Part shown: one piece after another, positions 1 through 64,000 of the stretch
Position numbering within the stretch: the first letter of the stretch is position 1
Layout: every line of letters begins with the position of its first letter
Position numbers and translations under genes: made by a program
From: Cloacibacillus sp.
GTDB lineage: Bacteria > Synergistota > Synergistia > Synergistales > Synergistaceae
Assembly (NCBI GenBank): GCA_036655895.1
Contig: JAVVPF010000007.1
Span: forward strand, 1 to 64,000
Direction: 5' to 3'
Length of the DNA stretch: 64,000 nt
The notes under the pieces: model-generated
What the model was told of the DNA's origin: nothing
Databases searched by the model: none
The model's input: only the letters and a program-made list of their open reading frames with translations

Positions 1-264
1 CGTACGCTCGAAGACTGCGGCACGCTCGTCTCCGTGCTCATCCCGTGGAACACCTGCGGAGCCTATCACTCCGGGCTGTTTGGCGTATCGACCTTCGCCT
101 ACGCGCCCTACGCCTTCCTCAACTACCTTAACCCGCTCATGGCCATCCTGCTCACCTATATGGGCTTTGGCATATTCTGGCGCGGCAAGGACGGCGAACC
201 GGTACACGGCGGACGCCATCGCCCGAAGGAGCTTGACGACGGCACCGATAATCTGATCGGATAA
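1..264 (+). CDS. nhaC: NhaC-family Na+/H+ antiporter, 3' fragment (5' end outside window)
   Basis: The reading frame is open from base 1 and gives the last 87 residues of an integral membrane Na+/H+ antiporter. By eye about 75 of the 87 residues equal the C-terminus of the complete gene that follows, including the segments LEDCGTLVSVLIPWNTCGAY and WRGKDGEPVHGG. NhaC proteins exchange cytoplasmic Na+ for protons. The fragment ends with a complete stop codon and is followed by a hairpin terminator, so it is a truncated view of an intact gene, not a pseudogene. It forms a tandem pair with the next gene. Confidence 0.9.
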   Translation, partial: RTLEDCGTLVSVLIPWNTCGAYHSGLFGVSTFAYAPYAFLNYLNPLMAILLTYMGFGIFWRGKDGEPVHGGRHRPKELDDGTDNLIG

Positions 265-660
265 CTTGATGAAATAATCAAAAAAACTGCATATTTATAT
301 TAAAAAGTATTCGGAGCTTCGCCTTATATGGCAAAAGCTCCGAATATTTTTAAGCAATGGACGCTCAATGAATATCTTTATATTGAATTATTTGCCCGAA
401 ATAACAATTTTATTCAGAGTATACACAGTTTTATTATTATTTTTAAGATATATCAGCCTTCAAAGTATAGACAATTCCCATAATATAGATTTAAAATAAG
501 AACGAAGGGGAAACGTCCCCCGAAACTTTTTTTCATCTTGATCGATTATTATATTATCCAGCGGGGAGGTGGATGACGGCAAAAACTCAAGGCAGGCATC
601 TTGTTTTTATTTGTTTCCATATTTTATCTTTTTATTCTATGAGGGGAGTGTAGCTTTATA
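265..660 (+). other. 396-base intergenic region between tandem nhaC copies
   Basis: AT-rich spacer without a credible gene. It holds the terminator of the first nhaC (308-351), a weak GGGG/CCCC hairpin (507-520) followed after six bases by a T7 run (527-533), and the ribosome binding site GAGGGGAG (641-648) of the second nhaC. The small hairpin could be a second terminator or an attenuator of the second gene, since a promoter upstream of it is possible; I see no strong -35/-10 pair. No known riboswitch class was recognised. Confidence 0.5.
308..351 (+). terminator. Rho-independent terminator of first nhaC
   Basis: A perfect 12-bp stem pairs 308-319 with 335-346 and runs into five T residues. 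It lies 44 bases after the stop codon of the first antiporter gene. Confidence 0.85.
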
Positions 661-2226
661 ATGGAACAGAAAACCGAAACCAAAGCCCCAAAGATCCCAT
701 CGCTTATGTTGTCACTTCTTATCCTTCTTGCCGTAGCCGGCATGATTATGGCGGCAGTCCTGAAATACGGCACAGACATCCACATCGTGCTTATCCTTGG
801 CGCCATTCTGGCGGGAGCCGTAGGCGTATTTTTTCTGGGCTTCAAATATGAAACCATCGAAACCGGCATCATCGACGGCATTATGGTCGGCATGCAGGCC
901 TGCCTCATCCTCTACACGGTAGGCCCTCTTATCGGAACCTGGATATGTAGCGGCGTCGTTCCCAGCATGATCTATTACGGGCTTTCGATACTTTCGCCCT
1001 CGATCTTCCTGCTGGCCACGCTCATCATCTGCTCCATCGTTTCTCTTGCCACGGGCAGCTCCTGGGCCACCTCCGGCACGGTCGGCATCGCGCTTCTTGG
1101 CATCGCGCTCGGCCTTGGCATCCCCGCTCCGATGACCGCCGGCGTAATCATCTCCGGCGCATACTTCGGGGACAAAATGTCACCGCTTTCTGACACGACG
1201 AACCTTGCGCCCGCCGTCTCCGGCACGAACCTCTTCCAGCACATCCGCGCGATGGTCTGGACGACCGGCCCGACCTACGTCATCGTAGTGGCGATAACGC
1301 TCTTCTTGGGCTTCAGATTTGCAAGCGGCACGCTCGACTATTCAAAGATAGATTCGCTGAAGCTCCTCATTTCCAAAGAGTTCTGGGTCAGCCCGCTCTC
1401 GCTCATAGCGCCTATCGCGGTCATAGCGCTCTCCGCAATGCGTAAGCCCGCCCTTCCGTCGCTTTGGATAGGCATAGCGATATCCATCGGCTTTGCCTTC
1501 GCACAGGGCAACACCTTCGGCGACATCCTGAACATCATGCAGAACGGCTACGTCCCGACGCTCTCCTCTGAGATCTCGGGCGTTGCGGAAGATCCTGCGG
1601 CGCTTGCGGCCATCCTGACGAAAAACGGCATCACAATGGACGCCAAAATAATAGTCGAATCGGCCAAGGACATCGTATCGCTCATGGAACGCGGCGGACT
1701 CCAGTCGATGAACTGGACCATCTCCCTCATTCTCTGCGCCTTCACCTTCGGCTCTACGATGAACATCTGCGGATTCCTCAAAGTCATCCTTGAGGCCATC
1801 ATGAAGCCGATAAGGACAGTCGGCGGCCTCATCACGGCGATCGTATTCTCCTGCTTCGTCTGCGACCTCTTCCTCGGCGACCAGTATCTTTCAATAGCGA
1901 TGCCCGGAACGATGTTCAAGAACGTTTTTGAGCGCACTGGCCTGCATCCGAGGATGCTCTCCCGCTCGCTGGAAGACTGCGGAACGCTCGTTTCCGTGCT
2001 CATTCCGTGGAACACCTGCGGAGCCTATCACGCTGGAGTGTTTGGCGTCTCCACCTTCGCTTACGCTCCATACTGCTTCCTGAACTACCTGAACCCGCTT
2101 GTGGCAATCGCCATGACCTACATGGGACTTGGCGTCTTCTGGCGCGGCAAGGACGGCGAGCCTGTACACGGCGGACGCCATCGCCCGAAGGAACTTGACG
2201 ACGGAACGGAGAGTATTATTGGCTAG
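661..2226 (+). CDS. nhaC: NhaC-family Na+/H+ antiporter
   Basis: A 521-residue polytopic inner-membrane protein, the usual NhaC size or slightly more. Family markers are the segment GAYFGDKMSPLSDTTNLAPA near residue 168 and many hydrophobic helices in both halves. It should exchange Na+ for H+ and so help set internal pH and the Na+ gradient. The start is chosen because GAGGGGAG lies 12 bases upstream. It is the second of two nearly identical antiporters and lies about 5 kb from a sodium-pumping decarboxylase operon, so a role in cycling Na+ pumped by that enzyme is a reasonable inference. The stop overlaps the next gene. Confidence 0.9.
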   Translation: MEQKTETKAPKIPSLMLSLLILLAVAGMIMAAVLKYGTDIHIVLILGAILAGAVGVFFLGFKYETIETGIIDGIMVGMQACLILYTVGPLIGTWICSGVVPSMIYYGLSILSPSIFLLATLIICSIVSLATGSSWATSGTVGIALLGIALGLGIPAPMTAGVIISGAYFGDKMSPLSDTTNLAPAVSGTNLFQHIRAMVWTTGPTYVIVVAITLFLGFRFASGTLDYSKIDSLKLLISKEFWVSPLSLIAPIAVIALSAMRKPALPSLWIGIAISIGFAFAQGNTFGDILNIMQNGYVPTLSSEISGVAEDPAALAAILTKNGITMDAKIIVESAKDIVSLMERGGLQSMNWTISLILCAFTFGSTMNICGFLKVILEAIMKPIRTVGGLITAIVFSCFVCDLFLGDQYLSIAMPGTMFKNVFERTGLHPRMLSRSLEDCGTLVSVLIPWNTCGAYHAGVFGVSTFAYAPYCFLNYLNPLVAIAMTYMGLGVFWRGKDGEPVHGGRHRPKELDDGTESIIG

Positions 2227-2689
2227 AAACCTTGAACCACTGGAAAATATAATTTCCTCAAAGTCAGGCAGAGAGTCGGGAGTGTGGAAAAGCATCTCCT
2301 TTGCGCTCATCGCTCTCTACCTGCTTACAGCCGGCGTCTGGCAGATCTATCACGACGGCCTCACGGGGCGCGCCGCGCTGAACATCTTTCTCGGACTGTG
2401 CAGCATAGTCGTGACGAAATATGAAAAAAGGATATATCTCTCGCCTGAGGGGTTTGTCAAAGAGACGCACACCTGGTTTTCGCACCACAGGGACATGCTG
2501 CCCTGGAGTGAGATACAGCACGTGACGCTCATGTCCAAAGGAGAAAAGCTGCTTGCCTTCATAGAAAGAGACACTTTAGGCTGGAAGCTGCTTTTTGAAA
2601 GAAAGGACATACCGCTGCTTAAAGAGACCATAAAGCAGCACGCCCCAAAAATCCCCATAAGAATAGACGAAAGCAATTCAAGATTCTAA
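2219..2689 (+). CDS. small membrane protein, bacterial PH-like domain
   Basis: A 156-residue protein read from TTG at 2219, which overlaps the nhaC stop by eight bases and has GGAGAG six bases upstream. Longer in-frame starts lie inside nhaC and lack such a site. Two hydrophobic segments (about residues 22-42 and 50-63) are followed by a soluble beta-rich region with PWSEIQHVTL and FERKDIPLLKE, the arrangement seen in membrane-anchored bacterial PH-like or YcxB-type proteins. Function is unknown. Overlap suggests translational coupling to the antiporter, so it may be an accessory of it; that is inference. Confidence 0.65.
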   Translation: MARNLEPLENIISSKSGRESGVWKSISFALIALYLLTAGVWQIYHDGLTGRAALNIFLGLCSIVVTKYEKRIYLSPEGFVKETHTWFSHHRDMLPWSEIQHVTLMSKGEKLLAFIERDTLGWKLLFERKDIPLLKETIKQHAPKIPIRIDESNSRF

Positions 2690-2703
2690 TCAAAACAAAC
2701 AGT

Positions 2704-2748
2704 CAAACAAAAAGAGAGCGTCCGCAAAGGACGCTCTCTTTTTGTTTG
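2704..2748. terminator. bidirectional terminator, 20-bp perfect stem
   Basis: Bases 2704-2723 pair perfectly with 2729-2748 around a five-base loop. The stem carries A5 on one side and T5 on the other, so it can end transcription of the plus-strand gene before it and of the minus-strand gene that ends at 2775. Confidence 0.9.
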
Positions 2749-2774
2749 ATTTTTAGGCGGCGTTAGTTTTATGT

Positions 2775-3512
2775 CTATTTCCCTGACAGAATGTTGTTCT
2801 TTGCCATATATGGCGCTATCACTTTGTGTGGGATGACGAACTCTGGGCTTCCCGTTGAACCGGGAGCCACTTCGTATTTGTCGAAGCAGATGACGATGCT
2901 GCCTTTGTCGTTGATGTAGAATTTCGGTGTGGCCGTTATCCCCGTGAAGCCGGAGGGGTCTTTGGGCGCTATCCAGAAGTTTGCACCGTCTTTTTTGTTT
3001 CTACGCTTCATCTCCTGCGTTATGTATTCGCTTATCGGCTTTACAAAGTCCGCTTTGCCGTTGAAGAAGTCTTCCAGATAGATGAGCTTGCCGGCCTGTT
3101 TGTCGAAGTTGTAAAAGGTATGCGTGGTGGAGGAGGAGCCTGCTATGTTCATCTCATATACGTCAAGCGCCAGCACCTTCGCGCTGTCGCAGCGTATCGC
3201 GTAGTCGAAGACGACGCCCATGTGTCCGCTGAAATTCGGGTCGTCCGCAAGAGTCATCTGCACCTCTTTTTGATACTGCGTCGTGACGGAAAGCGCCCTC
3301 TGGAAGATGGCGTCGTTTACCGCCTCTTGTTCTTTTTTTACGGAAAGGCCCGTCACTACCGGCGTCACGATTTTTGCTTCAAAGCCACGGAACTCCGAGT
3401 TGTAGACGCTGAATTTTAAGATGTTGACGCCAGGCTCCTGTGCGAAGGCGGCGTTTGCCGCAAAAAGCGCGCAGGCGGCCGCAATGACCGCGATGTTTTT
3501 CAAGCTTCTCAT
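2775..3512 (-). CDS. exported protein with DUF3298/RsiV-like C-terminal domain
   Basis: A 245-residue protein with a clear Sec signal peptide (MRSLKN, then a hydrophobic Ala-rich segment ending AFA-QE near residue 25). The mature part resembles DUF4163/DUF3298 proteins: a mixed alpha/beta domain with HTFYNFDKQAGKLIYLEDFF in the middle and a C-terminal segment in which FYINDKGSIVICFDKYEVAPG is typical of the family. It should act outside the inner membrane; related domains occur in RsiV, which binds lysozyme, but no binding function can be read here. It starts two bases after the flavodiiron gene, its GGAGG site overlapping that gene's end, so the two are one operon. Confidence 0.75.
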   Translation of the reverse strand: MRSLKNIAVIAAACALFAANAAFAQEPGVNILKFSVYNSEFRGFEAKIVTPVVTGLSVKKEQEAVNDAIFQRALSVTTQYQKEVQMTLADDPNFSGHMGVVFDYAIRCDSAKVLALDVYEMNIAGSSSTTHTFYNFDKQAGKLIYLEDFFNGKADFVKPISEYITQEMKRRNKKDGANFWIAPKDPSGFTGITATPKFYINDKGSIVICFDKYEVAPGSTGSPEFVIPHKVIAPYMAKNNILSGK

Positions 3513-3514
3513 GG

Positions 3515-4717
3515 TTATGCCTCCTTAACTGCTTCGGCCATGCTGCGGCCAAGTTCGCGGCAGAGCTCAAGGTCTTCTTCGGTGGGGGCGGATTTCACCT
3601 CTATCGTCGGCTCTATGAGACGCCAGTCGCCGCCCTGTTCCGCGAAGACAAGAAGTTCTGCGAGCGCGCCTTTGCTCCAGCTGTAGGAGCCGCAGAGGCC
3701 GAGCACGCGGTTTTTCATCATTTTGTTTTTGAGGGCGCGGCAGAGCGTCGCAACCGGCGGATAAAGCTCTGTGTTGTAGGTGCAGCTTCCGATGACGAGG
3801 CCTTTGTATTTCCATATATCGCGTATGATGTGCGAGAGGTCGGAGCGGGAGGCGTCGTGCACTATCACATCTTTTACGCCGGCTTCGCAGGCGGCGCGCG
3901 CTATTGTGTCGGTCATGAATTTTGTGTTGCCGTACATGGAGCCGTAGACTATTACGATGCCCTCTTTTGTTTCATGGCGGCTCCATTTGTCGTAGAGGTC
4001 TACGATGCGCATCGGGTCGGTGCGGAGGATGGGGCCGTGCGCGGGGCAGATTATTTTTGGCGCGAGCGCGCGCACCTTGGCTATAGCCTTTTGCGCGGGG
4101 CCTGAGTATCGTCCTACGATGTTTGCGAAGTATCTGAGCGTCTCGTCCTCGTAGAGCGACATGTCCAGCTCGTCGTCGAAGATTCCGCCCTCAAGCGCGC
4201 AGAAGCCGCCGAAGGCGTCTGTTGAAAAGAGCACCTTTTCCGTCGTGTCGTAGGAGACCATGCTTTCGGGCCAGTGCACCATAGGGATCATCGCGAAGGC
4301 GAGCTTGTGGTGGCCCAAATCGAGCACGTCGCCCTCTTTTACCTCTATCATGTTGTCTGTGATGCCGTAGAAGGCGTTTATCATCTCAATGGTTTTTTTG
4401 TTGCCGACGATCTTCATTTCAGGGTAGAGCTTGCGCATTATCCTGATGGAGCCGGAGTGGTCCGGTTCCATGTGGTTGACGATGAGGTAGTCTATTTTTT
4501 TGCCTTCGGGCATTATGGAGACGAGGCGTTCCATATATTCGGAAAGTTTGTCGGCCTTAATGGTGTCGATGACGGCGCATTTGTCGTCGTTGATGAAGTA
4601 GGCGTTGTAGGCTACGCCGCGCGGCAGAGACCATAGGCCTTCAAAAAGGTCGGTTTCGCGGTCGTTGCCTCCTATCCAGTATATCCTGTCCGTTACTTTA
4701 ATGGCTTCCTGCATCAT
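3515..4717 (-). CDS. fprA: flavodiiron protein (FprA-type A flavoprotein)
   Basis: Flavodiiron proteins reduce O2 or NO in the cytoplasm of anaerobes. This 400-residue protein has the two standard domains: a metallo-beta-lactamase-like part (1-250) and a flavodoxin part (255-400) with the FMN loop YGSMYGNT near residue 258. The diiron ligands are visible as H82-x-E84-x-D86-H87, H148, D167 and H227. There is no extra rubredoxin or flavin reductase domain, so it is the simple class and needs a separate electron donor not seen here. Two adjacent ATG codons (4717, 4714) could start it. It leads a two-gene operon with the exported DUF3298-like protein. Confidence 0.93.
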   Translation of the reverse strand: MMQEAIKVTDRIYWIGGNDRETDLFEGLWSLPRGVAYNAYFINDDKCAVIDTIKADKLSEYMERLVSIMPEGKKIDYLIVNHMEPDHSGSIRIMRKLYPEMKIVGNKKTIEMINAFYGITDNMIEVKEGDVLDLGHHKLAFAMIPMVHWPESMVSYDTTEKVLFSTDAFGGFCALEGGIFDDELDMSLYEDETLRYFANIVGRYSGPAQKAIAKVRALAPKIICPAHGPILRTDPMRIVDLYDKWSRHETKEGIVIVYGSMYGNTKFMTDTIARAACEAGVKDVIVHDASRSDLSHIIRDIWKYKGLVIGSCTYNTELYPPVATLCRALKNKMMKNRVLGLCGSYSWSKGALAELLVFAEQGGDWRLIEPTIEVKSAPTEEDLELCRELGRSMAEAVKEA

Positions 4718-4929
4718 TTTGGCAGCAGTCCCTTCCTAAACAGATTTTAATTTCCCTGTGATAAATATTATATCTCAAAATTTTTATAATAACATTGGCT
4801 GGAAGCGCTCAATTTTTACTTGCGGCCTTTCTGTGAAAATTGCGGCAGAAATATAACCAATTTGAAAATATTTTGCGCTTGTTCAAAAAAATTTATTAAA
4901 TTATTTTGTCGGAAATTGATGCTCAAATG

Positions 4930-4958
4930 TTGCAATTTCGGCGGAGATAGGCAATAAT
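4930..4958 (+). promoter_or_regulatory. candidate promoter and leader of the mutase-decarboxylase operon
   Basis: TTGCAA (4930-4935) and AATAAT (4953-4958) are 17 bases apart. The leader that follows contains a 7-bp hairpin (5000-5006 with 5012-5018) and the strong site AAGGAGG (5032-5038), eight bases before the TTG start of the mutase. The remaining intergenic sequence, 4718-5046, is AT-rich and holds no gene. The leader has no cobalamin-riboswitch core, unlike the two loci near 42 and 48 kb. Confidence 0.5.
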
Positions 4959-5046
4959 AGGGCCGTGTGGTTTTTTGTAAAGTTTACTAGTGTGCAGACG
5001 GTCATCCTGACGATGACCTCATATGTTTCGCAAGGAGGCGGAGTAA

Positions 5047-6726
5047 TTGTTCGAACCAACACAGCTCCAGGAAGTAGCAGAGGGTAAGAAGGCCTACGAC
5101 GCGTCAGTTGAAAAGGCGCTCGTAAAGGGTCCGGAAAGAAAAGAGCAATTCACAACAGGCGGCGGTATCCCACTTAAGAGGACCTACACGCCGGAAGACG
5201 TCAACAACATCGATTACGCGAAGGATCTTGGATTCCCTGGCATGTATCCGTACACGCGCGGCGTGCAGCCCACGATGTACAGAGGCCGTTTCTGGACAAT
5301 GCGCCAGTACGCGGGCTTTGCTACGGCGGAAGATTCCAACAAGCGCTATCGTTACCTGCTCAGCCAGGGCACGACGGGGCTTTCAGTGGCGTTCGACCTT
5401 CCCACGCAGATCGGCTATGACTCAGACGATCCTATGGCGATCGGCGAATGCGGCAAGGTCGGCGTGGCAATAGACAGCCTTGCCGACGCGGAGATCCTTT
5501 TCGGCGGCATTCCGCTCGACAAAGTCTCCACATCAATGACGATCAACGCTCCTGCCTCCGTGCTGCTTTCCATGTACATCGCGGTCGCGGAAAAGGATGG
5601 CGTGCCTATGAGCGCTCTTTCTGGAACCATCCAGAACGACATTCTCAAGGAATACATAGCGCGCGGCACATATATCTTCCCCCCAAAACCGTCAATGCGT
5701 CTCATCACGGACATTTTTGATTTCTGCTCAACGAACATCCCGAAATGGAACACCATCTCCATCTCCGGCTACCATATCCGCGAAGCCGGCTCAACGGCTA
5801 TCCAGGAAGTGGCCTTCACGCTCGCCGACGGCATCGCCTATATTGAAGCCGCCATCAAAGCGGGACAGGATCCCAACGTATTCGGAAAGCGTCTCTCATT
5901 CTTCTTCAACTCGCACAACGACTTCCTCGAAGAGGTAGCGAAGTTCCGCGCCGCACGCAAGGTGTGGTCGCGCATCATGAAGGAACGCTTCGGCGTCACC
6001 GACAAGAACGCGCTTACGCTCCGCTTCCACACGCAGACGGCGGGCTGCACGCTTACCGCGCAGCAGGCCGAGAACAACATCGTCCGCGTCGCGGTGCAGA
6101 CTATGGCGGCGGTTTGCGGCGGCACGCAGTCGCTGCACACGAACAGCCTTGACGAAGCGCTCGCTCTGCCCACGGACAAGAGCGTCCGCATCGCGCTCCG
6201 CACGCAGCAGATAGTAGCCTACGAGTCAGGCGTCACCAACGTGGTTGACCCGCTTGCCGGAAGCTACGCCATCGAGTCCCTCACAAAAGAGATCGAAGAG
6301 GGCGCGTGGGAGTACATCAAGAAGATCGACGAGCTGGGCGGCATGATGACGGCCATCGAAAAGGGCTATCCTCAGAAGAACATCCAGGACGCGGCCTATC
6401 AGTACCAGAAGTCCATCGAGTCTGGCGACCGCATCATCGTCGGCGTCAACAAGTTCCATATTGACGAAGACATGTCGGAGCGCAAGCTTCTGAAGGTCGA
6501 CGCGAGCGTCGGCGTAAATCAGATAAAGAAGCTCCGCGAGATGAAGGAAAACCGCGATAACGTAAAGGTCAAAGCCACGCTCGACGCGATCCGCGAAGGC
6601 GCAAAGGGCGACGCGAATCTTATGCCGCTCATTCTCGACGCAGTCCGCTGCTACGGTACAGAGGGCGAGATCTGCGGCGTGCTCCGCGATGTATTTGGCG
6701 AGTACAAAGAGAACGTGGTCCTTTAG
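5047..6726 (+). CDS. methylmalonyl-CoA mutase, large (catalytic) subunit of two-subunit type
   Basis: Interconverts succinyl-CoA and (R)-methylmalonyl-CoA by adenosyl-B12 radical chemistry. The 559 residues form the TIM-barrel substrate domain only; the B12 domain is the next gene, as in archaeal and some clostridial enzymes. By matching to the Propionibacterium enzyme, the substrate dyad Tyr89/Arg207 is present as Tyr88 (RQYAGF) and Arg206 (IARGTY), with Gln196 and His243 also kept. Isobutyryl-CoA mutases have Phe and Gln at the dyad, so methylmalonyl-CoA is the likely substrate. Start is TTG at 5047, eight bases after AAGGAGG. First gene of a seven-gene operon. Confidence 0.92.
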
Positions 6727-6758
6727 GACTGCGAGTGCTTTTTAAGGAGGAAGAAAAA

Positions 6759-7175
6759 ATGGACCGTAAAATTCGCGTAGTTGTTGCGAAACCAGGGCTT
6801 GACGGCCACGACCGCGGCGCAAAGGTCATTGCCAGAGCTTTCAGAGACGCCGGCATGGAGGTCATTTACACAGGGCTTCGCCAGACGCCGGAACAGATAG
6901 TAAACACGGCTATCCAGGAAGACGCTGACGCCATCGGCATCAGCATCCTTTCGGGCGCGCATGAATACTGCTTCAAGACAATAATCGAGCTTCTCAAAGA
7001 GAAGAACGCAGAAGACATCATCGTATTCGGCGGCGGAGTCATTCCCGAAACAGACTATCCGACACTGCTCGGCTTCGGCGCGGGCGCCATCTTTGGCCCC
7101 GGCACGCCCACCACAGAGACGATAGCGTGGCTCGAGAAGACAGTTGCCGAAAAGAGAGCAAAAGAGGCGAATTAA
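6759..7175 (+). CDS. methylmalonyl-CoA mutase, small B12-binding subunit
   Basis: A 138-residue Rossmann-like cobalamin-binding protein that supplies the B12 domain missing from the preceding subunit. The base-off/His-on motif D-x-H-x-x-G is seen at residues 15-20 (DGHDRG), followed by SILSGAH and the glycine turn GGGVIP. The ATG at 6759 is chosen because AAGGAGGA lies just upstream (6744-6751); an earlier in-frame GTG at 6735 has no such site. The length is normal for a free-standing B12 subunit. Confidence 0.93.
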
Positions 7176-7177
7176 CT

Positions 7178-7582
7178 ATGGATCTTAAAAATATAGATCA
7201 TATCGGCGTTGCTGTAAAAAGCATCGACGAAGCACTGAAATTCTGGGAGGATACTCTCGGAGTGAAGTGCCACGGCATCGAAGAGGTCGTGGAGCAGAAG
7301 GTAAAGACGGCTTTCCTTCCCATCGACGACACAGAGATAGAGCTGCTCGAAGGCACAGCCGAAGACAGCCCCGTCACGAAGTACATCGAGAAGAACGGCC
7401 AGGGCATCCAGCACCTCGCAATCAGAGTGCCTGACATCGAAGCCGCTCTTGCCGAGCTCAAAGAAAAGGGCGTCCGTCTTATCGACGAAAAGCCGCGCAT
7501 CGGCGCGGGCGGCGCAAAAATTGCCTTTATACACCCGAAGGCAAGCGGCGGCGTGCTCCTGGAGCTCTGCCAGCGCGATTAA
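7178..7582 (+). CDS. mce: methylmalonyl-CoA epimerase
   Basis: Converts (R)- to (S)-methylmalonyl-CoA, linking the mutase to the decarboxylase. The 134-residue protein is a vicinal-oxygen-chelate (glyoxalase) fold with the paired metal-binding elements IDHIGVAV near residue 5, QHLAIRVPD in the middle and LLELCQ at the end, as in known epimerases. The start ATG at 7178 is two bases after the stop of the B12 subunit, with GAGG upstream, so translation is probably coupled. An earlier in-frame ATG lies within the previous gene and is unlikely. Confidence 0.93.
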
Positions 7583-7592
7583 CTAAGGAATT

Positions 7593-7632
7593 AGACGCAC
7601 CCCGTGCCCGCGTTTGGACATGGGGCGCGTCT
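7593..7632 (+). other. intercistronic hairpin between mce and mmdA
   Basis: Two 14-base arms, 7593-7606 and 7619-7632, pair with two G-U pairs. No T run follows, so it is more likely an RNA processing or stability element inside the operon than a terminator. Confidence 0.5.
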
Positions 7633-7676
7633 TAACCAATAGCTACCTGCAACAGATTATGAGGAGGTAAGAAGTA

Positions 7677-9236
7677 ATGGCGGACAAAACGATCGACGAA
7701 CTGTGCGCGGCACTTACGGCCAGACGCGAAAAGGCCGCTCTTGGAGGCGGCCAGAAGGCCATCGAAAAGCAGCACGCTAAAGGCAAAATGACCGCACGCG
7801 AGCGCATTGACGCAGTTCTTGACCCCGGCAGCTTCGTTGAGGTTGACGAGTTTGTAGAGCATCGCTGCACGAATTTCGGCCTGGACAAGACGACATTTCT
7901 TGGCGACGGCGTAGTCACTGGTTACGGAACCATAGACGGACGCATCGTCTATGTCTTCAGCCAGGATTTCACAGTAATGGGCGGTTCCCTTGGAGAAATG
8001 CACGCCCAGAAGATATGCAAGGTGCTGGACCTTGCGCTGACAAACGGCGCGCCCTGCATCGGCATCAACGATTCAGGTGGAGCGCGCATCCAGGAAGCGG
8101 TAGACGCCCTTTCAGGATACGGCAAAATATTCTTCCGCAACGTTAAGGCAAGCGGAGTCATTCCCCAGTTCTCAATCATTGCGGGACCCTGCGCCGGCGG
8201 AGCCGTTTACAGCCCCGCGCTGACCGATTTCATCTTCATGGTGGACAAAGTCGGCATCATGCACATCACCGGCCCCGCGGTCATCAAGTCCGTCACCGGT
8301 GAAGACGTCACCTCCGAGCAGATAGGCGGAGCCATGGCACACAACGCGACCTCCGGCTGCGCGCATTTCTTCTCCGCTACGGAGCAGGACTGCTACGCCC
8401 TCGCGCGCAAAGTGATGGGCTACCTCCCCAGCAACAACATGGAAGAGCCTCCCTTTGTGGAAACAGGCGACGATCCGTCACGCATGGACGCCGCCCTCCG
8501 CGAAATAGTCCCCACGAACCCCAACAGGGGCTACGACGTCCGCGACGTCCTCAAAAAGGTCGTTGACAACGGCGATTTCTGCGAAGTGCAGGAACTCTAC
8601 GCGAAGAATATCGTAACGGGCTTTGCCAGAGTCGGCGGCCGCGTAATCGGCATCATCGCCAACCAGGCGAAGTTCATGGCCGGATGCCTCGACATCGACG
8701 CCTCCGACAAGGCCAGCCGCCATATCCGCATCTGCGACTCCTTCAATATCCCCATCGTAACCTTTGAAGACGTTCCCGGCTACCTCCCCGGCCTCAATCA
8801 GGAGATGGGCGGCATCATCCGCCACGGCGCGAAACTCCTTTACGCCTACAGCGAAGCGACAGCCCCCAAGATCACGATCGTAATGCGCAAGGCTTACGGC
8901 GGTTCTTATCTTGGCATGTGCAGCAAAGACCTCGGAGCGGACGTAGTGCTCGCGTGGCCGCAGGCGCAGATAGCCGTTATGGGCGCTGAAGGCGCGGCAA
9001 ACATCATCTTCCGCAAGGACATCGACGCTGCGGAAGACAAAGCTGCAAAACGCGCGGAAAAGATAGAAGAATACAAAGAGAACTTCGCCAACCCGTATAA
9101 AGCGGCGCAGCGTGGATTCGTCGACCGCGTCATTCTTCCCGAAGAGACACGCCCCGCCCTCTATCAGGCCCTTCTGATGACAGAGAGCAAGAGCGAACTC
9201 CGCCCCAAGCGCAAGCACGGCGTAATGCCCAACTAA
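7677..9236 (+). CDS. mmdA: methylmalonyl-CoA decarboxylase alpha subunit (carboxyltransferase)
   Basis: Transfers the carboxyl group of (S)-methylmalonyl-CoA to the biotin of the gamma subunit, giving propionyl-CoA. At 519 residues it has the usual length and both crotonase-like halves of the acyl-CoA carboxyltransferase family; GGARIQEAVDALSGYGKIF and GPCAGGAVYSPAL mark the N-terminal half, and GYLPGLNQEMGGIIRHGAKL with AYGGSYLGM the C-terminal half. Start ATG 7677 follows GAGGAGG. It is encoded with delta, gamma and beta subunits in order, so the complex is the membrane-bound sodium pump and not a soluble propionyl-CoA carboxylase; no biotin carboxylase is encoded here. Confidence 0.93.
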   Translation: MADKTIDELCAALTARREKAALGGGQKAIEKQHAKGKMTARERIDAVLDPGSFVEVDEFVEHRCTNFGLDKTTFLGDGVVTGYGTIDGRIVYVFSQDFTVMGGSLGEMHAQKICKVLDLALTNGAPCIGINDSGGARIQEAVDALSGYGKIFFRNVKASGVIPQFSIIAGPCAGGAVYSPALTDFIFMVDKVGIMHITGPAVIKSVTGEDVTSEQIGGAMAHNATSGCAHFFSATEQDCYALARKVMGYLPSNNMEEPPFVETGDDPSRMDAALREIVPTNPNRGYDVRDVLKKVVDNGDFCEVQELYAKNIVTGFARVGGRVIGIIANQAKFMAGCLDIDASDKASRHIRICDSFNIPIVTFEDVPGYLPGLNQEMGGIIRHGAKLLYAYSEATAPKITIVMRKAYGGSYLGMCSKDLGADVVLAWPQAQIAVMGAEGAANIIFRKDIDAAEDKAAKRAEKIEEYKENFANPYKAAQRGFVDRVILPEETRPALYQALLMTESKSELRPKRKHGVMPN

Positions 9237-9253
9237 GGCGCCGGAGCTAAATT

Positions 9254-9646
9254 ATGGGAAGTGAACATTTAAGCACCTATTTCACCGGCGTCACCGGCGG
9301 GCTCACCATGTCGCTGATAGCGTTCAGCATAGTCTTCATCGTCATACTCGGGCTCATGCTCGTTATGATGGGAATGAAGCACCTCTGCCGCGCCATCGAC
9401 AACATGCACGCTCCGAAGGCGGCGGCTCCGGTGTCGCCCGCGGCTCCCGCACCAGCAAAAGCGGCGGCCCCTGCGGCTTCCGTCCAGGCAGCTGCTGCTG
9501 ACGACGAGCTTCTTGCCGTCATCTCTGCTGCTATCATGGCCGCTTGCGGCTCAACGGCGCGCGTAGTCGCCTTCAGCCCTGTAAAAGCGCCGGTCTCTTC
9601 CTCATGGAAGAACATCGGCAGAATCCAGAACTCAGAAGGCTGCTAG
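9254..9646 (+). CDS. mmdD: methylmalonyl-CoA decarboxylase delta subunit (OadG family)
   Basis: A 130-residue small anchor subunit. One transmembrane helix (about residues 16-38) is followed by an Ala/Pro-rich linker and a short C-terminal region rich in small residues (LLAVISAAIMAACG), the typical architecture of OadG and MmdD. In this family the subunit holds the carboxyltransferase on the membrane pump and is needed for assembly. Placement between alpha and the biotin carrier, all in one direction, supports the call more than sequence alone does. Confidence 0.85.
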   Translation: MGSEHLSTYFTGVTGGLTMSLIAFSIVFIVILGLMLVMMGMKHLCRAIDNMHAPKAAAPVSPAAPAPAKAAAPAASVQAAAADDELLAVISAAIMAACGSTARVVAFSPVKAPVSSSWKNIGRIQNSEGC

Positions 9647-9679
9647 CCTTAATAAAAAAACTTGGGAGGTTTTTCTCTG

Positions 9680-10081
9680 ATGTCACGCAAATATAGAGTC
9701 ACCGTAAACGGAAAAGCATACGATGTAGATGTAGAAGAGATGGGTGCAGGAGCAGTAGCAGCGCCCGCGCCCGCAGCGGCCCCTGTAGCCGCGCCGGCCC
9801 CTGTGGCGGCCCCCGCTCCCGTAGCGGCGCCCGCACCTGCGGCTCCCGCAGCGCCTGTCGCGGCAGGCGAAGGCTCTGTCATCGCGCCGATGCCCGGCAA
9901 AGTCCTCAAAATAGTCGTAGCGCAGGGCGCGGCTGTAACGGCGGGCCAGCTCGTAATAATACTCGAAGCAATGAAGATGGAAAATGAAATCTTCACAGCA
10001 GTAGCAGGAACAGTTTCTCAGATCTGCTGCAAAGAAGGAGACACGGTCAGCACCGGCGACACGCTCCTTGTAGTAGCTTAG
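9680..10081 (+). CDS. mmdC: methylmalonyl-CoA decarboxylase gamma subunit, biotin carrier
   Basis: A 133-residue biotin carboxyl carrier. The N-terminus (MSRKYRVTVNGKAYDVDVEE) is followed by a long Ala/Pro linker (about residues 24-63) and a biotinyl domain with the motif EAMKMEN; the biotinylated lysine is K99. It moves CO2 from the alpha subunit to the beta-subunit pump. The ATG at 9680 is chosen because GGGAGG lies 11 bases upstream; an earlier TTG start would include that site in the coding sequence. The codon-repetitive linker is low complexity and is normal for the family. Confidence 0.93.
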   Translation: MSRKYRVTVNGKAYDVDVEEMGAGAVAAPAPAAAPVAAPAPVAAPAPVAAPAPAAPAAPVAAGEGSVIAPMPGKVLKIVVAQGAAVTAGQLVIILEAMKMENEIFTAVAGTVSQICCKEGDTVSTGDTLLVVA

Positions 10082-10120
10082 TCTGCGGCCACGCAGTCTT
10101 TTCCTAGGGAGGAAAACTGA

Positions 10121-11242
10121 ATGGATCTTTATTTGACCGCACTAAAAGGCGTCATAGACCAGTCGGGATTCATTGCGCTCAACGGGCCAACGCTCGTTAT
10201 GCTCCTTGTCTCCTTCATACTGCTCTACCTCGCCATTGCTAAAGGCTTTGAGCCTCTTCTTCTGATGCCCATCGCCTTCGGCTGCCTTCTCGTCAACCTG
10301 CCGCTCTCCGGCATCGTCGACCCGGGCGGCTTCCTGTACTTCGTAAAGTTCGGCATCGACCATGAGCTCTATCCCGTCATCATCTTCATGGGCATAGGCG
10401 CGCTCACTGACTTTGGCCCGCTTCTTGCGAACCCAATAACCTTCCTTCTCGGAGCTGCCGCCCAGATAGGCGTCTTCTTCGCGGTAATCGGAGCCATGTT
10501 CATGGGCTTCACCATCCAGGAAGCGGCCGGCATCGGCATCATCGGCGGAGCTGACGGCCCCACGGCCATCTACCTCTGCTCGAAGCTCGCCAAAGGCATA
10601 CTTCCTGCCGTCGCAGTTGCGGCGTACAGCTACATGTCGCTCGTTCCGCTCATCCAGCCTCCGGTCATCAAGCTGCTTACAACGCATAAAGACCGCAGCA
10701 TCAAGATGGAGCAGCTTCGCCCCGTAACACGCACGGAGAAGATCCTCTTCCCCATCATCTCCACGATAGCCTGCGGACTGGTGCTTCCCGCCTCCGTGCC
10801 GCTCGTCGGAATGCTGATGTTCGGAAACCTCATGCGCGAATGCGGCTGCACGGAGCGTCTCTCGCTCGCCGCGCAGAACGAAGTGCTTAACGCAACGACG
10901 ATATTCCTCGGCATATCCGTTGGAGCGACAATGAGCGCAGCCTCATTCCTCACAGTCGCCACCATCAAGATCATCGCCCTGGGCCTTGTCGCCTTCGTAT
11001 TCAGCACAGCGGGCGGCGTCCTCTTCGGACAGATAATGAAGGTTGCCACAGGCGGCAAGATCAACCCGATCATCGGCGCGGCTGGAGTTTCTGCCGTTCC
11101 TATGGCGGCGCGCGTCTGCCAGAAGGTAGTCTCGAAAGAATTCCCTGGCAGCTACATCCTCATGCACGCCATGGGCCCGAACGTAGCCGGAGTTATCGGC
11201 ACGGCGGTAGCCGCGGGAGCTATGCTCACGCTTCTTTCATAA
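10121..11242 (+). CDS. mmdB: methylmalonyl-CoA decarboxylase beta subunit, Na+ pump
   Basis: The membrane subunit (373 residues, about nine to eleven helices) that decarboxylates carboxybiotin and exports Na+. Family signatures are GALTDFGPLL near residue 92 and GIGIIGGADGPTAIYL near residue 140; the Asp in GGADGPT is the conserved residue implicated in Na+ transport in OadB. The start follows GGGAGGA. It ends the operon, and a strong terminator lies 36 bases further on. Confidence 0.95.
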   Translation: MDLYLTALKGVIDQSGFIALNGPTLVMLLVSFILLYLAIAKGFEPLLLMPIAFGCLLVNLPLSGIVDPGGFLYFVKFGIDHELYPVIIFMGIGALTDFGPLLANPITFLLGAAAQIGVFFAVIGAMFMGFTIQEAAGIGIIGGADGPTAIYLCSKLAKGILPAVAVAAYSYMSLVPLIQPPVIKLLTTHKDRSIKMEQLRPVTRTEKILFPIISTIACGLVLPASVPLVGMLMFGNLMRECGCTERLSLAAQNEVLNATTIFLGISVGATMSAASFLTVATIKIIALGLVAFVFSTAGGVLFGQIMKVATGGKINPIIGAAGVSAVPMAARVCQKVVSKEFPGSYILMHAMGPNVAGVIGTAVAAGAMLTLLS

Positions 11243-11277
11243 TCACGGCAGCTAACGGACGACCCGTTTAAACGCAA

Positions 11278-11328
11278 AAAAATCTCCGAGGCCCTTTAAG
11301 CTCTGCGCTTAGGGCCTCGGAGATTTTT
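11278..11328. terminator. terminator between mmdB and the GNAT gene
   Basis: A stem of about 18 pairs (11278-11295 with 11311-11328) has A-rich and T-rich ends, and its loop can form a small second hairpin. It lies between convergent genes and can act in both directions. Confidence 0.88.
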
Positions 11329-11360
11329 ATACCTGCGTGGTGCACTGGACGCGCAAAAAA

Positions 11361-11891
11361 CTAGCGCTCCGCGTCAAACGCTCCTTCGTGCATGTTATAT
11401 CTTCCCATAATGATAATGTCCCTATACTTTCCGTTCTGCATGACGCCGTATTTTATCAGCCCTTCGTGCTGGAAGCCGAGCGACTGGTAGAGATGCACCG
11501 CGCGGGCGTTCTCCGCCTGCACCTCAAGCTCCACACGCACCAGCATCAGCCAGTTGTCCGCGATATCGAGTAGCTTGGAAAGAAGCGCGCGGCCCACGCC
11601 CATATCCTGATATTTCGCGTTTACGATGATGGCGACGGAGGCCACGTGGCGTAATCTCGCCTTTTTATAAAGCACAAGCATAGCGTGCCCTATGACCTTT
11701 TCCCCGTTTGGGGTGTCGACTACGGCGCAAAAAGCTGGGAAGTCCGGGTCGTATTTCGTATAAAGCTCCCGTGTGAAGCTGACGCTCTCCGAAGTGAGCG
11801 TTGGGATAGTCTCCATCACTCCCGGCATCGTGCGCATTTCGTTGATGTCCTCAACATCACTTTCCTTGAATGGCCTGATCCTGTACTCCAA
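11361..11891 (-). CDS. GNAT-family N-acetyltransferase
   Basis: A 176-residue acetyltransferase fold. The acetyl-CoA loop appears as YQDMGVGRALL near residue 95, and the C-terminal ARAVHLYQSLGFQHEG is the usual beta5-alpha4 element with the conserved Tyr. Length and the RIRPFKESDVEDI start resemble RimI/SpeG-like enzymes that acetylate amines, antibiotics or protein N-termini, but the substrate cannot be told. The start is TTG at 11891, seven bases after AGGAGG. It stands alone with its own upstream region. Confidence 0.85.
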   Translation of the reverse strand: MEYRIRPFKESDVEDINEMRTMPGVMETIPTLTSESVSFTRELYTKYDPDFPAFCAVVDTPNGEKVIGHAMLVLYKKARLRHVASVAIIVNAKYQDMGVGRALLSKLLDIADNWLMLVRVELEVQAENARAVHLYQSLGFQHEGLIKYGVMQNGKYRDIIIMGRYNMHEGAFDAER

Positions 11892-12342
11892 AACGCCGCC
11901 TCCTAAAATATATAGATAGCAATTTTCTTGAGTTAAGTATAATATGAAATAAGCAAAAAAAGCAACGTGGGAGGGAAAACGTGATTTCCTATGTCTAAAT
12001 ATTGATTATGCTGACCTCACGTTTATGCCGCTTGTTTTTTACTTTACGCTTCTCATTTATAACAATACTGTTCATTTTTGTTTTTAATTAAATTTTTAAT
12101 TGAAAATTTAATTACCGCATAAAGATTATACTTCTTTTAGCGCCCTCCATTGATCACACAATATTTGTAATTGACAAAATTAAAAAACAATGTAATAATT
12201 TTGCCAACGAAATAGAATCCCAAAAATAATAAGGGATTTTAAAATAATTACAAAATCCTATTAATGATTGGGGATGGTAAAATAATTTAGACATCTGTGA
12301 TGTCGAGCTTGCTTTTATTCTGTAAAAAAGGAGATGCAAGAG
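11892..12342 (+). promoter_or_regulatory. intergenic region with candidate promoter for the glycyl-radical gene cluster
   Basis: A very AT-rich 451-base gap between divergent genes. For the plus strand, TTGACA (12171-12176) is followed after 17 bases by AATAAT (12194-12199). An imperfect inverted repeat ATTTGT/ACAAAA overlaps this -35 (12162-12178) and could be an operator. AAGGAG (12328-12333) serves the SDR gene. For the minus strand, TTGCTT about 18 bases from TATACT (near 11935-11970) may drive the GNAT gene. No hidden gene was seen. Confidence 0.45.
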
Positions 12343-13095
12343 ATGAAATTTCTTAACAAGACCGTTCTGATAACCGGTGCGTCCGGGGGGATCGGCAGGG
12401 CTTTAGCAAAGGGATTCGCAAGAGAAGGTGCCGCTGTAGCTCTCGTCGGCAGGGACAAGGAGCGGACAGCGGAGGTAGCGAGGTGTTGTGGTGCAGTTTA
12501 TCATTCCACCCTCGATATCACTGATCCAGCAAACTGCAAAAAAATAATTCAAGATGTTTATAAGCTGGCTGGAGGCCTTGACGTATTGATCAACAACGCG
12601 GGAGCAATGTTCCGAGGTGATATAGCGGACACTCCTGACGAAGAATGGCTAAAACTTTTTGATATCAACGTACATGCGGTTTTTTATCTTTCCAAAGAGG
12701 CAATCAAAGTCATGCGTGAACATCATATAAAAGGCAATATTGTTCATATTGCCTCCAACAGCGCTCTTGGCGGGCGTAAAGGTCACATTGCATACGCAAC
12801 TACAAAAGGCGCTGTAGTGCAGATGGCTCGCTGTATGGCCCTTGACTGCGCAGTCGACCAAATTCGTGTCAATGCCGTCTGTCCAGGAGCGACTGATACC
12901 TCTATGCCAATGTCGAAGCATGGAATCGAAATGACGCGCGAGCGTCTTATAGAAAATTGCCGTCTAACTATACCGATGCAGCGTATGGCCGCCCCCGAAG
13001 AAGTTGTTTCAGCGGTGCTCTTCATTGCTTCGGAAGAGTCTAGTTACATCACGGGAACGACGCTTTCTGTTGACGGAGGAACCACAGCAGGTTAG
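12343..13095 (+). CDS. SDR-family oxidoreductase
   Basis: A 250-residue short-chain dehydrogenase/reductase. It has the cofactor motif TGASGGIG (residues 11-18), NNAGAMF, the catalytic Ser in HIASNSALGG and YATTKGA with the Tyr-x3-Lys pair, and the end SSYITGTTLSVDGG. An Arg after the glycine motif region (VGRDKER) hints at NADP(H). The second ATG (12343) is used since AAGGAG is nine bases upstream and only one base before the first ATG. It is the first gene of a cluster that ends near 21954; it may oxidise or reduce a hydroxyl group of that cluster's substrate. Confidence 0.85.
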   Translation: MKFLNKTVLITGASGGIGRALAKGFAREGAAVALVGRDKERTAEVARCCGAVYHSTLDITDPANCKKIIQDVYKLAGGLDVLINNAGAMFRGDIADTPDEEWLKLFDINVHAVFYLSKEAIKVMREHHIKGNIVHIASNSALGGRKGHIAYATTKGAVVQMARCMALDCAVDQIRVNAVCPGATDTSMPMSKHGIEMTRERLIENCRLTIPMQRMAAPEEVVSAVLFIASEESSYITGTTLSVDGGTTAG

Positions 13096-13171
13096 AAATA
13101 CGTTTCTTCCATGGCGTTTTATATTACCTATACCACGATAAATATCTCATTAATGAAAGGTGGAAAAGAAT

Positions 13172-14398
13172 ATGAGTTACACAATATTTAAAAATGCAAC
13201 ATTGATAGACGGTAACGGAGGAGATCCTAAGTATAACGCGTCGGTATTGATTGAAGATAATATTATAAAAGAGGTTGCAGATAATGAAATACATTGCGCC
13301 TCCGCAGATGTAATAGATTGTCAAGGAAATGCTTTGCTGCCAGGGCTTATTGACGGTCACATGCACCTTGGGCTTATTGAGATAGAAGTAGTTGATATCG
13401 TTCGTCGCAATCCTATCGGACTGATAGCCGCGAGAATGTTCAGAAATATGCGTGAATCGTTGGCGATGGGATATACTTCAGCCCGTGATACCGGCGGCGC
13501 GGATGTGGGTTTTCGCCTTGCGATGGAAAATGGTGAAGCGCTTGGGCCGCGTTTGAGAGTCAGCGGACCGTGCATAGCGCAAAGCGGCGGCCACGGCGAC
13601 AACAGAGGTCCGTCGGAGTATCGCCCTTACTATGAAGGTTCCATGGGATTCAGATCAAGATTGGCCGACGGCAGAGCTGAAGTTCTGAAAGCGTGCAGAG
13701 AGACACTGCGTGAAGGTGCGGACTTTATCAAAATCATGGCGTGCGGCGGATGCGCGAGTCCGACCGGAGGTCCAAACGCGTGTCAATATACACCGGAAGA
13801 GATGTCGGCCGCAGTAGAAGTGGCGGACAACGCTGGGACTTACGTCGCGGCACATTGTTATTCGGATAAGAGCATACGCCGCTGCACCGAAGCCGGAATC
13901 CGCACGATTGAACATGGGAATCTGCTTGAGCGACAGACCGCTAAGATGATGGCTGAGAGAGGCACCTATCTTGTACCCACCCAAATAACCTATGAAATGG
14001 TGCTGGAACATGCTCGAGATACTCTTTCAAAGTTTATGTACGATAAATTTATCGCAGTGAATGACAGAGGCTATGAAGCCATCAAAATCGCTATGGAAGA
14101 AGGTGTCAAAATCGGAGGCGGCAGCGACCTTACCGGACATAATACACAATATGCCTTTGGCGCCATTACATACCAGGCTAGGGCACAGGGCGCAATGAAC
14201 GCGATAGTATCGTTTACAAAGGTAAACTCGGAGATTATGGGTATATCAGAACAGGTCGGAACCATTGAAGCCGGTAAACTGGCCGACTTTATCGTTGTTA
14301 AAGGGAATCCGTTAGAAAACATGGAGCTCTTTAAAAATTCCGCAGAGAACGTTTTAGTGATCATGCAGGACGGAAAGACATACAAGAAGCTGATCTAG
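13172..14398 (+). CDS. metal-dependent amidohydrolase (Xaa-Pro dipeptidase/imidazolonepropionase-like)
   Basis: A 408-residue amidohydrolase-superfamily enzyme. The metal site is visible: GLIDGHMHLG (H63, H65), the lysine of FIKIMACGG that is usually carboxylated, AAHCYS, IEHGN and the Asp of GGGSDLTG. The closest family I can name is the group that includes Xaa-Pro and Xaa-Arg dipeptidases and imidazolonepropionase. Start ATG 13172 has AAAGGTGG eight bases upstream. No signal peptide, so it is cytoplasmic. In this cluster it could release a proline-like compound from a peptide or open a cyclic amide; that is inference from neighbours. Confidence 0.82.
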   Translation: MSYTIFKNATLIDGNGGDPKYNASVLIEDNIIKEVADNEIHCASADVIDCQGNALLPGLIDGHMHLGLIEIEVVDIVRRNPIGLIAARMFRNMRESLAMGYTSARDTGGADVGFRLAMENGEALGPRLRVSGPCIAQSGGHGDNRGPSEYRPYYEGSMGFRSRLADGRAEVLKACRETLREGADFIKIMACGGCASPTGGPNACQYTPEEMSAAVEVADNAGTYVAAHCYSDKSIRRCTEAGIRTIEHGNLLERQTAKMMAERGTYLVPTQITYEMVLEHARDTLSKFMYDKFIAVNDRGYEAIKIAMEEGVKIGGGSDLTGHNTQYAFGAITYQARAQGAMNAIVSFTKVNSEIMGISEQVGTIEAGKLADFIVVKGNPLENMELFKNSAENVLVIMQDGKTYKKLI

Positions 14399-14440
14399 CA
14401 AGCAGCATAACGCAGCGTAATATTGAAAGGAGTGTAAGAT

Positions 14441-15874
14441 ATGAGCGAACACATTTCAAGCAATCCCGAAAGTATGGTAGAAGCTTCAAAAGGAATCAAA
14501 ATCCCACATGTATGGACGATAATTTTTTTCTGCCTGATTGCGGCGGGCCTCATGACTTATTTGATTCCAGCAGGTCTGTATGACCGCATTGAAGTCGCTG
14601 GACGCAAAGTTGTAGATCCTAATACCTTTCATTTTATAACACAATCCCCTGTAAGCGTTTTTGGTTGGTTCGTGTGCATCATCGAAGGAATGCAGCAGTC
14701 CATGCCGATAATGTGTATGGTGCTATGCCCGATAGCAGCCACTGACATCTACATTCAAAGCGGCACCATGGAAAAAATGATAAGCTGGATCCTTCGTACC
14801 TGCCGCAGCGACAAAGTGATCATGCTCGGTCTCATGATTTTCTTTGCATGCAGGGGCGCGATGGGAGCGATGGAGCACCATATACCCTTTGTTCCGCTTG
14901 CTATAAGCATCTCCCTGATATGCGGTTATGACGTCATGGTAGGCCTTCTATTGGTATTCATGCCGACATTTGTTTCCTTTGCCGTGGGTCCCCTGAATAT
15001 ATACACGGTGGCCGTCGCTCAGGGGATTTCCGGTCTGCCGCTTTATTCCGCCATGGCTTTCCGCGTAGTGATATGGCTGGTATGCTGCGCCATAACTTTT
15101 TGGTATATCTTCCGTTACGCCAAGAGAGTGAAAGCTGACCATTCGTTGAGCGTTACAGGGTTTGTTAATCCCTCGTCTGCCGCTGGCGACAAAGAATTGG
15201 AAAAGATGCGCGATGAACGAATGAGCGTACGTCAAAAAGTATTGATGGTCATGTTCCTGATAACCACCGTTCTTCAGATGGTAGGTCCTATCAAGTTTGA
15301 ATGGGGTTTTTCAGAAATAGCCGCCCTGTGGCTGGTCTCTGGAATCTTGGCAGGCGTAGTTGCCGGCTACAATAACGAAAAAATATGCAGTATTTTCGTA
15401 CGCAGCTGGACCTCGGATATCCTTATTGGAACCTTCTGCATTGGCTTTGCGCGCGCGGTGTCATTGGTGCTGACAAAGGGCAATGTGCTTGACACGATAA
15501 TTTACGCTCTTGCGGTGCCACTAAAACAGATCCCGATCTCCTTTTCAGCCATAGGGATGTATTTCACCCAGTCTATAATCAATTTCTTTATACCGTCAGG
15601 CAGCGGACAGGCCACTGTTACTATGCCTATCATGGCTCCCCTGGCCGATATCATTGGCATGACGCGCCAGACCGCAGTTATAGCTTTTCAGATGGGCGAC
15701 GGCCTGACCAATATGATAATACCCACCTTTGGTACCTTGATCATCTATATCAGCATTGCCAAGGTTGACTTTAAAACGTATATAAAATGGGTCTATCCGC
15801 TTTATTTCATGCTGGTTGGAGTTGCCTGCGTCACTCTGCTCATTGCTACTGCAATAAAGCTGGGGCCCTTTTAA
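14441..15874 (+). CDS. YfcC/DcuC-family membrane carrier
   Basis: A 477-residue polytopic inner-membrane carrier of the YfcC group (C4-dicarboxylate-carrier-like, related to putative arginine/ornithine transporters). It starts with a soluble 25-residue tail, then a helix and the typical LIPAGLYDRIEVAGRKVVDP. Later landmarks are HHIPFVPLAISI and NFFIPSGSGQATVTMPIMAP, the family's conserved C-terminal hairpin. AAGGAG lies in front of the start. It should bring the substrate of the cluster into the cell; family members carry amino acids, peptides or dicarboxylates, so the substrate stays open. Confidence 0.82.
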   Translation: MSEHISSNPESMVEASKGIKIPHVWTIIFFCLIAAGLMTYLIPAGLYDRIEVAGRKVVDPNTFHFITQSPVSVFGWFVCIIEGMQQSMPIMCMVLCPIAATDIYIQSGTMEKMISWILRTCRSDKVIMLGLMIFFACRGAMGAMEHHIPFVPLAISISLICGYDVMVGLLLVFMPTFVSFAVGPLNIYTVAVAQGISGLPLYSAMAFRVVIWLVCCAITFWYIFRYAKRVKADHSLSVTGFVNPSSAAGDKELEKMRDERMSVRQKVLMVMFLITTVLQMVGPIKFEWGFSEIAALWLVSGILAGVVAGYNNEKICSIFVRSWTSDILIGTFCIGFARAVSLVLTKGNVLDTIIYALAVPLKQIPISFSAIGMYFTQSIINFFIPSGSGQATVTMPIMAPLADIIGMTRQTAVIAFQMGDGLTNMIIPTFGTLIIYISIAKVDFKTYIKWVYPLYFMLVGVACVTLLIATAIKLGPF

Positions 15875-15942
15875 AGAAAGGCCAATGGAAGTTTAAATAG
15901 TTTTTCAACAGTATGATACGACCATATTCAGGAGGTACTATG

Positions 15943-16725
15943 ATGACAGTTAACGTTAAGATCGGGTTTATAGGCACAGGCGGTATAGCTACCGCGCTTG
16001 CCAAAGGTTTCTGCACTGCGCCGGAGTTTGAAGGCAAAGTCTATGTCTTTGATATAAATAAGGAAAGAACTGACTGCTTAAAAAAGCTGTATCCGGACAA
16101 AATAATTGTTGCAGCATCGAACCAGGAACTTGTAAATAACGTAGATGTTGTTTTTCCAACCCTTCTTCCTAAGGTGCTTGAGAAGGTTGCGCCCGAAATA
16201 AATTTTAGAAAAGAAAATCATGTTATACATATTGCAGCCGGCACAAAAATATCAAAGGCTGCTCCGTGGTTCGCTCCAGCTCAGAGCGTTGTTCGTGCGG
16301 TCCCGCTTCCTTTTGCCGCAAGAAAGATCGGCCCCGTCGTTCTTTTCGGTGACGACGAATTGAGCTGCGAAGTGCTGGCACTTCTTGGAACTATCGTCAA
16401 GGTCAAGAGCGAAAAAGATCTTGAAGTGCTTGCCGCTGTAACTGGCGTGATGGTTCCGTATTATGGCCTCGTAGGAGAAATCGTTAGATGGTGCATGACA
16501 AAAGATCTTGATTTTAAGAGCGCTCTGGATTATACCTCCTATATGAATGAGGCGCTTTCAACCTTGATGCGTGAAGATTGTACTGAAGATATAGAGGCCT
16601 TCATGCTGGAAAATACTACGCCAGGCGGAATGAATGAACTGGGGTGGGACGAAATGAAAGCGACGGATGGATATGGGCCATGGAGAAGCGCGCTTGAAAA
16701 AATCGGCAAACATTACGATCTGTAG
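15943..16725 (+). CDS. divergent pyrroline-5-carboxylate-reductase-like oxidoreductase
   Basis: A 260-residue protein with the P5C reductase fold: N-terminal NAD(P) site GFIGTGGIATALAKGF and an all-helical C-terminal domain with TTPGGMNELG, comparable to TSPGGTT-x-G in ProC. It is not an ordinary ProC: the proline-loop SGSGPAY is replaced by TGVMVPYYG, and the segment after VRA is VPLPFAARKIGPVV instead of MPNTPA. It probably reduces a cyclic imine or related compound made by this cluster. AGGAGG is seven bases before ATG 15943; ATG 15940 is an alternative. Confidence 0.75.
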   Translation: MTVNVKIGFIGTGGIATALAKGFCTAPEFEGKVYVFDINKERTDCLKKLYPDKIIVAASNQELVNNVDVVFPTLLPKVLEKVAPEINFRKENHVIHIAAGTKISKAAPWFAPAQSVVRAVPLPFAARKIGPVVLFGDDELSCEVLALLGTIVKVKSEKDLEVLAAVTGVMVPYYGLVGEIVRWCMTKDLDFKSALDYTSYMNEALSTLMREDCTEDIEAFMLENTTPGGMNELGWDEMKATDGYGPWRSALEKIGKHYDL

Positions 16726-16736
16726 GCTCTAATCAT

Positions 16737-16780
16737 AATTGAGAAAAATCCTTCCTGTGCAGGGAGGATTTTTCTCAATT
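16737..16780 (+). terminator. hairpin after the ProC-like gene (partial terminator or processing site)
   Basis: A 20-bp stem (16737-16756 with 16761-16780, one G-U pair) with a four-base loop. T5 lies inside the right arm and no T run follows, so full termination is uncertain; the next gene has its own spacing and ribosome site. Confidence 0.6.
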
Positions 16781-16826
16781 AAGCGTATAAACTATAATTA
16801 AAGATTAAGATAAGGAGAGATATACA

Positions 16827-17213
16827 ATGGACATCGCAAAAGCTTTAAAAATGATAGAAAAAGCTCAAACAAAGGCCAATGAATTTGGAGCTTCAATGGC
16901 TTTTTCAGTTTTTGACGCAAGCCAGGAACCTGTGTTTTTCTATAGGATGGACGGTACGGAAAACTTAAGCGCCAAGCTGGCGTCTGCAAAAGCTCTGACG
17001 GCATTGAAAATTGGCGCTGATACGGAGAAGGTTGCATACTTAGTTAAAAAGGATAGCGGCCTTTTGCGCAATATCCGTTACGAGACGGAGATATCTCTAA
17101 TAGGCGGCGGGAAGTTGATATTTGATAATGAAACTCTGATTGGCGCCATTGGTGTCAGCGGGGGCTCCGAGGATGAGGATATTGCCGTAGCATCCGCCGC
17201 AATATCTAATTAA
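16827..17213 (+). CDS. GlcG/HbpS-family protein
   Basis: A 128-residue protein of the GlcG/HbpS (haem-degrading-like, PduO C-terminal) fold, matching in length and in segments such as FDASQEPVFFYRMDGT, SAKALTAL and the glycine-rich end LIGAIGVSGGSEDEDIAVA. Members bind small molecules, haem or cobalamin-like ligands, or form part of diol and glycolate clusters; the role here is unknown. AAGGAGA precedes the start. It sits immediately before the glycyl radical enzyme but is separated from it by a promoter/operator region. Confidence 0.75.
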   Translation: MDIAKALKMIEKAQTKANEFGASMAFSVFDASQEPVFFYRMDGTENLSAKLASAKALTALKIGADTEKVAYLVKKDSGLLRNIRYETEISLIGGGKLIFDNETLIGAIGVSGGSEDEDIAVASAAISN

Positions 17214-17219
17214 AACCGG

Positions 17220-17261
17220 TTGACAACCTCCTCAGTTGTACTATACTATCTATTATAGTAT
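17220..17261 (+). promoter_or_regulatory. promoter with overlapping operator before the glycyl radical enzyme
   Basis: TTGACA (17220-17225) and TATACT (17242-17247) are 16 bases apart. A perfect inverted repeat ATACTAT-N5-ATAGTAT (17243-17261) covers the -10 box and start region, where a repressor would block transcription. The GntR/FCD regulator encoded at 20691 is the natural candidate. Confidence 0.65.
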
Positions 17262-17311
17262 CCTAAATAATACACAGGCTCCTAAAAATATAGTAAATTG
17301 GAGGAATTGGC

Positions 17312-19735
17312 ATGGATAAAAAAATCATGGACCCTCAGGGCACAGCTTCAACATACATGAATAGAATCAGTGTTTTGAAGAACAGAGTCCTCAGCACGCG
17401 TCCGGAGATGGATTTGGAGAATGCGAGGATCTTAACGGAAAGTTTTATGGAAACAGGAGGGCTTCCCTGGGCTCTTAGAAAGGCTAAAGGCGTTTACAAA
17501 CAGTGCAGTGAAAAAACTGTCAAGATTTGGGAACAGGAATTGATCGTAGGCTGTTCTGGAAGCAAAATCCGTGCAGGTATACTTTGCGCCGATACCTGCT
17601 GGTCCGTGCTGAACGAAGAATTAGATACCATAAGTACACGCCGCTATGATCCGTTTTATCTCAGAGAAGAAGACAGAAAACTTTTTTTGGATGTCATAAA
17701 ACCCTTCTGGAACGGGCGTTCTAATTATGAAGAATGGCTGGCGCAGATACCGGATGATGTGCGCGCTCTCAGAGATAATGGAGTTATTTACATCGACCGC
17801 AAAGCCGTTCGCGGCTGGGGTGAAACAACTGCCGGATACAGCGACGTTATCAATAAAGGTATCAAAAAAATATGCGATGAGATAAAAGAACGCAGGTCGA
17901 AGCTGGATATGACGGTCCCTGGAGATTATGCGAAAATGATCTATCTTGACGCGCTGCTTATTGCCGGCGAGGGGATCATTACACTGGCGGAAAGATACTC
18001 TGCGGAGGCATATCGTCTTGCGTCAGAAGAGCACGACCCAGTGCGTAAGCAAGAATTGATGGAAATAGGACGCATCTGCGCAAAGGTCCCCGCCTATCCT
18101 GCGGAAACATTCCATGAAGCGCTTCAGTCATTTTATTTTTATCAAATTTGTATATTCATGGAACAAAACGCAGCAAGTTACAATCCCGGCCGTATGGATC
18201 AATATCTTTATCCGTTTTATAAGGCGGACATCGAAGCCGGCCGTCTAACAGAAGACAGGGCTCAGGAGCTGCTTGATTGTCTATGGGTGAAATTTGCGGA
18301 ACCTTGTCTTTTTCAGGACAAAACAACCGCTGAATTTGCAGCAGGCTACCCAATGTTCCAGAACGTCACCGTGGGCGGCGTGGATATCGCTGGTAAAAAT
18401 GCAGTGAATGAACTGTCTTATATGATATTGCAGGCAACTATGGACGTCCAGCTCTACCAGCCGTCACTTTCCGTCCGTTACAGCTTGGCAAAAAACCCAA
18501 ACTCTTTTCTTCGTAAAATTGTCGAACTGATAAAATTAGGGACAGGTTTTCCTGCGTTTCATAACGATGATATCGGCATAAGGATGCTGATGAATAAGGG
18601 CGTTCCTTTACGCGAAGCTTTTGACTGGAATCCGAGCGGCTGCGTGGAAACAAATTTGGAAGGACGTCTGAGGGGGTACACCGCCCTTGCCGATATCAAC
18701 CTCGGCTCTATGATAGAGTTTACGATGCTGAACGGAAAATGCAGGAAGTCAGGACTGCAAATATCGACTGACTCTGGAGATCCTGTTGGATTTGAACATT
18801 TTGAAGAGTTTCTTGCGGCTTTAAAAAAACAGCTGGCTTATGCAGTACATACGGTGGTCAAAGGGAGCCATTTAATTGACGAGATAGGTTTTAATCGTCC
18901 TGTACCAGCTCTTTCGTTGAGTTTTAGAGAATGTGTTGAGAAATGTTTGGACTATGCTTGGGGCGGAGCCAAATATAACACTGGAAACGGAATAATCCTC
19001 ATTGGTATAGCAGATTTGATCAACAGTATCGCGGCCGTCAAACATCTTGTTTATGATACTAAACAGATTTCGATGGACCAACTATTGACGGCGCTTGATT
19101 CAAACTTTGAGCATATGCCTGAAATCCTAAAACTTTGCAAGGACGCTCCAAAATATGGCAACGACATCGAATGGGTCGATAATATCGCAGCCGATATATT
19201 CACCTATATTGCCGATGAGATAGAGAGTTATAAGAGCCGTTTTGGCACAATGACTCCTGGCATCCTCCCAGTTTCCGGCAATACTCCGTTTGGGCTTGAA
19301 GTCGGAGCGCTGCCTTCGGGACGTCTTGCGTGGAAACCTTTGGCGGATGGCGTGAGTCCGAATGGAGGCACCGATTTTGATGGTCCGAGCGCCGTATTGA
19401 AATCTGTTGCAAAGCTTCCACATGACAGATTTGTGCAGGGGACGCTACTTAACATGAAAATAGAACCTACACTCTTCGCAACAGAGTCGGGCATTCAAAA
19501 CGTGATGGCGCTTCTTAAAACGCTTTGTTCCCTTAACATCTTTCACGTTCAATTCAACGTAATAGACCAGGAAAAACTTCTTGACGCACAAAAACATCCT
19601 GAAGAATATCAGGGACTGTTGGTAAGAGTTGCCGGCTACACCGCATACTTCACAGAATTGGGTAAAGACGTGCAGGATGAAATTATAGGGCGCACAATGC
19701 AAAGCTCGCTTTCCTCGCCACTTTCGTGCGGTTAG
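17312..19735 (+). CDS. glycyl radical enzyme, dehydratase/lyase type, substrate unknown
   Basis: An 807-residue enzyme of the pyruvate formate-lyase superfamily. The radical loop is RVAGYTAYF with Gly775, and the active-site loop is SGCVETN with Cys444 and Glu446. A single Cys followed by x-Glu is typical of glycerol, diol, choline and hydroxyproline dehydratase/lyase members and not of true pyruvate formate-lyase, which has two Cys. It works anaerobically in the cytoplasm after activation by the next gene. Neighbours (ProC-like reductase, prolidase-like amidohydrolase, ProX-like deacylase) recall hydroxyproline dehydratase loci, but the reductase is divergent, so a different cyclic or amino substrate is possible. 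GGAGG precedes ATG 17312. Confidence 0.9.
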   Translation: MDKKIMDPQGTASTYMNRISVLKNRVLSTRPEMDLENARILTESFMETGGLPWALRKAKGVYKQCSEKTVKIWEQELIVGCSGSKIRAGILCADTCWSVLNEELDTISTRRYDPFYLREEDRKLFLDVIKPFWNGRSNYEEWLAQIPDDVRALRDNGVIYIDRKAVRGWGETTAGYSDVINKGIKKICDEIKERRSKLDMTVPGDYAKMIYLDALLIAGEGIITLAERYSAEAYRLASEEHDPVRKQELMEIGRICAKVPAYPAETFHEALQSFYFYQICIFMEQNAASYNPGRMDQYLYPFYKADIEAGRLTEDRAQELLDCLWVKFAEPCLFQDKTTAEFAAGYPMFQNVTVGGVDIAGKNAVNELSYMILQATMDVQLYQPSLSVRYSLAKNPNSFLRKIVELIKLGTGFPAFHNDDIGIRMLMNKGVPLREAFDWNPSGCVETNLEGRLRGYTALADINLGSMIEFTMLNGKCRKSGLQISTDSGDPVGFEHFEEFLAALKKQLAYAVHTVVKGSHLIDEIGFNRPVPALSLSFRECVEKCLDYAWGGAKYNTGNGIILIGIADLINSIAAVKHLVYDTKQISMDQLLTALDSNFEHMPEILKLCKDAPKYGNDIEWVDNIAADIFTYIADEIESYKSRFGTMTPGILPVSGNTPFGLEVGALPSGRLAWKPLADGVSPNGGTDFDGPSAVLKSVAKLPHDRFVQGTLLNMKIEPTLFATESGIQNVMALLKTLCSLNIFHVQFNVIDQEKLLDAQKHPEEYQGLLVRVAGYTAYFTELGKDVQDEIIGRTMQSSLSSPLSCG

Positions 19736-19744
19736 GCCTCTCTT

Positions 19745-20671
19745 ATGGTCGCAACTGGGCAGGTATTACGTATCGAACGAAGTTCCAGCTATGACGGGGA
19801 AGGGTTGCGCACAGTCATCTTTCTCAAAGGCTGTCCTATGTCGTGTATCTGGTGTTCTACACCTGAATCGCAAAAAATTGTCAATGAGATTGGCTGCGAT
19901 GATGTCAAGTGTCTGCGCTGCGGGCTATGCGTCAGTTTATGCCCTAATAGGGCCTTGAGCAAAAGCGCTCAGGGGGTGCCTAAAATGGCTGACGGGAAAT
20001 GCAATGGCTGCGGTGAATGTGCGAAAAACTGTCCTACTAACGCGATTTCTTTATACGGCAAAAGTATGACCGCAGATGAAGTCGTGGCGGAGATCGCAAA
20101 AGACGAACTCTTATATTTTCACTCTGGAGGCGGCTTTACATTTAGCGGCGGGGAAGCATTGACGCAGCCAAAGTTTGTGGCGGAGGTTTTTAAACTCGCG
20201 ATGCAGCGAGGTATCTCTGGAACTATTGAGACAAGCGCGTGCGTTCCTTGGGAAAATATTGCCGCGGTCGTTCCTTTGGTACCAAAGTTTTATGTTGATA
20301 TCAAGCACATGGACCCTGTACGCCACAAAGAACTTACGGGACTTTCAAACGAAATCGTGCTTGACAATATCAGGAAAATTGACGGATGCGGATGCGATAT
20401 AACCATTAGAGTCCCTGTGATACCAACAATTAATGACGGAGAAGACAATATAAAGGCAACAGCCGATTTTTGCAGGGGATTAAAAAATATTTCCGAGCTT
20501 GAACTGTTGGCGTACCATAAACTGGGTATGATAACTTATAGAAAACTTGGAAGAAAAATGGAATTAAACCATATGGAGCCTCCTAGCAAAAACGACATGC
20601 TTCAGATAGCACGACGCCTTAAATTGACGCTGCCTAGCCTCTCTGTTAAAATCAACGGAGGTGAAATTTAA
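19745..20671 (+). CDS. glycyl radical enzyme activase (radical SAM)
   Basis: A 308-residue PflA-family activating enzyme that makes the glycyl radical on the preceding protein using S-adenosylmethionine. The radical-SAM cluster motif C-x3-C-x2-C is C30, C34, C37. It is followed by an inserted pair of ferredoxin clusters, C56/C59/C62/C66 and C86/C89/C92/C96, which is typical of activases of the dehydratase-type glycyl radical enzymes and absent in PflA itself. GGGFTFSGGEAL near residue 121 is the GGE motif. The gene starts nine bases after the enzyme's stop, with no strong ribosome site, so it is probably coupled. Confidence 0.92.
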   Translation: MVATGQVLRIERSSSYDGEGLRTVIFLKGCPMSCIWCSTPESQKIVNEIGCDDVKCLRCGLCVSLCPNRALSKSAQGVPKMADGKCNGCGECAKNCPTNAISLYGKSMTADEVVAEIAKDELLYFHSGGGFTFSGGEALTQPKFVAEVFKLAMQRGISGTIETSACVPWENIAAVVPLVPKFYVDIKHMDPVRHKELTGLSNEIVLDNIRKIDGCGCDITIRVPVIPTINDGEDNIKATADFCRGLKNISELELLAYHKLGMITYRKLGRKMELNHMEPPSKNDMLQIARRLKLTLPSLSVKINGGEI

Positions 20672-20690
20672 GATTGAAAGGTGCATAAAC

Positions 20691-21380
20691 ATGGATCCGG
20701 TATTAAATAAAGATGATGCTTTGTATACACAAATCTATGACATATTAAAAGACAGGATCATGCGTGTGGAGTATTATCCCGGTTCCTTTCTGACTGAAGC
20801 CTCTGTTGCTAAAGAGCTTAATACCAGCCGTATGCCTGTTCGTGTTGCGATGCGCAAGCTTGAGAGCGAAGGTTGGCTTTTGGCGGATTTTAGGAAAAAA
20901 ATAAGAGTACGTGAGATCACAGTTAAAGACGTCCATGAAATATACCAGCTGAGACAGTTGCTTGAAGTCTCTGCGTTAAAAGAAATTTTCAAAAAAGAGC
21001 TCACATGGGAGTACTCTTTTAAATTTGAAGAATGCCTGGTACGCCTCAAGGGTTCTGTAAATGATCAATATCAATGGGATTTTCACGAGACGGCCTTTCA
21101 TCGCGAAATAGTTAAAGCTATGGAGAGCGACAGGATAGACCGCATATATAGAAACAACCAGGACGAACTGATACGCATCGGAATGCTGTGTAATAAACAA
21201 CCGGCCCACTATGAAGTTATGCATGCGAGTATTGAGGCGTTTTTCCATGCTGTCAGAGAAAAGGATTTTGACAAAGCTCTTGAAATTTTAAACAAGGATC
21301 ACATTGAGCTTGGATATCAGATGGGGATAGACAGAATCGCCGAATTGGAAAAGCTTAAGGTGAGAAAAAAATCCGGCTGA
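20691..21380 (+). CDS. GntR-family regulator with FCD ligand domain
   Basis: A 229-residue transcription factor. The N-terminal winged helix (residues 1-75) has YTQIYDILKDRI and NTSRMPVRVAMRKLESEGWL; the helical FCD-type C-terminal domain follows, with HETAFHREIV and a second conserved His near residue 170 as expected for the metal/ligand site. FCD regulators usually repress catabolic genes and are released by an organic acid. ATG 20691 is used since GAAAGG lies about nine bases upstream, whereas an earlier GTG directly abuts its GGAG. Likely target is the inverted repeat at 17243-17261. Confidence 0.85.
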   Translation: MDPVLNKDDALYTQIYDILKDRIMRVEYYPGSFLTEASVAKELNTSRMPVRVAMRKLESEGWLLADFRKKIRVREITVKDVHEIYQLRQLLEVSALKEIFKKELTWEYSFKFEECLVRLKGSVNDQYQWDFHETAFHREIVKAMESDRIDRIYRNNQDELIRIGMLCNKQPAHYEVMHASIEAFFHAVREKDFDKALEILNKDHIELGYQMGIDRIAELEKLKVRKKSG

Positions 21381-21414
21381 GTGTACGGCCCCATATAATA
21401 AACGGGAGGGCGAA

Positions 21415-21954
21415 ATGCTTAACATAAGTGAAGTATATACAAAAGCGCCTACAGATGAACGCGGCGAGCTGGAAACAAAGGTATATAAGCTGCTAGACGA
21501 GTTAAAGATACCCTTTGAGCGCGTAGATAACGATACAGTCGAATCAATGGATGAATGTGTTGAAATAAGCGGTAAGCTGGGCGCCGAAATCAGAAAAAGC
21601 GTCTTTCTGTGCGATAGGAAAAAAAATAATTTCTATCTCGTCATAATGCCGGCGGCAAAATCCTTTAACACAAAGGTTTTCTGTGAAAAGCTTGATTGTC
21701 CGCGAGTGTCGTTTGCTCCGGCAGAGTGCATGAGCGAGATTTTGGGTGTATTGCCCGGCACCGCAAGTGTAATGAGCCTGATAAACGACGCGACGCTGCG
21801 CGTCAAGGTGGTAATTGATAAAGAGGTTGCAGACGCCGAGTGGTTTGCTTGCAACCCCGGCGCAAACACTACTCACATAAAGCTTAAGACCGCTCAAATG
21901 TTGGAATCGTTTCTTCCTTCTACGCGCCATAAGGCCGTTGTGGTTGAATTGTAA
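21415..21954 (+). CDS. ProX/YbaK-family aminoacyl-tRNA deacylase
   Basis: A 179-residue free-standing editing domain related to the insertion domain of prolyl-tRNA synthetase. Segments such as YKLLDELKIPFERV, FLCDRKKNNFYLVIMPA, GVLPGTASVMSLIND and the late FACNPGANTTHIKL match the ProX/PrdX group, which removes wrongly attached amino acids (for example Ala or Cys) from tRNA-Pro. GGGAGGG precedes the start. Its place at the end of a cluster with a ProC-like reductase and a prolidase-like enzyme supports a proline-analogue theme: it could protect protein synthesis when such an analogue accumulates. That role is inference. Confidence 0.8.
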   Translation: MLNISEVYTKAPTDERGELETKVYKLLDELKIPFERVDNDTVESMDECVEISGKLGAEIRKSVFLCDRKKNNFYLVIMPAAKSFNTKVFCEKLDCPRVSFAPAECMSEILGVLPGTASVMSLINDATLRVKVVIDKEVADAEWFACNPGANTTHIKLKTAQMLESFLPSTRHKAVVVEL

Positions 21955-21970
21955 GTCTCCTATTATCCAC

Positions 21971-22033
21971 CAACCTGTAAAAAAACCGCCGCGTTCTCTT
22001 TTTGGAAGAGGAGGCGGCAGTTTTTGTAGGTTG
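21971..22033. terminator. bidirectional terminator between convergent genes
   Basis: The ends CAACCTGTA/TGTAGGTTG and the central CCGCC/GGCGG pair across 21971-22033, with A7 on the left arm and T5 on the right. It separates the ProX-like gene from the aminotransferase gene on the other strand. Confidence 0.75.
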
Positions 22034-22061
22034 TAGTAGATTCGCGCAAACTGGGGTGGAT

Positions 22062-23249
22062 TTAATAGAGCGAATTTTCTTTTGTTTTCATGCGCAGCTT
22101 GCCGATGAATCTTGCTATGCGCGTCATCGCCTCTTTTAGCTCTTCGATGGAGTAGGCGTAGGAGATGCGCACATGTTTGTCGCCGCAGTCGCCGAAGGCG
22201 TTGCCGGGAACGACGGCTACATTTTCAGATTTCAAAAGCTCTGTGCAGAATTCCTCTGAACCCATGCCGAACTCTGAAATGTCAGGGAAGACGTAGAAGG
22301 CGCCGTAGGGTTCAAAGCAAGGGAGCTGCATCTCTCGGAAGGCCTCCATCAGATAGCGGCGGCGCTGGTTGTAGGAGGCGGCCATCATATCGATGTCGCG
22401 GTCGCCGTTTCTCAGCGCGGAGACGGCGGCATACTGGCTCATCGTAGGCGCTGACATTATCCCGAACTGGTGTATCTTTACCATGTATTCCATTATCTGA
22501 GCGGGCGCGCAGGCGTATCCAAGGCGCCAGCCCGTCATTGCGTATGATTTTGAGAAGCCGTTGATAACGACTGTGCGCTCGCGCATTCCCGGCAGGGAGG
22601 CTATGCTTACGTGAGGCGCTTTATACGAGAGCTCGCTGTATATTTCATCGGAGATGACGAGCAGGTCGTTCTTGATTATTATAGGAACGAGCTTTTCAAG
22701 GTCCTCGCGCTCCATCACCGCGCCGGTCGGGTTGTTCGGGAAAGAGATGAGCAGCGCCTTCGTCTTCGGCGTCACGGCGGCTTCGAGCTGTTCCGGCGTA
22801 AGGCGGAACTCTGTCTCTGCGGAAAGCGATATCGGCACCGGCACCCCGTCGGAGAGCAGTATGCAGGGTTCGTATGAGACGAAGCAGGGCTGCGGAAATA
22901 CTACTTCATCGCCAGGGTTAAGGACGGCGCGCAGCGCTATGTCGATGGCCTCGCTGCCGCCGACGGTGAGTACGATCTCATGCTTCGGATCATAGCTTAT
23001 GCCGTATTTGCGGCGCATGTAGTGCGCAATTTCCTCTCTTAACTCAGGCAGCCCTGCGTTTGAGGTGTAGAAGGTGCGTCCCTTGTTCAGCGAATAGATG
23101 CCCTCTTCGCGGATGTGCCACGGGGTGTCGAAATCCGGCTCGCCTACGCCGAGCGAGATGACGTCCGGTATCTCGTTTGCGATGTCAAATAGGCGGCGGA
23201 TGCCGGAGGGCTTTATTTTTTTTATTTTGTCACAGATGAAATCTCTCAT
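22062..23249 (-). CDS. class I/II PLP-dependent aminotransferase
   Basis: A 395-residue fold-type I aminotransferase of the aspartate/aromatic aminotransferase group. The Schiff-base lysine is K234 in NGFSKSYAMTGWRLGY; SLGVGEPDFDTP, FPNNPTGAVM, and VISDEIYSELSY are the other conserved blocks. Substrate specificity cannot be read. The upstream Lrp-type regulator overlaps it by four bases (ATGA), which is common for amino acid aminotransferases under local Lrp control. AAGGTGA precedes the start codon. Confidence 0.92.
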   Translation of the reverse strand: MRDFICDKIKKIKPSGIRRLFDIANEIPDVISLGVGEPDFDTPWHIREEGIYSLNKGRTFYTSNAGLPELREEIAHYMRRKYGISYDPKHEIVLTVGGSEAIDIALRAVLNPGDEVVFPQPCFVSYEPCILLSDGVPVPISLSAETEFRLTPEQLEAAVTPKTKALLISFPNNPTGAVMEREDLEKLVPIIIKNDLLVISDEIYSELSYKAPHVSIASLPGMRERTVVINGFSKSYAMTGWRLGYACAPAQIMEYMVKIHQFGIMSAPTMSQYAAVSALRNGDRDIDMMAASYNQRRRYLMEAFREMQLPCFEPYGAFYVFPDISEFGMGSEEFCTELLKSENVAVVPGNAFGDCGDKHVRISYAYSIEELKEAMTRIARFIGKLRMKTKENSLY

Positions 23250-23743
23250 GGCGTCACCTTCATTCTCATATCTCTTCTTGGGGCCGTGAAGAGCGTGCCG
23301 TGGTCCTTGTAGCGCATAAGGACGATGTGCGTCACGGTGCTCTGCACCTCTTCCAGTACGGCGAGGCGCGAGGCGACGAAGTGCGCTATCTCCTTCATGG
23401 TGGCTTTTTTGAGTATGACGGTGAAGTCATATCCGCCGGACATGAGGTAGAGCGATTCTACTTCGGGATACTGGTAGATTTTTTCCGCGATGCGCTCAAA
23501 GCCTTCACCGCGCTGGGGGGAAACTTTAAGCTCGATGAGCGCTGAGATGGTTTCGTCGTCGGTCTTGTCCCAGTCGACAAGCGCGTGGTAGCCGCAGATG
23601 ACGCGCTCCTTTTCCATTATTTCTATCTCGTTTTTTACCTCTATGATGTCAAGGTCGAGCATAACGGCGATTTCTTTTGGAGTGTATCTGGCGTTCTGTT
23701 CAAGAAGCCGCAGTATCTCTTCCCTTATTTTGCTTTTGTCCAT
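23246..23743 (-). CDS. Lrp/AsnC-family transcriptional regulator
   Basis: A 165-residue regulator: N-terminal helix-turn-helix (IREEILRLLEQNARYTPKEIAVML) and a C-terminal RAM ligand domain with VESLYLMSGGYDFTVIL and AVLEEVQSTVTHIVL. These proteins form octamers and sense amino acids. The start at 23743 is chosen because GGAGGT lies just upstream; an in-frame extension of 21 residues is unlikely. It is co-transcribed with, and overlaps by four bases, the aminotransferase gene, and probably controls it. Confidence 0.88.
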   Translation of the reverse strand: MDKSKIREEILRLLEQNARYTPKEIAVMLDLDIIEVKNEIEIMEKERVICGYHALVDWDKTDDETISALIELKVSPQRGEGFERIAEKIYQYPEVESLYLMSGGYDFTVILKKATMKEIAHFVASRLAVLEEVQSTVTHIVLMRYKDHGTLFTAPRRDMRMKVTP

Positions 23744-23931
23744 TATTAAACCTCCGTCTGCGAGAATATAAGCGTTAATTTTGAGCCTTTTTGCCGCGGA
23801 CGTCAAGTATAAATATCAATATTTAAATAAATAGCGCAAAAATAAATATATTTTAAGCCAAAATTGCTTGGGGCCTCAAATGCGCGCTGTATAAGAGGGC
23901 AAAACAATAAAAGAGCGGCTTCAGCGCGCCT

Positions 23932-23964
23932 TTCGCCGTCACTTTGGCAAAGTCCGGCGCGCTG
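23932..23964 (-). terminator. probable terminator of the selenoprotein gene
   Basis: CAGCGCGCC (23932-23940) pairs with GGCGCGCTG (23956-23964), with an inner ACTTTG/CAAAGT pairing. On the minus strand it is followed by T-rich sequence. It lies about 40 bases downstream of the ArsC-like gene's stop. Confidence 0.6.
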
Positions 23965-24002
23965 TTAGCGTCCGTGTTTTCTTACGATTTTGGCAAGAAT
24001 TA

Positions 24003-24356
24003 TTATTTTAGCAGAGCGGCGCTCCATTCGTCCTCTTTGAACCCGGCAAGCGCGCCTCCGTCGCAGACGAGCAGCGGACGCTTGACCAGCATTCCGTCTG
24101 AGGAAAGCAGCTTTATCTGTTCCGCCTCTGGCATCTGCGGCAGCTTGTCTTTTAGGCCCAGCTCTTTGTATGAATTGCCGCTCGTGTTGAATAATTTTTT
24201 TAGCGGCAGTTTCGAGGCGGTGAGTATATTTTTTATCTCATCCTCGTTTGGGCCGTCGGTCTTTATGTTGCGCTCTTCAAAGGCGACGTGGTGTTCTTCA
24301 AGCCATGCACGGGCTTTTTTACAGGTGCTTCACTGCGGGTAGCAAAATAACAGCAT
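24003..24356 (-). CDS. ArsC/Spx-family oxidoreductase, probable selenoprotein (in-frame UGA = Sec9)
   Basis: Read through one TGA (24330-24332), this is a complete 117-residue thioredoxin-fold protein of the ArsC/Spx/YffB family: the start CYPQ-U-STCKKARAWLEEH, then EERNIKT, LPLKKLFNTSG, YKELGLKDKLP and SDGMLVKRPLLV with the expected ending. The TGA falls exactly at the catalytic Cys of the Y-P-x-C-S-T-C motif, giving U9-x-x-C12. No other stop interrupts the frame and the protein is conserved on both sides, which argues against decay. ATG 24356 has GGAGG eight bases upstream. The role is probably a thiol/selenol reductase; arsenate reduction is not shown. Confidence 0.82.
24300..24316 (-). 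promoter_or_regulatory. candidate bacterial SECIS hairpin
   Basis: On the minus strand AAGCC-CGTGCAT-GGCTT forms a 5-bp stem with a seven-base loop. The loop begins 19 bases after the UGA and has G at its second position, which agrees with the general bacterial SECIS model (loop 16-37 bases downstream, G among the first two loop bases). Confidence 0.6.
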
Positions 24357-24420
24357 TTTACGGGCCTCCATGTTTTTAGACGTGATGCAGTTATGATACA
24401 TCAAACGCGGCGTTACGCAA

Positions 24421-24458
24421 GAAAAGACGTTCCCTCGCCGTTTGCGCGAGGGAACGTC
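24421..24458 (-). terminator. terminator of the Mrp ATPase gene
   Basis: A perfect 13-bp stem (24426-24438 with 24446-24458), followed on the minus strand by TTTTC. It lies 38 bases after the stop codon of the Mrp gene and before the selenoprotein gene. Confidence 0.82.
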
Positions 24459-24495
24459 CGTTGGCTCTTCTTTATCTCCGCGCTATCGGCGGACT

Positions 24496-25326
24496 TTAGT
24501 TTAGGGACTCTATTTTTTTTATCGCGGCGTCCAGCGTCTGCGGGATATAAAATTCTATGTTGCCGGAGTCGCAGAGGGCGGCTATTTCTGGTGAGATTGG
24601 TATCTGCCCCAGGAAATCTATGCCGTATTTCTCCGCTGTGGCCGCGGTCTTTCCCTCGCCGAACGGGAAGAGTTTTTTGCCGCAGTCTGGACACTCCAGA
24701 TAGCTCATGTTTTCAACGATGCCGAGGATGGGGATGTTCATCTCTTTTGCCATGCGCATCGCCTTTTCGACGATCATCGAGACAAGCTCCTGCGGCGAGG
24801 TGACGATGATGATGCCGTCTACGGGGAGCGACTGGAATACTGTAAGCGGCACGTCGCCCGTTCCCGGAGGCATGTCGACGAACATATAATCTTCGTAGCT
24901 CCATATTACGTCGCTCCAGAACTGTTTGACGACGCCGGCGATAGCGGGGCCGCGCCAGATTACGGGGGTCGCCTTGTCTTCTACGAGCAGGTTGACGGAG
25001 ATCATGTCTATGCCGCTCTTTGAGTGCTGCGGCACTATCCCTGAGGCGTTTGCGGAGGCGAGCGCCTCTACGCCGAACATTTTAGGTATAGACGGGCCTG
25101 TGATGTCCGCGTCAAGAATGGCGCACTGGCTGCCTTTTCTCTGCATCGCGGAAGCAAGAAGCGAAGTGACGAGCGATTTGCCGACGCCGCCCTTTCCGCT
25201 GACTACGCCTATCACTTTTTTAACGTCGCTCAGCGCGTTGGCCGGCGCGCTGAAATCAGGCCGCTCCGCCTCGGAGCACTTTTGACCGCAGCTTCCGCAG
25301 TCATGCGTACACTCTTCATTTGCCAT
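24496..25326 (-). CDS. mrp: Mrp/NBP35-family iron-sulfur carrier ATPase
   Basis: A 276-residue P-loop protein that carries and transfers Fe-S clusters. It has the deviant Walker A GVVSGKGGVGKSLVTSLLA near residue 42 with the signature lysine, GPSIPKMFG, DMPPGTGDVPLT and the C-x2-C pair in LECPDCGKKLFPFG that holds a bridging cluster. The N-terminus carries a Cys cluster (CTHDCGSCGQKC, residues 5-16) as in NBP35-type proteins, and not the MIP18 domain found in many bacterial Mrp proteins. AAGGAGA precedes the start. It stands alone between two terminators or gaps. Confidence 0.9.
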   Translation of the reverse strand: MANEECTHDCGSCGQKCSEAERPDFSAPANALSDVKKVIGVVSGKGGVGKSLVTSLLASAMQRKGSQCAILDADITGPSIPKMFGVEALASANASGIVPQHSKSGIDMISVNLLVEDKATPVIWRGPAIAGVVKQFWSDVIWSYEDYMFVDMPPGTGDVPLTVFQSLPVDGIIIVTSPQELVSMIVEKAMRMAKEMNIPILGIVENMSYLECPDCGKKLFPFGEGKTAATAEKYGIDFLGQIPISPEIAALCDSGNIEFYIPQTLDAAIKKIESLN

Positions 25327-25399
25327 TTGAGCATCTCCTTGTCTTTAGTGAAAAGAAACGCCGCGAAACTTACGCTGGCGCTTTATGTCCGTTAAGATA

Positions 25400-26773
25400 T
25401 TAGCCAAATTGAGATGGTATGTCAAATGCCGCACAGAGCGCGCGCACCGATTCGTCAATCTTGTCTTCCGGCGTCGCCGCAAAAAAGAGCAGCAGCTCTC
25501 CGGAGGCTCCGTCCGGCTGCCAATCTACGGCGATGCCGGCCGCGTCAGCTCTTTCCCGCAGCACGTGCGCCTGCTCTTGGAAGCGTAGCGCGTATGAGGT
25601 GGCCGTCTCCAGCAGCCGGAAGGAGGCCTGCGCTCCGAAATATTTTTCAAGCGCCGCCGCCATGAGCCGGCTTTTTCTGAGGTATGCCTTCCTGCTTCGC
25701 CTCAGGTGGCGTTCAAGATGGCCCTCTTTGATGTACGTGGCAAGCGCCAGCTGTTCCACCTTGCTTGCGGTCTGGTCGTAAAGCTCCGCCTTCGCCGCGC
25801 AGTCCGCGGAAAGCGTCTGAGGCAGCGCCATGTAGGCTATGCGTACGGAGGGCAGCAAAAGCTGCGAAAAACTGCCGATGTAGACGATGTTTTCCGGCGC
25901 GAGCGGCTGCATCGCGGGCATAGGCCTGTTGCAGTAACGGAGTTCGCCGTTGTAGTCGTCTTCGACGATGAGCCGCGCCGTGCCCCGCGCCCAGCCGCAG
26001 AGCATGGCGCGCCGCGCCGCCGTTTCCCCAAGAGGACTCGGCGCGTGCTTCGACGATATCTCAATATAGAGCCGGGCCTCCGCAAGCGCCTCTTTAAGAC
26101 TGTTTTCTCCCGCGGCGGTCGTCACCTGCCAGCCGTTGTCCGCAAGCACGCGTTCGGCCTGCTCAAAGCCGGGCCGCTCGATTACTGCCGTGCCCGCACC
26201 TCCGATGGCCCTCAAAAGCAGCGACAGCAGCTCCTGCGTGCCGGAGCCTACTATAATGTTTTTCCATGAGCATGCAACGCCCCTCGCCTTGTAGACGTAT
26301 GACGAAAGTTCCCTGCGCAGAGCCTCCTCGCCGCACGGCTCTCCGCGCGATATTATTTCGCCACGCTCTTTAAGCGCCGCCCTCAGGCATTTACTCCACA
26401 GCTCTATGTCGGCAAGAGCAGGGTCAACGCGCCCCGTGCGGAAATCGCAGCGGATGTTTTTTGCGCCGCCTCCGCCTATGGCGCTTTGCTTCCCGCCCTC
26501 CCGCTTTGAGCGCCGCGCTGTGAAGTAACCGCTCTTCGGGCGGCTTTCGATGTAGCCCTCAATAAGAAGCTGCGCGTAGGCGTTTTCAACCGGCGAGCGG
26601 CTTACGCCAAGGCCTCCGGCCATTTCCCGTATCGAAGGCAGACGAGTGCCTGCTTGAGCGGCGCCGCCTTCTATCCACGCGGCAAGCTCGTCGTATATCT
26701 GTCTCCAAAGCGCCACGCCGCAGCCTGCGTCTATCCTGATAAAGTCGAAGATCATCATGTCACCATCTGTCAT
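25400..26773 (-). CDS. pdxR: MocR-type regulator (GntR-aminotransferase fusion), probable PdxR
   Basis: A 457-residue fusion of an N-terminal GntR winged helix (about 20-90; GTRLPSIREMAGGLGVSRSPVENAY) and a C-terminal fold-type I aminotransferase-like domain used to sense pyridoxal phosphate; the lysine-region GSFSQLLLPSVRIAY differs from active enzymes, where SKSLAPG-like motifs occur, though Ser/Arg contacts remain. It is divergent from pdxS, and the gap holds promoter and repeats, the classic PdxR-pdxST layout. It should activate pdxST when PLP is scarce. ATG 26773 lacks a ribosome site; ATG 26758 (giving MMIFDF) may be the true start. Confidence 0.88.
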   Translation of the reverse strand: MTDGDMMIFDFIRIDAGCGVALWRQIYDELAAWIEGGAAQAGTRLPSIREMAGGLGVSRSPVENAYAQLLIEGYIESRPKSGYFTARRSKREGGKQSAIGGGGAKNIRCDFRTGRVDPALADIELWSKCLRAALKERGEIISRGEPCGEEALRRELSSYVYKARGVACSWKNIIVGSGTQELLSLLLRAIGGAGTAVIERPGFEQAERVLADNGWQVTTAAGENSLKEALAEARLYIEISSKHAPSPLGETAARRAMLCGWARGTARLIVEDDYNGELRYCNRPMPAMQPLAPENIVYIGSFSQLLLPSVRIAYMALPQTLSADCAAKAELYDQTASKVEQLALATYIKEGHLERHLRRSRKAYLRKSRLMAAALEKYFGAQASFRLLETATSYALRFQEQAHVLRERADAAGIAVDWQPDGASGELLLFFAATPEDKIDESVRALCAAFDIPSQFG

Positions 26774-26826
26774 TGTAAATTAATTGATATTTATACATTG
26801 CACCAATGACAATTTTATCATATAAA
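26768..26826 (+). promoter_or_regulatory. pdxS promoter and candidate PdxR operator
   Basis: TTGCAC (26798-26803) and TATAAA (26821-26826) are 17 bases apart. CATTG occurs at 26771-26775 and 26796-26800 as direct repeats 25 bases apart, and its complement CAATG at 26804-26808; TGTCATTG (26768-26775) also pairs with CAATGACA (26804-26811). MocR regulators are known to use spaced direct repeats next to their target promoter. Confidence 0.62.
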
Positions 26827-26871
26827 AGAGTCAGCACAGCTGTGAAATACTTTTTAAGGAAGTCTACTGCA

Positions 26872-27750
26872 ATGACGACAAATGAACAGATCAAACTAAA
26901 CCGCGGCCTGGCCCAGATGCTCAAAGGCGGCGTAATAATGGATGTCACTACGCCGGAGCAGGCGCAGATAGCGGAGGCGGCGGGCGCCTGCGCGGTGATG
27001 GCGCTTGAGCGTATTCCGGCGGATATCCGCGCGGCGGGCGGAGTGTCGCGTATGAGCGACCCGATGATGATAAGGGGCATCCAGCGCGCCGTCTCGATAC
27101 CGGTGATGGCGAAATGCCGCATCGGACACTTTGCCGAGGCGCAGATACTGGAGGCGATCGATATCGACTATATCGACGAGAGCGAGGTGCTTAGCCCGGC
27201 GGATGACCGTTGTCACATCGACAAGACGAAGTTTCGCGCCCCATTCGTCTGCGGCGCGAGAAACCTCTCCGAGGCGCTGCGGCGCATTGCAGAGGGAGCC
27301 TCGATGATACGGACGAAGGGGGAGCCTGGCACTGGCGACGTTGTGCAGGCGGTGCGCCACATGCGGGCCGTGCAGTCGGAGTTGGCGCGAGTGTCGGCAA
27401 TGCGCGCGGACGAACTGTTTGAGGCGGCGAAGGAGCTTGCGGTGCCGTGCGAACTGCTCTTTGAGGTGCACGAAAGCGGCAGGCTGCCTGTTGTAAATTT
27501 CGCGGCGGGCGGCATAGCCACTCCGGCGGACGCGTCGCTTATGATGCAGTTGGGCGCGGAGGGCGTCTTTGTCGGAAGCGGCATCTTCAAGTCCGGCAAC
27601 CCTGAAAAACGCGCGGTGGCTATCGTACAGGCCGTCACAAACTACAAGGACGCAAAACTGCTTGCCTCCGTCTCCGAGGATTTGGGCGGCGCTATGGTTG
27701 GGCTCAACGAAAGCGAAGTAGCTCTGCTCATGGCGGAGCGCGGAAAATAA
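26872..27750 (+). CDS. pdxS: pyridoxal 5'-phosphate synthase subunit PdxS
   Basis: Forms PLP from ribose 5-phosphate, glyceraldehyde 3-phosphate and ammonia. The 292-residue TIM-barrel protein has family markers [35 protein letters not shown], the lysine in VMAKCRIGH, and [14 protein letters not shown] and [16 protein letters not shown] 26872 with AAGGAAG upstream is used; an ATG at 26806 would begin near the -35 region and is rejected. The stop overlaps pdxT by one base. Regulated by the divergent MocR-type protein. Confidence 0.97.
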
Positions 27751-28325
27751 TGAGCAGCGGGCCGAAGGTTGGCGTTTTGGCCGTGCAGGGCGCCTTTGCG
27801 GAGCACTGCGCGGCGCTTGAAAAATTGGGCGCGCGGGCCGTCGAGCTTCACGCTCTCCGCGACATAGAGGGTATTGACGCGCTGATACTGCCGGGCGGCG
27901 AAAGTACGACGCAGGGGCGGCTTCTGCGTTCTACGGGTCTTTTTGCTCCGCTTAAAAAACGCATAGAAGAGGGAATGCCAGTCTGGGGCACTTGCGCCGG
28001 CATGATACTGCTTGCTTCGCGTATAGAAAACGATGTGGCGCGGCATTTTTCGGTGATGGATATAACCGTCGGCAGAAACGGCTACGGCAGGCAGCTGTCA
28101 AGCTTTAGCGCGCGCGGCTGCTTTGCGGGGACAGAAAATATTGAGATGCCCTTCATACGCGCCCCTAAGATAACGGCCATAGGCGCGGGCGTAGAGATAC
28201 TTTCGGAATACGGCGGCTTTGCCGTGGCCGTTCGCGAAAAAAATATGCTGGCTTCTGCCTTTCATCCTGAAATAACGCAAGAGCTTTGCGTCCACGAATA
28301 TTTTTTGTCTATGATAAAGCCGTGA
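27750..28325 (+). CDS. pdxT: pyridoxal 5'-phosphate synthase glutaminase subunit PdxT
   Basis: Releases ammonia from glutamine and passes it to PdxS. It is a class I glutamine amidotransferase of 191 residues with the nucleophile elbow WGTCAGMILLA (Cys near residue 78), LPGGESTTQGRLLR and the His-Glu pair in AFHPEITQ near the end. ATG overlaps the pdxS stop (TAATG), so the two are translationally coupled. Confidence 0.96.
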   Translation: MSSGPKVGVLAVQGAFAEHCAALEKLGARAVELHALRDIEGIDALILPGGESTTQGRLLRSTGLFAPLKKRIEEGMPVWGTCAGMILLASRIENDVARHFSVMDITVGRNGYGRQLSSFSARGCFAGTENIEMPFIRAPKITAIGAGVEILSEYGGFAVAVREKNMLASAFHPEITQELCVHEYFLSMIKP

Positions 28326-28334
28326 GGCAAAAAA

Positions 28335-28360
28335 CAGGGCGTCCCTCGTGGGACGCCCTG
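28335..28360. terminator. terminator between pdxT and the Mop gene
   Basis: A perfect 11-bp stem CAGGGCGTCCC/GGGACGCCCTG with a TCGT loop. A run of six A on its left gives T6 for the minus strand, so it is strong for the Mop gene and weaker for pdxT. Confidence 0.85.
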
Positions 28361-28404
28361 CACCTTTATACGAACGCCGTTGCCGACGTTGGTTTTTACG
28401 AGAG

Positions 28405-28833
28405 CTATTCTTTTACGCCGATCATTACGTCGGAGGCCTTGATGATGGCAGCCGCCTTTACTCCGGCCGCAAGCGCCAGTCTTTCCGCGCTTGCCATTGT
28501 GATGATGGAGGCTATCTCCTCGCCGCTTTCAAGCGTGATCAGAACTTCCGCGTTCACCGCGCCGTGGTTTACGGCGGCAACCGTGCCTTTGAGCTGGTTG
28601 CGCGCGGAGAGCCTGAGGCCGCCCGGTTCTTCGCCTATCATCACGTTGGAGGCTTTGATCACGGCGTAGACCTCTTTTCCGGCTTCAAGTCCCAAACTGT
28701 CCGAGCTTGCCGTCGTGATTATCGAAGTGAGAAGCGTTCCCTTTTCGAGGCGCATATCTATCTCATTGTTGACCGCGCCCTTTTTTACCTCTGTAACTGT
28801 CGCCTTTAGCTGATTGCGTGCGCTTAGCTGCAT
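28405..28833 (-). CDS. molbindin with two Mop/TOBE domains
   Basis: A 142-residue cytoplasmic protein made of two Mop repeats (about 1-70 and 72-142). Each starts LSARNQLKxTV, the molybdate/tungstate-binding signature, and ends VIKAS-x-VMIG, and they are separated by EEPGG. Such di-Mop proteins store or buffer molybdate. No molybdate transporter lies next to it here, but a MOSC-domain gene is 2.3 kb away. GGAGG precedes the start. A terminator follows. Confidence 0.92.
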   Translation of the reverse strand: MQLSARNQLKATVTEVKKGAVNNEIDMRLEKGTLLTSIITTASSDSLGLEAGKEVYAVIKASNVMIGEEPGGLRLSARNQLKGTVAAVNHGAVNAEVLITLESGEEIASIITMASAERLALAAGVKAAAIIKASDVMIGVKE

Positions 28834-28884
28834 GATTTTTTCCTCCTTGTGGTTTAGTCTTATTATTATAACGTAACGTGCGGT

Positions 28885-30957
28885 TTATTTAAACCGAGTT
28901 GCACGTGTGGAGTTTAGAATGGCAAGCAGCGCCACCCCGACGTCGGCGAATACCGCCTCCCAAAGCCCGGCAAGCCCCGCTATTCCCAGTATAAGGAAGG
29001 CGCCCTTTACGCCAAGCGCCATTACTACGTTTTCCCATACGATTATTCTTGTTTTTTTCGCGATCCGCAGCAGTTCCGCCACCTTTGACGGCGAGTCGTC
29101 GAGAATCACGGCGTCCGCCGCTTCGACCGCAACCTGCGAGCCAAAGCCGCCCATTGCGATGCCCGTCTCCGATGTGACGAGCACGGGGCCGTCGTTCACG
29201 CCGTCTCCGACGTATATAGTTTTTTTAGTGTCGCCGCCGCATAGCTCTTTCAGCGCGTCAACCTTGTCGCCCGGCAGCAGTTCCGCCTTGAATCCGTCAA
29301 GCTTCACGGCTGCCGCTACGCTCGCCGCAGTCTCTCTGCGGTCTCCGGTCAGCATATAGACGTTTCTTATGCCAAGCTCGTGCAGCTCGCGCACTGTGCG
29401 CGCCGCGTCGTCACGGATGGAGTCGGCAACGATTATAGAGCCGATGTATTTTTCGTTCTTCACGACGTGGACGATCGTTCCGTGCCCTTCGACTTCGGGC
29501 GCTTTCACGCCGTATTCGTCAAGCAGAGCAGCATTGCCCGCGAGTATCGTAACTTGCCCCTCTTTATAGATCATTCCCCTGCCGGGCGCCTGAGTTATGG
29601 AAGCTCCGGCCGGCAGAGGATGTTCCCCCGCCGCAGCCGATATTGCGGCCGCCACCGGGTGCGTCGAGCCGCTTTCGGCAAGCGCCGCCGCCTCAAGCAG
29701 CTCCTCGCAGGTTACGCCGCAGGCTGGCGCAATCTTTGCGATGGTGAACTTGCCGTAGGTGAGCGTGCCGGTCTTGTCAAAGACGGCTATCTCGACGTTT
29801 CCAACGGCGTCGAAGACGTTCGCCCCCTTGACGAGGATGCCGTTCTTCGAGGCGGCGCCGATGCCGCCGAAATATCCAAGAGGGATGGAGATGACGAGCG
29901 CGCAGGGGCACGAGATGACCAGAAGCACCAGACCGCGGTATATCCACTCATGCCACGTGCCGTGGCCCAAAAGCGGAGGCAGCGTCATTACGGCGGAGGC
30001 GAGGAAAAAGACCGCCGGCGTGTACCATTTCGAGAACCGCGTTATAAAGCGTTCCGTCGGCGATTTATGTTCGACCGCCTGCTGCACCATCTCCAGCATC
30101 CTCGAGATGGTGGAATCCTCAAACGGGCCGGCCGCGCGTATCAGCAGCACGCCGTCCAGCGAGAGCGTACCGCCGTGCACCCTTGCGCCTGCGGAAGAAT
30201 ACACGGGCATAGATTCGCCAGTTATAGCAGATGCGTCTATCTGCGCGGCGCCGCTGATTATCTCGCCGTCGATTGGTATTATTTCCCCCGGCAGCACCTG
30301 CACTATGTCGCCTTCCGCTATTTCCCCCGGGTCCGTATCTATTATTTTGTCGTCCACCACAAGACGCGCTGTCATCGGTTTCTGGGCCAGCAGCGCCTTT
30401 ATGGAACGGCGCGAGTTTGATGAGGCGCGCTCCTGAAAGGCCTCGCCCAGCCTGTAAAAGAGCATGACGCCCACAGCCTCCGACATCTCGCCTATGGCAA
30501 GAGCCGCAAGCGTAGCGCCGCCCATCAGCGTGAACTCGTTGAAGAGGTCTCTGCGCACGACGGCGCGCAGCATCTGGCGCAGCACAGTCCAGCCCGTGGC
30601 CGCGTAGAGCGCGACAAAGAGCGCGTCAAAAGCCCATTTAGGGGCTATGCCGGGCGCAAATTCCTCCGCGGCAAGCGCCGCGAGAAAAATAGCGCCGCAT
30701 ACCGCAAGAAAAATCAGCTCGCGCCGAAATTCGCCTTGCTCCTCTTTCTCGTCGGCTTCGTTTTCCGCAAATATATTGTCAACTACGTGGCACGAGGCGC
30801 AGCCGCAGGCCGTGTCGTGTCCGTGCACATGGTGGTGCGCGCACTCGACATCTTCACAGGCGCCGCAGCGTTCGGCGCTTTCTGCGCAGTGTTCGTGCGT
30901 GTGGACGTGCTCCTCTTCGTGACAATGTTTATCTTCGTGCTCGTGATTGCAGCTCAT
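28885..30957 (-). CDS. CPC-type heavy-metal P-type ATPase (Zn/Cd/Pb type)
   Basis: A 690-residue metal-exporting ATPase of the inner membrane. The ion-site motif is SCPCALVISIPLG, and DKTGTLT carries the phosphorylated Asp near residue 393; TGES, HP in SGSTHPVAAAI and GDGVND are also present. Instead of ordinary HMA domains, the first 60 residues form a His/Cys-rich metal-binding tail with repeated His-Glu and C-x2-C elements. The CPC motif with this tail suggests Zn2+, Cd2+ or Pb2+ export. No metalloregulator gene is adjacent. GGAGG lies upstream of the start. Confidence 0.92.
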   Translation of the reverse strand: MSCNHEHEDKHCHEEEHVHTHEHCAESAERCGACEDVECAHHHVHGHDTACGCASCHVVDNIFAENEADEKEEQGEFRRELIFLAVCGAIFLAALAAEEFAPGIAPKWAFDALFVALYAATGWTVLRQMLRAVVRRDLFNEFTLMGGATLAALAIGEMSEAVGVMLFYRLGEAFQERASSNSRRSIKALLAQKPMTARLVVDDKIIDTDPGEIAEGDIVQVLPGEIIPIDGEIISGAAQIDASAITGESMPVYSSAGARVHGGTLSLDGVLLIRAAGPFEDSTISRMLEMVQQAVEHKSPTERFITRFSKWYTPAVFFLASAVMTLPPLLGHGTWHEWIYRGLVLLVISCPCALVISIPLGYFGGIGAASKNGILVKGANVFDAVGNVEIAVFDKTGTLTYGKFTIAKIAPACGVTCEELLEAAALAESGSTHPVAAAISAAAGEHPLPAGASITQAPGRGMIYKEGQVTILAGNAALLDEYGVKAPEVEGHGTIVHVVKNEKYIGSIIVADSIRDDAARTVRELHELGIRNVYMLTGDRRETAASVAAAVKLDGFKAELLPGDKVDALKELCGGDTKKTIYVGDGVNDGPVLVTSETGIAMGGFGSQVAVEAADAVILDDSPSKVAELLRIAKKTRIIVWENVVMALGVKGAFLILGIAGLAGLWEAVFADVGVALLAILNSTRATRFK

Positions 30958-30994
30958 TTTGCCTTTGTTCCTCCAGTTTCGTGCGTAAACAGTT

Positions 30995-31022
30995 AAAAAA
31001 AAGAGCCGCTTGAGAGCGGCTC
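30995..31022 (-). terminator. terminator of the isc-MOSC operon
   Basis: GAGCCGCT/AGCGGCTC (31003-31010 with 31015-31022) with loop TGAG, followed on the minus strand by eight T. It lies 12 bases after the MOSC stop codon. Confidence 0.9.
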
Positions 31023-31033
31023 ATAAAATCAAC

Positions 31034-31483
31034 TTAAGCAAATTCTATCGTGTCGCCTGTTTTTACCGTGCCGCCCTTGATCACCTTAGTGAAGATGCCC
31101 TTCTTCGGCATGATGCACTCGCCGGTTTTTTTGAAGACCTCGCAGTGCGAATGGCATTCCTTGCCTATCTGAGAGACCTCCAGCAGCGTCTCGCCGACCT
31201 TCAGCATGTCGCCTATTTTGAGCTGGCTCAAGTCGAAACCCTCCGTTGTGAGGTTTTCGGCGAAGCTGCCCGGGATAAGGTCCGGCAGTTTTTCCATCAT
31301 CGTGCGGATGTCCTCCATTGAAATGAGGCTCACCTGGCGGTGCATGAAGCCCTTGTGCGCGTCGCCCTCGATGCCCAGCCCTTCGACCAGCAGTCCGCGG
31401 CCCACATCGTGCTTTATCATGCCCTTTTCCGGTGCGGTGCAGACGGCGATTATCTTTCCGCGCGCTTCTTTATTCTGCGACAC
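31034..31483 (-). CDS. MOSC-domain protein
   Basis: A 149-residue MOSC domain related to the C-terminus of molybdenum cofactor sulfurase. It has KHDVGRGLLVEGLGIEGDAH, RQVSLISMEDI, GSFAENLTTEGFDL and the conserved Cys region IGKECHSHCEVFKKTGECIM. The start is read as GTG 31483, with GGGGGA about eight bases upstream, which overlaps the end of iscU by 14 bases; an in-frame extension of 54 residues lies inside iscU and is basic and unlikely. Being last in an iscR-iscS-iscU operon, it may take sulfur from IscS for molybdenum cofactor or another sulfur transfer. Confidence 0.83.
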   Translation of the reverse strand: MSQNKEARGKIIAVCTAPEKGMIKHDVGRGLLVEGLGIEGDAHKGFMHRQVSLISMEDIRTMMEKLPDLIPGSFAENLTTEGFDLSQLKIGDMLKVGETLLEVSQIGKECHSHCEVFKKTGECIMPKKGIFTKVIKGGTVKTGDTIEFA

Positions 31484-31964
31484 GGTGATCGTCCCCCACG
31501 AATCTTTCTTCTTCCTCTTCCTGCTGAGTGCCGTCGGCGCCCTCGTTAGTAATTGTGTTCTTCGGAGGCTTGAAGCCCTCTGGAAGCTTTCCGTCGCGGC
31601 GCATGTAATAATCGGCCACCGCGGCCTCAATGCCCTCCTGCGCAAGCAGCGAGCAGTGCAGCTTTACGGGCGGCAGTCCGCCAAGTTCGTCCGCTACCTC
31701 TTTGTTTGTTATCTTGAGCGCGTTTTCTATCGTTCTGCCCTTTGCCAGCTCCGTCACCATCGAGCTGGTGGCGATAGCTGCGGCGCAGCCGAAGGTCTCA
31801 AACTTGATGTCTTCGATAACCTCGGTCTTGGGATCTATTTTAAGATATATCTTCATTACGTCGCCGCAGGTGGGGTTGCCCACTTCGCCTATGGCCGAGG
31901 CGTCTTCCATCTTTCCTGAGTTGCGCGGATTCATAAAATAATCTATTACCTTCTGATTGTACAT
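31470..31964 (-). CDS. iscU: Fe-S cluster scaffold IscU/NifU-N
   Basis: A 164-residue scaffold on which IscS builds Fe-S clusters. Three cluster Cys are visible in GNPTCGD, ETFGCAAA and KLHCSLLAQE, with the Asp after the first. After the normal end of the domain (about residue 125) there is an unusual 40-residue tail, KPPKNTITNEGADG and then an acidic run ending FVGDDHRVAE, which has no counterpart in the short family members. AGGAGA precedes the start. The tail overlaps the start of the MOSC gene. Confidence 0.93.
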   Translation of the reverse strand: MYNQKVIDYFMNPRNSGKMEDASAIGEVGNPTCGDVMKIYLKIDPKTEVIEDIKFETFGCAAAIATSSMVTELAKGRTIENALKITNKEVADELGGLPPVKLHCSLLAQEGIEAAVADYYMRRDGKLPEGFKPPKNTITNEGADGTQQEEEEERFVGDDHRVAE

Positions 31965-31991
31965 GTTTTCATCTCCTGTATATCAAATCTT

Positions 31992-33173
31992 TTATTTTTT
32001 ATTGTAGAAGGGCGACATCGCGCGGAGCTTTTCAACGATGACGGGGAACTTCTCCAGCACGTAGTCGATGTCTTCCTTTGTAGTGTCGTGGCTCATCGTA
32101 AGGCGGACGGAGCCGTGCGCGGTGGTGTGGTCGATGCCCGTCGCAAGCAGCACGTAGCTGGGTTCAAGGCTTCCCGAGGTGCAGGCAGATCCGCTTGAGG
32201 CTGCGATGCCCGCCGCATCAAGAAGCAGCAGCATCCCTTCGCCTTCGATATACTTCACAGTGAAGCTTGTGTGGAAGGGAAGCCTCTTGTCGCCTGCCGC
32301 ACCGGTCAGGTGCGATTCCGGGATCCTTGAAAGCACGCCCTCGATGAAATAGTCGCGAAGTTCGGCAAGTTTTTTGTCCTCGCCGTTTGCAAGGCGCGCC
32401 TTTGCTATCTCCGCCGCCTCGCCGAAGCCTACTATGCCGGGGACGTTTTCCGTGCCGGAGCGGAGGCCGAACTCCTGGCCGCCGCCGTGCAGCGTCGGGA
32501 TCAGCTTGATGCCCTTGCGCACGTAAAGAGCGCCCAGCCCCTTCGGGCCGTACATCTTATGCGCCGCCATCGTCATCATGTCGATCGGAAGCTCCTGCAC
32601 GTCGATTGCGATGTGTCCCGTAGCCTGCACCGCGTCCGTATGGAACATGACGCCGTGCTTCCTGCATATTTCTCCAAGTTCCTTTATTGGCTGGATAGTG
32701 CCTATTTCATTGTTCGCAAACATTATCGAAGCAAGGATGGTGTCGGGGCGGATGGCCGCCTCCAGCTCCTTTGGGTCGACCATTCCTTTGTCGTCCACTG
32801 GCAGTATAGTATATTCAAAGCCCATCTTGCCCAGCCATTTCACCGTATCCAATATTGCGTGATGTTCGATGGCCGTTGTGATAATGTGATTTCCCTTGCC
32901 CTTTTCCTTAAGCGCCCATGCCGCGCCCTTGATGGCCAAGTTGTCCGCTTCGCTGCCCGCGCCCGTGAATACGATGTCGGTCGGCTTTGCGTTGATGAGC
33001 GACGCGACCTGCCCGCGCGCCTTGTCTATCGCCGCCCGTGATTCGCGGCCAAACTTATGCAGGCTGTTTGGGTTGCCGTACTTTTCTGAAAAATAGGGAA
33101 TCATGGCTTCTCTAACTCTGGGGTCTACCTTTGTTGTTGCTGAATTGTCCAAATACACTTCACGCGGTTCCAT
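31992..33173 (-). CDS. iscS: cysteine desulfurase IscS/NifS
   Basis: Removes sulfur from cysteine with PLP and passes it as persulfide to IscU. The 393-residue protein begins MEPREVYLDNSATTKVDP; HTDAVQATGH, the PLP lysine in AAHKMYGPKGLGALY and the catalytic Cys in SGSACTSGSLEPS are present. The longer loop before the Cys is absent or short, typical of the NifS/IscS class I. ATG 33173 is used since AGGTGA is just upstream; a GTG three codons earlier is possible. Second gene of the operon after the Rrf2 regulator. Confidence 0.95.
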   Translation of the reverse strand: MEPREVYLDNSATTKVDPRVREAMIPYFSEKYGNPNSLHKFGRESRAAIDKARGQVASLINAKPTDIVFTGAGSEADNLAIKGAAWALKEKGKGNHIITTAIEHHAILDTVKWLGKMGFEYTILPVDDKGMVDPKELEAAIRPDTILASIMFANNEIGTIQPIKELGEICRKHGVMFHTDAVQATGHIAIDVQELPIDMMTMAAHKMYGPKGLGALYVRKGIKLIPTLHGGGQEFGLRSGTENVPGIVGFGEAAEIAKARLANGEDKKLAELRDYFIEGVLSRIPESHLTGAAGDKRLPFHTSFTVKYIEGEGMLLLLDAAGIAASSGSACTSGSLEPSYVLLATGIDHTTAHGSVRLTMSHDTTKEDIDYVLEKFPVIVEKLRAMSPFYNKK

Positions 33174-33199
33174 GAATATCACCTCATAGATTAAATTAT

Positions 33200-33661
33200 T
33201 TAATTATTTTTATATTTTTTGCCGCAGCGGCACTCAGGCCGGCAACAGTTATTCTCAGACTGGTTGACGAGATCGCGGAAGGTCGTTCCGTCGTAGACCG
33301 ACTCCAGAGCGACGCGCGCCTTTTCCCACAGAGGGCGGAAAACGCAGTCGTCGTAAAAGGAACAGTCGTCTTCGTCGCGCGTGGTGCATTCGACCGGCCC
33401 CAGCGGGCCCTGGACGAAGCGTATCACCTCGCCTACCGTTATTGCATCGGCAGGTTTTGCAAGAAAATATCCGCCGTCCTTGCCGCGCGCGGAATCGACA
33501 AAGCCAGCGCTCTTTAAGCTGCTCAGAATGTTTTCGAGAAAGCGCACGGGGATGCCCTGCGCCTCAGCAACCGCGCCTATCTTGCACGGGCCGTCGCTTT
33601 GACGCTTCGCCAACTCAAATATCGCCCTTAATGCGTACTGACATTTTTGTGTTATCGCCAT
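33200..33661 (-). CDS. iscR: Rrf2-family regulator, IscR-like
   Basis: A 153-residue repressor that probably senses Fe-S cluster status. The winged helix is residues 1-65 (QKCQYALRAIFELAKR, IPVRFLENILSSLKSAGFV). Three Cys lie in VECTTRDEDDCSFYDDC with spacing 7 and 5, near the IscR pattern, to bind a [2Fe-2S] cluster. A second Cys-rich tail, NCCRPECRCGKK, ends the protein and is unusual. It leads iscS, iscU and MOSC, and its promoter carries a palindrome over the -10 box, so autoregulation is likely. ATG 33661 follows GGTGAGG. Confidence 0.92.
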   Translation of the reverse strand: MAITQKCQYALRAIFELAKRQSDGPCKIGAVAEAQGIPVRFLENILSSLKSAGFVDSARGKDGGYFLAKPADAITVGEVIRFVQGPLGPVECTTRDEDDCSFYDDCVFRPLWEKARVALESVYDGTTFRDLVNQSENNCCRPECRCGKKYKNN

Positions 33662-33673
33662 TATCCTCACCTT

Positions 33674-33719
33674 CTCTACCAACTTGGTAGAGATTACAAC
33701 GGCTTCGTTTATTTGTCAA
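33674..33719 (-). promoter_or_regulatory. iscR operon promoter with palindromic operator
   Basis: On the minus strand TTGACA (33714-33719) and TAATCT (33691-33696) are 17 bases apart. A perfect 9-bp inverted repeat with one central base, CTCTACCAA-C-TTGGTAGAG (33674-33692), overlaps the -10 box and the start region. This is the expected place for self-repression by the Rrf2 regulator. Confidence 0.85.
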
Positions 33720-33800
33720 TATATCAAAAACCGATTTTAAAAAAATCGCCTCCTTATATCTTATAATAGTACAAGAAATTTCAAACAACGGGGTGCGCAG

Positions 33801-34082
33801 ATGAAGCTTGCTAAGATAAAGCATAATGGGACGGAAGAGACGGCGTTTGTTATTTCGCGGGGGTTTGTGGGACTTGCGCGTTTTAATGAAGAAAAGCGCG
33901 CCTTTTGGGAGACTGATTTTGAGAGGCTCATCAATGGGCCCGATCTTGCGATGCTCAACAGATGGTATATGGCGGGGGGCCGCTCGATAGTGGAGAACAT
34001 CAGCCGAAAGTTTATCGTGCCGGCGGAAGAGGCTTGCGTCGTCGGCGAAGTTTTTGCGACGGAGGACGAAGGCCGCGCGTAG
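33801..34082 (+). CDS. small protein resembling the N-terminal domain of FAH-family hydrolases
   Basis: A 93-residue protein. Its start, MKLAKIKHNGTEETAFVISRGF (read in parts as MKLAKI and HNGTE), and the following LI-x-GPDLAML and VPAEEACVVGE resemble the small N-terminal domain found before the catalytic domain in fumarylacetoacetate hydrolase family proteins. The catalytic domain is absent: a terminator follows the stop by 14 bases. It may be a remnant or a free-standing domain. GGGGTG lies upstream of the ATG. It is divergent from iscR, with 139 bases between starts. Confidence 0.55.
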   Translation: MKLAKIKHNGTEETAFVISRGFVGLARFNEEKRAFWETDFERLINGPDLAMLNRWYMAGGRSIVENISRKFIVPAEEACVVGEVFATEDEGRA

Positions 34083-34095
34083 ATTACGCTACTAA

Positions 34096-34148
34096 AACGA
34101 GGCCGCCCCGCGGAGAGTTTCTCCAAACGGGGCGGCCTCGTTATTTTT
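34096..34148. terminator. terminator between the FAH-like gene and glgC
   Basis: A 14-bp stem AACGAGGCCGCCCC/GGGGCGGCCTCGTT (34096-34109 with 34129-34142) with a small inner hairpin (GGAG/CTCC) and T5 shortly after. It lies between convergent genes. Confidence 0.88.
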
Positions 34149-34160
34149 ATGGCAGAGCGG

Positions 34161-35462
34161 CTAGAAGCCGGAGCCTTCTGTGGTGAACATGCTTTCGTAG
34201 GAGCCGGGGATCTGCAGCTTTTTGCGCAGTTGTATCTTTGGCATTCCGACTACCACTATGCCGGAGGCGGGGTCTACATGGTAGCGCGCGGCGTCGGCTA
34301 CAGGGTCGTAGCCGATGGAGGTGCCGGCCGGGATGTGATTGTGCGCGTCAACTATGACGCGGCGCAGGCGGCAGTTTTCTCCGATGTCGACGTTCTGTCC
34401 GATTATCGTTTCTTCGATGACTGAGCCTGAGTTTATCACGCAGTTGCGCGAGAGCACGCTTTTGCGCACGTAGGCGCCAAGCACGCGGCTTGCCTCGGCG
34501 CGAAGGCATCCGTCCACGGAGCAGGAGTGATCCTTGTCGGGATAGGTGAAGCCGGGCGGGTCTGAGAAGGAGACTGTGCGTATCGGCCACTGAGGGTTGT
34601 ACAGCGAAAGCGCCGACGGGTGGTGCAGCAGGTCCATGTGCGCCTCCCAGTAGGCCTTGATGCTTCCTACGTCTTTCCAGTAGGGCCTGTCGCCGCCTGG
34701 CAGCACGTTGGTGGAGAAGTCGTAGGCCATCAGCTTGTAGCCTTTGAAGAGCAGCGGCAGTATGTCGCGCCCGAAGTCGTGGGTGCTGTCTTTGCGTTCG
34801 TTGTCGGAGAGCACCGATTCCTCAAGTATCTCGCGCTCAAAGATGTAGTTTCCCATCGAGACGAAGCTGTAGCCGGGACGTCCCGGTATCTCAGGCGGCA
34901 CGGCCGGCTTTTCGACGAAATCTATTATGCGCCCGTCTTCGTCCGTCGCGATGCAGCCGAACTGGCTCGCCTCGGACGAGGGAACGACATAGGCGGCCAC
35001 TGTGACGTCGGCCTTGTTGTCCATGTGATATGCGAGCATCTGTTCCACGTCCATTTTATAAACGTGGTCCGCCGCGAAGATGCAGATGCGGTCGGCGTCA
35101 AAGAGCGTTATAAGGTGCATGTTCTGGAAGATGGCGTCGGCGGTTCCTTCGTACCATCGTTCGCCGTCCCACATCTGCGCCGGTACTACGTTGACGAAGA
35201 AATCGCGTCCGCGCAGAGCGCCGCCGAACTGCCAGCCTTTGCCTATGTGTTCGTGCAGCGACTGGCTCTTGAACTGGATGAGGCAGTATATTGAGAAGAG
35301 GCCGCTGTTTACCATGTTTGAAAGTGCGAAGTCTATGATGCGGTATTTCGCGGCGAACGGCACAGCCGGCTTCGCCCTGTACCTCGTAAGCGGCATGAGG
35401 CGTTCTCCCTTGCCTCCGGCAAGGACCATGCCCAGCACACGTCCGTATTTGCCTTGTATCAT
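34161..35462 (-). CDS. glgC: glucose-1-phosphate adenylyltransferase
   Basis: Makes ADP-glucose for glycogen synthesis. The 433-residue protein has the nucleotidyltransferase start VLAGGKGERLMPLTRYRAKPAVPFA, the GTADAIFQN loop, DHVYKMD, and the substrate lysine region IDFVEKP, followed by a left-handed beta-helix with VINSGSVIEETIIGQNVDIG. AAGGAGG precedes the start. It is the last gene of a minus-strand glycogen block, downstream of glgA. Confidence 0.96.
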   Translation of the reverse strand: MIQGKYGRVLGMVLAGGKGERLMPLTRYRAKPAVPFAAKYRIIDFALSNMVNSGLFSIYCLIQFKSQSLHEHIGKGWQFGGALRGRDFFVNVVPAQMWDGERWYEGTADAIFQNMHLITLFDADRICIFAADHVYKMDVEQMLAYHMDNKADVTVAAYVVPSSEASQFGCIATDEDGRIIDFVEKPAVPPEIPGRPGYSFVSMGNYIFEREILEESVLSDNERKDSTHDFGRDILPLLFKGYKLMAYDFSTNVLPGGDRPYWKDVGSIKAYWEAHMDLLHHPSALSLYNPQWPIRTVSFSDPPGFTYPDKDHSCSVDGCLRAEASRVLGAYVRKSVLSRNCVINSGSVIEETIIGQNVDIGENCRLRRVIVDAHNHIPAGTSIGYDPVADAARYHVDPASGIVVVGMPKIQLRKKLQIPGSYESMFTTEGSGF

Positions 35463-35566
35463 AATAAGCCCTCCTTTTGTGATGAGGATTTGCGCCTGTT
35501 TTGATAGTTTCAGCTATTTCTAATTTCTTGATTTATTTTATACAACTTATCGCTAAATGTCTATTG

Positions 35567-37045
35567 TCAGGATGTAATAATGCTGTGATAAAGCTCAGCG
35601 TATTCCTTTGCGGAGCTGTTCCATGAGAAATCTTTTTTCATGGCGTTCCTGACTATGCGGTTCCATCTTTCGTCGTCGGTCTTTGCTTCAAGCGCGCGGT
35701 TGAGCGCCTCTTCAAATTCCGCGATGCTGTAGTCTGTGAATACGAAGCCGGTGCCGTCGGGAGAGGCGTCGGCGTCTATTACCGTGTCCGCGAGGCCGCC
35801 TGTGGCGCGCACTACCGGCACTGTGCCGTAGGCGAAGGCTATTAGCTGCGAGAGGCCGCACGGCTCAAAGAGCGACGGCATCACTAAAATATCGCCCGCG
35901 GCGTAAGCCAGGTGCGCGCTCTCCTCGCTGAACTCCGTTACGGTGCGCACGGACTCTGGGTGTCTTTGCGCGAAGTCCGCCAGTTTTCTGTTGTACATCT
36001 CGCTGCCGGAGCCGATTATCAGCGCGTAAATTTTATCCGGCATGAAGCGTTCCAGCGCGTCCAGCATGATGTCGACGCCTTTTTGTTCCGTGAGGCGTCC
36101 GACGAAGATGACGAAGGGCCGCCCGTCGTCCGTTATGCCGAATTTTTCCATCGCGGCGCGGCGGCAGCTTTTTTTGCCCTCTCTGTGCGCTATGTCGTAG
36201 TGCGCGGGCAGAAGCGGGTCTTTGTGCGGGTTCCAGACGTCGTAGTCTATGCCGTTTAAGATGCCGGAGAGTTTTGTTTTGTTTGCGGAGACTACGCCGT
36301 CAAGCCCAAACCCTCCGTCCTCCGTCTGTATGTCCCACGAATAGTTGGGGCTGACGGTGGTTATGGCCTCCGCCGTGTTTATTGCGCCCTTCATGAGGTT
36401 CAGTTGTCCGTAAAATTCCATTGAGGCGGGGTCTGCGGCGGAGAAGGCCTCTTCTTTGAAGCCCCAGCCGGGGAGGCATTCTCTCTGAAACAGCCCCTGA
36501 TGCGCCATGTTGTGTATGGTGTAGGCGGTGTCGTAGTCCGCCGCCATTTTTGAATAGTGCTTGTGCCATTTGAGCGCGCTCGGTATTATGGCGGCCGGCC
36601 AATCGTGCGCGTGGATTATCTGCGGCTTCCACCGCGCCGCGCGCGCCAGCTCGAATGACGCGTAGGAGAGACATAGCATCGGCTCCGCAGTCTGTCCGTT
36701 CATTCTTTCGGGATAGATATTTTCGTCGCAGAACAGCTCGTCATTTTCCAGAATATAGATCGGAAGGCCGTCAAGCTCCGCGCGCCACAGCTTCGCCGTA
36801 AGGGCGCGCCAGTTTATGGCGATTGCGATAGAGCCGATGGGGCGGCTGTGCAGAGCGCCCAAAGCGCGCGCTTTTTCCAGCACGCCGGGCCAGCCCGGCA
36901 TCAGCACGCGCGCGTCGACGCCCGCTCCGCGAAGCGCCTTGGGCAGAGAGCCGACAACGTCGCCAAGGCCGCCCTTTTTGGCAAGAGGCGCGCATTCCGG
37001 CGCTACGTGCAGGATTTTAGTTATGAACTGATCTGAGTTTTTCAT
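35567..37045 (-). CDS. glgA: glycogen synthase (ADP-glucose type)
   Basis: Elongates alpha-1,4-glucan from ADP-glucose. A 492-residue GT5 enzyme with the N-terminal KxGGLGDV loop (AKKGGLGDVVGSLPKAL near residue 22), HAHDWPAAI, NPHKDPLLPAHYD, FVGRLTEQKGVD and the C-terminal EPCGLSQLIAFAYGTVPVVRATGGLADTV (shown here in two parts: EPCGLSQLIAFAYGT and RATGGLADTV). ATG 37045 is preferred: it begins MKNSDQFITKILHVAPE and a longer in-frame start would overlap the previous gene. Thirteen bases separate it from the upstream fusion gene, so the block is one operon. Confidence 0.95.
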   Translation of the reverse strand: MKNSDQFITKILHVAPECAPLAKKGGLGDVVGSLPKALRGAGVDARVLMPGWPGVLEKARALGALHSRPIGSIAIAINWRALTAKLWRAELDGLPIYILENDELFCDENIYPERMNGQTAEPMLCLSYASFELARAARWKPQIIHAHDWPAAIIPSALKWHKHYSKMAADYDTAYTIHNMAHQGLFQRECLPGWGFKEEAFSAADPASMEFYGQLNLMKGAINTAEAITTVSPNYSWDIQTEDGGFGLDGVVSANKTKLSGILNGIDYDVWNPHKDPLLPAHYDIAHREGKKSCRRAAMEKFGITDDGRPFVIFVGRLTEQKGVDIMLDALERFMPDKIYALIIGSGSEMYNRKLADFAQRHPESVRTVTEFSEESAHLAYAAGDILVMPSLFEPCGLSQLIAFAYGTVPVVRATGGLADTVIDADASPDGTGFVFTDYSIAEFEEALNRALEAKTDDERWNRIVRNAMKKDFSWNSSAKEYAELYHSIITS

Positions 37046-37058
37046 GCCGGCCCCCGCG

Positions 37059-40000
37059 TTAGTGTCCGCGGAAAACGGTACCATAAGCCTTTTCACAATA
37101 TTCGTGCACCACCCTGTGAGTATTGAAGTAGCTTGCGTTCACCGCTATTGCGAATTTCATCATGCTTATCCACTTTGCGCGGTTCGTGTAATAAGTGGGG
37201 ATTATCTTCTCCTCAAGCTTATTATAGAGGTCGACCGCGTCCTCCGCCTCATTATACTCCACCATTTCGTTTTCGGTAGGCTCCGGCCCGATGGCCCAGC
37301 CCGTTCTGCCCTCGATGCAGCCCTCTATCCACCAGCCGTCCAGCACGGAGAAGTTCATGACGCCGTTGTGGACGCACTTCATGCCGCTCGTGCCTGAGGC
37401 TTCGCGCGGACGCATCGGCGTGTTGAGCCAGAGGTCCACGCCCGCGGTTATCACCTTGGCGGGGCCCATGTTGTAATTTTCGATGAAGACTACCGGTATC
37501 GTAGTCCCAAGCTCCGCCGATATTCTGTTTATCTTCTGGAGTATATCCTTGCCGGGTTCGTCGTGCGGGTGCGCCTTGCCGGAAAAGACGAACTGCACTT
37601 TGCCGCCGCCCACTTCCACGAGGCGTTTTATGTCTGAGAAGACGAGGTCCGCACGCTTGTAGGTGGCCGCGCGTCGCGCGAATCCTATTGTCAGCACGTC
37701 GGCGTCTAGCTCCTGCCCGGTCTCTTCAAGCACCAGAGCAAGCAGCTTCATCTTCGCCGCCTGATGCGCCTTCCATATTTCGTCGTTTGGTATGTGCAGC
37801 GCCTGCATGAGGCGCGAAGGGTCGTTGCGCCAGCCGGGGATGTGTTTGTCGTAGAGGCGCGCGAAGCTCGGAGAGGTCCACGTCGTCGTATGCACGCCGT
37901 TTGTCACCCAGTCTATAGACTGGTCGCTGAACATAGCGCGGCTCACCATCGCGTGTTTGTGAGAGACGCCGTTTACGTAGCGCGAGAGCTTGAGCGCGAG
38001 GTCCGTCATGGAAAGGCCGCTGCCGCCGATGTTCTGGCGCAGTATCTGCGCGAAGTTCCCGTCCAACACCTCGTTTATCAGGTCGTACGAGAAAAAGTCG
38101 TGTCCCGCAGCCACTGGCGTGTGCGTCGTGAAGATGACCTGATTCTTTACCTTTTCGAGGTCCCCGTAGCCCTGCTCGCGCAGCAGCTCCAGCGTGATGA
38201 AGCCCGCGTGACCCTCGTTCAGGTGGAAGGTGGTGACGTTGCGGAAGCCCATGTCGCGCAGCAGCCGCAGGCCGCCTATGCCAAGTATCAGCTCCTGACA
38301 TAGGCGGTATTTGTTGTCTCCGCCGTAAAGCTCCGCAGTAAGCTGTCTGTCCTCAGGGCAGTTCTCCGGCAGGTCCGTGTCGAGGAAGAATATCGGAAGC
38401 GAGTGCCCCGACTGGCCCACCAACGTATAGCACCACACGCCTACGCTTACGGGACGGTTGTTCATTGTGATCGTGATCCGGTTTGGCAGCTGCGTCATAA
38501 ATTCGCGCGGGTTCCACTCGACGGGGTATTCCGTCTGACGCCCCTCTTTGTTTATCTTCTGGGCGAAGTAGCCCTTTTTGTAGAGCAGCGTAATTCCTAC
38601 CATAGGCACTCCAAGATCCGCGCCGCTTTTTAAAATATCTCCGGCAAGCACGCCCAGGCCGCCTGAATAGGTCGGTATCTCAGGCATGAGCGCTATCTCC
38701 ATTGAAAAATAGGCGATGTTTCTAAAGGCTGGGTCGCACTCAAGAGTTGAAAGCAGCGACGCCGCAAGGTTTGTTCCAAAATTCATGCCCGTTACACTCT
38801 CCAATCCATTGTTCTCCGATTTTGTTTCGTAGGCAACTTCTTCTTTTTCTTCTTCTTTGAGCCGCGGCATCACCGCAAGCTCCGCCACGACCACGGCGTT
38901 TGGATATTCCGCCGTATTGCCGCGCGCCTCTTTTAAATCTTCGATAAGGCCGGATATAATATCTTTGCCGGCGGCGTGCGAGGCAAGCTGCGCCGCGCGC
39001 ACCGCGCAGGCAATGGCCTGTTTCGTCTCCACTCCCGCTATGTCGTTGAAAAACCAGCCGCACGAGGTGTACATGAACATGCGCATACGCTGCATTTCAA
39101 GCATCTCCGCCGTCCTGTCGGCCGCGGCTTCTGATATTCCGTCCAGCCTGCCGGCTACGAAAGCTCTTTTTTGCGCCGTTCGTTCTTCTTTTGAAAGATG
39201 GAGGCCGCATCTGTAAAGCTCTATCGCCTCGTTGCGCAAAGCCCAGGGGTCGCCGTATTCCCGCACGGCCTCTTCGTAAATCTCGTCGACGCGCGCGGCA
39301 AGCTGGTCAAAAGCAAAACGCAGCGGCCCGCGCCATTTCTGGTTCCAGCCGGCCTCTCCGCCGGTGCTGCATCCGCAGTCCGAGCGCCATCTTTCAACGC
39401 CGTGTACGCAGGACCATGAGGTGTTTTCCTCAATGACGCACCGCGCCCGCGCCGGATGTTTTTCTATGAACTCCGCTATCGAAGGCAGCGAAACGTTTGG
39501 TGCGGATGCTGTCTGTTCAAAAAAGCGCGCAAGCGCCATCTCTCCGAATTTATGGTGGTGGCCGTAGCTTTCGCCGTCCGTCGCAGTAAGCAGCAGCCGG
39601 TCGTCGCCCTCCGCCGCGGCCCGCATCACCGTTTGCGCAAAAAGGTCGCCGTTGTTGAGCAGCCCTCCGAAGGCGATGTCGCGGGCAATTCCGTCGTGAT
39701 AAAAAATTATCGTGATGGAGCGCCCTGAGGGCAGAGTGCAGAGGTAGGGCCTCGTGACGTCGAGACCAGCACCGCCCGGCGTTGGGTGTGTGCCGTTTTC
39801 GTCGATGACCGCGCGGCACTGACGCGGCGCAAGAATGGTAAATTTTATCCCGCAGCAGGCGAGCGTCTCTAGCGTCTGTGTGTTTGCCGCAGTCTCCGGG
39901 AGCCACATCCCCTCCGGAGCGCGCCCGAACCTGTACCGAAAATCCTCTATGCCCCATATCGTCTGCGTAAGCCGGTCGCTGTCCGAAGCAAGCGGCATTA

Positions 40001-40322
40001 TGATATGGTTGTAGGCCTGCGCAATGGCCATCCGTCCAGAAGAGGTGATAAGATGATAGAGCGCCGCGTCGCGGCCCTCTATCCACCGATGCAGCGTAGG
40101 CCCGAAATCAAAACTCATCTGGGAGTAGTTGTTTATTATGGATTTTATCCGCCCGTCGCCGCCCAATATTTTTGCGCAGCTGTTAGGCTGATAGCACTCG
40201 GCGTAAATTCTTTCGTTCCAGTCGTGCGCGGGAGCCGCAGTCGCGTCCCGCGGCACGTCGCCGCTCCATGGGTCCTCCCGTGTAGGCTGATAAAAATGCC
40301 CGTGTATAACAATATTTATCAA
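37059..40322 (-). CDS. GH57 glycosidase (DUF3536) fused to alpha-glucan phosphorylase
   Basis: A 1087-residue fusion. Residues 1 to about 290 are a GH57 barrel with HGHFYQPTREDPW at the start, catalytic Glu143 in MWLPETAAN and Asp249 in TDGESYGHHH; a helical DUF3536-like part runs to about 505. After an acidic linker a full alpha-glucan phosphorylase (about 530-1087) follows: FSMEIALMPEIPTYSGGLGVLAGD in parts FSMEIALMPE and YSGGLGVLAGD, HLNEGHAG, TPVAAGHD, and PLP lysine 982 in GTSGMKC. The start is TTG 40322, seven bases after AAGGGGA; upstream ATGs lack such a site. One polypeptide could trim or rearrange branches and then release glucose 1-phosphate. Confidence 0.9.
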   Translation of the reverse strand: MINIVIHGHFYQPTREDPWSGDVPRDATAAPAHDWNERIYAECYQPNSCAKILGGDGRIKSIINNYSQMSFDFGPTLHRWIEGRDAALYHLITSSGRMAIAQAYNHIIMPLASDSDRLTQTIWGIEDFRYRFGRAPEGMWLPETAANTQTLETLACCGIKFTILAPRQCRAVIDENGTHPTPGGAGLDVTRPYLCTLPSGRSITIIFYHDGIARDIAFGGLLNNGDLFAQTVMRAAAEGDDRLLLTATDGESYGHHHKFGEMALARFFEQTASAPNVSLPSIAEFIEKHPARARCVIEENTSWSCVHGVERWRSDCGCSTGGEAGWNQKWRGPLRFAFDQLAARVDEIYEEAVREYGDPWALRNEAIELYRCGLHLSKEERTAQKRAFVAGRLDGISEAAADRTAEMLEMQRMRMFMYTSCGWFFNDIAGVETKQAIACAVRAAQLASHAAGKDIISGLIEDLKEARGNTAEYPNAVVVAELAVMPRLKEEEKEEVAYETKSENNGLESVTGMNFGTNLAASLLSTLECDPAFRNIAYFSMEIALMPEIPTYSGGLGVLAGDILKSGADLGVPMVGITLLYKKGYFAQKINKEGRQTEYPVEWNPREFMTQLPNRITITMNNRPVSVGVWCYTLVGQSGHSLPIFFLDTDLPENCPEDRQLTAELYGGDNKYRLCQELILGIGGLRLLRDMGFRNVTTFHLNEGHAGFITLELLREQGYGDLEKVKNQVIFTTHTPVAAGHDFFSYDLINEVLDGNFAQILRQNIGGSGLSMTDLALKLSRYVNGVSHKHAMVSRAMFSDQSIDWVTNGVHTTTWTSPSFARLYDKHIPGWRNDPSRLMQALHIPNDEIWKAHQAAKMKLLALVLEETGQELDADVLTIGFARRAATYKRADLVFSDIKRLVEVGGGKVQFVFSGKAHPHDEPGKDILQKINRISAELGTTIPVVFIENYNMGPAKVITAGVDLWLNTPMRPREASGTSGMKCVHNGVMNFSVLDGWWIEGCIEGRTGWAIGPEPTENEMVEYNEAEDAVDLYNKLEEKIIPTYYTNRAKWISMMKFAIAVNASYFNTHRVVHEYCEKAYGTVFRGH

Positions 40323-40463
40323 GTGCGTTCCCCTTATTTCCCAGAAAATTTTAATTGCCATAACCATTTTGCATGTTATTATTATACTATTAAAAATCTA
40401 TAAATTTTAAAGAGTTAGTTAAGATGTTGTAAAATCAGGCTTTTCCCACAGGGAGGAATTGGG

Positions 40464-41027
40464 ATGCTCGAAGATCTTTCGGCTCACGTGCTCGATATTT
40501 CCGAAAACAGCACGAGGGCCGGCGCAACTGAGATAGAGGTCACGATAAAAGAGGACGAAAAAGAAGATCTGCTGCTCTTTTCCGTGAAGGACAACGGCAA
40601 AGGCATGACGCCCGAGTTTGTGGCGAAGGTGACGGATCCGTTCACCACGACGCGCACGACGCGCCGCGTAGGTATGGGGCTGCCCTTTTTGCGTCAGTCC
40701 TGCGAACTGTGCGGCGGCGGCCTTCAAATCGAGTCCGAAGTCGGAGTAGGCACAAAAACCACGGCGACCTTCATGCTCTCAAGCGTAGACAGGCCTCCCC
40801 TTGGAGACGTCGCCGCCTCCGTTATGACTTTGATAATGGGCGCGCCCGCGGTCCACTGGGTCTACAGACATTCCATAAACGGCATGGAGTATGTGATGGA
40901 CACGGACGAGATAGTGGAGGCGCTGGACGGCGACCGCGATATGCTCGCCTCGCCCGACGTCGGCCTCTGGATAATGGAGACGATAAAAAGCGAACTTTGC
41001 GCGCTGCGTCAGGGGCAAACTGCGTAA
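40464..41027 (+). CDS. stand-alone GHKL (histidine-kinase-type) ATP-binding protein
   Basis: A 187-residue protein with a complete GHKL ATPase domain: N box DISENSTRAGA (residues 11-21), G1 box DNGKGM near residue 44, and G2 box GMGLPF near residue 73, then FMLSS. There is no dimerisation/phospho-acceptor domain or sensor, so it is not an ordinary sensor kinase. A C-terminal extension (110-187) has unknown fold. Such proteins occur near redox enzymes in anaerobes and as anti-sigma-like factors; its partner is not evident here. AGGGAGGA precedes ATG. The gene stands alone, divergent from the glycogen operon. Confidence 0.8.
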   Translation: MLEDLSAHVLDISENSTRAGATEIEVTIKEDEKEDLLLFSVKDNGKGMTPEFVAKVTDPFTTTRTTRRVGMGLPFLRQSCELCGGGLQIESEVGVGTKTTATFMLSSVDRPPLGDVAASVMTLIMGAPAVHWVYRHSINGMEYVMDTDEIVEALDGDRDMLASPDVGLWIMETIKSELCALRQGQTA

Positions 41028-41084
41028 ACATCCGAATCGGGGCCCCAAAGATTATCATTTCTGCGGAATATCTCATGGCAGGAC

Positions 41085-41112
41085 TTGAATTTTTTGAATC
41101 GCCTACTATAAT
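41085..41112 (+). promoter_or_regulatory. promoter of the structured small RNA
   Basis: TTGAAT (41085-41090) and a consensus TATAAT (41107-41112) are 16 bases apart. No coding sequence with a ribosome site follows; a structured segment and a terminator follow. Confidence 0.7.
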
Positions 41113-41118
41113 GCGTCT

Positions 41119-41366
41119 TAAAGACGAATAGACTTGAATTTCCCTGCTGGGTGCGTGCGTCATGGGTTGAGTCTTGAGCCAACAACTAATCCCGTTTGGG
41201 ATGTTCTCCGAAGGCGGAGGAGATACTTTTTGTATCGACCAAGTTAAGCGGAAACCTCCCTTATCCTTTATTAGGATCGGGTCAAGGCCTCCCATGCACG
41301 GCTCCGCGGGGGTTTATACTTATAAAAAGAGGTTTGCGCGAAATTTTCGGCAAACCTCTTTTCGTT
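41119..41366 (+). ncRNA. independent structured small RNA, possibly 6S RNA
   Basis: About 250 bases between a good promoter and a strong terminator, with no plausible gene on the plus strand. The outer parts pair as a long interrupted stem: CCCTGC, GGGTG, CGTGC and CATGGG near 41142-41166 against CCCATGCACGG and CGCGGGGG near 41291-41312. CTTGA and TCAAG extend it. Inside are short hairpins ATCCC/GGGAT, CTCCG/CGGAG, GATAC/GTATC and ATCCT/AGGAT. The long closing stem, the TTGAGCC segment on the 5' arm and the lone expression recall 6S RNA, which binds RNA polymerase; family assignment is not certain. Confidence 0.55.
41325..41362. terminator. terminator of the small RNA
   Basis: A 13-bp perfect stem AAAAGAGGTTTGC/GCAAACCTCTTTT (41325-41337 with 41350-41362), followed by T-rich sequence. 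It lies before the 3' end of the minus-strand gene at 41388 and can act in both directions. Confidence 0.88.
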
Positions 41367-41387
41367 ATTTTTATCGTTATTTTTATT

Positions 41388-41618
41388 TCAGTCTGTATAT
41401 CCCAATTCTTTTTTTGTCTTTTCTATATCGGCGGCGGTCGTCTCTATCCACCGTTTAAGCTTATCCTCGGGGATTTTCTGGGATTTCGGGTCGTTAAGCA
41501 GCGTATCCAGCTTCTTTTGCTGGATCTTCAGCCACTCGACCTTTGATTCGCGGGCTTCTATGTCCGAAACGGCGTTGCCGCGTTCGCCGTCGTCTTCCTT
41601 AACAAAGGCTCGGCTCAT
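41388..41618 (-). CDS. small conserved-looking helical protein, function unknown
   Basis: A 76-residue, highly charged protein predicted as two helices: MSRAFVKEDDGERG at the start, then SKVEWLKIQQKKLDTLL and KLKRWIETTAADIEKTKKEL. The start MSRAFVKEDD is also seen at the beginning of small bacterial proteins annotated only as hypothetical. AAGGGGGG lies upstream of ATG. It is 19 bases downstream of the L,D-transpeptidase gene, in the same direction, so probably in one transcript. I do not recognise a function. Confidence 0.65.
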   Translation of the reverse strand: MSRAFVKEDDGERGNAVSDIEARESKVEWLKIQQKKLDTLLNDPKSQKIPEDKLKRWIETTAADIEKTKKELGYTD

Positions 41619-41637
41619 GACAGTCCCCCCTTTTGTT

Positions 41638-42174
41638 TTATATTGTCTCCCTGGAGAATGGGAGCTTCTCGTTCTTTTCCACTATCACTACCTTCATCTT
41701 GGGCTTTACATACTTCACAAGGTCCTCGATGTCGGCGTTGCGCAGGCGCACGCAGCCGTGAGTGGCCCACCTGCCCACGGACCACGGGGCGTTTGTCCCG
41801 TGAATGGCTATCTCCCATTTGTTATAAAAGGATATGAGCTTCGTGCCGTAGACGCCCGCCTTCGCCTCGCCCGGTTCGTCAAACCACGCCGGATCGAATA
41901 CAAGTTTTTCCGCGTCCGGTATCACCCTGTAAATGGTGAAGGTGCCAGTGGGAGTTATGAGGTCCATGCGCGAAGTCTTCTCCTTGCCTCTGCCCTTGCC
42001 GATAGATACCGGCCAGCTCTTTACAACGCTTTCGCCCTTTACCAAAGAAAGTCTGAGCTGCTGCTTGTTTATCCGGATCCAGTATTCATCCTGCTTTGGG
42101 TTCCATTGAGCGGCTGAGGCGGCCGCCGCGAAAAGGAAAATCAAAAGAACCGCTGAAAGAAAAATCTTTTTCAT
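41638..42174 (-). CDS. L,D-transpeptidase (YkuD domain), exported
   Basis: A 178-residue periplasmic or cell-wall enzyme that makes 3-3 peptidoglycan cross-links or attaches proteins to peptidoglycan. It has a signal peptide (MKKIFLSAVLLIFLFAAAASA, cleavage before AQW) and the YkuD active site: HGTN near residue 128 and THGCVRLRN with the catalytic Cys. No peptidoglycan-binding or LysM domain is present, so it is the minimal form. GGAG lies upstream. Confidence 0.92.
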   Translation of the reverse strand: MKKIFLSAVLLIFLFAAAASAAQWNPKQDEYWIRINKQQLRLSLVKGESVVKSWPVSIGKGRGKEKTSRMDLITPTGTFTIYRVIPDAEKLVFDPAWFDEPGEAKAGVYGTKLISFYNKWEIAIHGTNAPWSVGRWATHGCVRLRNADIEDLVKYVKPKMKVVIVEKNEKLPFSRETI

Positions 42175-42313
42175 AAGAACACTCCATTTTTTTAAAACTG
42201 GTTCATATTATACAACATTATCCTAAGGTTGAAAAACACAAATGACCGAAAGGCACATCTCGCATTTTGCGGTTTGTCGATAAGTTACTTCTAAAAGCAA
42301 ATTTCGTATCCCA

Positions 42314-42341
42314 TTGACTAAATGGCGTATTTGCGTATATT
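42314..42341 (+). promoter_or_regulatory. promoter of the mutAB-meaB leader
   Basis: TTGACT (42314-42319) and TATATT (42336-42341) are 16 bases apart, just before the cobalamin riboswitch. The same layout occurs at 48345-48372. The sequence from 42175 to 42313 is AT-rich and shows no gene. Confidence 0.72.
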
Positions 42342-42364
42342 ATATGCACAAATCAAATAAGTAC

Positions 42365-42498
42365 TGCGGATTTTTGGGAATCAGGTGAAAAACCTGAACG
42401 GCCCCGCCACTGTAACCGGGACGAAAGCGCATATGCCACTGAAGAGATTCGGGAAGGCGCGCCAGTAGGACGAACGGAAGCCAGGAGACCTGTCCGCA
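42365..42498 (+). promoter_or_regulatory. cobalamin riboswitch 1 (before mutA)
   Basis: A full B12 riboswitch aptamer. The outer stem pairs TGCGGA (42365-42370) with TCCGCA (42493-42498); the core has GGGAATCAGGTG, CCCCGCCACTGTAACCGGG and the B12 box GAAGCCAGGAGACC near 42477. After the aptamer, GCGGGCGG (42523-42530) can pair with CCGCCCGC (42584-42591), which would break the terminator stem at 42583-42598. So it should control transcription. In most cases B12 binding turns such genes off. Confidence 0.95.
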
Positions 42499-42582
42499 AC
42501 AGAGAGTTGAGACAGTTTCTGCGCGGGCGGAGATTGCCGCTTTGCGTCACACTCCTTCCTCTTCGACGCATAAACTCACAAG

Positions 42583-42607
42583 GCCGCCCGCAGGCGGCAT
42601 TTTTTTA
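42583..42607 (+). terminator. riboswitch-controlled terminator before mutA
   Basis: GCCGCC (42583-42588) and GGCGGC (42593-42598) with a CGCA loop, followed by A and seven T. It overlaps the segment that pairs with the antiterminator at 42523-42530. Confidence 0.88.
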
Positions 42608-42642
42608 TGCCCGCGCAATATTTTCAGAAAGGAAGCCGAATA

Positions 42643-44809
42643 ATGAACGAAACAGAGGCACGAACCGACGCGTTCCAACCGGTCTCATTTGATGAATTTG
42701 CCGAGCCTTCGCATGAAGAGTGGCGCAAAGAGGCCGAAGCCGCGCTTAAGGGCGCTCCGTTCGACAAACGGATGTATACCTCGACCTACGAGGGCATCAC
42801 GCTTGATCCAATCTACACGCTGGACGGCAGTGCCGATCTTCTGCAGAATGAAAGCCTGCCCGGCGACGCTCCGTATCTGCGCGGCACAAAAAGTTCTGGA
42901 TATGTCGGCGCGCCGTGGGGCATAGCTCAGAGCGTTTCGGAATCAAGTCCTGCCGCGGCAAACGCCGCCGTCGCGCACGAGCTTGCAAAGGGCGCGACCA
43001 TCTTGCATTTCAAGCTTGATGAGAAAAGCTTGGCGGGCTCCGACCCCGACCATTCCGACAGGAGCGAAGGCGGCGTTTCTATTTCCACGCTTGAGGATAT
43101 GGACGAACTGCTCAAAGGGCTTGACCTCACCAAGAGGCCCGTTCATCTTTATGCGGGATCCTCCGCCATGACGCTGCTGCCGCTTGTCGCGGCGCAGTTC
43201 AGGGCGTCGGGGCGGCAGTTGTCTTTTCAACAGGTAAAGGGCTGCATAGGGGCCGACCCGCTTGGCGCTCTTGCTGAGTGTGGCGCTCTTGCCATTCCGC
43301 TTGAAGAACTTTACGATGAGATGGCTCACTGCGTAAAATGGGCCGAAAAAGAGGCTCCCTCTTTGAAGACTATCCTCATTCGCGGAAGCGTTTGGCACAA
43401 CGGCGGAGCGTCCGCCACTCAGGAGGCAGCATACGCCGTTTGCTCCGCTATCGCCTACATCCGGGCGCTGCGCAGCCGCGGGATCGAGCCGGAAGCCGCC
43501 ATGAAACAGATGAAATTCAGCCTCTCCCTCGGCAAAGATTTCTTTATGGAAATTGCGAAACTGCGCGCCATCCGCGTCGTCTGGGCGCAGGTGGCCGAAG
43601 CGTTCGGCTGCGGCTCCTCCGAATGTGCAAAAATAGATATTATCGCCGAAACCTCCAGCTTTACAATGTCCAAGTATGACCCTTACGTAAATGTTTTAAG
43701 AACCACGACCGAGGCTTTTTCTGGCGCTGTGGGCGGCGTCGCCGATATGGCGGTGGGCTGCTTCGACGAGGCGGTGCGTCCCGCCGGTGAAAATTCTAAA
43801 AGAATAGCGCGCAACATACAGATAATGCTTCAGACGGAGTTTGAGATGCTCCAGCCGGTAGACCCGGCAGGAGGCTCATGGTACGTAGAGCGCCTTACAG
43901 CGCAGTGCGCCCAGACAATTTGGGCGCTTGTGCAGAAGATAGAGGCTGACGGCGGCCTTTACGCCTCTCTTGAAAAGGGCCTCGTTCAGGAAGATATAGA
44001 CAAGGTATTCAAGAGTCGGTTAAAAAATCTGGCGCTTAGAAAAGACCGGGCAGTGGGAACGAATATGTATCCGAACGCCACGGAAAAGCCTCTTGAGACG
44101 GATGGTGCGGACCCCGCTTCCGCTCGCGCGCTGCGAGCCGCCGCCGTTGCAAACTTCAAGAAATTGCGTGACGACGAACATCTTGCCGACGTCACGCGCC
44201 AGCTTGCCGCCAAATTGGCGGAGGGCGGCGATGACGTTGTTCCAGCTGTAGTCGAGGCCTATATGGCGGGAGCCTCTGCTGGCGAGATAAGAAAAATATT
44301 GGACGACGGGTTCGACGGAAGACCGGAGGCTGTACGTCCTGTCGCGCCGCACCGTCAGACGGAGGAGATAGAGGCTCTTCGCCTGGCTACGGAAGATTAT
44401 GCGGCAAGAACTGGCAAAAATATCCGTATCTTCCTGGCGAACATGGGGCCCATTCCGCAGCACAAGGGACGCGCGGACTTCACCACCGGCTTCATGGAGG
44501 TGGCGAATTTCGAAGTGATCAAAAACACTGGATTTGCCTCCCCCGAAGAGGCGGCGGCCGCCGCTGTTGCCTCAGGCGCGGATGCCGCGGTCATCTGTTC
44601 TACCGACGATACCTACCCCGAGCTGGTGCCTCCAACCGCGCGCTGCATCAAAGCGGCAGCGCCGCAAATGAAGGTGCTGCTCGCCGGAGCGCCTGCGGCT
44701 GAGTTCAAAGATTCATACGTCGAGGCGGGCGTTGACGACTTTATACACGTCAAGGCAAACTGCCTCCAGATACTAAAATCCATCCAGGAATCAAAGGCAG
44801 GGTTTAAAA

Positions 44810-44820
<11 letters not shown>
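42643..44820 (+). CDS. mutA: methylmalonyl-CoA mutase small subunit (MutA)
   Basis: The 725-residue non-catalytic partner of MutB. It has the mutase barrel domain (about 40-540; [51 protein letters not shown]) and a C-terminal B12-fold domain in which the cobalamin histidine motif D-x-H-x-x-G is lost ([13 protein letters not shown]). This is typical of MutA in heterodimeric mutases. ATG 42643 has AAAGGAAG seven bases upstream; an ATG at 42607 lies in the terminator T run and is rejected. It overlaps mutB by 11 bases. Expression is under the cobalamin riboswitch. Confidence 0.95.
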
Positions 44821-47007
<2,187 letters not shown>

Positions 47008-47008
<1 letters not shown>

Positions 47009-48141
47009 TGAGCGGCGAAAATTTCCGCCCCGAATGGCAGCCGGAGGGAGCGGGCAGTGAATTTGCCTGCTCCGTAATGCCCGGAGTGCCAATGCCGGCG
47101 GACGGTGGCGCAGCCGCGGCCCAGAACAGGCCGGCTCGTTACGCGCAAAGCAGGCTTACCGCCGAAGATTATGCGCGTGGGATAGCCGCGGGCGACAGGG
47201 TGATGCTTTCGCGCGCCATAACGATAATAGAAAGCAACGCGCCAAAGCATTTTGAGCTGGGGCAGGAGATAATCCAGCGCATCATGCCGCTCACCGGAGG
47301 CGCCATGCGCGTAGGCATCACGGGAGTGCCCGGCGCCGGCAAGAGCACCTTTATCGAAGCGCTCGGCCAGCACCTTTGCCAAGAGGGGCTCAAAATCGCG
47401 GTGCTTGCGGTCGATCCGTCGAGCTCTGTGACGCGCGGCAGCATCCTGGGTGACAAGACGAGGATGGAGAATCTGGCGCGCGAGAAAAACGCCTTTATCC
47501 GGCCTTCGCCTTCTGGCGGGTCGCTTGGAGGAGTTACGCGAAAAAGCCGTGAAACGATGCTTCTTTGCGAAGCCGCGGGCTACGACGTCGTACTGGTAGA
47601 GACGGTAGGCGTGGGACAGAGCGAGACGACGGTACGTTCTATGGTCGACTATTTTCTTGTAGTCGTCATAACAGGAGCCGGCGACGAGCTGCAGGGGTTA
47701 AAAAAAGGCATCATAGAGCTTGCGGACAGCATCCTCGTCAACAAGGCAGACGGGGACAATAAAATGAAAGCTCTCATGGCGCGCGCCGATTACAACCAGA
47801 TACTGCACTATCTGCGTCCAGCGACCGAGGGTTGGAAGACAAAGGCCTACGCCTGTTCCTCAATAACCGGCGACGGTATCGATGAGATATGGAACGTTAT
47901 AAAAGATTTCCGTGACAATGTTTCAGAGTCAGGGATCTTCATAAAGAGACGAAGAGAACAGACGATCGAATGGGTCCGCGCAATGACGGCGGAACATCTG
48001 CAAAATCGCATCGCGCAGAACGAAGCGCTTACGAAATGCAGGGAGGAAATCGAAAGGAGCGTGATTTGCGGCGAAGTGACCCCTACGATGGCCGCAAAGG
48101 CGGTAATTGACGACATGGAAAGATTACTCTTCCGTCGTTAG
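47008..48141 (+). CDS. meaB: MeaB-type G-protein chaperone of methylmalonyl-CoA mutase
   Basis: A GTPase that loads adenosylcobalamin into the mutase and guards it from inactivation. The 377-residue protein has Walker A GVPGAGKST (106-114), VDPSSSVTRGSILGDKTRM in parts VDPSSSVTRG and GDKTRM, ETVGVGQSE and the NKAD base motif. The first 50 residues are a Pro/Ala-rich extension without known function. Start ATG 47008 overlaps the mutB stop (TAATG), showing coupling. It is the last gene of the first riboswitch operon. Confidence 0.94.
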
Positions 48142-48344
48142 CGAAACACTGCAACAAAAAACACACACAACTTCCGTTGCACGGCGCGGCCCGCACAGCC
48201 TAGCCGTGCGGCGGATTTTACAAAAGCTGTCTATGGGGAGTTCCTCCTCCTCGTTTTTAGATAGAAGCAGTTTCACTCTCCTAACGGGTCTCTGGTGTGA
48301 GCAGCCGGAGGCCCTTACTTGTTCGGCGTGCCTTGCCATCCCCG

Positions 48345-48372
48345 TTGACTATACGGCGTATCTTCGTATAAT
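48345..48372 (+). promoter_or_regulatory. promoter of the cobamide uptake operon
   Basis: TTGACT (48345-48350) and TATAAT (48367-48372) are 16 bases apart, just before the second riboswitch. From 48142 to 48344 there is no gene; a 6-bp hairpin CCGCAC/GTGCGG (48191-48211) may be a weak terminator for meaB. Confidence 0.75.
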
Positions 48373-48395
48373 ATATTACAAGAGTTTAATTAGCA

Positions 48396-48529
48396 TCGTG
48401 GATTTGGGAATCAGGTGAAACGCCTGAACGGCCCCGCCACTGTAACCGGGACGAAAGCGCACGTGCCACTGAAGAAATTTGGGAAGGCGCGCAAGTAGGA
48501 TGAACGGAAGCCAGTAGACCTATCCGCGA
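48396..48529 (+). promoter_or_regulatory. cobalamin riboswitch 2 (before btuFDC)
   Basis: A complete B12 aptamer closely related to riboswitch 1, with TCGTGGA/TCCGCGA as outer stem, GGGAATCAGGTG, CCCCGCCACTGTAACCGGG and B12 box GAAGCCAGTAGACC near 48507. The antiterminator GCGGGTGG (48553-48560) can pair with CCGCCCGC (48616-48623) and so exclude the terminator at 48615-48630. It should shut off cobamide uptake genes when B12 is plentiful. Confidence 0.95.
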
Positions 48530-48614
48530 TAGAGGATTTGGACACTTTCCGCGCGGGTGGAGATTGTCGCTTTGCGTCTGAGGCGTACGCCAGTCTGACG
48601 CATAAACTTCCCAA

Positions 48615-48637
48615 GCCGCCCGCAGGCGGCGTTTTTT
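48615..48637 (+). terminator. riboswitch-controlled terminator before btuF
   Basis: GCCGCC (48615-48620) and GGCGGC (48625-48630) with a CGCA loop, then G and T6. Same structure as at 42583-42607, and both are followed by the same bases TTTTTTATGCCCGCGCAAT. Confidence 0.88.
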
Positions 48638-48734
48638 ATGCCCGCGCAATGACCAAGATGGTTTCGCCCGATTTACCGAGTGGAACTATACGCTTTATAA
48701 ATTGGAAAATTTATCAGCGAAAGGTGTTTTGCCG

Positions 48735-49652
48735 TTGTTTCATTGCAGACTTAGAGGCGCTTTTATCATCATTCTTTTATTTATAGCCACCGCGTCAGCC
48801 CCCTCTCTATCAGAGGCGGGGCCCAAACGAATCATCTCTGTCACTCCTGTGGGGACTGAGATACTTTTTGCACTTGGGCAGGGGCAAAATATCGCGGGCG
48901 TGACGAGCTTTTGCGACTATCCGCCTGAGGCGCTGAAGAAGCCCAAAATTGGCGGATATTCCGATATAAACTTCGAGGCGCTGGTAGCTCAGAGGGTGGA
49001 TCTCGTCGTGCTGCAAGATATGCACTCGCAGTCTATCCCGGATCTTGAAAAATTAAAGATACCATATTTCGTAGTGAAGCAGGAAAACATCTCTGATATT
49101 TACAAAGCGGTGGACGGGCTTGGGAAAATCTGCGGAGCCTCTAAAAAGGCGGAGCTGATAGTTGCCGGCATGAAGAAGGATATAGCGGCGATAAGCAAAA
49201 AGGTGAACGGTCGTCCGCGCCCCAGCGTGCTGCTCTGCGTCTCGCGCGAACTCTCCGGCAATGTCATACCAGCGTTTTACGCCGCCGGCACAAGGAATTT
49301 TTATAATGAGGTCATATCGCTTGCCGGAGGCGAGAACGTTATGGGGAAGACAAAGAGCGTCGTCACCTACCACAAAATATCTCAGGAGGGGCTTGCGCTC
49401 ATAGACCCTAATGTGATAGTGGACCTCGTCGGTGAAGCGAAATATTATCATTCGGCAGACAAGATAGATATAAATAAAGTATTCAATGAAAAATATTTAA
49501 AGGGCCAATGGCTTTCGGGGGTCAAGGTCAAAGCGGTGCGCGACGGGCGTATCTATATCATGGACGGCACCGTATTTCTGCGCCCAGGACCGCGCCTGCC
49601 CTTTATTATAAAATCCTTCGCGAAGGCGCTGCACCCCGAGGTAAAATGGTGA
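48735..49652 (+). CDS. btuF: periplasmic cobamide-binding protein (BtuF-like)
   Basis: A solute-binding protein of the cluster A-II type (about 305 residues) that hands B12 to the ABC transporter encoded next. A hydrophobic export segment (FIIILLFIATASAPSLSEA) is followed by RIISVTPVGTEILFALG and GYSDINFEAL, the BtuF/FhuD fold, with late DPNVIVDL and RPGPRLPFI. The start is uncertain: TTG 48735 has AAAGGTG eight bases upstream, giving MFHCRLRGAF; no ATG fits. First gene under the second cobalamin riboswitch. Confidence 0.88.
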   Translation: MFHCRLRGAFIIILLFIATASAPSLSEAGPKRIISVTPVGTEILFALGQGQNIAGVTSFCDYPPEALKKPKIGGYSDINFEALVAQRVDLVVLQDMHSQSIPDLEKLKIPYFVVKQENISDIYKAVDGLGKICGASKKAELIVAGMKKDIAAISKKVNGRPRPSVLLCVSRELSGNVIPAFYAAGTRNFYNEVISLAGGENVMGKTKSVVTYHKISQEGLALIDPNVIVDLVGEAKYYHSADKIDINKVFNEKYLKGQWLSGVKVKAVRDGRIYIMDGTVFLRPGPRLPFIIKSFAKALHPEVKW

Positions 49653-50455
49653 TTTCCGCTGCGTCAGAAGTAACGCCAATAATGGAGGTTAGGAACCTTT
49701 CCTGTTCCTTTGCCGGAAAAAATATTCTTTCCGATATTTCGTTCGACATCCTGAAGGGTGAGTTTGCCGCGGTCGTCGGCCCGAACGGGGCCGGAAAAAG
49801 CACTCTTCTTAAGTGTTTGGGAGGCCTTGCGCCCCTTGCGGGAGGAAGCGTCGCAGTCCTGGGAGAGCCTACCGCCTCCATGAGCGCGTGCCGCATAGCC
49901 CGCAGCATCGCGTGGCTCCATCAAAACGGAGCCGCGGATATGCCCTACACTGTGCGCCAGTTTGCCATGCTTTCCCGTTATCCTTGGCGTCCTGTACTGA
50001 GCGGAGAATCAGATGAAGACCGCGTCATCGTTGAGAAGATGTTAAAACGCGCCGGGGCCGACAAATATGCGGATAGGGTCCTTTCGACCCTTTCAGGGGG
50101 GGAGCGTCAGCGCGCTCTGCTTGCGGCGGCTCTTGCGCAGGAGACTGAGATACTTTTCCTCGACGAACCCGCGAGCTTCTTGGACTACAGCAGCCAGGCC
50201 GAGATGCTGGAGTTGATAGAGGCGGCATCGAGCGAAGGAAAGACGATAGTCATGGTCACTCATGATATCAATATGGCGCTTCACGGCGCGGACCGCATAA
50301 TCGCGCTGAAAGGCGGAGGGCTGGTCTGGAACGGCGCGGCGGAGGATTTTCTTTCTTGCGGTATGATGAACGATATATTCGGCACGGATTTCGTAGCTTT
50401 CCAAAACGCGGGGCAGATGCGCCCCTATGTCGTGCCGATGGGGCTCGTGTCATGA
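49646..50455 (+). CDS. btuD: ABC transporter ATPase for cobamide uptake (BtuD-like)
   Basis: A 269-residue ATP-binding subunit. Walker A is GPNGAGKST near residue 45, the signature is LSGGERQRALLAAALAQ, Walker B is ILFLDEPASFLD and the H-loop is MVTHDINMAL, as in BtuD/FecE importers. ATG 49646 overlaps the btuF stop by seven bases and has GAGG upstream. It forms the transporter with the next gene, probably as a dimer of each. Confidence 0.93.
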   Translation: MVISAASEVTPIMEVRNLSCSFAGKNILSDISFDILKGEFAAVVGPNGAGKSTLLKCLGGLAPLAGGSVAVLGEPTASMSACRIARSIAWLHQNGAADMPYTVRQFAMLSRYPWRPVLSGESDEDRVIVEKMLKRAGADKYADRVLSTLSGGERQRALLAAALAQETEILFLDEPASFLDYSSQAEMLELIEAASSEGKTIVMVTHDINMALHGADRIIALKGGGLVWNGAAEDFLSCGMMNDIFGTDFVAFQNAGQMRPYVVPMGLVS

Positions 50456-51429
50456 AGCGCCGCCTCTTGGTTCTCTATCTTCTTTCCGCGCTCGTTCTCT
50501 GCGCGTCGCCGTTTATCGGCGCGTACTTTATATCTCCCGACGCCCTCTTTGGAGGAGCGGACCCCGCGGCTTCGCAGATATTGTTTGAGCTGCGCATCCC
50601 GCGCGCCGCGCTAGGCTGGCTAACGGGCGCCACGCTCGCCATCTGCGGGCTTATCTTTCAGGCGCTGTTCAGAAATCCGCTCGCGTCGCCCGACATGCTC
50701 GGCGTCTCCATGGGCGCGGCTCTCGGCGCGGTCGCCTACATCAGGCTCGGTATATCGTTTGCCTTGTTCGGCCTCATCTCTGGACTCTCATTCGCCGCTT
50801 TTACCGGAGCTTTTCTTGCCATTGCCCTGCTGTATGCTGCGGGCAGTTTTAAAAGAGGCGGCCTTTCAATGGGCTCGCTGCTGCTTGCCGGCGTTGCTCT
50901 AAACTTTCTCTTTGGCAGTTTCAACATGATGATCCAATATACTGGCGGATTTGCAGACAGCTTCAAGATGATGAGATGGACGATGGGCGGCCTTCAGACG
51001 GTCGGCTTCGCCTCCGCTCTCGCCTCGCTGCCTGGGCTTGTCATTATCGGCGCTGTTGGGTGGCTTGTAGGACCGCAGCTTGACCTTCTCGTCTGCGGAG
51101 AGGATATGGCGGCCAGCCGCGGCGTATCTGTGAAAAATCTTCGCCGGCTGGTTTTCTTCTTTGTTTCGCTTGTAATAGGCGTAAGCGTCGCCCTCTGCGG
51201 CCCCATCGGTTTCGTCGGGCTGATGTGCCCGCATATTGCACGCGCGTTGACCGGCAGATCGCACAGGCAGCTTACGATAAGCTGCGCCTTCTTCGGAGGA
51301 GCCTTCCTCGTCATCTGCGACACCGCCGCGAGGGCCTTCTGGGCGCCCACGGAGATACCGGTAGGCATAATCACCTCGGCGATAGGCTCGTCGTTCTTTC
51401 TGTGGCTGCTAGTAAAGGGGCGGGGCTGA
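50452..51429 (+). CDS. btuC: ABC transporter permease for cobamide uptake (BtuC/FecCD family)
   Basis: A 325-residue integral membrane protein with about ten helices. It has LRIPRAALGWLTGATLAICGL, NPLASPDMLGVSMGAALGA, GPIGFVGLMCPHIARAL (the loop that touches the ATPase) and AFWAPTEIPVGIITSAIGSSFFLWLL in part PTEIPVGIITSAIG, all standard for FecCD permeases. ATGA overlap with btuD shows coupling. The stop overlaps the next start (TGATG). Confidence 0.94.
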   Translation: MKRRLLVLYLLSALVLCASPFIGAYFISPDALFGGADPAASQILFELRIPRAALGWLTGATLAICGLIFQALFRNPLASPDMLGVSMGAALGAVAYIRLGISFALFGLISGLSFAAFTGAFLAIALLYAAGSFKRGGLSMGSLLLAGVALNFLFGSFNMMIQYTGGFADSFKMMRWTMGGLQTVGFASALASLPGLVIIGAVGWLVGPQLDLLVCGEDMAASRGVSVKNLRRLVFFFVSLVIGVSVALCGPIGFVGLMCPHIARALTGRSHRQLTISCAFFGGAFLVICDTAARAFWAPTEIPVGIITSAIGSSFFLWLLVKGRG

Positions 51430-52232
51430 TGCACCCGCTGCGTTTTCCCGGCGTGAGGCTGGGCGGCACCTCATGGGTCGTGCCGGGCGCTTTTTCCGAA
51501 AACATGCGTGTGCTCTCCAAAGAGGCGCAGGATATGCAGCTTGTACTCTTTGACAATCAATACGGTTCAAACATTCCAACGCAGACCGAGGTAAGAGAAC
51601 TTGCCGCGCTGCGCCGCGACCTTGACATGAGCTGCACCGTTCATTTCCCGGACGACATCTGCCTTTCGACCGACGCCGCGGAGCGCGTGCGCTGCGAGGA
51701 CTCTTGCCTCAGGATAATGGAGCTTTTCGCTCCGCTGGAGCCGTTCGCGTGGATACTGCATCTGGATGGGGAGCTTTTCGGACGTTTTCCAAGCGCGGAT
51801 ATGCCGGCGTGGCTTGAAAAAAGCGGCGGCTCACTTAAAAGGCTCGCGGACAACATCGACGAACCAGCCGCGATATGCGTCGAGACGCTTGACTACAACA
51901 TAGAAATAGCCTGTCCGCTGATAGAGGAGCGCGGCCTTTCAATGTGCCTGGACATAGGGCATCTTGTCAGATACGGACACCCGGTGCTTGAACAGATGCG
52001 CCGTTACCTGCCGCACACGCGCTGCCTTCATATCCACGGCGTAACGGAAGACGGCACGGATCACGTCAGCATGAGCAGCTTCGACCCCGCGCTGTTTCGC
52101 GCGATCGTCTCGATGCTTGCGCAGGACGGCCGTGAACGCGTGATGACGCTTGAGGTCTTTGAAAATAATTACGAGCTTTCGCTCGAGGCCATAAGAAAAT
52201 TTATATCAATGGAAGAAAAGGGAGGATATTGA
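51429..52232 (+). CDS. cbiR: AP-endonuclease-2-like TIM barrel, probable CbiR cobamide-remodelling enzyme
   Basis: A 267-residue xylose-isomerase-like TIM-barrel protein. ICVETLDYN, GLSMCLDIGHLVRYG and CLHIHGVTEDGTDHVSM supply the Glu, Asp, His ligands typical of this metal-dependent superfamily. Alone this would be an unspecific call, but it is coupled to btuC under a cobalamin riboswitch. In Akkermansia, CbiR of the same superfamily removes the lower ligand of cobamides so that they can be rebuilt; that is the likely role here. ATG 51429 overlaps the btuC stop. Confidence 0.75.
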   Translation: MHPLRFPGVRLGGTSWVVPGAFSENMRVLSKEAQDMQLVLFDNQYGSNIPTQTEVRELAALRRDLDMSCTVHFPDDICLSTDAAERVRCEDSCLRIMELFAPLEPFAWILHLDGELFGRFPSADMPAWLEKSGGSLKRLADNIDEPAAICVETLDYNIEIACPLIEERGLSMCLDIGHLVRYGHPVLEQMRRYLPHTRCLHIHGVTEDGTDHVSMSSFDPALFRAIVSMLAQDGRERVMTLEVFENNYELSLEAIRKFISMEEKGGY

Positions 52233-52236
52233 CCAG

Positions 52237-52863
52237 ATGCTGCAGTACATGAACGACGGCGGGATCATAATGTGGATAATAGCGGCGCTCTCTGTCGTCG
52301 CCGCGGCCGTTGCCGCCGAAAGATTTCTCTTCTTTCGCCAGCAAAGCGCGGAACCGGAAACACTAGAAAAGCGACTGGGCGAGGCGATAAAAAACGGAGA
52401 TATGGAAGAGGCGAAGGCCATCGCGGCCTCCTCGGCAGGCTCCTTGAACAGACTTTTTACGGCAGCGCTCTGCGAATGGCAGGACTCTCCGCAGGAAATG
52501 GAACTCTTGCTGGCGCAGCAGATACGCCGCGAAATCTTCAGATGGGAAAAGAAGCTCTACATTCTTGAACTCATCGGAAAAACGGCGCCCTTGCTGGGGC
52601 TGCTGGGGACGGTGCTTGGCATGGTCGAAATGTTCGGCACTCTCCACGCGGGCGCCCAGATAAGCGCCTCCGCCGTCACAGGCGGTATATGGAAGGCGCT
52701 CTATACCACGGTTGCCGGGCTCACCGTCGCCATCCCCGTCATTTTCGTTTACGGCCTGCTTAACTCGCGAATAGACAACGAAGAGGAGACGCTCAAAAGG
52801 GGCGCCGATTTTATAACGAGACTGCGGATGGGCTGCACAGATGGCAAGACGCGGAAGGAATAA
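52237..52863 (+). CDS. exbB: MotA/TolQ/ExbB proton channel protein
   Basis: A 208-residue inner-membrane protein with three helices: one near the N-terminus (IIMWIIAALSVVAAAVAA) and two in the C-terminal half (TAPLLGLLGTVLGMVEMF and ALYTTVAGLTVAIPVIFVYG), the latter carrying the TolQ/ExbB signature. With ExbD it uses the proton gradient to drive TonB. GGGAGGA precedes the start. The end overlaps exbD by 23 bases. Confidence 0.93.
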   Translation: MLQYMNDGGIIMWIIAALSVVAAAVAAERFLFFRQQSAEPETLEKRLGEAIKNGDMEEAKAIAASSAGSLNRLFTAALCEWQDSPQEMELLLAQQIRREIFRWEKKLYILELIGKTAPLLGLLGTVLGMVEMFGTLHAGAQISASAVTGGIWKALYTTVAGLTVAIPVIFVYGLLNSRIDNEEETLKRGADFITRLRMGCTDGKTRKE

Positions 52864-53230
52864 AAGCGCGGATATCGACATCACGCCGCTCATCGACGTC
52901 CTCTTCATGCTGATAATATTTTTTGTCCTCACCGCCTCCTTCGTGCAGGGCAATCTTAAGGTAGACCTTCCAGCGGGAGAGGGAGCGCCGACAGATACGC
53001 GCGGCGCCGTCATTCTCACAGTCTCGCCAGGCGACAGGTTCCAATGGGACGGGCGCGAAACCACAAAGGCCGAACTGCCGAAGCTCGCGGCCGCGCTCAA
53101 CGGACGCAAGTTGCTCGTAGCTGGCGATAAAGATGTGTCATACGGCAGCGTCACAGAGGCGCTGTCATTACTGCGAAAGTCCGGAGTGCCATCAGCCGGG
53201 CTGATGCTTGCGGGAGAAGATGCAAAATGA
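52841..53230 (+). CDS. exbD: ExbD/TolR family protein
   Basis: A 129-residue protein with one N-terminal helix. The helix has the conserved Asp in IDITPLIDVLFMLIIFFVLT (residues 12-31), which carries protons in ExbD, and a periplasmic domain with the C-terminal ALSLLRKSGVPSAGLML. Starts within exbB and overlaps tonB by four bases, so all three are translationally linked and should be made in step. Confidence 0.94.
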   Translation: MARRGRNKSADIDITPLIDVLFMLIIFFVLTASFVQGNLKVDLPAGEGAPTDTRGAVILTVSPGDRFQWDGRETTKAELPKLAAALNGRKLLVAGDKDVSYGSVTEALSLLRKSGVPSAGLMLAGEDAK

Positions 53231-53964
53231 CGTATACCTGTGAAGCGCACAACAGATGGGCGGCGGCGGTGGTCTTCAGCATCGCGCTAAACGCGGCGGT
53301 ACTGCTTCTTATAGGCTGCTGCGAGTTAAAGGCGCACCCAGAGCCCACGCCTATAATGACTGTCAGCCTAGCCGACTATCGAGCCGCGGCCTCGCGTTCA
53401 CCCAAAGCCGCGCAGCATGGAGGCCTCAAGCCAGTTTCTTCGGTGGTTCCAAAGTCCGCTGTGCCGGAGGAAAAGCGAAAGCGGCAGATTCAGCAGACCG
53501 ATGTAAATAGAGCGTCAAAGAAGATGGAAAACAGCACGAAAGATGAACTGCCTGTTTCAAAAGCAATGGCTGCTGAAACGTCGGCGCAGCAGGTTGGCGA
53601 CGAAGGCGCGCCCGCCTCTGAAAACGCAGGCGGGGTCGGTTCGGAGTTTGGCGGCGCGTCTGCCGCAGGCGATGGGCGTGCTGCTGGAGACGACGGCGGC
53701 GGTGTTTTTGAGCTAAGTGGGCTTACCGTGCTAAAAAAAGTGCTGCCGGACTATCCTCTTTTTTCGCGCAAGAGAAAGGAGGAGGGAACAAGCGTCGTGC
53801 TTGCCGCATTGGATAACGGAGCGGTCGTATCGGCGGAGCTTGAAAGATCCAGCGGATTTGAGCGTCTAGACAGCGCCGCTCTGAAGGCCGTAAAGGGATG
53901 GAAATTCCATTCCGACGGACGGCTCCGAGTCCGTATACCGTTTGCGTTTAAAATCGCGTATTAA
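53227..53964 (+). CDS. tonB: TonB energy-transducing protein
   Basis: A 245-residue protein with an N-terminal membrane anchor (AAAVVFSIALNAAVLLLIGCC), a long disordered Lys/Glu/Ser/Gly linker (about 60-165) and a C-terminal TonB domain: VLPDYPLFSRKRKEEGTSVV, SSGFERLDSAALKAVKGWKF. The linker is rich in acidic and Gly residues and not in the common Pro-Lys repeats. It transmits energy from ExbB-ExbD to the receptor encoded next. Confidence 0.93.
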   Translation: MTYTCEAHNRWAAAVVFSIALNAAVLLLIGCCELKAHPEPTPIMTVSLADYRAAASRSPKAAQHGGLKPVSSVVPKSAVPEEKRKRQIQQTDVNRASKKMENSTKDELPVSKAMAAETSAQQVGDEGAPASENAGGVGSEFGGASAAGDGRAAGDDGGGVFELSGLTVLKKVLPDYPLFSRKRKEEGTSVVLAALDNGAVVSAELERSSGFERLDSAALKAVKGWKFHSDGRLRVRIPFAFKIAY

Positions 53965-54057
53965 CGCAGCTCCTCTGAAACAAATTAGCTGATAGGAATT
54001 TACCCGCTGTTGTCAGGTTTTTTTTTGCAAAAATTTTTGAAGGATGTGTTTTTCGAT

Positions 54058-55965
54058 ATGTCTGGAAAGTTAAAGTTATTTTCTTTATTCGTAGTTCTTA
54101 CTATCCTGTTCTGTTCAGCTCCGCTCAGCGCGAACGAAACAAAAAGCGGGGATATTGCCGAGGTCGCCGGAGTAGAGGTGACTGGATCGCGTCTGGCCGA
54201 CAGCATCGCCGACGTTCCGTCTCCGACTTATGTTGTGACGCGCGAAGAAATAGAACGCAGCGGAGCGCGCGACGTCCAGGAGGCGCTTTCCTCCGTCCCA
54301 GGAGTGAACACCCTCGTAAACGCCGCCTCTATGGCGCAGAGCAAGGGAGTTTCGATACGCGGCCTCAACACAGAGGTGCTGTTGCTTGTCGACGGCATTC
54401 CATTTATGAACAATAATTTTGGTGTGGGCGAGCAGCTTGGCTCCCCGTTTGACCTGCGTTCCATCTCTCTTACCGACGTAGAACGCATAGAGGTGGCAAA
54501 GGGCGCAAGCTCCGCCATCTACGGCTCCAGCGCCGCGGGCGGCGTCATCAACGTCATAACGCGCGGCGGCGCTGAAAAATCATCTGGCCGCGTTCTGGTT
54601 GAGGGCGGAAACAAAGACTGGCTTCGCGGCAATGTGCGCGGAGACCTTGTGCTTAGCAATGACCTCAGAGTTTCTATCTCATACACGCGCACCCAGGAGG
54701 GCGACGTAAAGATGCGCCTTGCAGACCCAGCGACGGGGCTCTACGATTACGGTACAGACTACAAGGCAAACGATTACTCATTCCGCTTTGCCAAAGGCCC
54801 GTGGTCATTTGTCGGAGCAGTTGGGGATTATAAATCTAAATGGGACTATACCAGCACATGGGGTGCTCCCTCTACATCACAGGACAGCCAGAAAAATAAA
54901 TATCACCGTTTTGCCCTGAACTACGCGGATGGAAAAACGACGGGACGCGTCTACCATAATCAAAACGACAAGGACGTCTATGACAGCTCCGGCGTCACCT
55001 ATTATACGGACAAGACCCTGGGCGCCACCTTCAACCGTAAAACGGAAATAGGGACATTGCCGTTCGTCTTTGGCCTTGACTGGAAGCGCATAGAGGGCGA
55101 CTACGCCAATCACGACAACCCGTGGGGCGACGCGGACGCTTACAGCACAAAAAGAGAAGGATGGGCGCCATACATGGAGACCTCCATCCCTATAGGCGAA
55201 GCTGCCTTTGACATAGGCCTGCGTTACGAATACTGGAACATCGATAACGGCGCGGACGCCAAAGAATTTTTGCCCCGTGTTTCGCTCAACTGGGCCAACC
55301 GCAACGGGCTGCTCTATTATGTCACAGCCGGACGGTACTTCTCCATGCCTAGCTTCTACCAGATGTTTGGCAGCATTCCTTTTTCTCTTGAAAAGAACCC
55401 CGACCTGAAACCGGAAAAGGGTTGGACCTACGACATAGGCCTCAAGGACGACGGCGCAAAAAATCCCTGGAACTTTGGGCTCTTTTATATAGATATGAAG
55501 GATAAAATCAATTATTCTTCCGATCCCCTCACTTGGATGGGCAAATATGTCAACGTCGACGAATATAGGGGATGGGGCTTCGAAGGAAAATATAAATGGA
55601 ACTTCCACGAAAGCTGGTCCTACACGCAGGGACTGTCCTACATCCACGCGGAACAGAAATCTGGCGGCGGCGAGTGGGAGCGAGCCGACCAGCCGCGCCT
55701 TGACCTATCGGGCGTGCTTGGGTTCAGCAAAGATCCGTGGAAAGCGGAGCTTATGATGCATTATTACGGAGACAGGCGCATCTCCAACACTAATTACAGC
55801 GACGAGGATATCTTTATCGTAAACGCCGCCGTCTCATGGAAAGTGGAGCGCACAACGCTGCGTCTTGCCTGCACAAACATTTTTGACAAAGAGTTCTTCC
55901 TGAATAATTCAGGGTACATCACGCCGGAAAGAAGAATCGTCCTCTCCGCCTCGTACGAATTCTAA
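54058..55965 (+). CDS. btuB: TonB-dependent outer-membrane receptor, probable cobamide receptor
   Basis: A 635-residue receptor: signal peptide (FSLFVVLTILFCSAPLSA), TonB box region GVEVTGSR, plug domain (about 40-155; ARDVQEALSSVPGVN, GASSAIYGSSAAGGVINVITR) and a 22-strand-type barrel ending in the aromatic C-terminus SASYEF. Its position as last gene of the riboswitch operon makes cobamide the likely ligand, though the barrel itself cannot show this. ATG 54058 follows GAAGGATG by 11 bases. An IR lies between it and the convergent gene. Confidence 0.88.
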   Translation: MSGKLKLFSLFVVLTILFCSAPLSANETKSGDIAEVAGVEVTGSRLADSIADVPSPTYVVTREEIERSGARDVQEALSSVPGVNTLVNAASMAQSKGVSIRGLNTEVLLLVDGIPFMNNNFGVGEQLGSPFDLRSISLTDVERIEVAKGASSAIYGSSAAGGVINVITRGGAEKSSGRVLVEGGNKDWLRGNVRGDLVLSNDLRVSISYTRTQEGDVKMRLADPATGLYDYGTDYKANDYSFRFAKGPWSFVGAVGDYKSKWDYTSTWGAPSTSQDSQKNKYHRFALNYADGKTTGRVYHNQNDKDVYDSSGVTYYTDKTLGATFNRKTEIGTLPFVFGLDWKRIEGDYANHDNPWGDADAYSTKREGWAPYMETSIPIGEAAFDIGLRYEYWNIDNGADAKEFLPRVSLNWANRNGLLYYVTAGRYFSMPSFYQMFGSIPFSLEKNPDLKPEKGWTYDIGLKDDGAKNPWNFGLFYIDMKDKINYSSDPLTWMGKYVNVDEYRGWGFEGKYKWNFHESWSYTQGLSYIHAEQKSGGGEWERADQPRLDLSGVLGFSKDPWKAELMMHYYGDRRISNTNYSDEDIFIVNAAVSWKVERTTLRLACTNIFDKEFFLNNSGYITPERRIVLSASYEF

Positions 55966-56037
55966 GACCGCATCACTTGCTGGCAGTCTTGCCGGCAAAA
56001 ATAAAAATATATTTCTGCGGCACTTCCCTCACTTGCA

Positions 56038-56080
56038 GCACAGCGGCGAGCCTTCCAATAAAGAAGGCTCGCCGCTGTGC
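56038..56080. terminator. long inverted repeat between convergent genes
   Basis: A perfect 18-bp stem (56038-56055 with 56063-56080) around a seven-base loop. No T run follows on either strand, so it may be a factor-assisted terminator or RNA 3'-end stabiliser and not a standard intrinsic terminator. Confidence 0.6.
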
Positions 56081-56105
56081 CGTTGAAACTTAAAAACCTG
56101 TGGCC

Positions 56106-58559
56106 CTATTTTTTTCTGCGGTGAACAAATGGCAGCAAGGCAAGGAGCATGAAAGTTCCGAACCCAGCAGCGTTGCATCCCCCGCCGCTTCCGCCTGACG
56201 CAGGCTCTTTGGGTTGTTCGCTTGCCGCCTTTACAATGGCGACAGGGTCAATTATGTCGCCGTCAGCAGGGTTTAGATCGCTTGTTCCGTTATCCCTGAT
56301 GTAGAGGACAAGTTTGTATGATTTGCCAGCCTCTATCGCGTCTGTCGGAGCCATGAGCTTGTCGTTCATGGATTGCAGCGCGAAGCGCCTGTCGCCGATG
56401 GCGTCGCGGTCCTCGGCATAGGTGAAGAGATCTCCTGTTCCGTCTGCTCTTGTTTTAACTATCCTGATATCGGAGACCTTCTCCGCCATCAACTGGTCAC
56501 CGCTGACTATTAATCCGGCCGCCGCTATTTTGCCGGCAGCGCTTACCTTAACGGAGAAGAGGGGGAGAGGATGAATGACTGAGACCTTGAAATTTTCTTT
56601 TTTAGCCGCTTCGTTTACTGCGGCATTCACCTTTTCACTGTTGAGGTAGAGAATTCCTTTTGAATTAACGCGGAAGACGGAGATATCCACTCCCATTGCG
56701 GCGGCAAGCTCTTCGATCATCGCACTGGTTGCGCCTACCGGTTTCAGAGCCTCTACAAAATTTGGAACAGCCTCTCCTGCCGGAATGAACCCGGAAACTT
56801 CAACATCTTTTACGGGGTTTCCAACGATTGTGATGGAATCTGAGAATTTGTCGTCCACGGTAGAGACTGTAAAGGTGTAGGAGTAATCCTTGTCATGTCC
56901 CGTGCGCAGGAGTATGGAAAGATTTCCGTTCTCCGCGTTTTTCATGATCACATCTTCAGAGGACGCTGCGCCGCTTACCGCGCTTAGGGTCCATTTGACG
57001 TCGCTTGAATCGGCGTCTGAGGGTCTAACGGATGCTCCCAGAATTCTGGTCTCGCCCTCTTTCCAGGCTGTGTTAGAGCCATAGGCCGTTATGCCTTCAA
57101 CTGGAATCGCGTTTGGCGCAATCTTAAGAACGCCTTGCAGAGAGGCCGTCGTATCAAATTTTGGAGTGTAAACTGTAAGACCTCCAGCCTGCGTTGTCGT
57201 GTGGCTCAGCAGACCGGCGACATCGGCCGATACGGCGGCAAATATATCATCTGCGCCTGCGGCGTCCTTCGCCTTCACTGTGAGTGTTGCTGTGCCCTGT
57301 CCCTTAACTATATCAAGCTTTGACGTCTCCACGCTCCATGTGTATTTGAGCGACGAGGCGTCTGAGGTGAGAGGGTAGGATGTGATATGGATGTCGCGCG
57401 TTTCGCCAGGCTTGGTCGTTTTAAAGCAGGCAGTGTCCATTATTACGGCGGCGACCGGAAGCTTTGAAGCCTCTGTCGTCAGTCCAGTCGTTTCACTGGC
57501 CCAGCCGTATTCGGGCTGCTCTCTATTTTCTTTGAGCCAGTAGCAGTTCTGATAGCCGTAGCCGAAGGCACCTACGATGCCTTTTGCATAGGAGGGGGAG
57601 GCCAATATCTTCTGAGCGGCGGAGACGTTGTCCTCCGTCACCAGGCTGTTGAAGCCGCCGAAAATTCCGCCGGCATCCATCCCAGCCTCTACCACCGGAC
57701 TGAGCACCACGTTGTTCTGGACCTTTCCTTTGTACCAGTGCGAGAAGCCGACAACTCCGCCGGCGTAGGAAAATGATGATGGGGTGGAGGAGACGCTGCC
57801 CAAAACGACGTTGTTGCGTATGACCGCAAATGGGTTTTCATACTCGGTGCCGATGTTCTCCCCTTGGTTGCCGCCGTTAAGTCCGGCGATGCCGCCGGCG
57901 TATCCTCTTTTGGAACTTGTGGCGCGTACCTCAACGTTTGAGACGCAGTTCTCGATACGTCCGTCAGCCCAGCCGACTATCCCGCCGACGCCCTCACATT
58001 TGGACGCGTTTACCTTGCCTTTGACGGTGAGGTTTCTTATCGTTCCCGCTTTGTCAAGATAGCCAAAAAGGCCAGCCGCTTCGGTCTGTTTTGTTTGATA
58101 TACTGGCACATTTTCGCAGGTTTCTATTTTTAGTCCAGAGATCGTATGTCCGCCTCCGTTGAAGGTCCCGTCGAAGCCTTCGTATTCCCTGGTTGTGCCT
58201 CCCCATGACTGTTTTGTAGCGTAGCTTAAATACCATCCAATAGGAGCCCATTCTTTGTCTTCGAGATTCAGATCGCGCGTCAAAAGGATATGCTTGTTTT
58301 GGAAGCTGAGCTTTGTAACTCCCCATGTGCCTGATGGAGCGTTGACCATTTTCGCAAGGCCCGCCAGTTCTTCCGGCGTGGAGATGAGAAAAGGATTCTC
58401 GGCGCTTCCTCGTTCATCTTTATAGGCGTCGTACCATGACGTGTCTGGCGTCCATGCGCCAGATGCGCCTATCACAGCGGATGTGTAAAAGAGTGTTATC
58501 AGAACAAGCGCCGCCGCAATGGCGGAAGAGCGTCCCCATTTTTTAAACATTTTATTCAT
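56106..58559 (-). CDS. surface protein with GLUG repeats, Ig-like region and Synerg-CTERM
   Basis: An 817-residue secreted protein. An N-terminal export helix (SSAIAAALVLITLFYTSAVIG) is followed by SAENPFLISTPEELAGLAKM and a set of GLUG-type repeats (about 150-340: AGLFGYLDK, GGIVGWADG, GGIAGLNGG, GGVVGFSHW, GGIFGGFNS), then Ig-like strands (375-620) and a region with IIDPVAIVKA. It ends SGGSGGGCNAAGFG, hydrophobic, HRRKK: the Synerg-CTERM signal, expected to direct cell-surface processing. AAAGGAGG precedes ATG 58559. It overlaps the upstream paralogue by eight bases. Ligand or role is unknown; GLUG repeats occur in bacterial surface and adhesion proteins. Confidence 0.82.
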   Translation of the reverse strand: MNKMFKKWGRSSAIAAALVLITLFYTSAVIGASGAWTPDTSWYDAYKDERGSAENPFLISTPEELAGLAKMVNAPSGTWGVTKLSFQNKHILLTRDLNLEDKEWAPIGWYLSYATKQSWGGTTREYEGFDGTFNGGGHTISGLKIETCENVPVYQTKQTEAAGLFGYLDKAGTIRNLTVKGKVNASKCEGVGGIVGWADGRIENCVSNVEVRATSSKRGYAGGIAGLNGGNQGENIGTEYENPFAVIRNNVVLGSVSSTPSSFSYAGGVVGFSHWYKGKVQNNVVLSPVVEAGMDAGGIFGGFNSLVTEDNVSAAQKILASPSYAKGIVGAFGYGYQNCYWLKENREQPEYGWASETTGLTTEASKLPVAAVIMDTACFKTTKPGETRDIHITSYPLTSDASSLKYTWSVETSKLDIVKGQGTATLTVKAKDAAGADDIFAAVSADVAGLLSHTTTQAGGLTVYTPKFDTTASLQGVLKIAPNAIPVEGITAYGSNTAWKEGETRILGASVRPSDADSSDVKWTLSAVSGAASSEDVIMKNAENGNLSILLRTGHDKDYSYTFTVSTVDDKFSDSITIVGNPVKDVEVSGFIPAGEAVPNFVEALKPVGATSAMIEELAAAMGVDISVFRVNSKGILYLNSEKVNAAVNEAAKKENFKVSVIHPLPLFSVKVSAAGKIAAAGLIVSGDQLMAEKVSDIRIVKTRADGTGDLFTYAEDRDAIGDRRFALQSMNDKLMAPTDAIEAGKSYKLVLYIRDNGTSDLNPADGDIIDPVAIVKAASEQPKEPASGGSGGGCNAAGFGTFMLLALLPFVHRRKK

Positions 58560-60591
58560 TGTCTTTTCCTCCTTTTATCAAACGGTTTTTTTTCGAGGTA
58601 TGTAAAAGGACAAGCAGCGTAAGAGAGGCCGCACCCCAGCCAAAATTACCGCCGTTACAGCCGCCGGAGCTTCCAGGACCTTCGGAGGGAGCTTTCTGCT
58701 CAGACGCGGTGTTTACCAGCACGTCGTCCGAGAGTTCGGAACCGTCAACGGTATGGGCGCTGAGGCGGTATTGTGCGCCAGGCACGTATCTTAGCAGGGT
58801 GATTTTCGCTTTTCTAGAACTGCCGACATGCGTTATTTCAACATCGTCCGCCGTCGCGTCTCCCGATACGACGCTGAACTCCCACCTAAGCACAGGATAG
58901 GAGGCCTCTTCCGGTGCAAGAGCGGCTGTGACTATCTTTGACTCACCGGCTGCGCCCAGCGTCACAGATTTAACGTCAAGTTTCAGCGATGCGAGCATCG
59001 CTTTTGTGACGGCGGCGTAGGTTTTTACGCTCCAGGAATTTTCTCCAAGGAAGCCGCTTGCCGACGCCACTATCGAAGCTACCCCTACTTTTACTCCTTT
59101 GACTACCGCCTTTTCATTCATGGATGAAGCGATAGAGGCTACTGCGCCGTCGGAAGATCCCCACGTCCATAAAAGTCCGTTTGTTTTCCCGGCTCCCGAG
59201 GGGAATAGGCTCGCCTTTTGAGCATAGCTCTTATTTTCGAGAATGCGTACGGTTGGGACGGTGATAAGAGTTACCGGCGTGAGGTCCGCTGCGCTCTTCG
59301 CCTCTGTTACGCTGAAACGGAGTGGATTCGTTGTTTCATACGTTGGTATTGCGGTGTCGTTGGAGGCTATCCTGACAGGGAGGCCTTCTCCGGAAAGCCA
59401 TTCACACTGATACATTTTTACATTATTTTTCTTAACGAAACAGCCCAGGATACTCCCCTCGTTGTCGCTTGAGGCAGAGAGGCGCGCCGTAGAAGAACAA
59501 TGTTCTAACACCACGTCGTCTTTGTTGGATCCCGCTATGCCGCCGGCAGTTACATATATGTCACCTGGTATCATAGATGCGGCCTTAATAGTCCCCTGAA
59601 CGGAGCAGCCGGAAATAAGCTGTCCATGGATCACACCCGCGATACCTCCGGCGTTATTGGCGTAAACAGCCTTGTCGTCTACAAAAGCTGCTTGTGGATG
59701 CCGTCCTCCGGTTATATTGATGTCGCATGAGGCCGCACAATTGGTGATTGTTGCGCCTAAATTTGAATCGCCAGCTATTCCGCCCGCATTGACGTTGCCC
59801 ATCCCGGCTTTTTCGGAGGAACTGATCGAACCGTTAAAGAAGCAGTTTTCTATGGCTACATTAGCAAAACCAGAGATACCTCCAATAGCAACGGTGCTTG
59901 TGTTAGTAGTATTTTGGGAATTGTCGGTGGTTATATTTGCCTCTACGCTGCAATTACGAAGAACAATACTTCCATACCCGGTTATTCCTCCGATCTTGCC
60001 GCTCCCGCAGCCTTTAATGCTGCCCTTGAAAGAACAATTTTCAATGGAGGTAGTTGCGGGAGCCCCTGTCGCGTCTCCGGCAATAGCTCCTATTCTGTGT
60101 TCATTGCCGCCTATTGCCGCGATATCCTCCGGAGAAATAGAAATGTTCCCAGCAACGTTAAGATTTCGGATATTAAGGGTGGGGTTCAATGCGAGCTTTC
60201 CAAAAAGACCGAAATATCTACCGTTAGCTTCGCCGCAGGTGATCACGCCAAGGCCCCCTACGGTGTATCCCTGTCCGTCAAAGAGGCCGCGGAATGTACT
60301 ACCCGTTATTCCTATCCCTGTCCAAACTTTGCCTCCGAGGTCGATGTCCGAGCCAAGTTTCACCGTTTTTTTCGCAAATTTCTCCGTTCCTTCGTTTACC
60401 AGTTTCGCAAGACCTGCGAGCTCTTCGGCGGTCTTTATGGTAAAGACGACGTCAGCTGATCGCGCCGTGTACCATCCCGTATCGGCGCTGTCGATCCATT
60501 TTGCCTCCTGCGCCTGAGTGACGCTGGTGAAAGAGAAAGCAGTGGCGGCGATGGCCGCCAATAGACACAAAAATATCTTTGCTTTGGCCAT
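58552..60591 (-). CDS. surface protein with GLUG repeats and Synerg-CTERM
   Basis: A 679-residue paralogue of the next gene. Signal peptide (IFLCLLAAIAATAFSFTSVTQA), then TAEELAGLAKLVNEGTEKFAKKTV, GLUG-type repeats (RYFGLFGKL, GAIAGDATG, GGITGYGSI, GGISGFANV, GGIAGDSNL, GGIAGVIHG, GGIAGSNKD), an Ig-like region (about 400-600) and the end GSSGGCNGGNFGWG, hydrophobic stretch, SKKNRL. The basic tail is longer than in the other two. ATG 60591 is used because AAGGAGG precedes it; the upstream in-frame extension has no signal peptide logic. It lies 77 bases after the preceding gene in one probable operon. Confidence 0.82.
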   Translation of the reverse strand: MAKAKIFLCLLAAIAATAFSFTSVTQAQEAKWIDSADTGWYTARSADVVFTIKTAEELAGLAKLVNEGTEKFAKKTVKLGSDIDLGGKVWTGIGITGSTFRGLFDGQGYTVGGLGVITCGEANGRYFGLFGKLALNPTLNIRNLNVAGNISISPEDIAAIGGNEHRIGAIAGDATGAPATTSIENCSFKGSIKGCGSGKIGGITGYGSIVLRNCSVEANITTDNSQNTTNTSTVAIGGISGFANVAIENCFFNGSISSSEKAGMGNVNAGGIAGDSNLGATITNCAASCDINITGGRHPQAAFVDDKAVYANNAGGIAGVIHGQLISGCSVQGTIKAASMIPGDIYVTAGGIAGSNKDDVVLEHCSSTARLSASSDNEGSILGCFVKKNNVKMYQCEWLSGEGLPVRIASNDTAIPTYETTNPLRFSVTEAKSAADLTPVTLITVPTVRILENKSYAQKASLFPSGAGKTNGLLWTWGSSDGAVASIASSMNEKAVVKGVKVGVASIVASASGFLGENSWSVKTYAAVTKAMLASLKLDVKSVTLGAAGESKIVTAALAPEEASYPVLRWEFSVVSGDATADDVEITHVGSSRKAKITLLRYVPGAQYRLSAHTVDGSELSDDVLVNTASEQKAPSEGPGSSGGCNGGNFGWGAASLTLLVLLHTSKKNRLIKGGKDNE

Positions 60592-60668
60592 GTTAAAAGT
60601 CCTCCTTGTGAATTTAACTGAAAAGTTGTAAAAGGCGCTGTAGATATTCTTGCAGCGCCATATCCGCG

Positions 60669-62012
60669 TTATCCCTTCTGTGACTTTCTCCCGTATTTTA
60701 ATAAGGGAACGATGGTGAGGAATGAGAACAACCCAAAGCCTGTGGCGCTGCAACCGCCGCCGCCGCTGCTTTCGCCGCCGCTTGGCGTTGGAGTGGGTGC
60801 TATGGGATCTATCGCGCCTGCGGGATTTATTGCGACATAGGCGGCTATGTTGCCGCTCAGAGCGTTGCTTCCGTATTCCGTCCAGCTTGAGCCGTCATAG
60901 CGCCACAGGCTGTAGCCGACGCCGGCCCATAAATACCCCGTTTTTTCATCATGGACAAGTCCAAGACGGTATCCGTAGCTGCCTACGAATTTCTTAAGAA
61001 GCACGCCGATGTCGCCTTTTTTGAGTTTTTCAGCCGTTGTCTCGTATATACGGATGTCGTATCCTGCCGTGTAGTCGTCTTTGGAGGTCCACTTTGCGGC
61101 TTGGATGTATATTTTGTCGCCGACGCATAGCACGGCGTCGAACATGTGTTTGAACGTAGGGTCTGTTTTGTTTACCGCGTCTGCTGATACAAGCTGCGAG
61201 ACTGCCATGGTGTCAAGATTGACCGCTTCGATGCACGAGCCTGGATTCCATTTTTCGCCAAACTGCTGGACGCCGCCCAACGTGGCGACATAAAGGGTGT
61301 TTCCCTTTACGCAATAGGAGCCGGGAGTAAATCCATCAAGATTTTTGCCTGTCATGTCGGCCGAGGCCACGAAATTAAGATCAGCGTCCAGCTTGACGAG
61401 TTCATTCAAACGGTAGTCGCCGTTCGTTAAGTCCCAAGGGTCGTTTACCCCTGTGAATATTGCATATAGGCTGTTGTTGTAGGCAACGAGAGCCTCTCCG
61501 TGACCGTTGTATTTGTCGTTCAGGTGCGTGTATTCGTATTTTTTGCTCTGCTTATATACGTCGCCTCCCGTTGATATTTTGCTTACAATAGGAATATCGT
61601 AGGCCGTAGCGTAGAGGCTGCCGCCCATCGCTACCATTGTTCTGGTGTTATGGAGCGTCGTCACCGCTTCGTAGAGGGGAGCTTTCCATGCGGACTGCGT
61701 GGCCCATGCGCTCTGCTCTCCGGGGTTGTATATGTTGATGACGTCAGTGCCGTTTGAAGTGTACAATGTTACTGCCGTCCTGAATTTACCGTCTGCGTTT
61801 ACAAAAGGATAAATCCCCTGTCCCGCGTTCCCGCCCATGTTGCTGATGAGTGGGGATACGGGGGCCGAAGCGCCCTGGATGATCCCAAGCGCGGTGTTGG
61901 CGTACGAGTTGTCCTGACGTGTGAAGATAAGGTCAGCTCTGGCCGGTATGGCGGTTAAAGATGCCGCTGCCACGGCTATTATTAAAAAGGTAGCCCGGGT
62001 GAATCTGTTCAT
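60669..62012 (-). CDS. secreted beta-propeller-like protein with Synerg-CTERM
   Basis: A 447-residue exported protein. The signal peptide (FLIIAVAAASLTAIPARA) is followed by about 370 residues of repeated beta-strand units (GGSLYATAYDIPIVSKIS, YNNSLYAIFTGVNDPW, KGNTLYVATLGGVQQF, VGDKIYIQAAKW, KTGYLWAGVGYSLWRYDG) that look like propeller blades, then a Pro/Gly linker and GGGGCSATGFG plus hydrophobic segment and basic end KYGRKSQKG, the Synerg-CTERM. It starts 28 bases after the TonB-dependent receptor, so it probably works with that receptor at the surface, for instance as a binding partner. Confidence 0.78.
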   Translation of the reverse strand: MNRFTRATFLIIAVAAASLTAIPARADLIFTRQDNSYANTALGIIQGASAPVSPLISNMGGNAGQGIYPFVNADGKFRTAVTLYTSNGTDVINIYNPGEQSAWATQSAWKAPLYEAVTTLHNTRTMVAMGGSLYATAYDIPIVSKISTGGDVYKQSKKYEYTHLNDKYNGHGEALVAYNNSLYAIFTGVNDPWDLTNGDYRLNELVKLDADLNFVASADMTGKNLDGFTPGSYCVKGNTLYVATLGGVQQFGEKWNPGSCIEAVNLDTMAVSQLVSADAVNKTDPTFKHMFDAVLCVGDKIYIQAAKWTSKDDYTAGYDIRIYETTAEKLKKGDIGVLLKKFVGSYGYRLGLVHDEKTGYLWAGVGYSLWRYDGSSWTEYGSNALSGNIAAYVAINPAGAIDPIAPTPTPSGGESSGGGGCSATGFGLFSFLTIVPLLKYGRKSQKG

Positions 62013-62039
62013 GATTTCTTCCTCCTGAATAAGATAGTT

Positions 62040-64000
62040 TTAAAAATTCCACAGCAGAGTAGCGTAGAAGGCCCTGCCCTGCATTGGATACCATAGGGTT
62101 CTTTCCGGCCCGTTGCCGGTTGCGAAAAGCATTACATCGGGCCCCGCGTTGAATACGTCGTCCACGCCGAGGACCAATTTTAATCTGTCGTTTATCTGAT
62201 AACGAATCCCCAGGCCGAAGGTTTTCAGGTTGTCCCATCCGACCTCTCCCTGCATGTCGTAATAATTTTTGCCAATGTAGTGGAATTCGCCGAAAATAGT
62301 GGCGCGGTCGTCTTTTAATATCTTACGGCTGACGCGCAGAAGTCCTTCCCATTTTGGACGGTTGGGCAGAGGAGTGTCATACATATATCCGTCACTCTTG
62401 TTGACGGGGTCCATGTAGGTCGCGGAAAGATATAGATCCCATTTGTCGCGTTTTAAAGTTGTTTCCAGTTCAACTCCGGAGACCTCCGCGTTTCCTATGT
62501 TGACGTATTGCGCGTAACGCGGGTTTACCATTACATAGTCAATCAGATTGTTTGATGTGCGGTAAAAATAGGTGAGCTCCGCTTTGATATGAGTCTCTTT
62601 GATCTCTCCCTCCCACGAAAGTCCGGCGTCGTACTGCGTCCCGTCTTCCCATTTCAGACCGGGATTGGGTACGACGAAAGCACCGTCGCCGTACAGTTCA
62701 TACATGTTTGGCGCGCGGTTATATTTGCCGCCGGTTATCTTTGCCGTCCAGTGTTCATCGAATTTTTTGGTAAGCGCCGCGCCATAGGAGAATTTTGTTT
62801 CACCGTCTGCGGAGTTCCAACGGAGGATCGGCGTAAACCAAAAATTTCCGTCTTTATTGAGCGCTATCGTGTCCTGTATCTGTCCGTTCCACGAGTTGCG
62901 AGAGTGCTCTGATCTTCCGCTGAAGCGCTTGACGACATCGCCTTCGGTCGTTAGCTCTTCGTTGTAGTAGTTCCATAAAAATTCAAGAAGGTGGGCGTCT
63001 CCGATTGGAAGAGAACCGTCAATAGCCGTACCGAAGCGCTTCGTGGTGTAGGTATTGTGCTGTTCTCCCCAGCCGCCTATAGTGTCGTTTGGGTCGTCGT
63101 ATTGTTTTTTCTGATGAAGGTATTCAAAGCGGATGCCGAGCGTGAGGTCTCCGATTTTACGGGTGTTTTTTACAATAGTGTTCCATTGGTCCGTTTTCTG
63201 CGTAGCTCCAGAGGGGCTGAGTGGTTTGTCTGCGCCCGGGGCTGAATAGGGGAGCTCGCGGTCATTTTTTTTCCAGCCGCCTTGGATATTCCAGTTATCG
63301 TTGTTCCATTTTAGAAGGACGTTTGCGTTTTTATAGCCGTTGTTCTGGCGGTTGGCGTCGTAATCGTCGGCGGGGGTATAGGGTGTGTTGTTGTCGTTTG
63401 GATAGGGGAAGTCGCCGTCAGTCCGTTCGTAATTAACGGCGGCCATAAACGCGCCGCCGGAAAGCGCTGTGTTGTATGTGGCTCCGCTGAGGAAACGGCC
63501 GAAAGATCCCGCGCCAAGCGTCACAGTGCCTCCTGCCTTTTCCGGTTTCTTCGTGATGATGTTGATGACGCCGCCCATCGACGCTCCGCCGAAGCGTGCC
63601 GGAATGTAACCACGATAGACCTCAATGCGTTCGACATCCTCTACTGGAATTGTGGAAAGATCCACAGCCGCCTCGCTTCCGAGGTTCATTAGCACGCCGT
63701 CGACGTATACGGCGACCTGGGATGAATCACTGCCGCGCACGGTGGCCGTGGTGTAGGCGCCTCGGCCGCGCGTTTCAATTATGTGCAGTCCCGGAACCTG
63801 TTTTAGAAGTTCCGGAAGATTTTTTTGTTCTCCCTTCATCTCCTGCGGTTTTATGACCGTTACTGTGCCGGGAGAGAGCAGCAGCTTGTCTTCTTCATTT
63901 TCCGCTTCGGCGATGATTTTTTCTTCAGGCAGTTTGACTGGCGCTTCCACGGCCTCTGAAGCGCCCATCATAATATTTCCGGTCAAATGATGAGGGAACG
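62040..64000 (-). CDS. TonB-dependent receptor, 5' end outside window
   Basis: About 653 residues of an outer-membrane receptor; the frame stays open to the window end, and no signal peptide is visible, so the start lies beyond. The plug domain has NLPELLKQVPGLHII, TVRGSDSSQVAVYVDGVLM, DVERIEVYRGYIPARFGGAS and GGVINIITKKP; the barrel follows and ends in LLWNF with terminal Phe. The sequence resembles BtuB/FepA-like receptors, but the ligand is not clear. It leads three Synerg-CTERM proteins in one probable operon. Confidence 0.9.
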   Translation of the reverse strand, partial: FPHHLTGNIMMGASEAVEAPVKLPEEKIIAEAENEEDKLLLSPGTVTVIKPQEMKGEQKNLPELLKQVPGLHIIETRGRGAYTTATVRGSDSSQVAVYVDGVLMNLGSEAAVDLSTIPVEDVERIEVYRGYIPARFGGASMGGVINIITKKPEKAGGTVTLGAGSFGRFLSGATYNTALSGGAFMAAVNYERTDGDFPYPNDNNTPYTPADDYDANRQNNGYKNANVLLKWNNDNWNIQGGWKKNDRELPYSAPGADKPLSPSGATQKTDQWNTIVKNTRKIGDLTLGIRFEYLHQKKQYDDPNDTIGGWGEQHNTYTTKRFGTAIDGSLPIGDAHLLEFLWNYYNEELTTEGDVVKRFSGRSEHSRNSWNGQIQDTIALNKDGNFWFTPILRWNSADGETKFSYGAALTKKFDEHWTAKITGGKYNRAPNMYELYGDGAFVVPNPGLKWEDGTQYDAGLSWEGEIKETHIKAELTYFYRTSNNLIDYVMVNPRYAQYVNIGNAEVSGVELETTLKRDKWDLYLSATYMDPVNKSDGYMYDTPLPNRPKWEGLLRVSRKILKDDRATIFGEFHYIGKNYYDMQGEVGWDNLKTFGLGIRYQINDRLKLVLGVDDVFNAGPDVMLFATGNGPERTLWYPMQGRAFYATLLWNF

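Follow-up and report, generated by a model that had tools for sequence, protein, structure and literature searches.

What does a glycyl radical enzyme (GRE) do in a row of genes whose other members hint at proline, and do these neighbours belong with it? The question is raised by positions 12343-21954 of the window, a 64,000-nt stretch of DNA from Cloacibacillus sp., an anaerobe of the family Synergistaceae, in which an earlier note had described a one-strand gene cluster with a proline-type theme. All nine ORFs proved to be present on the + strand, and Pfam, NCBIfam and PDB searches agreed on their families. The row opens with an SDR-family oxidoreductase (12343..13095) carrying TGASGGIG and YATTK motifs, which most likely starts at the ATG at 12343, with AAAGGAG ahead of it, and less likely at 12334 as given by the ORF tool. 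It continues with a prolidase-like cog1228 amidohydrolase (13160..14398), a YfcC/DcuC-family carrier recognized by Pfam and NCBIfam profiles (14441..15874), a divergent ProC-like reductase of the PRK06476 subfamily (15913..16725) and a GlcG/HbpS-like protein (16827..17213; PF03928, 97 bits). Then come the 807-aa GRE (17312..19735), a radical-SAM GRE activase with two ferredoxin-type cluster motifs (19745..20671; TIGR02494, 299 bits versus a cut-off of 174), a GntR/FCD regulator (20661..21380) and, as the last gene, a ProX-like tRNA-Pro editing-domain protein (21415..21954; PF04073, 79 versus 25.5 bits). Searched against the PDB, the TRAP binding protein gave no match at 1e-20.

Comparison with other genomes establishes that this cluster is a real unit and not a set of chance neighbours, because the same nine genes recur in the same order in a second genus (G130; 52-88% identity, with 77% for the SDR, 52% for the GlcG-like and 72% for the ProX-like protein), and because a sister species in that genus (G129) has the same left flank with ~200 bp in place of the block. 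The block is thus gained or lost as a unit, which bears out the coherence proposed in the earlier note. The same note had named a lack of joint conservation in relatives as the finding that would speak against the cluster, and here the outcome is mixed: the GRE-activase-ProC core is widespread in our genome comparison, while the complete nine-gene set is rare (2/180 genomes of the class). Moreover, the amidohydrolase, YfcC and GntR genes also occur elsewhere as an independent module, and carrier and amidohydrolase are paired in other loci that have no GRE.

The block has two transcription-unit heads, the first preceding the SDR gene and the second preceding the GRE gene, each combining -35/-10 elements with an operator-like site. 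The first promoter-like sequence (TTGACA/AATAAT with an extended TG; 12171..12199, + strand) and the second (TTGACA/TATACT; 17220..17247, + strand) each agree with the consensus at 11/12 positions, a consensus match being all that is claimed for either. Just downstream of the first -10 element lies operator-like site 1, GAATCCCAAAAATAATAAGGGATTT (12215..12239, + strand), which fits a motif found upstream of GRE clusters in G130, G135, G181, G182 and G536. Site 2, GTATCCTAAATAATACACAGGCTCC (17258..17282, + strand), was left out of motif building and occupies the same place as the second site of G130. In the 2.9-Mb genome, perfect matches to the 25-bp pattern occur only at 12215 and 17258, and G000, G130 and G135 each have only two, all within the clusters. 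The same motif precedes related GREs in both Synergistota and Bacillota, and in two of the Bacillota cases a related GntR regulator adjoins. The two sites probably control the block, and the GntR/FCD protein, which has 53%, 49% and 42% identical counterparts beside GREs of the same clade (L081, L186 and L187), is their presumed binder. Two further candidates were discarded. A palindrome at 12290 (GACATC-TGT-GATGTC) lacks a closely similar counterpart in the equivalent position of G130, where the 25-bp site is conserved. In Ca. Formimonas warabiya (G182), the second of the perfect matches (position 2488506) sits in the hairpin terminator ending an ethanolamine-type operon and was judged to be a chance occurrence.

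The GRE itself is of the dehydratase type, with thiyl Cys444 and Glu446 in a Cys-Val-Glu motif and the glycyl residue at Gly775, and it exceeds the cut-off of the PFL2/glycerol-dehydratase-type model TIGR01774 (686.9 versus 678.2 bits). In our GRE tree, it falls into a clade with 8id1 (64% identical) and 8iof (51%), which is sister to the choline lyase CutC; identities to CutC, HypD and the HplG orthologue of locus L223 are 39%, 36% and 29%, respectively. The earlier note had called the GRE cluster uncharacterised, which is only half right, as the clade includes two solved structures that are probably the published N-methyl-4-hydroxyproline enzymes discussed below. As read from sequence alignment, every member of the clade has E171 and nearly every one has D461, and this acidic pair together with Arg/Lys163 is common to almost all members. 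At 3 of 16 pocket-aligned positions, however, the window GRE differs from the 8id1 clade, having A343, A458 and I462 in place of Ser, Ser and Tyr.

The partners of these enzymes point to the nature of the product. A ProC-family gene lies near a GRE of this clade in 15 loci, and since these reductases come from at least three separate ProC lineages, a predicted pyrroline-type product is well supported. The ProC-like protein of the block stays below both equivalog cut-offs (174.7 versus 254 bits for PRK06476; 59.1 versus 196.75 for proC), and its missing SGSGPAY motif had been taken in the earlier note as a sign of a different imine or ketone. That argument is weak, because no member of this ProC subfamily in the Synergistaceae has the motif, and this includes paralogues (45-51% identical), three of which lie beside a RocD-like ornithine aminotransferase and are expected to use P5C. 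The context of the subfamily is thus consistent with P5C reduction. The wider proline-type theme does hold up, in that the amidohydrolase has solved prolidases as its nearest structures and a ProX gene adjoins a clade GRE in a genome of the Lachnospiraceae family, in addition to the recurrent ProC partners.

We read the block as a self-contained, GntR/FCD-regulated catabolic island for a 4-hydroxyproline-type imino acid, with GRE dehydration followed by ProC-like reduction, and assign this reading a probability of roughly 0.6. By analogy with characterised enzymes, the GRE probably dehydrates an unusual hydroxyproline-type compound, the product of which is passed to a proline-forming reductase. 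The substrate would be an imino acid of the 4-hydroxyproline type, though not free trans-4-hydroxy-L-proline itself; an N-methylated form or another stereoisomer would fit, and it may reach the cell as an N-acyl or dipeptide form. The YfcC carrier would take it up, and the prolidase-like amidohydrolase would free it from any conjugate. Hydrogen abstraction through Cys444 of the activated GRE and elimination of water would then yield pyrroline- or N-methylpyrrolinium-5-carboxylate, which the ProC-like reductase, using NAD(P)H, could turn into proline or N-methylproline, providing an electron sink. The GntR protein would govern both halves of the block through the two 25-bp sites, and the ProX-like protein may strip mischarged amino acids from tRNA-Pro. 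As with the reaction, the substrate class and GntR binding, we infer whatever roles the SDR, GlcG-like and ProX-like proteins have in this scheme.

The neighbours pull two ways as to which compound this is, because no MttB methyltransferase gene lies in or adjoining the cluster, and prolidases cannot free N-methylated imino acids from peptide linkage. One narrower form of our reading, to which we give somewhat less than even odds, makes the GRE itself an N-methyl-4-hydroxyproline dehydratase equivalent to one of a published pair, with the amidohydrolase and YfcC serving a different, co-regulated peptide uptake. According to the literature cited in PMC13319378, two GREs act on two isomers of N-methyl-4-hydroxyproline (Jiang et al. 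2024, ACS Catal 14:4407), and since relatives of 8id1 and 8iof lie beside MttB methyltransferase and ProC genes, we presume these two structures to be those enzymes. The shared clade, the widespread acidic pair with Arg/Lys163, the retained ProC partner and five MttB homologues in the same genome all favour this form; the thiyl Cys and glycyl Gly motifs are likewise shared. Against it, MttB and ProC genes adjoin the GRE in loci of the 8id1 and 8iof types (MttB in L053, L085, L169, L170 and L176; both types are represented in G320, by a single cluster each), whereas the window cluster lacks MttB and differs at the three pocket positions. It also uses another ProC subfamily and adds prolidase-like, YfcC, SDR, GlcG and ProX genes. 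The match of 8id1 and 8iof to the published enzymes is, moreover, itself drawn from context.

The amidohydrolase and ProX suggest another narrower form, which we regard as rather unlikely, in which the prolidase-like enzyme liberates from dipeptides a secondary-amine proline analogue such as cis-4- or 3-hydroxyproline, but not trans-4-hydroxy-L-proline, the GRE dehydrates it, and ProX clears tRNA-Pro mischarged with the analogue. The amidohydrolase matches 3mkv (282 bits) and 3feq/3n2c (245 bits), cog1228 prolidases which we take to be Sgx9260b/c, and conserves their metal ligands (HxH, Lys, His, His, Asp) in the alignment to 3mkv and 3feq; it remains below the NCBIfam cut-off for Xaa-Pro dipeptidase (215.3 versus 500). 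ProX, like the amidohydrolase, lies inside a block gained or lost as a unit, and a 60% identical homologue lies between GRE and activase in L177, the Lachnospiraceae-family locus mentioned above. Similarly, PrdX, another free-standing tRNA_edit-domain protein, adjoins proline reductase genes in some clostridia, while here ProX, with a predicted tRNA-Pro specificity, sits in a GRE block. A ProX gene also lies near the L223 orthologue of HplG (7vua), a C-N-cleaving GRE of hydroxyproline on another branch of the tree. The pocket, unlike that of the MttB-linked clade, and the true HypD elsewhere in the genome would suit such a substrate. However, the block has no epimerase, and ProX homologues are common and mostly away from GREs (34/61 genomes), so that genome-level co-occurrence is not specific and only adjacency counts. 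The most far-reaching version is less likely again. In it, a single block, mobile and co-regulated, would combine a new GRE activity, directed at a proline analogue toxic to translation, with a dedicated tRNA-Pro trans-editing protein that protects translation during analogue breakdown.

A substrate outside proline chemistry appears improbable to us. The GRE would then be a CutC-like C-N lyase or a diol-type dehydratase, and the genes for the ProC-like protein, the amidohydrolase and ProX would be passengers. In the tree, no characterised branch lies nearer than CutC, the Asp in the GGGD motif of CutC has the acidic Glu171 as its counterpart in the alignment, and clade C GREs, which are 67-70% identical to the window enzyme and include one from the same genome, have no ProC nearby. 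On the other hand, at 39% identity and with a different pocket the GRE falls far short of the NCBIfam CutC cut-off (687.2 versus 1050 bits), the recurrent ProC partners come from several lineages, and the supposed passengers come and go with the block.

That this is not a standard HypD locus, as already suspected in the earlier note, is confirmed by cut-off, pocket and tree. The GRE scores 617.8 bits against the HypD equivalog (cut-off 1100), and only the GRE at C4:68845 of the same genome, a true HypD with 1137.4 bits, groups with 6vxc. Mutagenesis has shown H160, S334, D339 and D278 to be essential in HypD (PMC7077986). The HypD pocket residues H160, S334, D339, Y450 and T645 align with E171, A343, M348, D461 and V654, and no Asp is found at the place of D278, where the alignment is gapped. 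That the GRE is simply another HypD, with free trans-4-hydroxy-L-proline as its substrate, is thus hardly credible, even though a ProC gene lies near GRE and activase as in HypD loci and the HypD-activase model is the best match of the activase, yet below its cut-off (301 versus 425).

GREs, which are sensitive to oxygen, determine what osmolytes of plants and animals, and what products of collagen, are available to anaerobes. The chemistry predicted here would resemble that of known enzymes. Through genome comparison, the block connects this GRE subgroup with a predicted proline-type product, and it provides a compact set of enzyme, reductase, operator and regulator. If the link to ProX is true, this would be a rare case in which a tRNA proofreading factor is co-regulated with the breakdown of the very compound it guards against.

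The nine plus-strand genes proposed for this cluster, from the SDR to the ProX-like gene (12343-21954), were all found in an ORF check of the window, and Pfam, NCBIfam and PDB searches upheld their families. The likeliest start of the SDR gene is 12343, with AAAGGAG just upstream. Among 180 genomes of the class, all nine occur together in the same order only in this genome (G000) and in G130, being 52-88% identical. G129, a congener of G130, has ∼200 bp in place of the block; its left flank (methylmalonyl-CoA decarboxylase genes and an acetyltransferase) is that of G130, and beyond the gap follow canonical ProC and permease genes, as in G130. Because G129 has the shared flanks without the block, we consider SDR to ProX its natural limits, the whole set being gained or lost together, and the suggested coherence of the cluster holds. 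The right flank in the window, an aminotransferase, is unlike that of G130 and G129. Immediately left of the block are genes of a methylmalonyl-CoA decarboxylase-type sodium pump (7677-11242), a left flank common to G130 and G129.

The glycyl radical enzyme (GRE; 17312..19735) comprises 807 residues, with thiyl Cys444, Glu446 and glycyl Gly775. It narrowly passed the broad PFL2 model and failed both the HypD and CutC models. In the GRE tree, it falls in a clade sister to CutC and apart from HypD, HplG and glycerol dehydratase; this clade includes two solved structures, 8id1 (64% identity) and 8iof (51%), whose molecule names are uninformative. Residues H160, S334 and D339, essential in HypD by mutagenesis (PMC7077986), align with E171, A343 and M348 of the window enzyme, and the HypD carboxylate binders Y450 and T645 with D461 and V654. 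In addition, G000 encodes a true HypD, above the NCBIfam cut-off, with an activase and a GntR-type gene (contig C4:68845-70788; L058:8429-10789), so the window GRE is not needed for trans-4-hydroxy-L-proline. We therefore reject its identification as HypD, in line with the earlier note, which had set it apart from standard HypD.

GREs of the 8id1 type at four comparison loci (L085, L169, L170 and L053) have an MttB-family methyltransferase nearby, that of L085 having a solved glycine betaine methyltransferase as its nearest match, and three of the four also adjoin ProC. MttB and ProC likewise accompany an 8iof-type GRE at L176, and G320 carries one cluster of each type. These contexts would fit the enzyme pair of Jiang et al. 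2024, two GREs reported to dehydrate two N-methyl-4-hydroxyproline isomers; in the MttB-linked relatives, a betaine may thus be demethylated, dehydrated and then reduced. MttB was not found next door to GREs of the window subgroup. Three pocket-aligned positions set this subgroup apart from the 8id1 clade, but at nearly all pocket-aligned positions it agrees with the subgroup from Clostridia and Desulfobulbaceae. Near the 8iof-type GREs of L055, L057 and L175, an opine-dehydrogenase-like gene replaces ProC. G000 also has two tandem GREs, each with an activase (L043; C4:93725-98487); the window GRE shares 69% identity with one of them, and the other is glycerol-dehydratase-like (33%). Such tandems recur in many Synergistia without ProC, and a type I-C CRISPR-Cas-looking gene set adjoins the one in G000.

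A ProC-family gene lies near a clade GRE at 15 loci (the window, L032, L048, L051/L062, L052, L080, L081, L085, L169, L170, L171, L174, L176, L177 and L185), which, with an amidohydrolase closest to prolidases, bears out the proposed proline theme. We estimate that, in a 3-Mb genome carrying one to three ProC genes, a 20-kb stretch picked at random would include ProC in ∼1-2% of cases. The paired ProC genes come from three or more distinct lineages, which means that the pairing has arisen repeatedly. It is not universal, since ProC is missing in clade C, with its tandem or TRAP-linked GREs. The novelty read into the lost SGSGPAY motif does not stand: loss is general in this ProC subfamily, including paralogues beside a RocD-like ornithine aminotransferase (L097, L098 and L099). 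The latter, divergent PRK06476-type ProC proteins, possibly form an ornithine-to-proline pair with RocD in Synergistaceae.

The amidohydrolase, with 3mkv and 3feq as its closest prolidases, retains the metal ligands. Together with YfcC and a GntR gene, it recurs as a conserved three-gene module that lacks a GRE. Eight genomes have this module, among them G000, where the second copy (L135; C4:2247-11773) is separated by ∼1 kb from a sodium symporter and a methyltransferase set of MttB, corrinoid and UroD type. Should the amidohydrolase release the GRE substrate from peptide linkage, this substrate would be a secondary amine, a point against N-methylation; a role in peptide uptake alone would have little bearing on the substrate.

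ProX, the block's last gene, has a 60% homologue between GRE and activase at L177, and at L223:8207-13272 a 53% homologue lies ∼2 kb, or two genes, from an orthologue of HplG that scores 1479 bits against 7vua. ProX-type proteins occur in 34 of 61 genomes, mostly elsewhere than beside GREs and once near AlaRS; the adjacency is suggestive only. The L177 GRE gene (L177:8327-10709, with ProX and activase) is broken into two pieces by a TGA, either a sequencing error or a pseudogene.

Upstream of the SDR, immediately 3′ of a -10 box, lies the operator-like sequence GAATCCCAAAAATAATAAGGGATTT (at 12215). The G130 block has two sites of this type. In G135, they precede the GRE and a TRAP transporter, and they are also found ahead of GREs in Ca. 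Formimonas warabiya (G182), in G536 and, as a weaker match, in G181. A second window site precedes the GRE at 17258, at a place equivalent to that of the second site of G130, and was left out of motif building. In genome-wide scans (2.9 Mb for G000), perfect matches number two each in G000, G130 and G135, all inside these clusters; the pattern derives partly from the same sites, so these counts express rarity, not independent discovery. Leave-one-out scores ranged from 15 to 36, with 15.3 and 15.7 for the window sites; as the best shuffled sequence reached 15.1, these are marginal on score alone and supported by position. Relatives of the GntR/FCD protein adjoin clade GREs at L081 (53% identity), L186 (49%) and L187 (42%), the motif being present at the first two, and we infer that this protein binds both putative sites.

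The block is thus best read, from its sequence, as a mobile, regulated unit in which the GRE would dehydrate a hydroxyproline-type compound and the product would be reduced. The putative substrate most likely carries an N-methyl group or is another stereoisomer.

Follow-up and report, generated by a model that had tools for sequence, protein, structure and literature searches.

The minus strand of the window (the whole stretch of 64,000 nucleotides analysed here) carries a gene at positions 24003–24356 that very likely encodes a 117-residue selenoprotein with a thioredoxin fold, in which the UGA at codon 9 would be read as selenocysteine (Sec). The locus shows the features by which bacterial selenoproteins are recognized: an in-frame UGA, conserved coding sequence on both sides of it and Cys at the same position in homologues. 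According to the proposed mechanism the ribosome would decode codon 9 as Sec via SelB and tRNA-Sec, assisted by a compact putative SECIS hairpin within the coding sequence. Sec9 and Cys12 would then constitute a U-x-x-C redox pair, which may cycle between a selenolate–thiol and a selenenylsulfide state. Sec insertion in the living cell is predicted here from sequence comparisons.

An ArsC/Spx-fold gene with a single in-frame TGA

The reading frame extends from an ATG at 24356–24354 to a TAA at 24005–24003 on the minus strand, which the earlier note had left out, and comprises 117 codons with a single in-frame TGA at 24330–24332 (minus strand). This codon corresponds to residue 9, where the CxxC motif begins; with TGA translated as Sec the N-terminus of the protein reads MLLFCYPQUSTCKKARAWLEEHHVAFEERNIK, with the motif CYPQ-U-STC around residue 9. 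Cys12 (24321–24323, minus strand), the second residue of the UxxC motif, is invariant in the orthologue alignment; Cys5 (24342–24344, minus strand) is invariant in the aligned orthologues of the same taxonomic family and variable in Clostridia. A ribosome binding site, GGAGG, is located 8 nt 5′ of the ATG (24365–24369, minus strand). Since an alternative in-frame ATG five codons upstream overlaps this site, 24356 is the likely start. The earlier note had described a complete ArsC/Spx-fold gene cut by one TGA at the site of the family's catalytic Cys, with a ribosome site upstream and both flanks kept in frame. This description holds in all parts: profiles match across both sides of the TGA, homologues carry Cys at residue 9, and in relatives with 50–65% identity the frames are intact 3′ of the TGA. 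Standard annotation likely truncates or drops such a gene.

The conserved upstream neighbour encodes an Mrp-type iron-sulfur carrier ATPase (24496–25326, minus strand) and is followed at its 3′ side by a strong terminator-like hairpin with a 14 bp stem (24425–24459, minus strand), so that the Sec gene is probably transcribed as a separate unit. Downstream, an Lrp/AsnC-family regulator (23246–23743) and a PLP-dependent aminotransferase (22062–23249), both on the minus strand, are conserved as well. The window also contains a heavy-metal P-type ATPase (28885–30957, minus strand; TIGR01525, 508 bits); in many relatives its orthologue is found at a distance of no more than a few kb from the Sec/Cys gene. 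On the plus strand at 17312–21380, a glycyl-radical-enzyme-like protein, a radical-SAM activase-like partner and a GntR-type regulator, all named from sequence, stand in a row. An Rfam gathering scan of the window returned only two cobalamin riboswitches, both on the plus strand (42351–42511, 94.8 bits; 48382–48542, 80.2 bits). Apart from this gene, a split-frame search of the window for Sec genes gave candidates that resembled chance frames.

Profile searches assign the protein to the ArsC fold: Pfam ArsC (PF03960) matches with an E-value of 6.7e-19 on both sides of the TGA, and the NCBIfam model TIGR01617 (arsC_related, Spx/MgsR family) is reached over nearly the full length with 107 bits (cut-off 75) and is matched by all 21 aligned orthologues. 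The AlphaFold2 model has a pLDDT of 94.5. Its best match among solved structures is 3gkx (Z 21.2), an ArsC family related protein from Bacteroides fragilis with 50% identity and the same motif context, but in the Cys form. The next matches are 2m46 and 3fz4; the titles of the three entries speak of putative ArsC-family proteins or leave the function unnamed. Spx structures follow with Z ∼17 and 32% identity, E. coli ArsC structures are much further off (Z ∼14). Gly52 of Spx contacts the alpha-CTD of RNA polymerase. The window protein carries Pro51 at this position and stays below the cut-off of the Spx models. The YusI subfamily is described as lacking Gly52 and bearing an RP(I/L) motif, and its mode of action is not established (PMC11481553). 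With no Gly52, a CxxC-type motif (U-x-x-C) and an RP motif (conserved KRP), the protein conforms to the YusI branch within the Spx-like group; by these comparisons it would be neither a canonical Spx nor an ArsC arsenate reductase.

The PF03960 fold, the frequent annotation of relatives as ‘arsenate reductase family protein’ and the P-type ATPase in the wider conserved neighbourhood could point to an arsenate reductase that detoxifies arsenic instead of a general thiol-disulfide protein or regulator. We consider this quite unlikely, as the arsenate reductase model TIGR00014 yields only 41 bits (cut-off 106), identity to the E. coli ArsC structures is merely 15–16% and the adjacent genes that were profiled are not arsenic genes. 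Arsenate reduction is thus the least supported of the candidate roles.

Sec machinery and Sec/Cys exchange among relatives

The earlier note had proposed a genome search for selA, selB, selC and selD and had regarded a lack of selB or selC as speaking against Sec insertion. In the genome (2.9 Mb, a 160-contig draft, 99% complete) we found SelA, SelB, SelD and tRNA-Sec. The tRNA-Sec has a UCA anticodon and scores 76 bits (cut-off 47); in profile searches selB (366 bits) and selA (566 bits) adjoin each other on the window's own contig. The two genes lie at G000:C7:74478–77785, at a distance of about 10 kb from the end of the window. The selD gene (L041, G000:C3:80102–81028; 322 bits) carries one in-frame TGA, hence SelD of this genome is probably a selenoprotein as well. 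As an ordinary stop codon TGA is in use too: 5 of 35 long non-overlapping ORFs in the window terminate with it.

Orthologues were found in 32 of 53 genomes of the taxonomic family, and no match was obtained in nine sister families of the same order, from which 24 genomes were searched. Within the family, residue 9 is encoded by TGA at 17 of 31 scorable loci and by a Cys codon (TGC/TGT) at the other 14. Outside the family 80 loci, mostly from Clostridia, comprise 78 with Cys and two with TGA (L082 and L092), and both genomes of the latter encode SelB. Every one of the 111 scored loci therefore encodes residue 9 with either TGA or a Cys codon, and the Cys/Sec exchange for which the earlier note had suggested aligning homologues is evident within the family. 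SelA/SelB scored above cut-off in 16 of the 17 Sec carriers vs 6 of the 14 Cys carriers of the same family (p=0.004); the genome of the remaining Sec carrier is 55% complete and contains SelB-like fragments.

A maximum-likelihood tree requires 10 Sec/Cys changes, in either direction, at least 5 of which are forced by well-supported branches. On this phylogeny the residue-9 codon is one that has been swapped repeatedly between Sec and Cys among related genomes. Three genera (g9, g14 and g16) each contain one species with Sec and a sister species with Cys at the same locus, and all six genomes encode SelB. In these pairs the gene always follows the mrp-type gene that precedes it in the window as well, with the Lrp-aminotransferase pair mostly on its 3′ side where the contig is long enough; these shared neighbours indicate that the exchange took place in situ. 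A search of a plasmid collection returned only relatives under 60% identity. Cys forms also occur in records titled Methanosphaera or Methanobrevibacter (L068, L114, L119 and L127), which would reflect either a gene that gut methanogens acquired laterally or contigs binned to the wrong genome.

UGA is recoded to Trp or Cys in some lineages, and codon 9 might likewise be decoded as Trp, as Cys or by near-cognate suppression instead of as Sec. We regard this as very improbable, given the use of TGA as a stop in the window, the dedicated tRNA-Sec, SelA, SelB and SelD of the genome, an exchange that is always with Cys and a SECIS signature, described below, that tracks the TGA. A sequencing error in an ordinary Cys gene is even more improbable: the TGA is one base away from the Cys codons TGC and TGT and the assembly is a draft, but 17 family genomes and 2 from Bacillota share this TGA, and the window gene has a Sec-specific codon pattern (GCC and the loop G, see below) that is absent from most Cys orthologues. 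An error that had replaced a Cys codon, which the earlier note had raised as an objection, is for practical purposes ruled out because 17 genomes share TGA at the same codon. Equally improbable is a pseudogene in decay after a nonsense mutation, for which a lone stop near the start would be a common first lesion, as the frame is fully open after the TGA at the identity to relatives given above, the ribosome site and the invariant residues are retained, and close relatives, in which the earlier note had considered frame decay, have intact frames downstream of the TGA.

A candidate SECIS hairpin 3′ of the TGA

Codon 9 is very likely read as Sec, and a candidate SECIS element lies downstream of it. 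The hairpin AAGCC-CGUGCAU-GGCUU covers bases 14–30 after the UGA (24300–24316, minus strand); bases 14–18 pair with bases 26–30, which results in a 5 bp stem, a 7-nt loop (CGUGCAU, bases 19–25, 24305–24311, minus strand) and a spacing of 18 nt. The earlier note had placed the beginning of a hairpin 19 bases after the TGA; this is correct for the loop, but the stem already starts at base 14. The bSECIS model describes a loop of 3–9 nt, a stem of 4–16 bp, a distance of 16–37 nt from the UGA, a G within the first two loop bases and a folding energy of −7.5 kcal/mol or lower (PMC13188914). The window hairpin agrees with this geometry in loop, stem, G position and spacing, but with about −5 kcal/mol it falls short of the energy limit of the model (PMC13188914). 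A region of 56 nt reaches −8.9 kcal/mol, yet this is not lower than in shuffled sequences, and the hairpin alone is no more stable than shuffles (z = 0.24). Furthermore, a hairpin that conforms to the model and has −4 kcal/mol or lower is found 3′ of around one quarter of the TGAs in the window. We rejected a SECIS assignment based only on the window sequence, since the hairpin is shuffle-like and such hairpins follow many TGAs. From the bacterial SECIS search suggested in the earlier note the geometry and the G-containing loop can be retained, but not a distinction from shuffles, and only the comparative signal counts because the single-sequence hairpin is unremarkable.

This signal was observed in the orthologues. 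All 17 Sec genes of the family have an unbroken stem of 4–6 bp and a 7-nt loop whose fourth base is G, whereas among the Cys orthologues the top pair is broken in 6 of 14 and the loop G at position 4 is absent in 8 of 14. The top pair is formed by the codon of Ala15; this codon is GCC in 17/17 Sec genes vs 3/14 Cys orthologues (p=4e-6), and vs 25/91 of the other Ala codons in the Sec genes (p=9e-9), both being Fisher p-values that ignore kinship among the genomes. The telling base is the third (wobble) base of this codon, which is free of protein constraint. The starred branches of the tree leave only 5 independent Sec/Cys pairs, too few for significance; GCC at Ala15 differs in the expected direction in 2–3 of them, almost never in the opposite one, and is otherwise unchanged. 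Compared with the window gene at identical residues, Sec genes use the identical codon at a rate of 0.74 in the SECIS region and 0.46 in the rest of the gene, Cys orthologues at 0.24 and 0.53, respectively. In a 16-sequence alignment pairing, two-sided changes and covariation score were higher than in any of the 500 shuffles or slid controls, and the innermost hairpin pair was found as GC, CG, AU and UA.

The Cys copies of the three within-genus pairs have retained the element to different degrees: it is mostly kept in L019, L016 has the stem without the loop G and in L010 the stem is broken. Related genomes tend to lose the RNA signal along with the Sec codon. In Clostridia bacterium DTU068 (L082) the best model-conforming hairpin is found further 3′, with its loop 29 nt after the UGA, and this different place suggests that its SECIS evolved separately.

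Known relatives and possible roles

ArsC-like selenoproteins with a UxxC motif were reported in 2008 from the marine metagenomes of the Global Ocean Sampling (PMC2398784) and are included in later reviews (PMC9312934, PMC13188914); in 2016 Synergistetes were listed among the selenoprotein-rich phyla (PMC5029168). The window gene is very probably a real selenoprotein gene and, in view of the earlier UxxC proteins, not an unprecedented one. The ‘Arsenate reductase 2’ proteins of the 2008 study (cd03032, PMC2398784) share the ArsC-like thioredoxin fold, Sec as the first residue of UxxC and more numerous Cys homologues; they differ in their marine metagenome source, and the comparison is one of descriptions only. 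The ArsC_rel_Se_1 family (NF041106, PMC13188914) likewise consists of ArsC-like selenoproteins with UxxC, but with a score of 23 bits, below the cut-off of 85, the window protein belongs to another subfamily. OseR of C. difficile, a member of the YusI subfamily, was found in a 2024 study to repress oxygen-reductase genes (PMC11481553). Like the window protein it is a short Spx/ArsC-fold protein with a redox Cys position and an RP motif and without a Gly52 equivalent. In contrast, the window protein has Sec in place of this redox Cys and a UxxC motif, whereas OseR retains only the first Cys of the motif (CxxV; PMC11481553). A literature search for the function of SACOL0876 yielded nothing.

The most likely role of the protein would be thiol/disulfide exchange or redox sensing in the oxidative stress response of an anaerobe. 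The earlier note had called it an enzyme, which it may be; we use the word tentatively because the activity of the YusI branch is not established and the branch includes a transcription regulator (PMC11481553). A Sec-based redox-sensing transcription regulator of the OseR/YusI type, in which Sec would take the part of the sensing Cys, is possible, although we would not expect it, and a simple function in thiol-disulfide chemistry is no less likely. We know of no selenoprotein transcription regulator, and a full-text literature search found none, which is weak evidence.

Sec9 as predicted here would add a well-supported selenoprotein gene to a branch of the Spx/ArsC superfamily where none of the curated selenoprotein models compared here reaches its cut-off. 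The three within-genus Sec/Cys pairs, in which all genomes encode SelB, offer a natural experiment on what Sec buys as well as on the decay of the SECIS element after a switch to Cys. If the protein is indeed a regulator, the exchanges between Sec and Cys within a genus would tune the redox threshold of its regulon.
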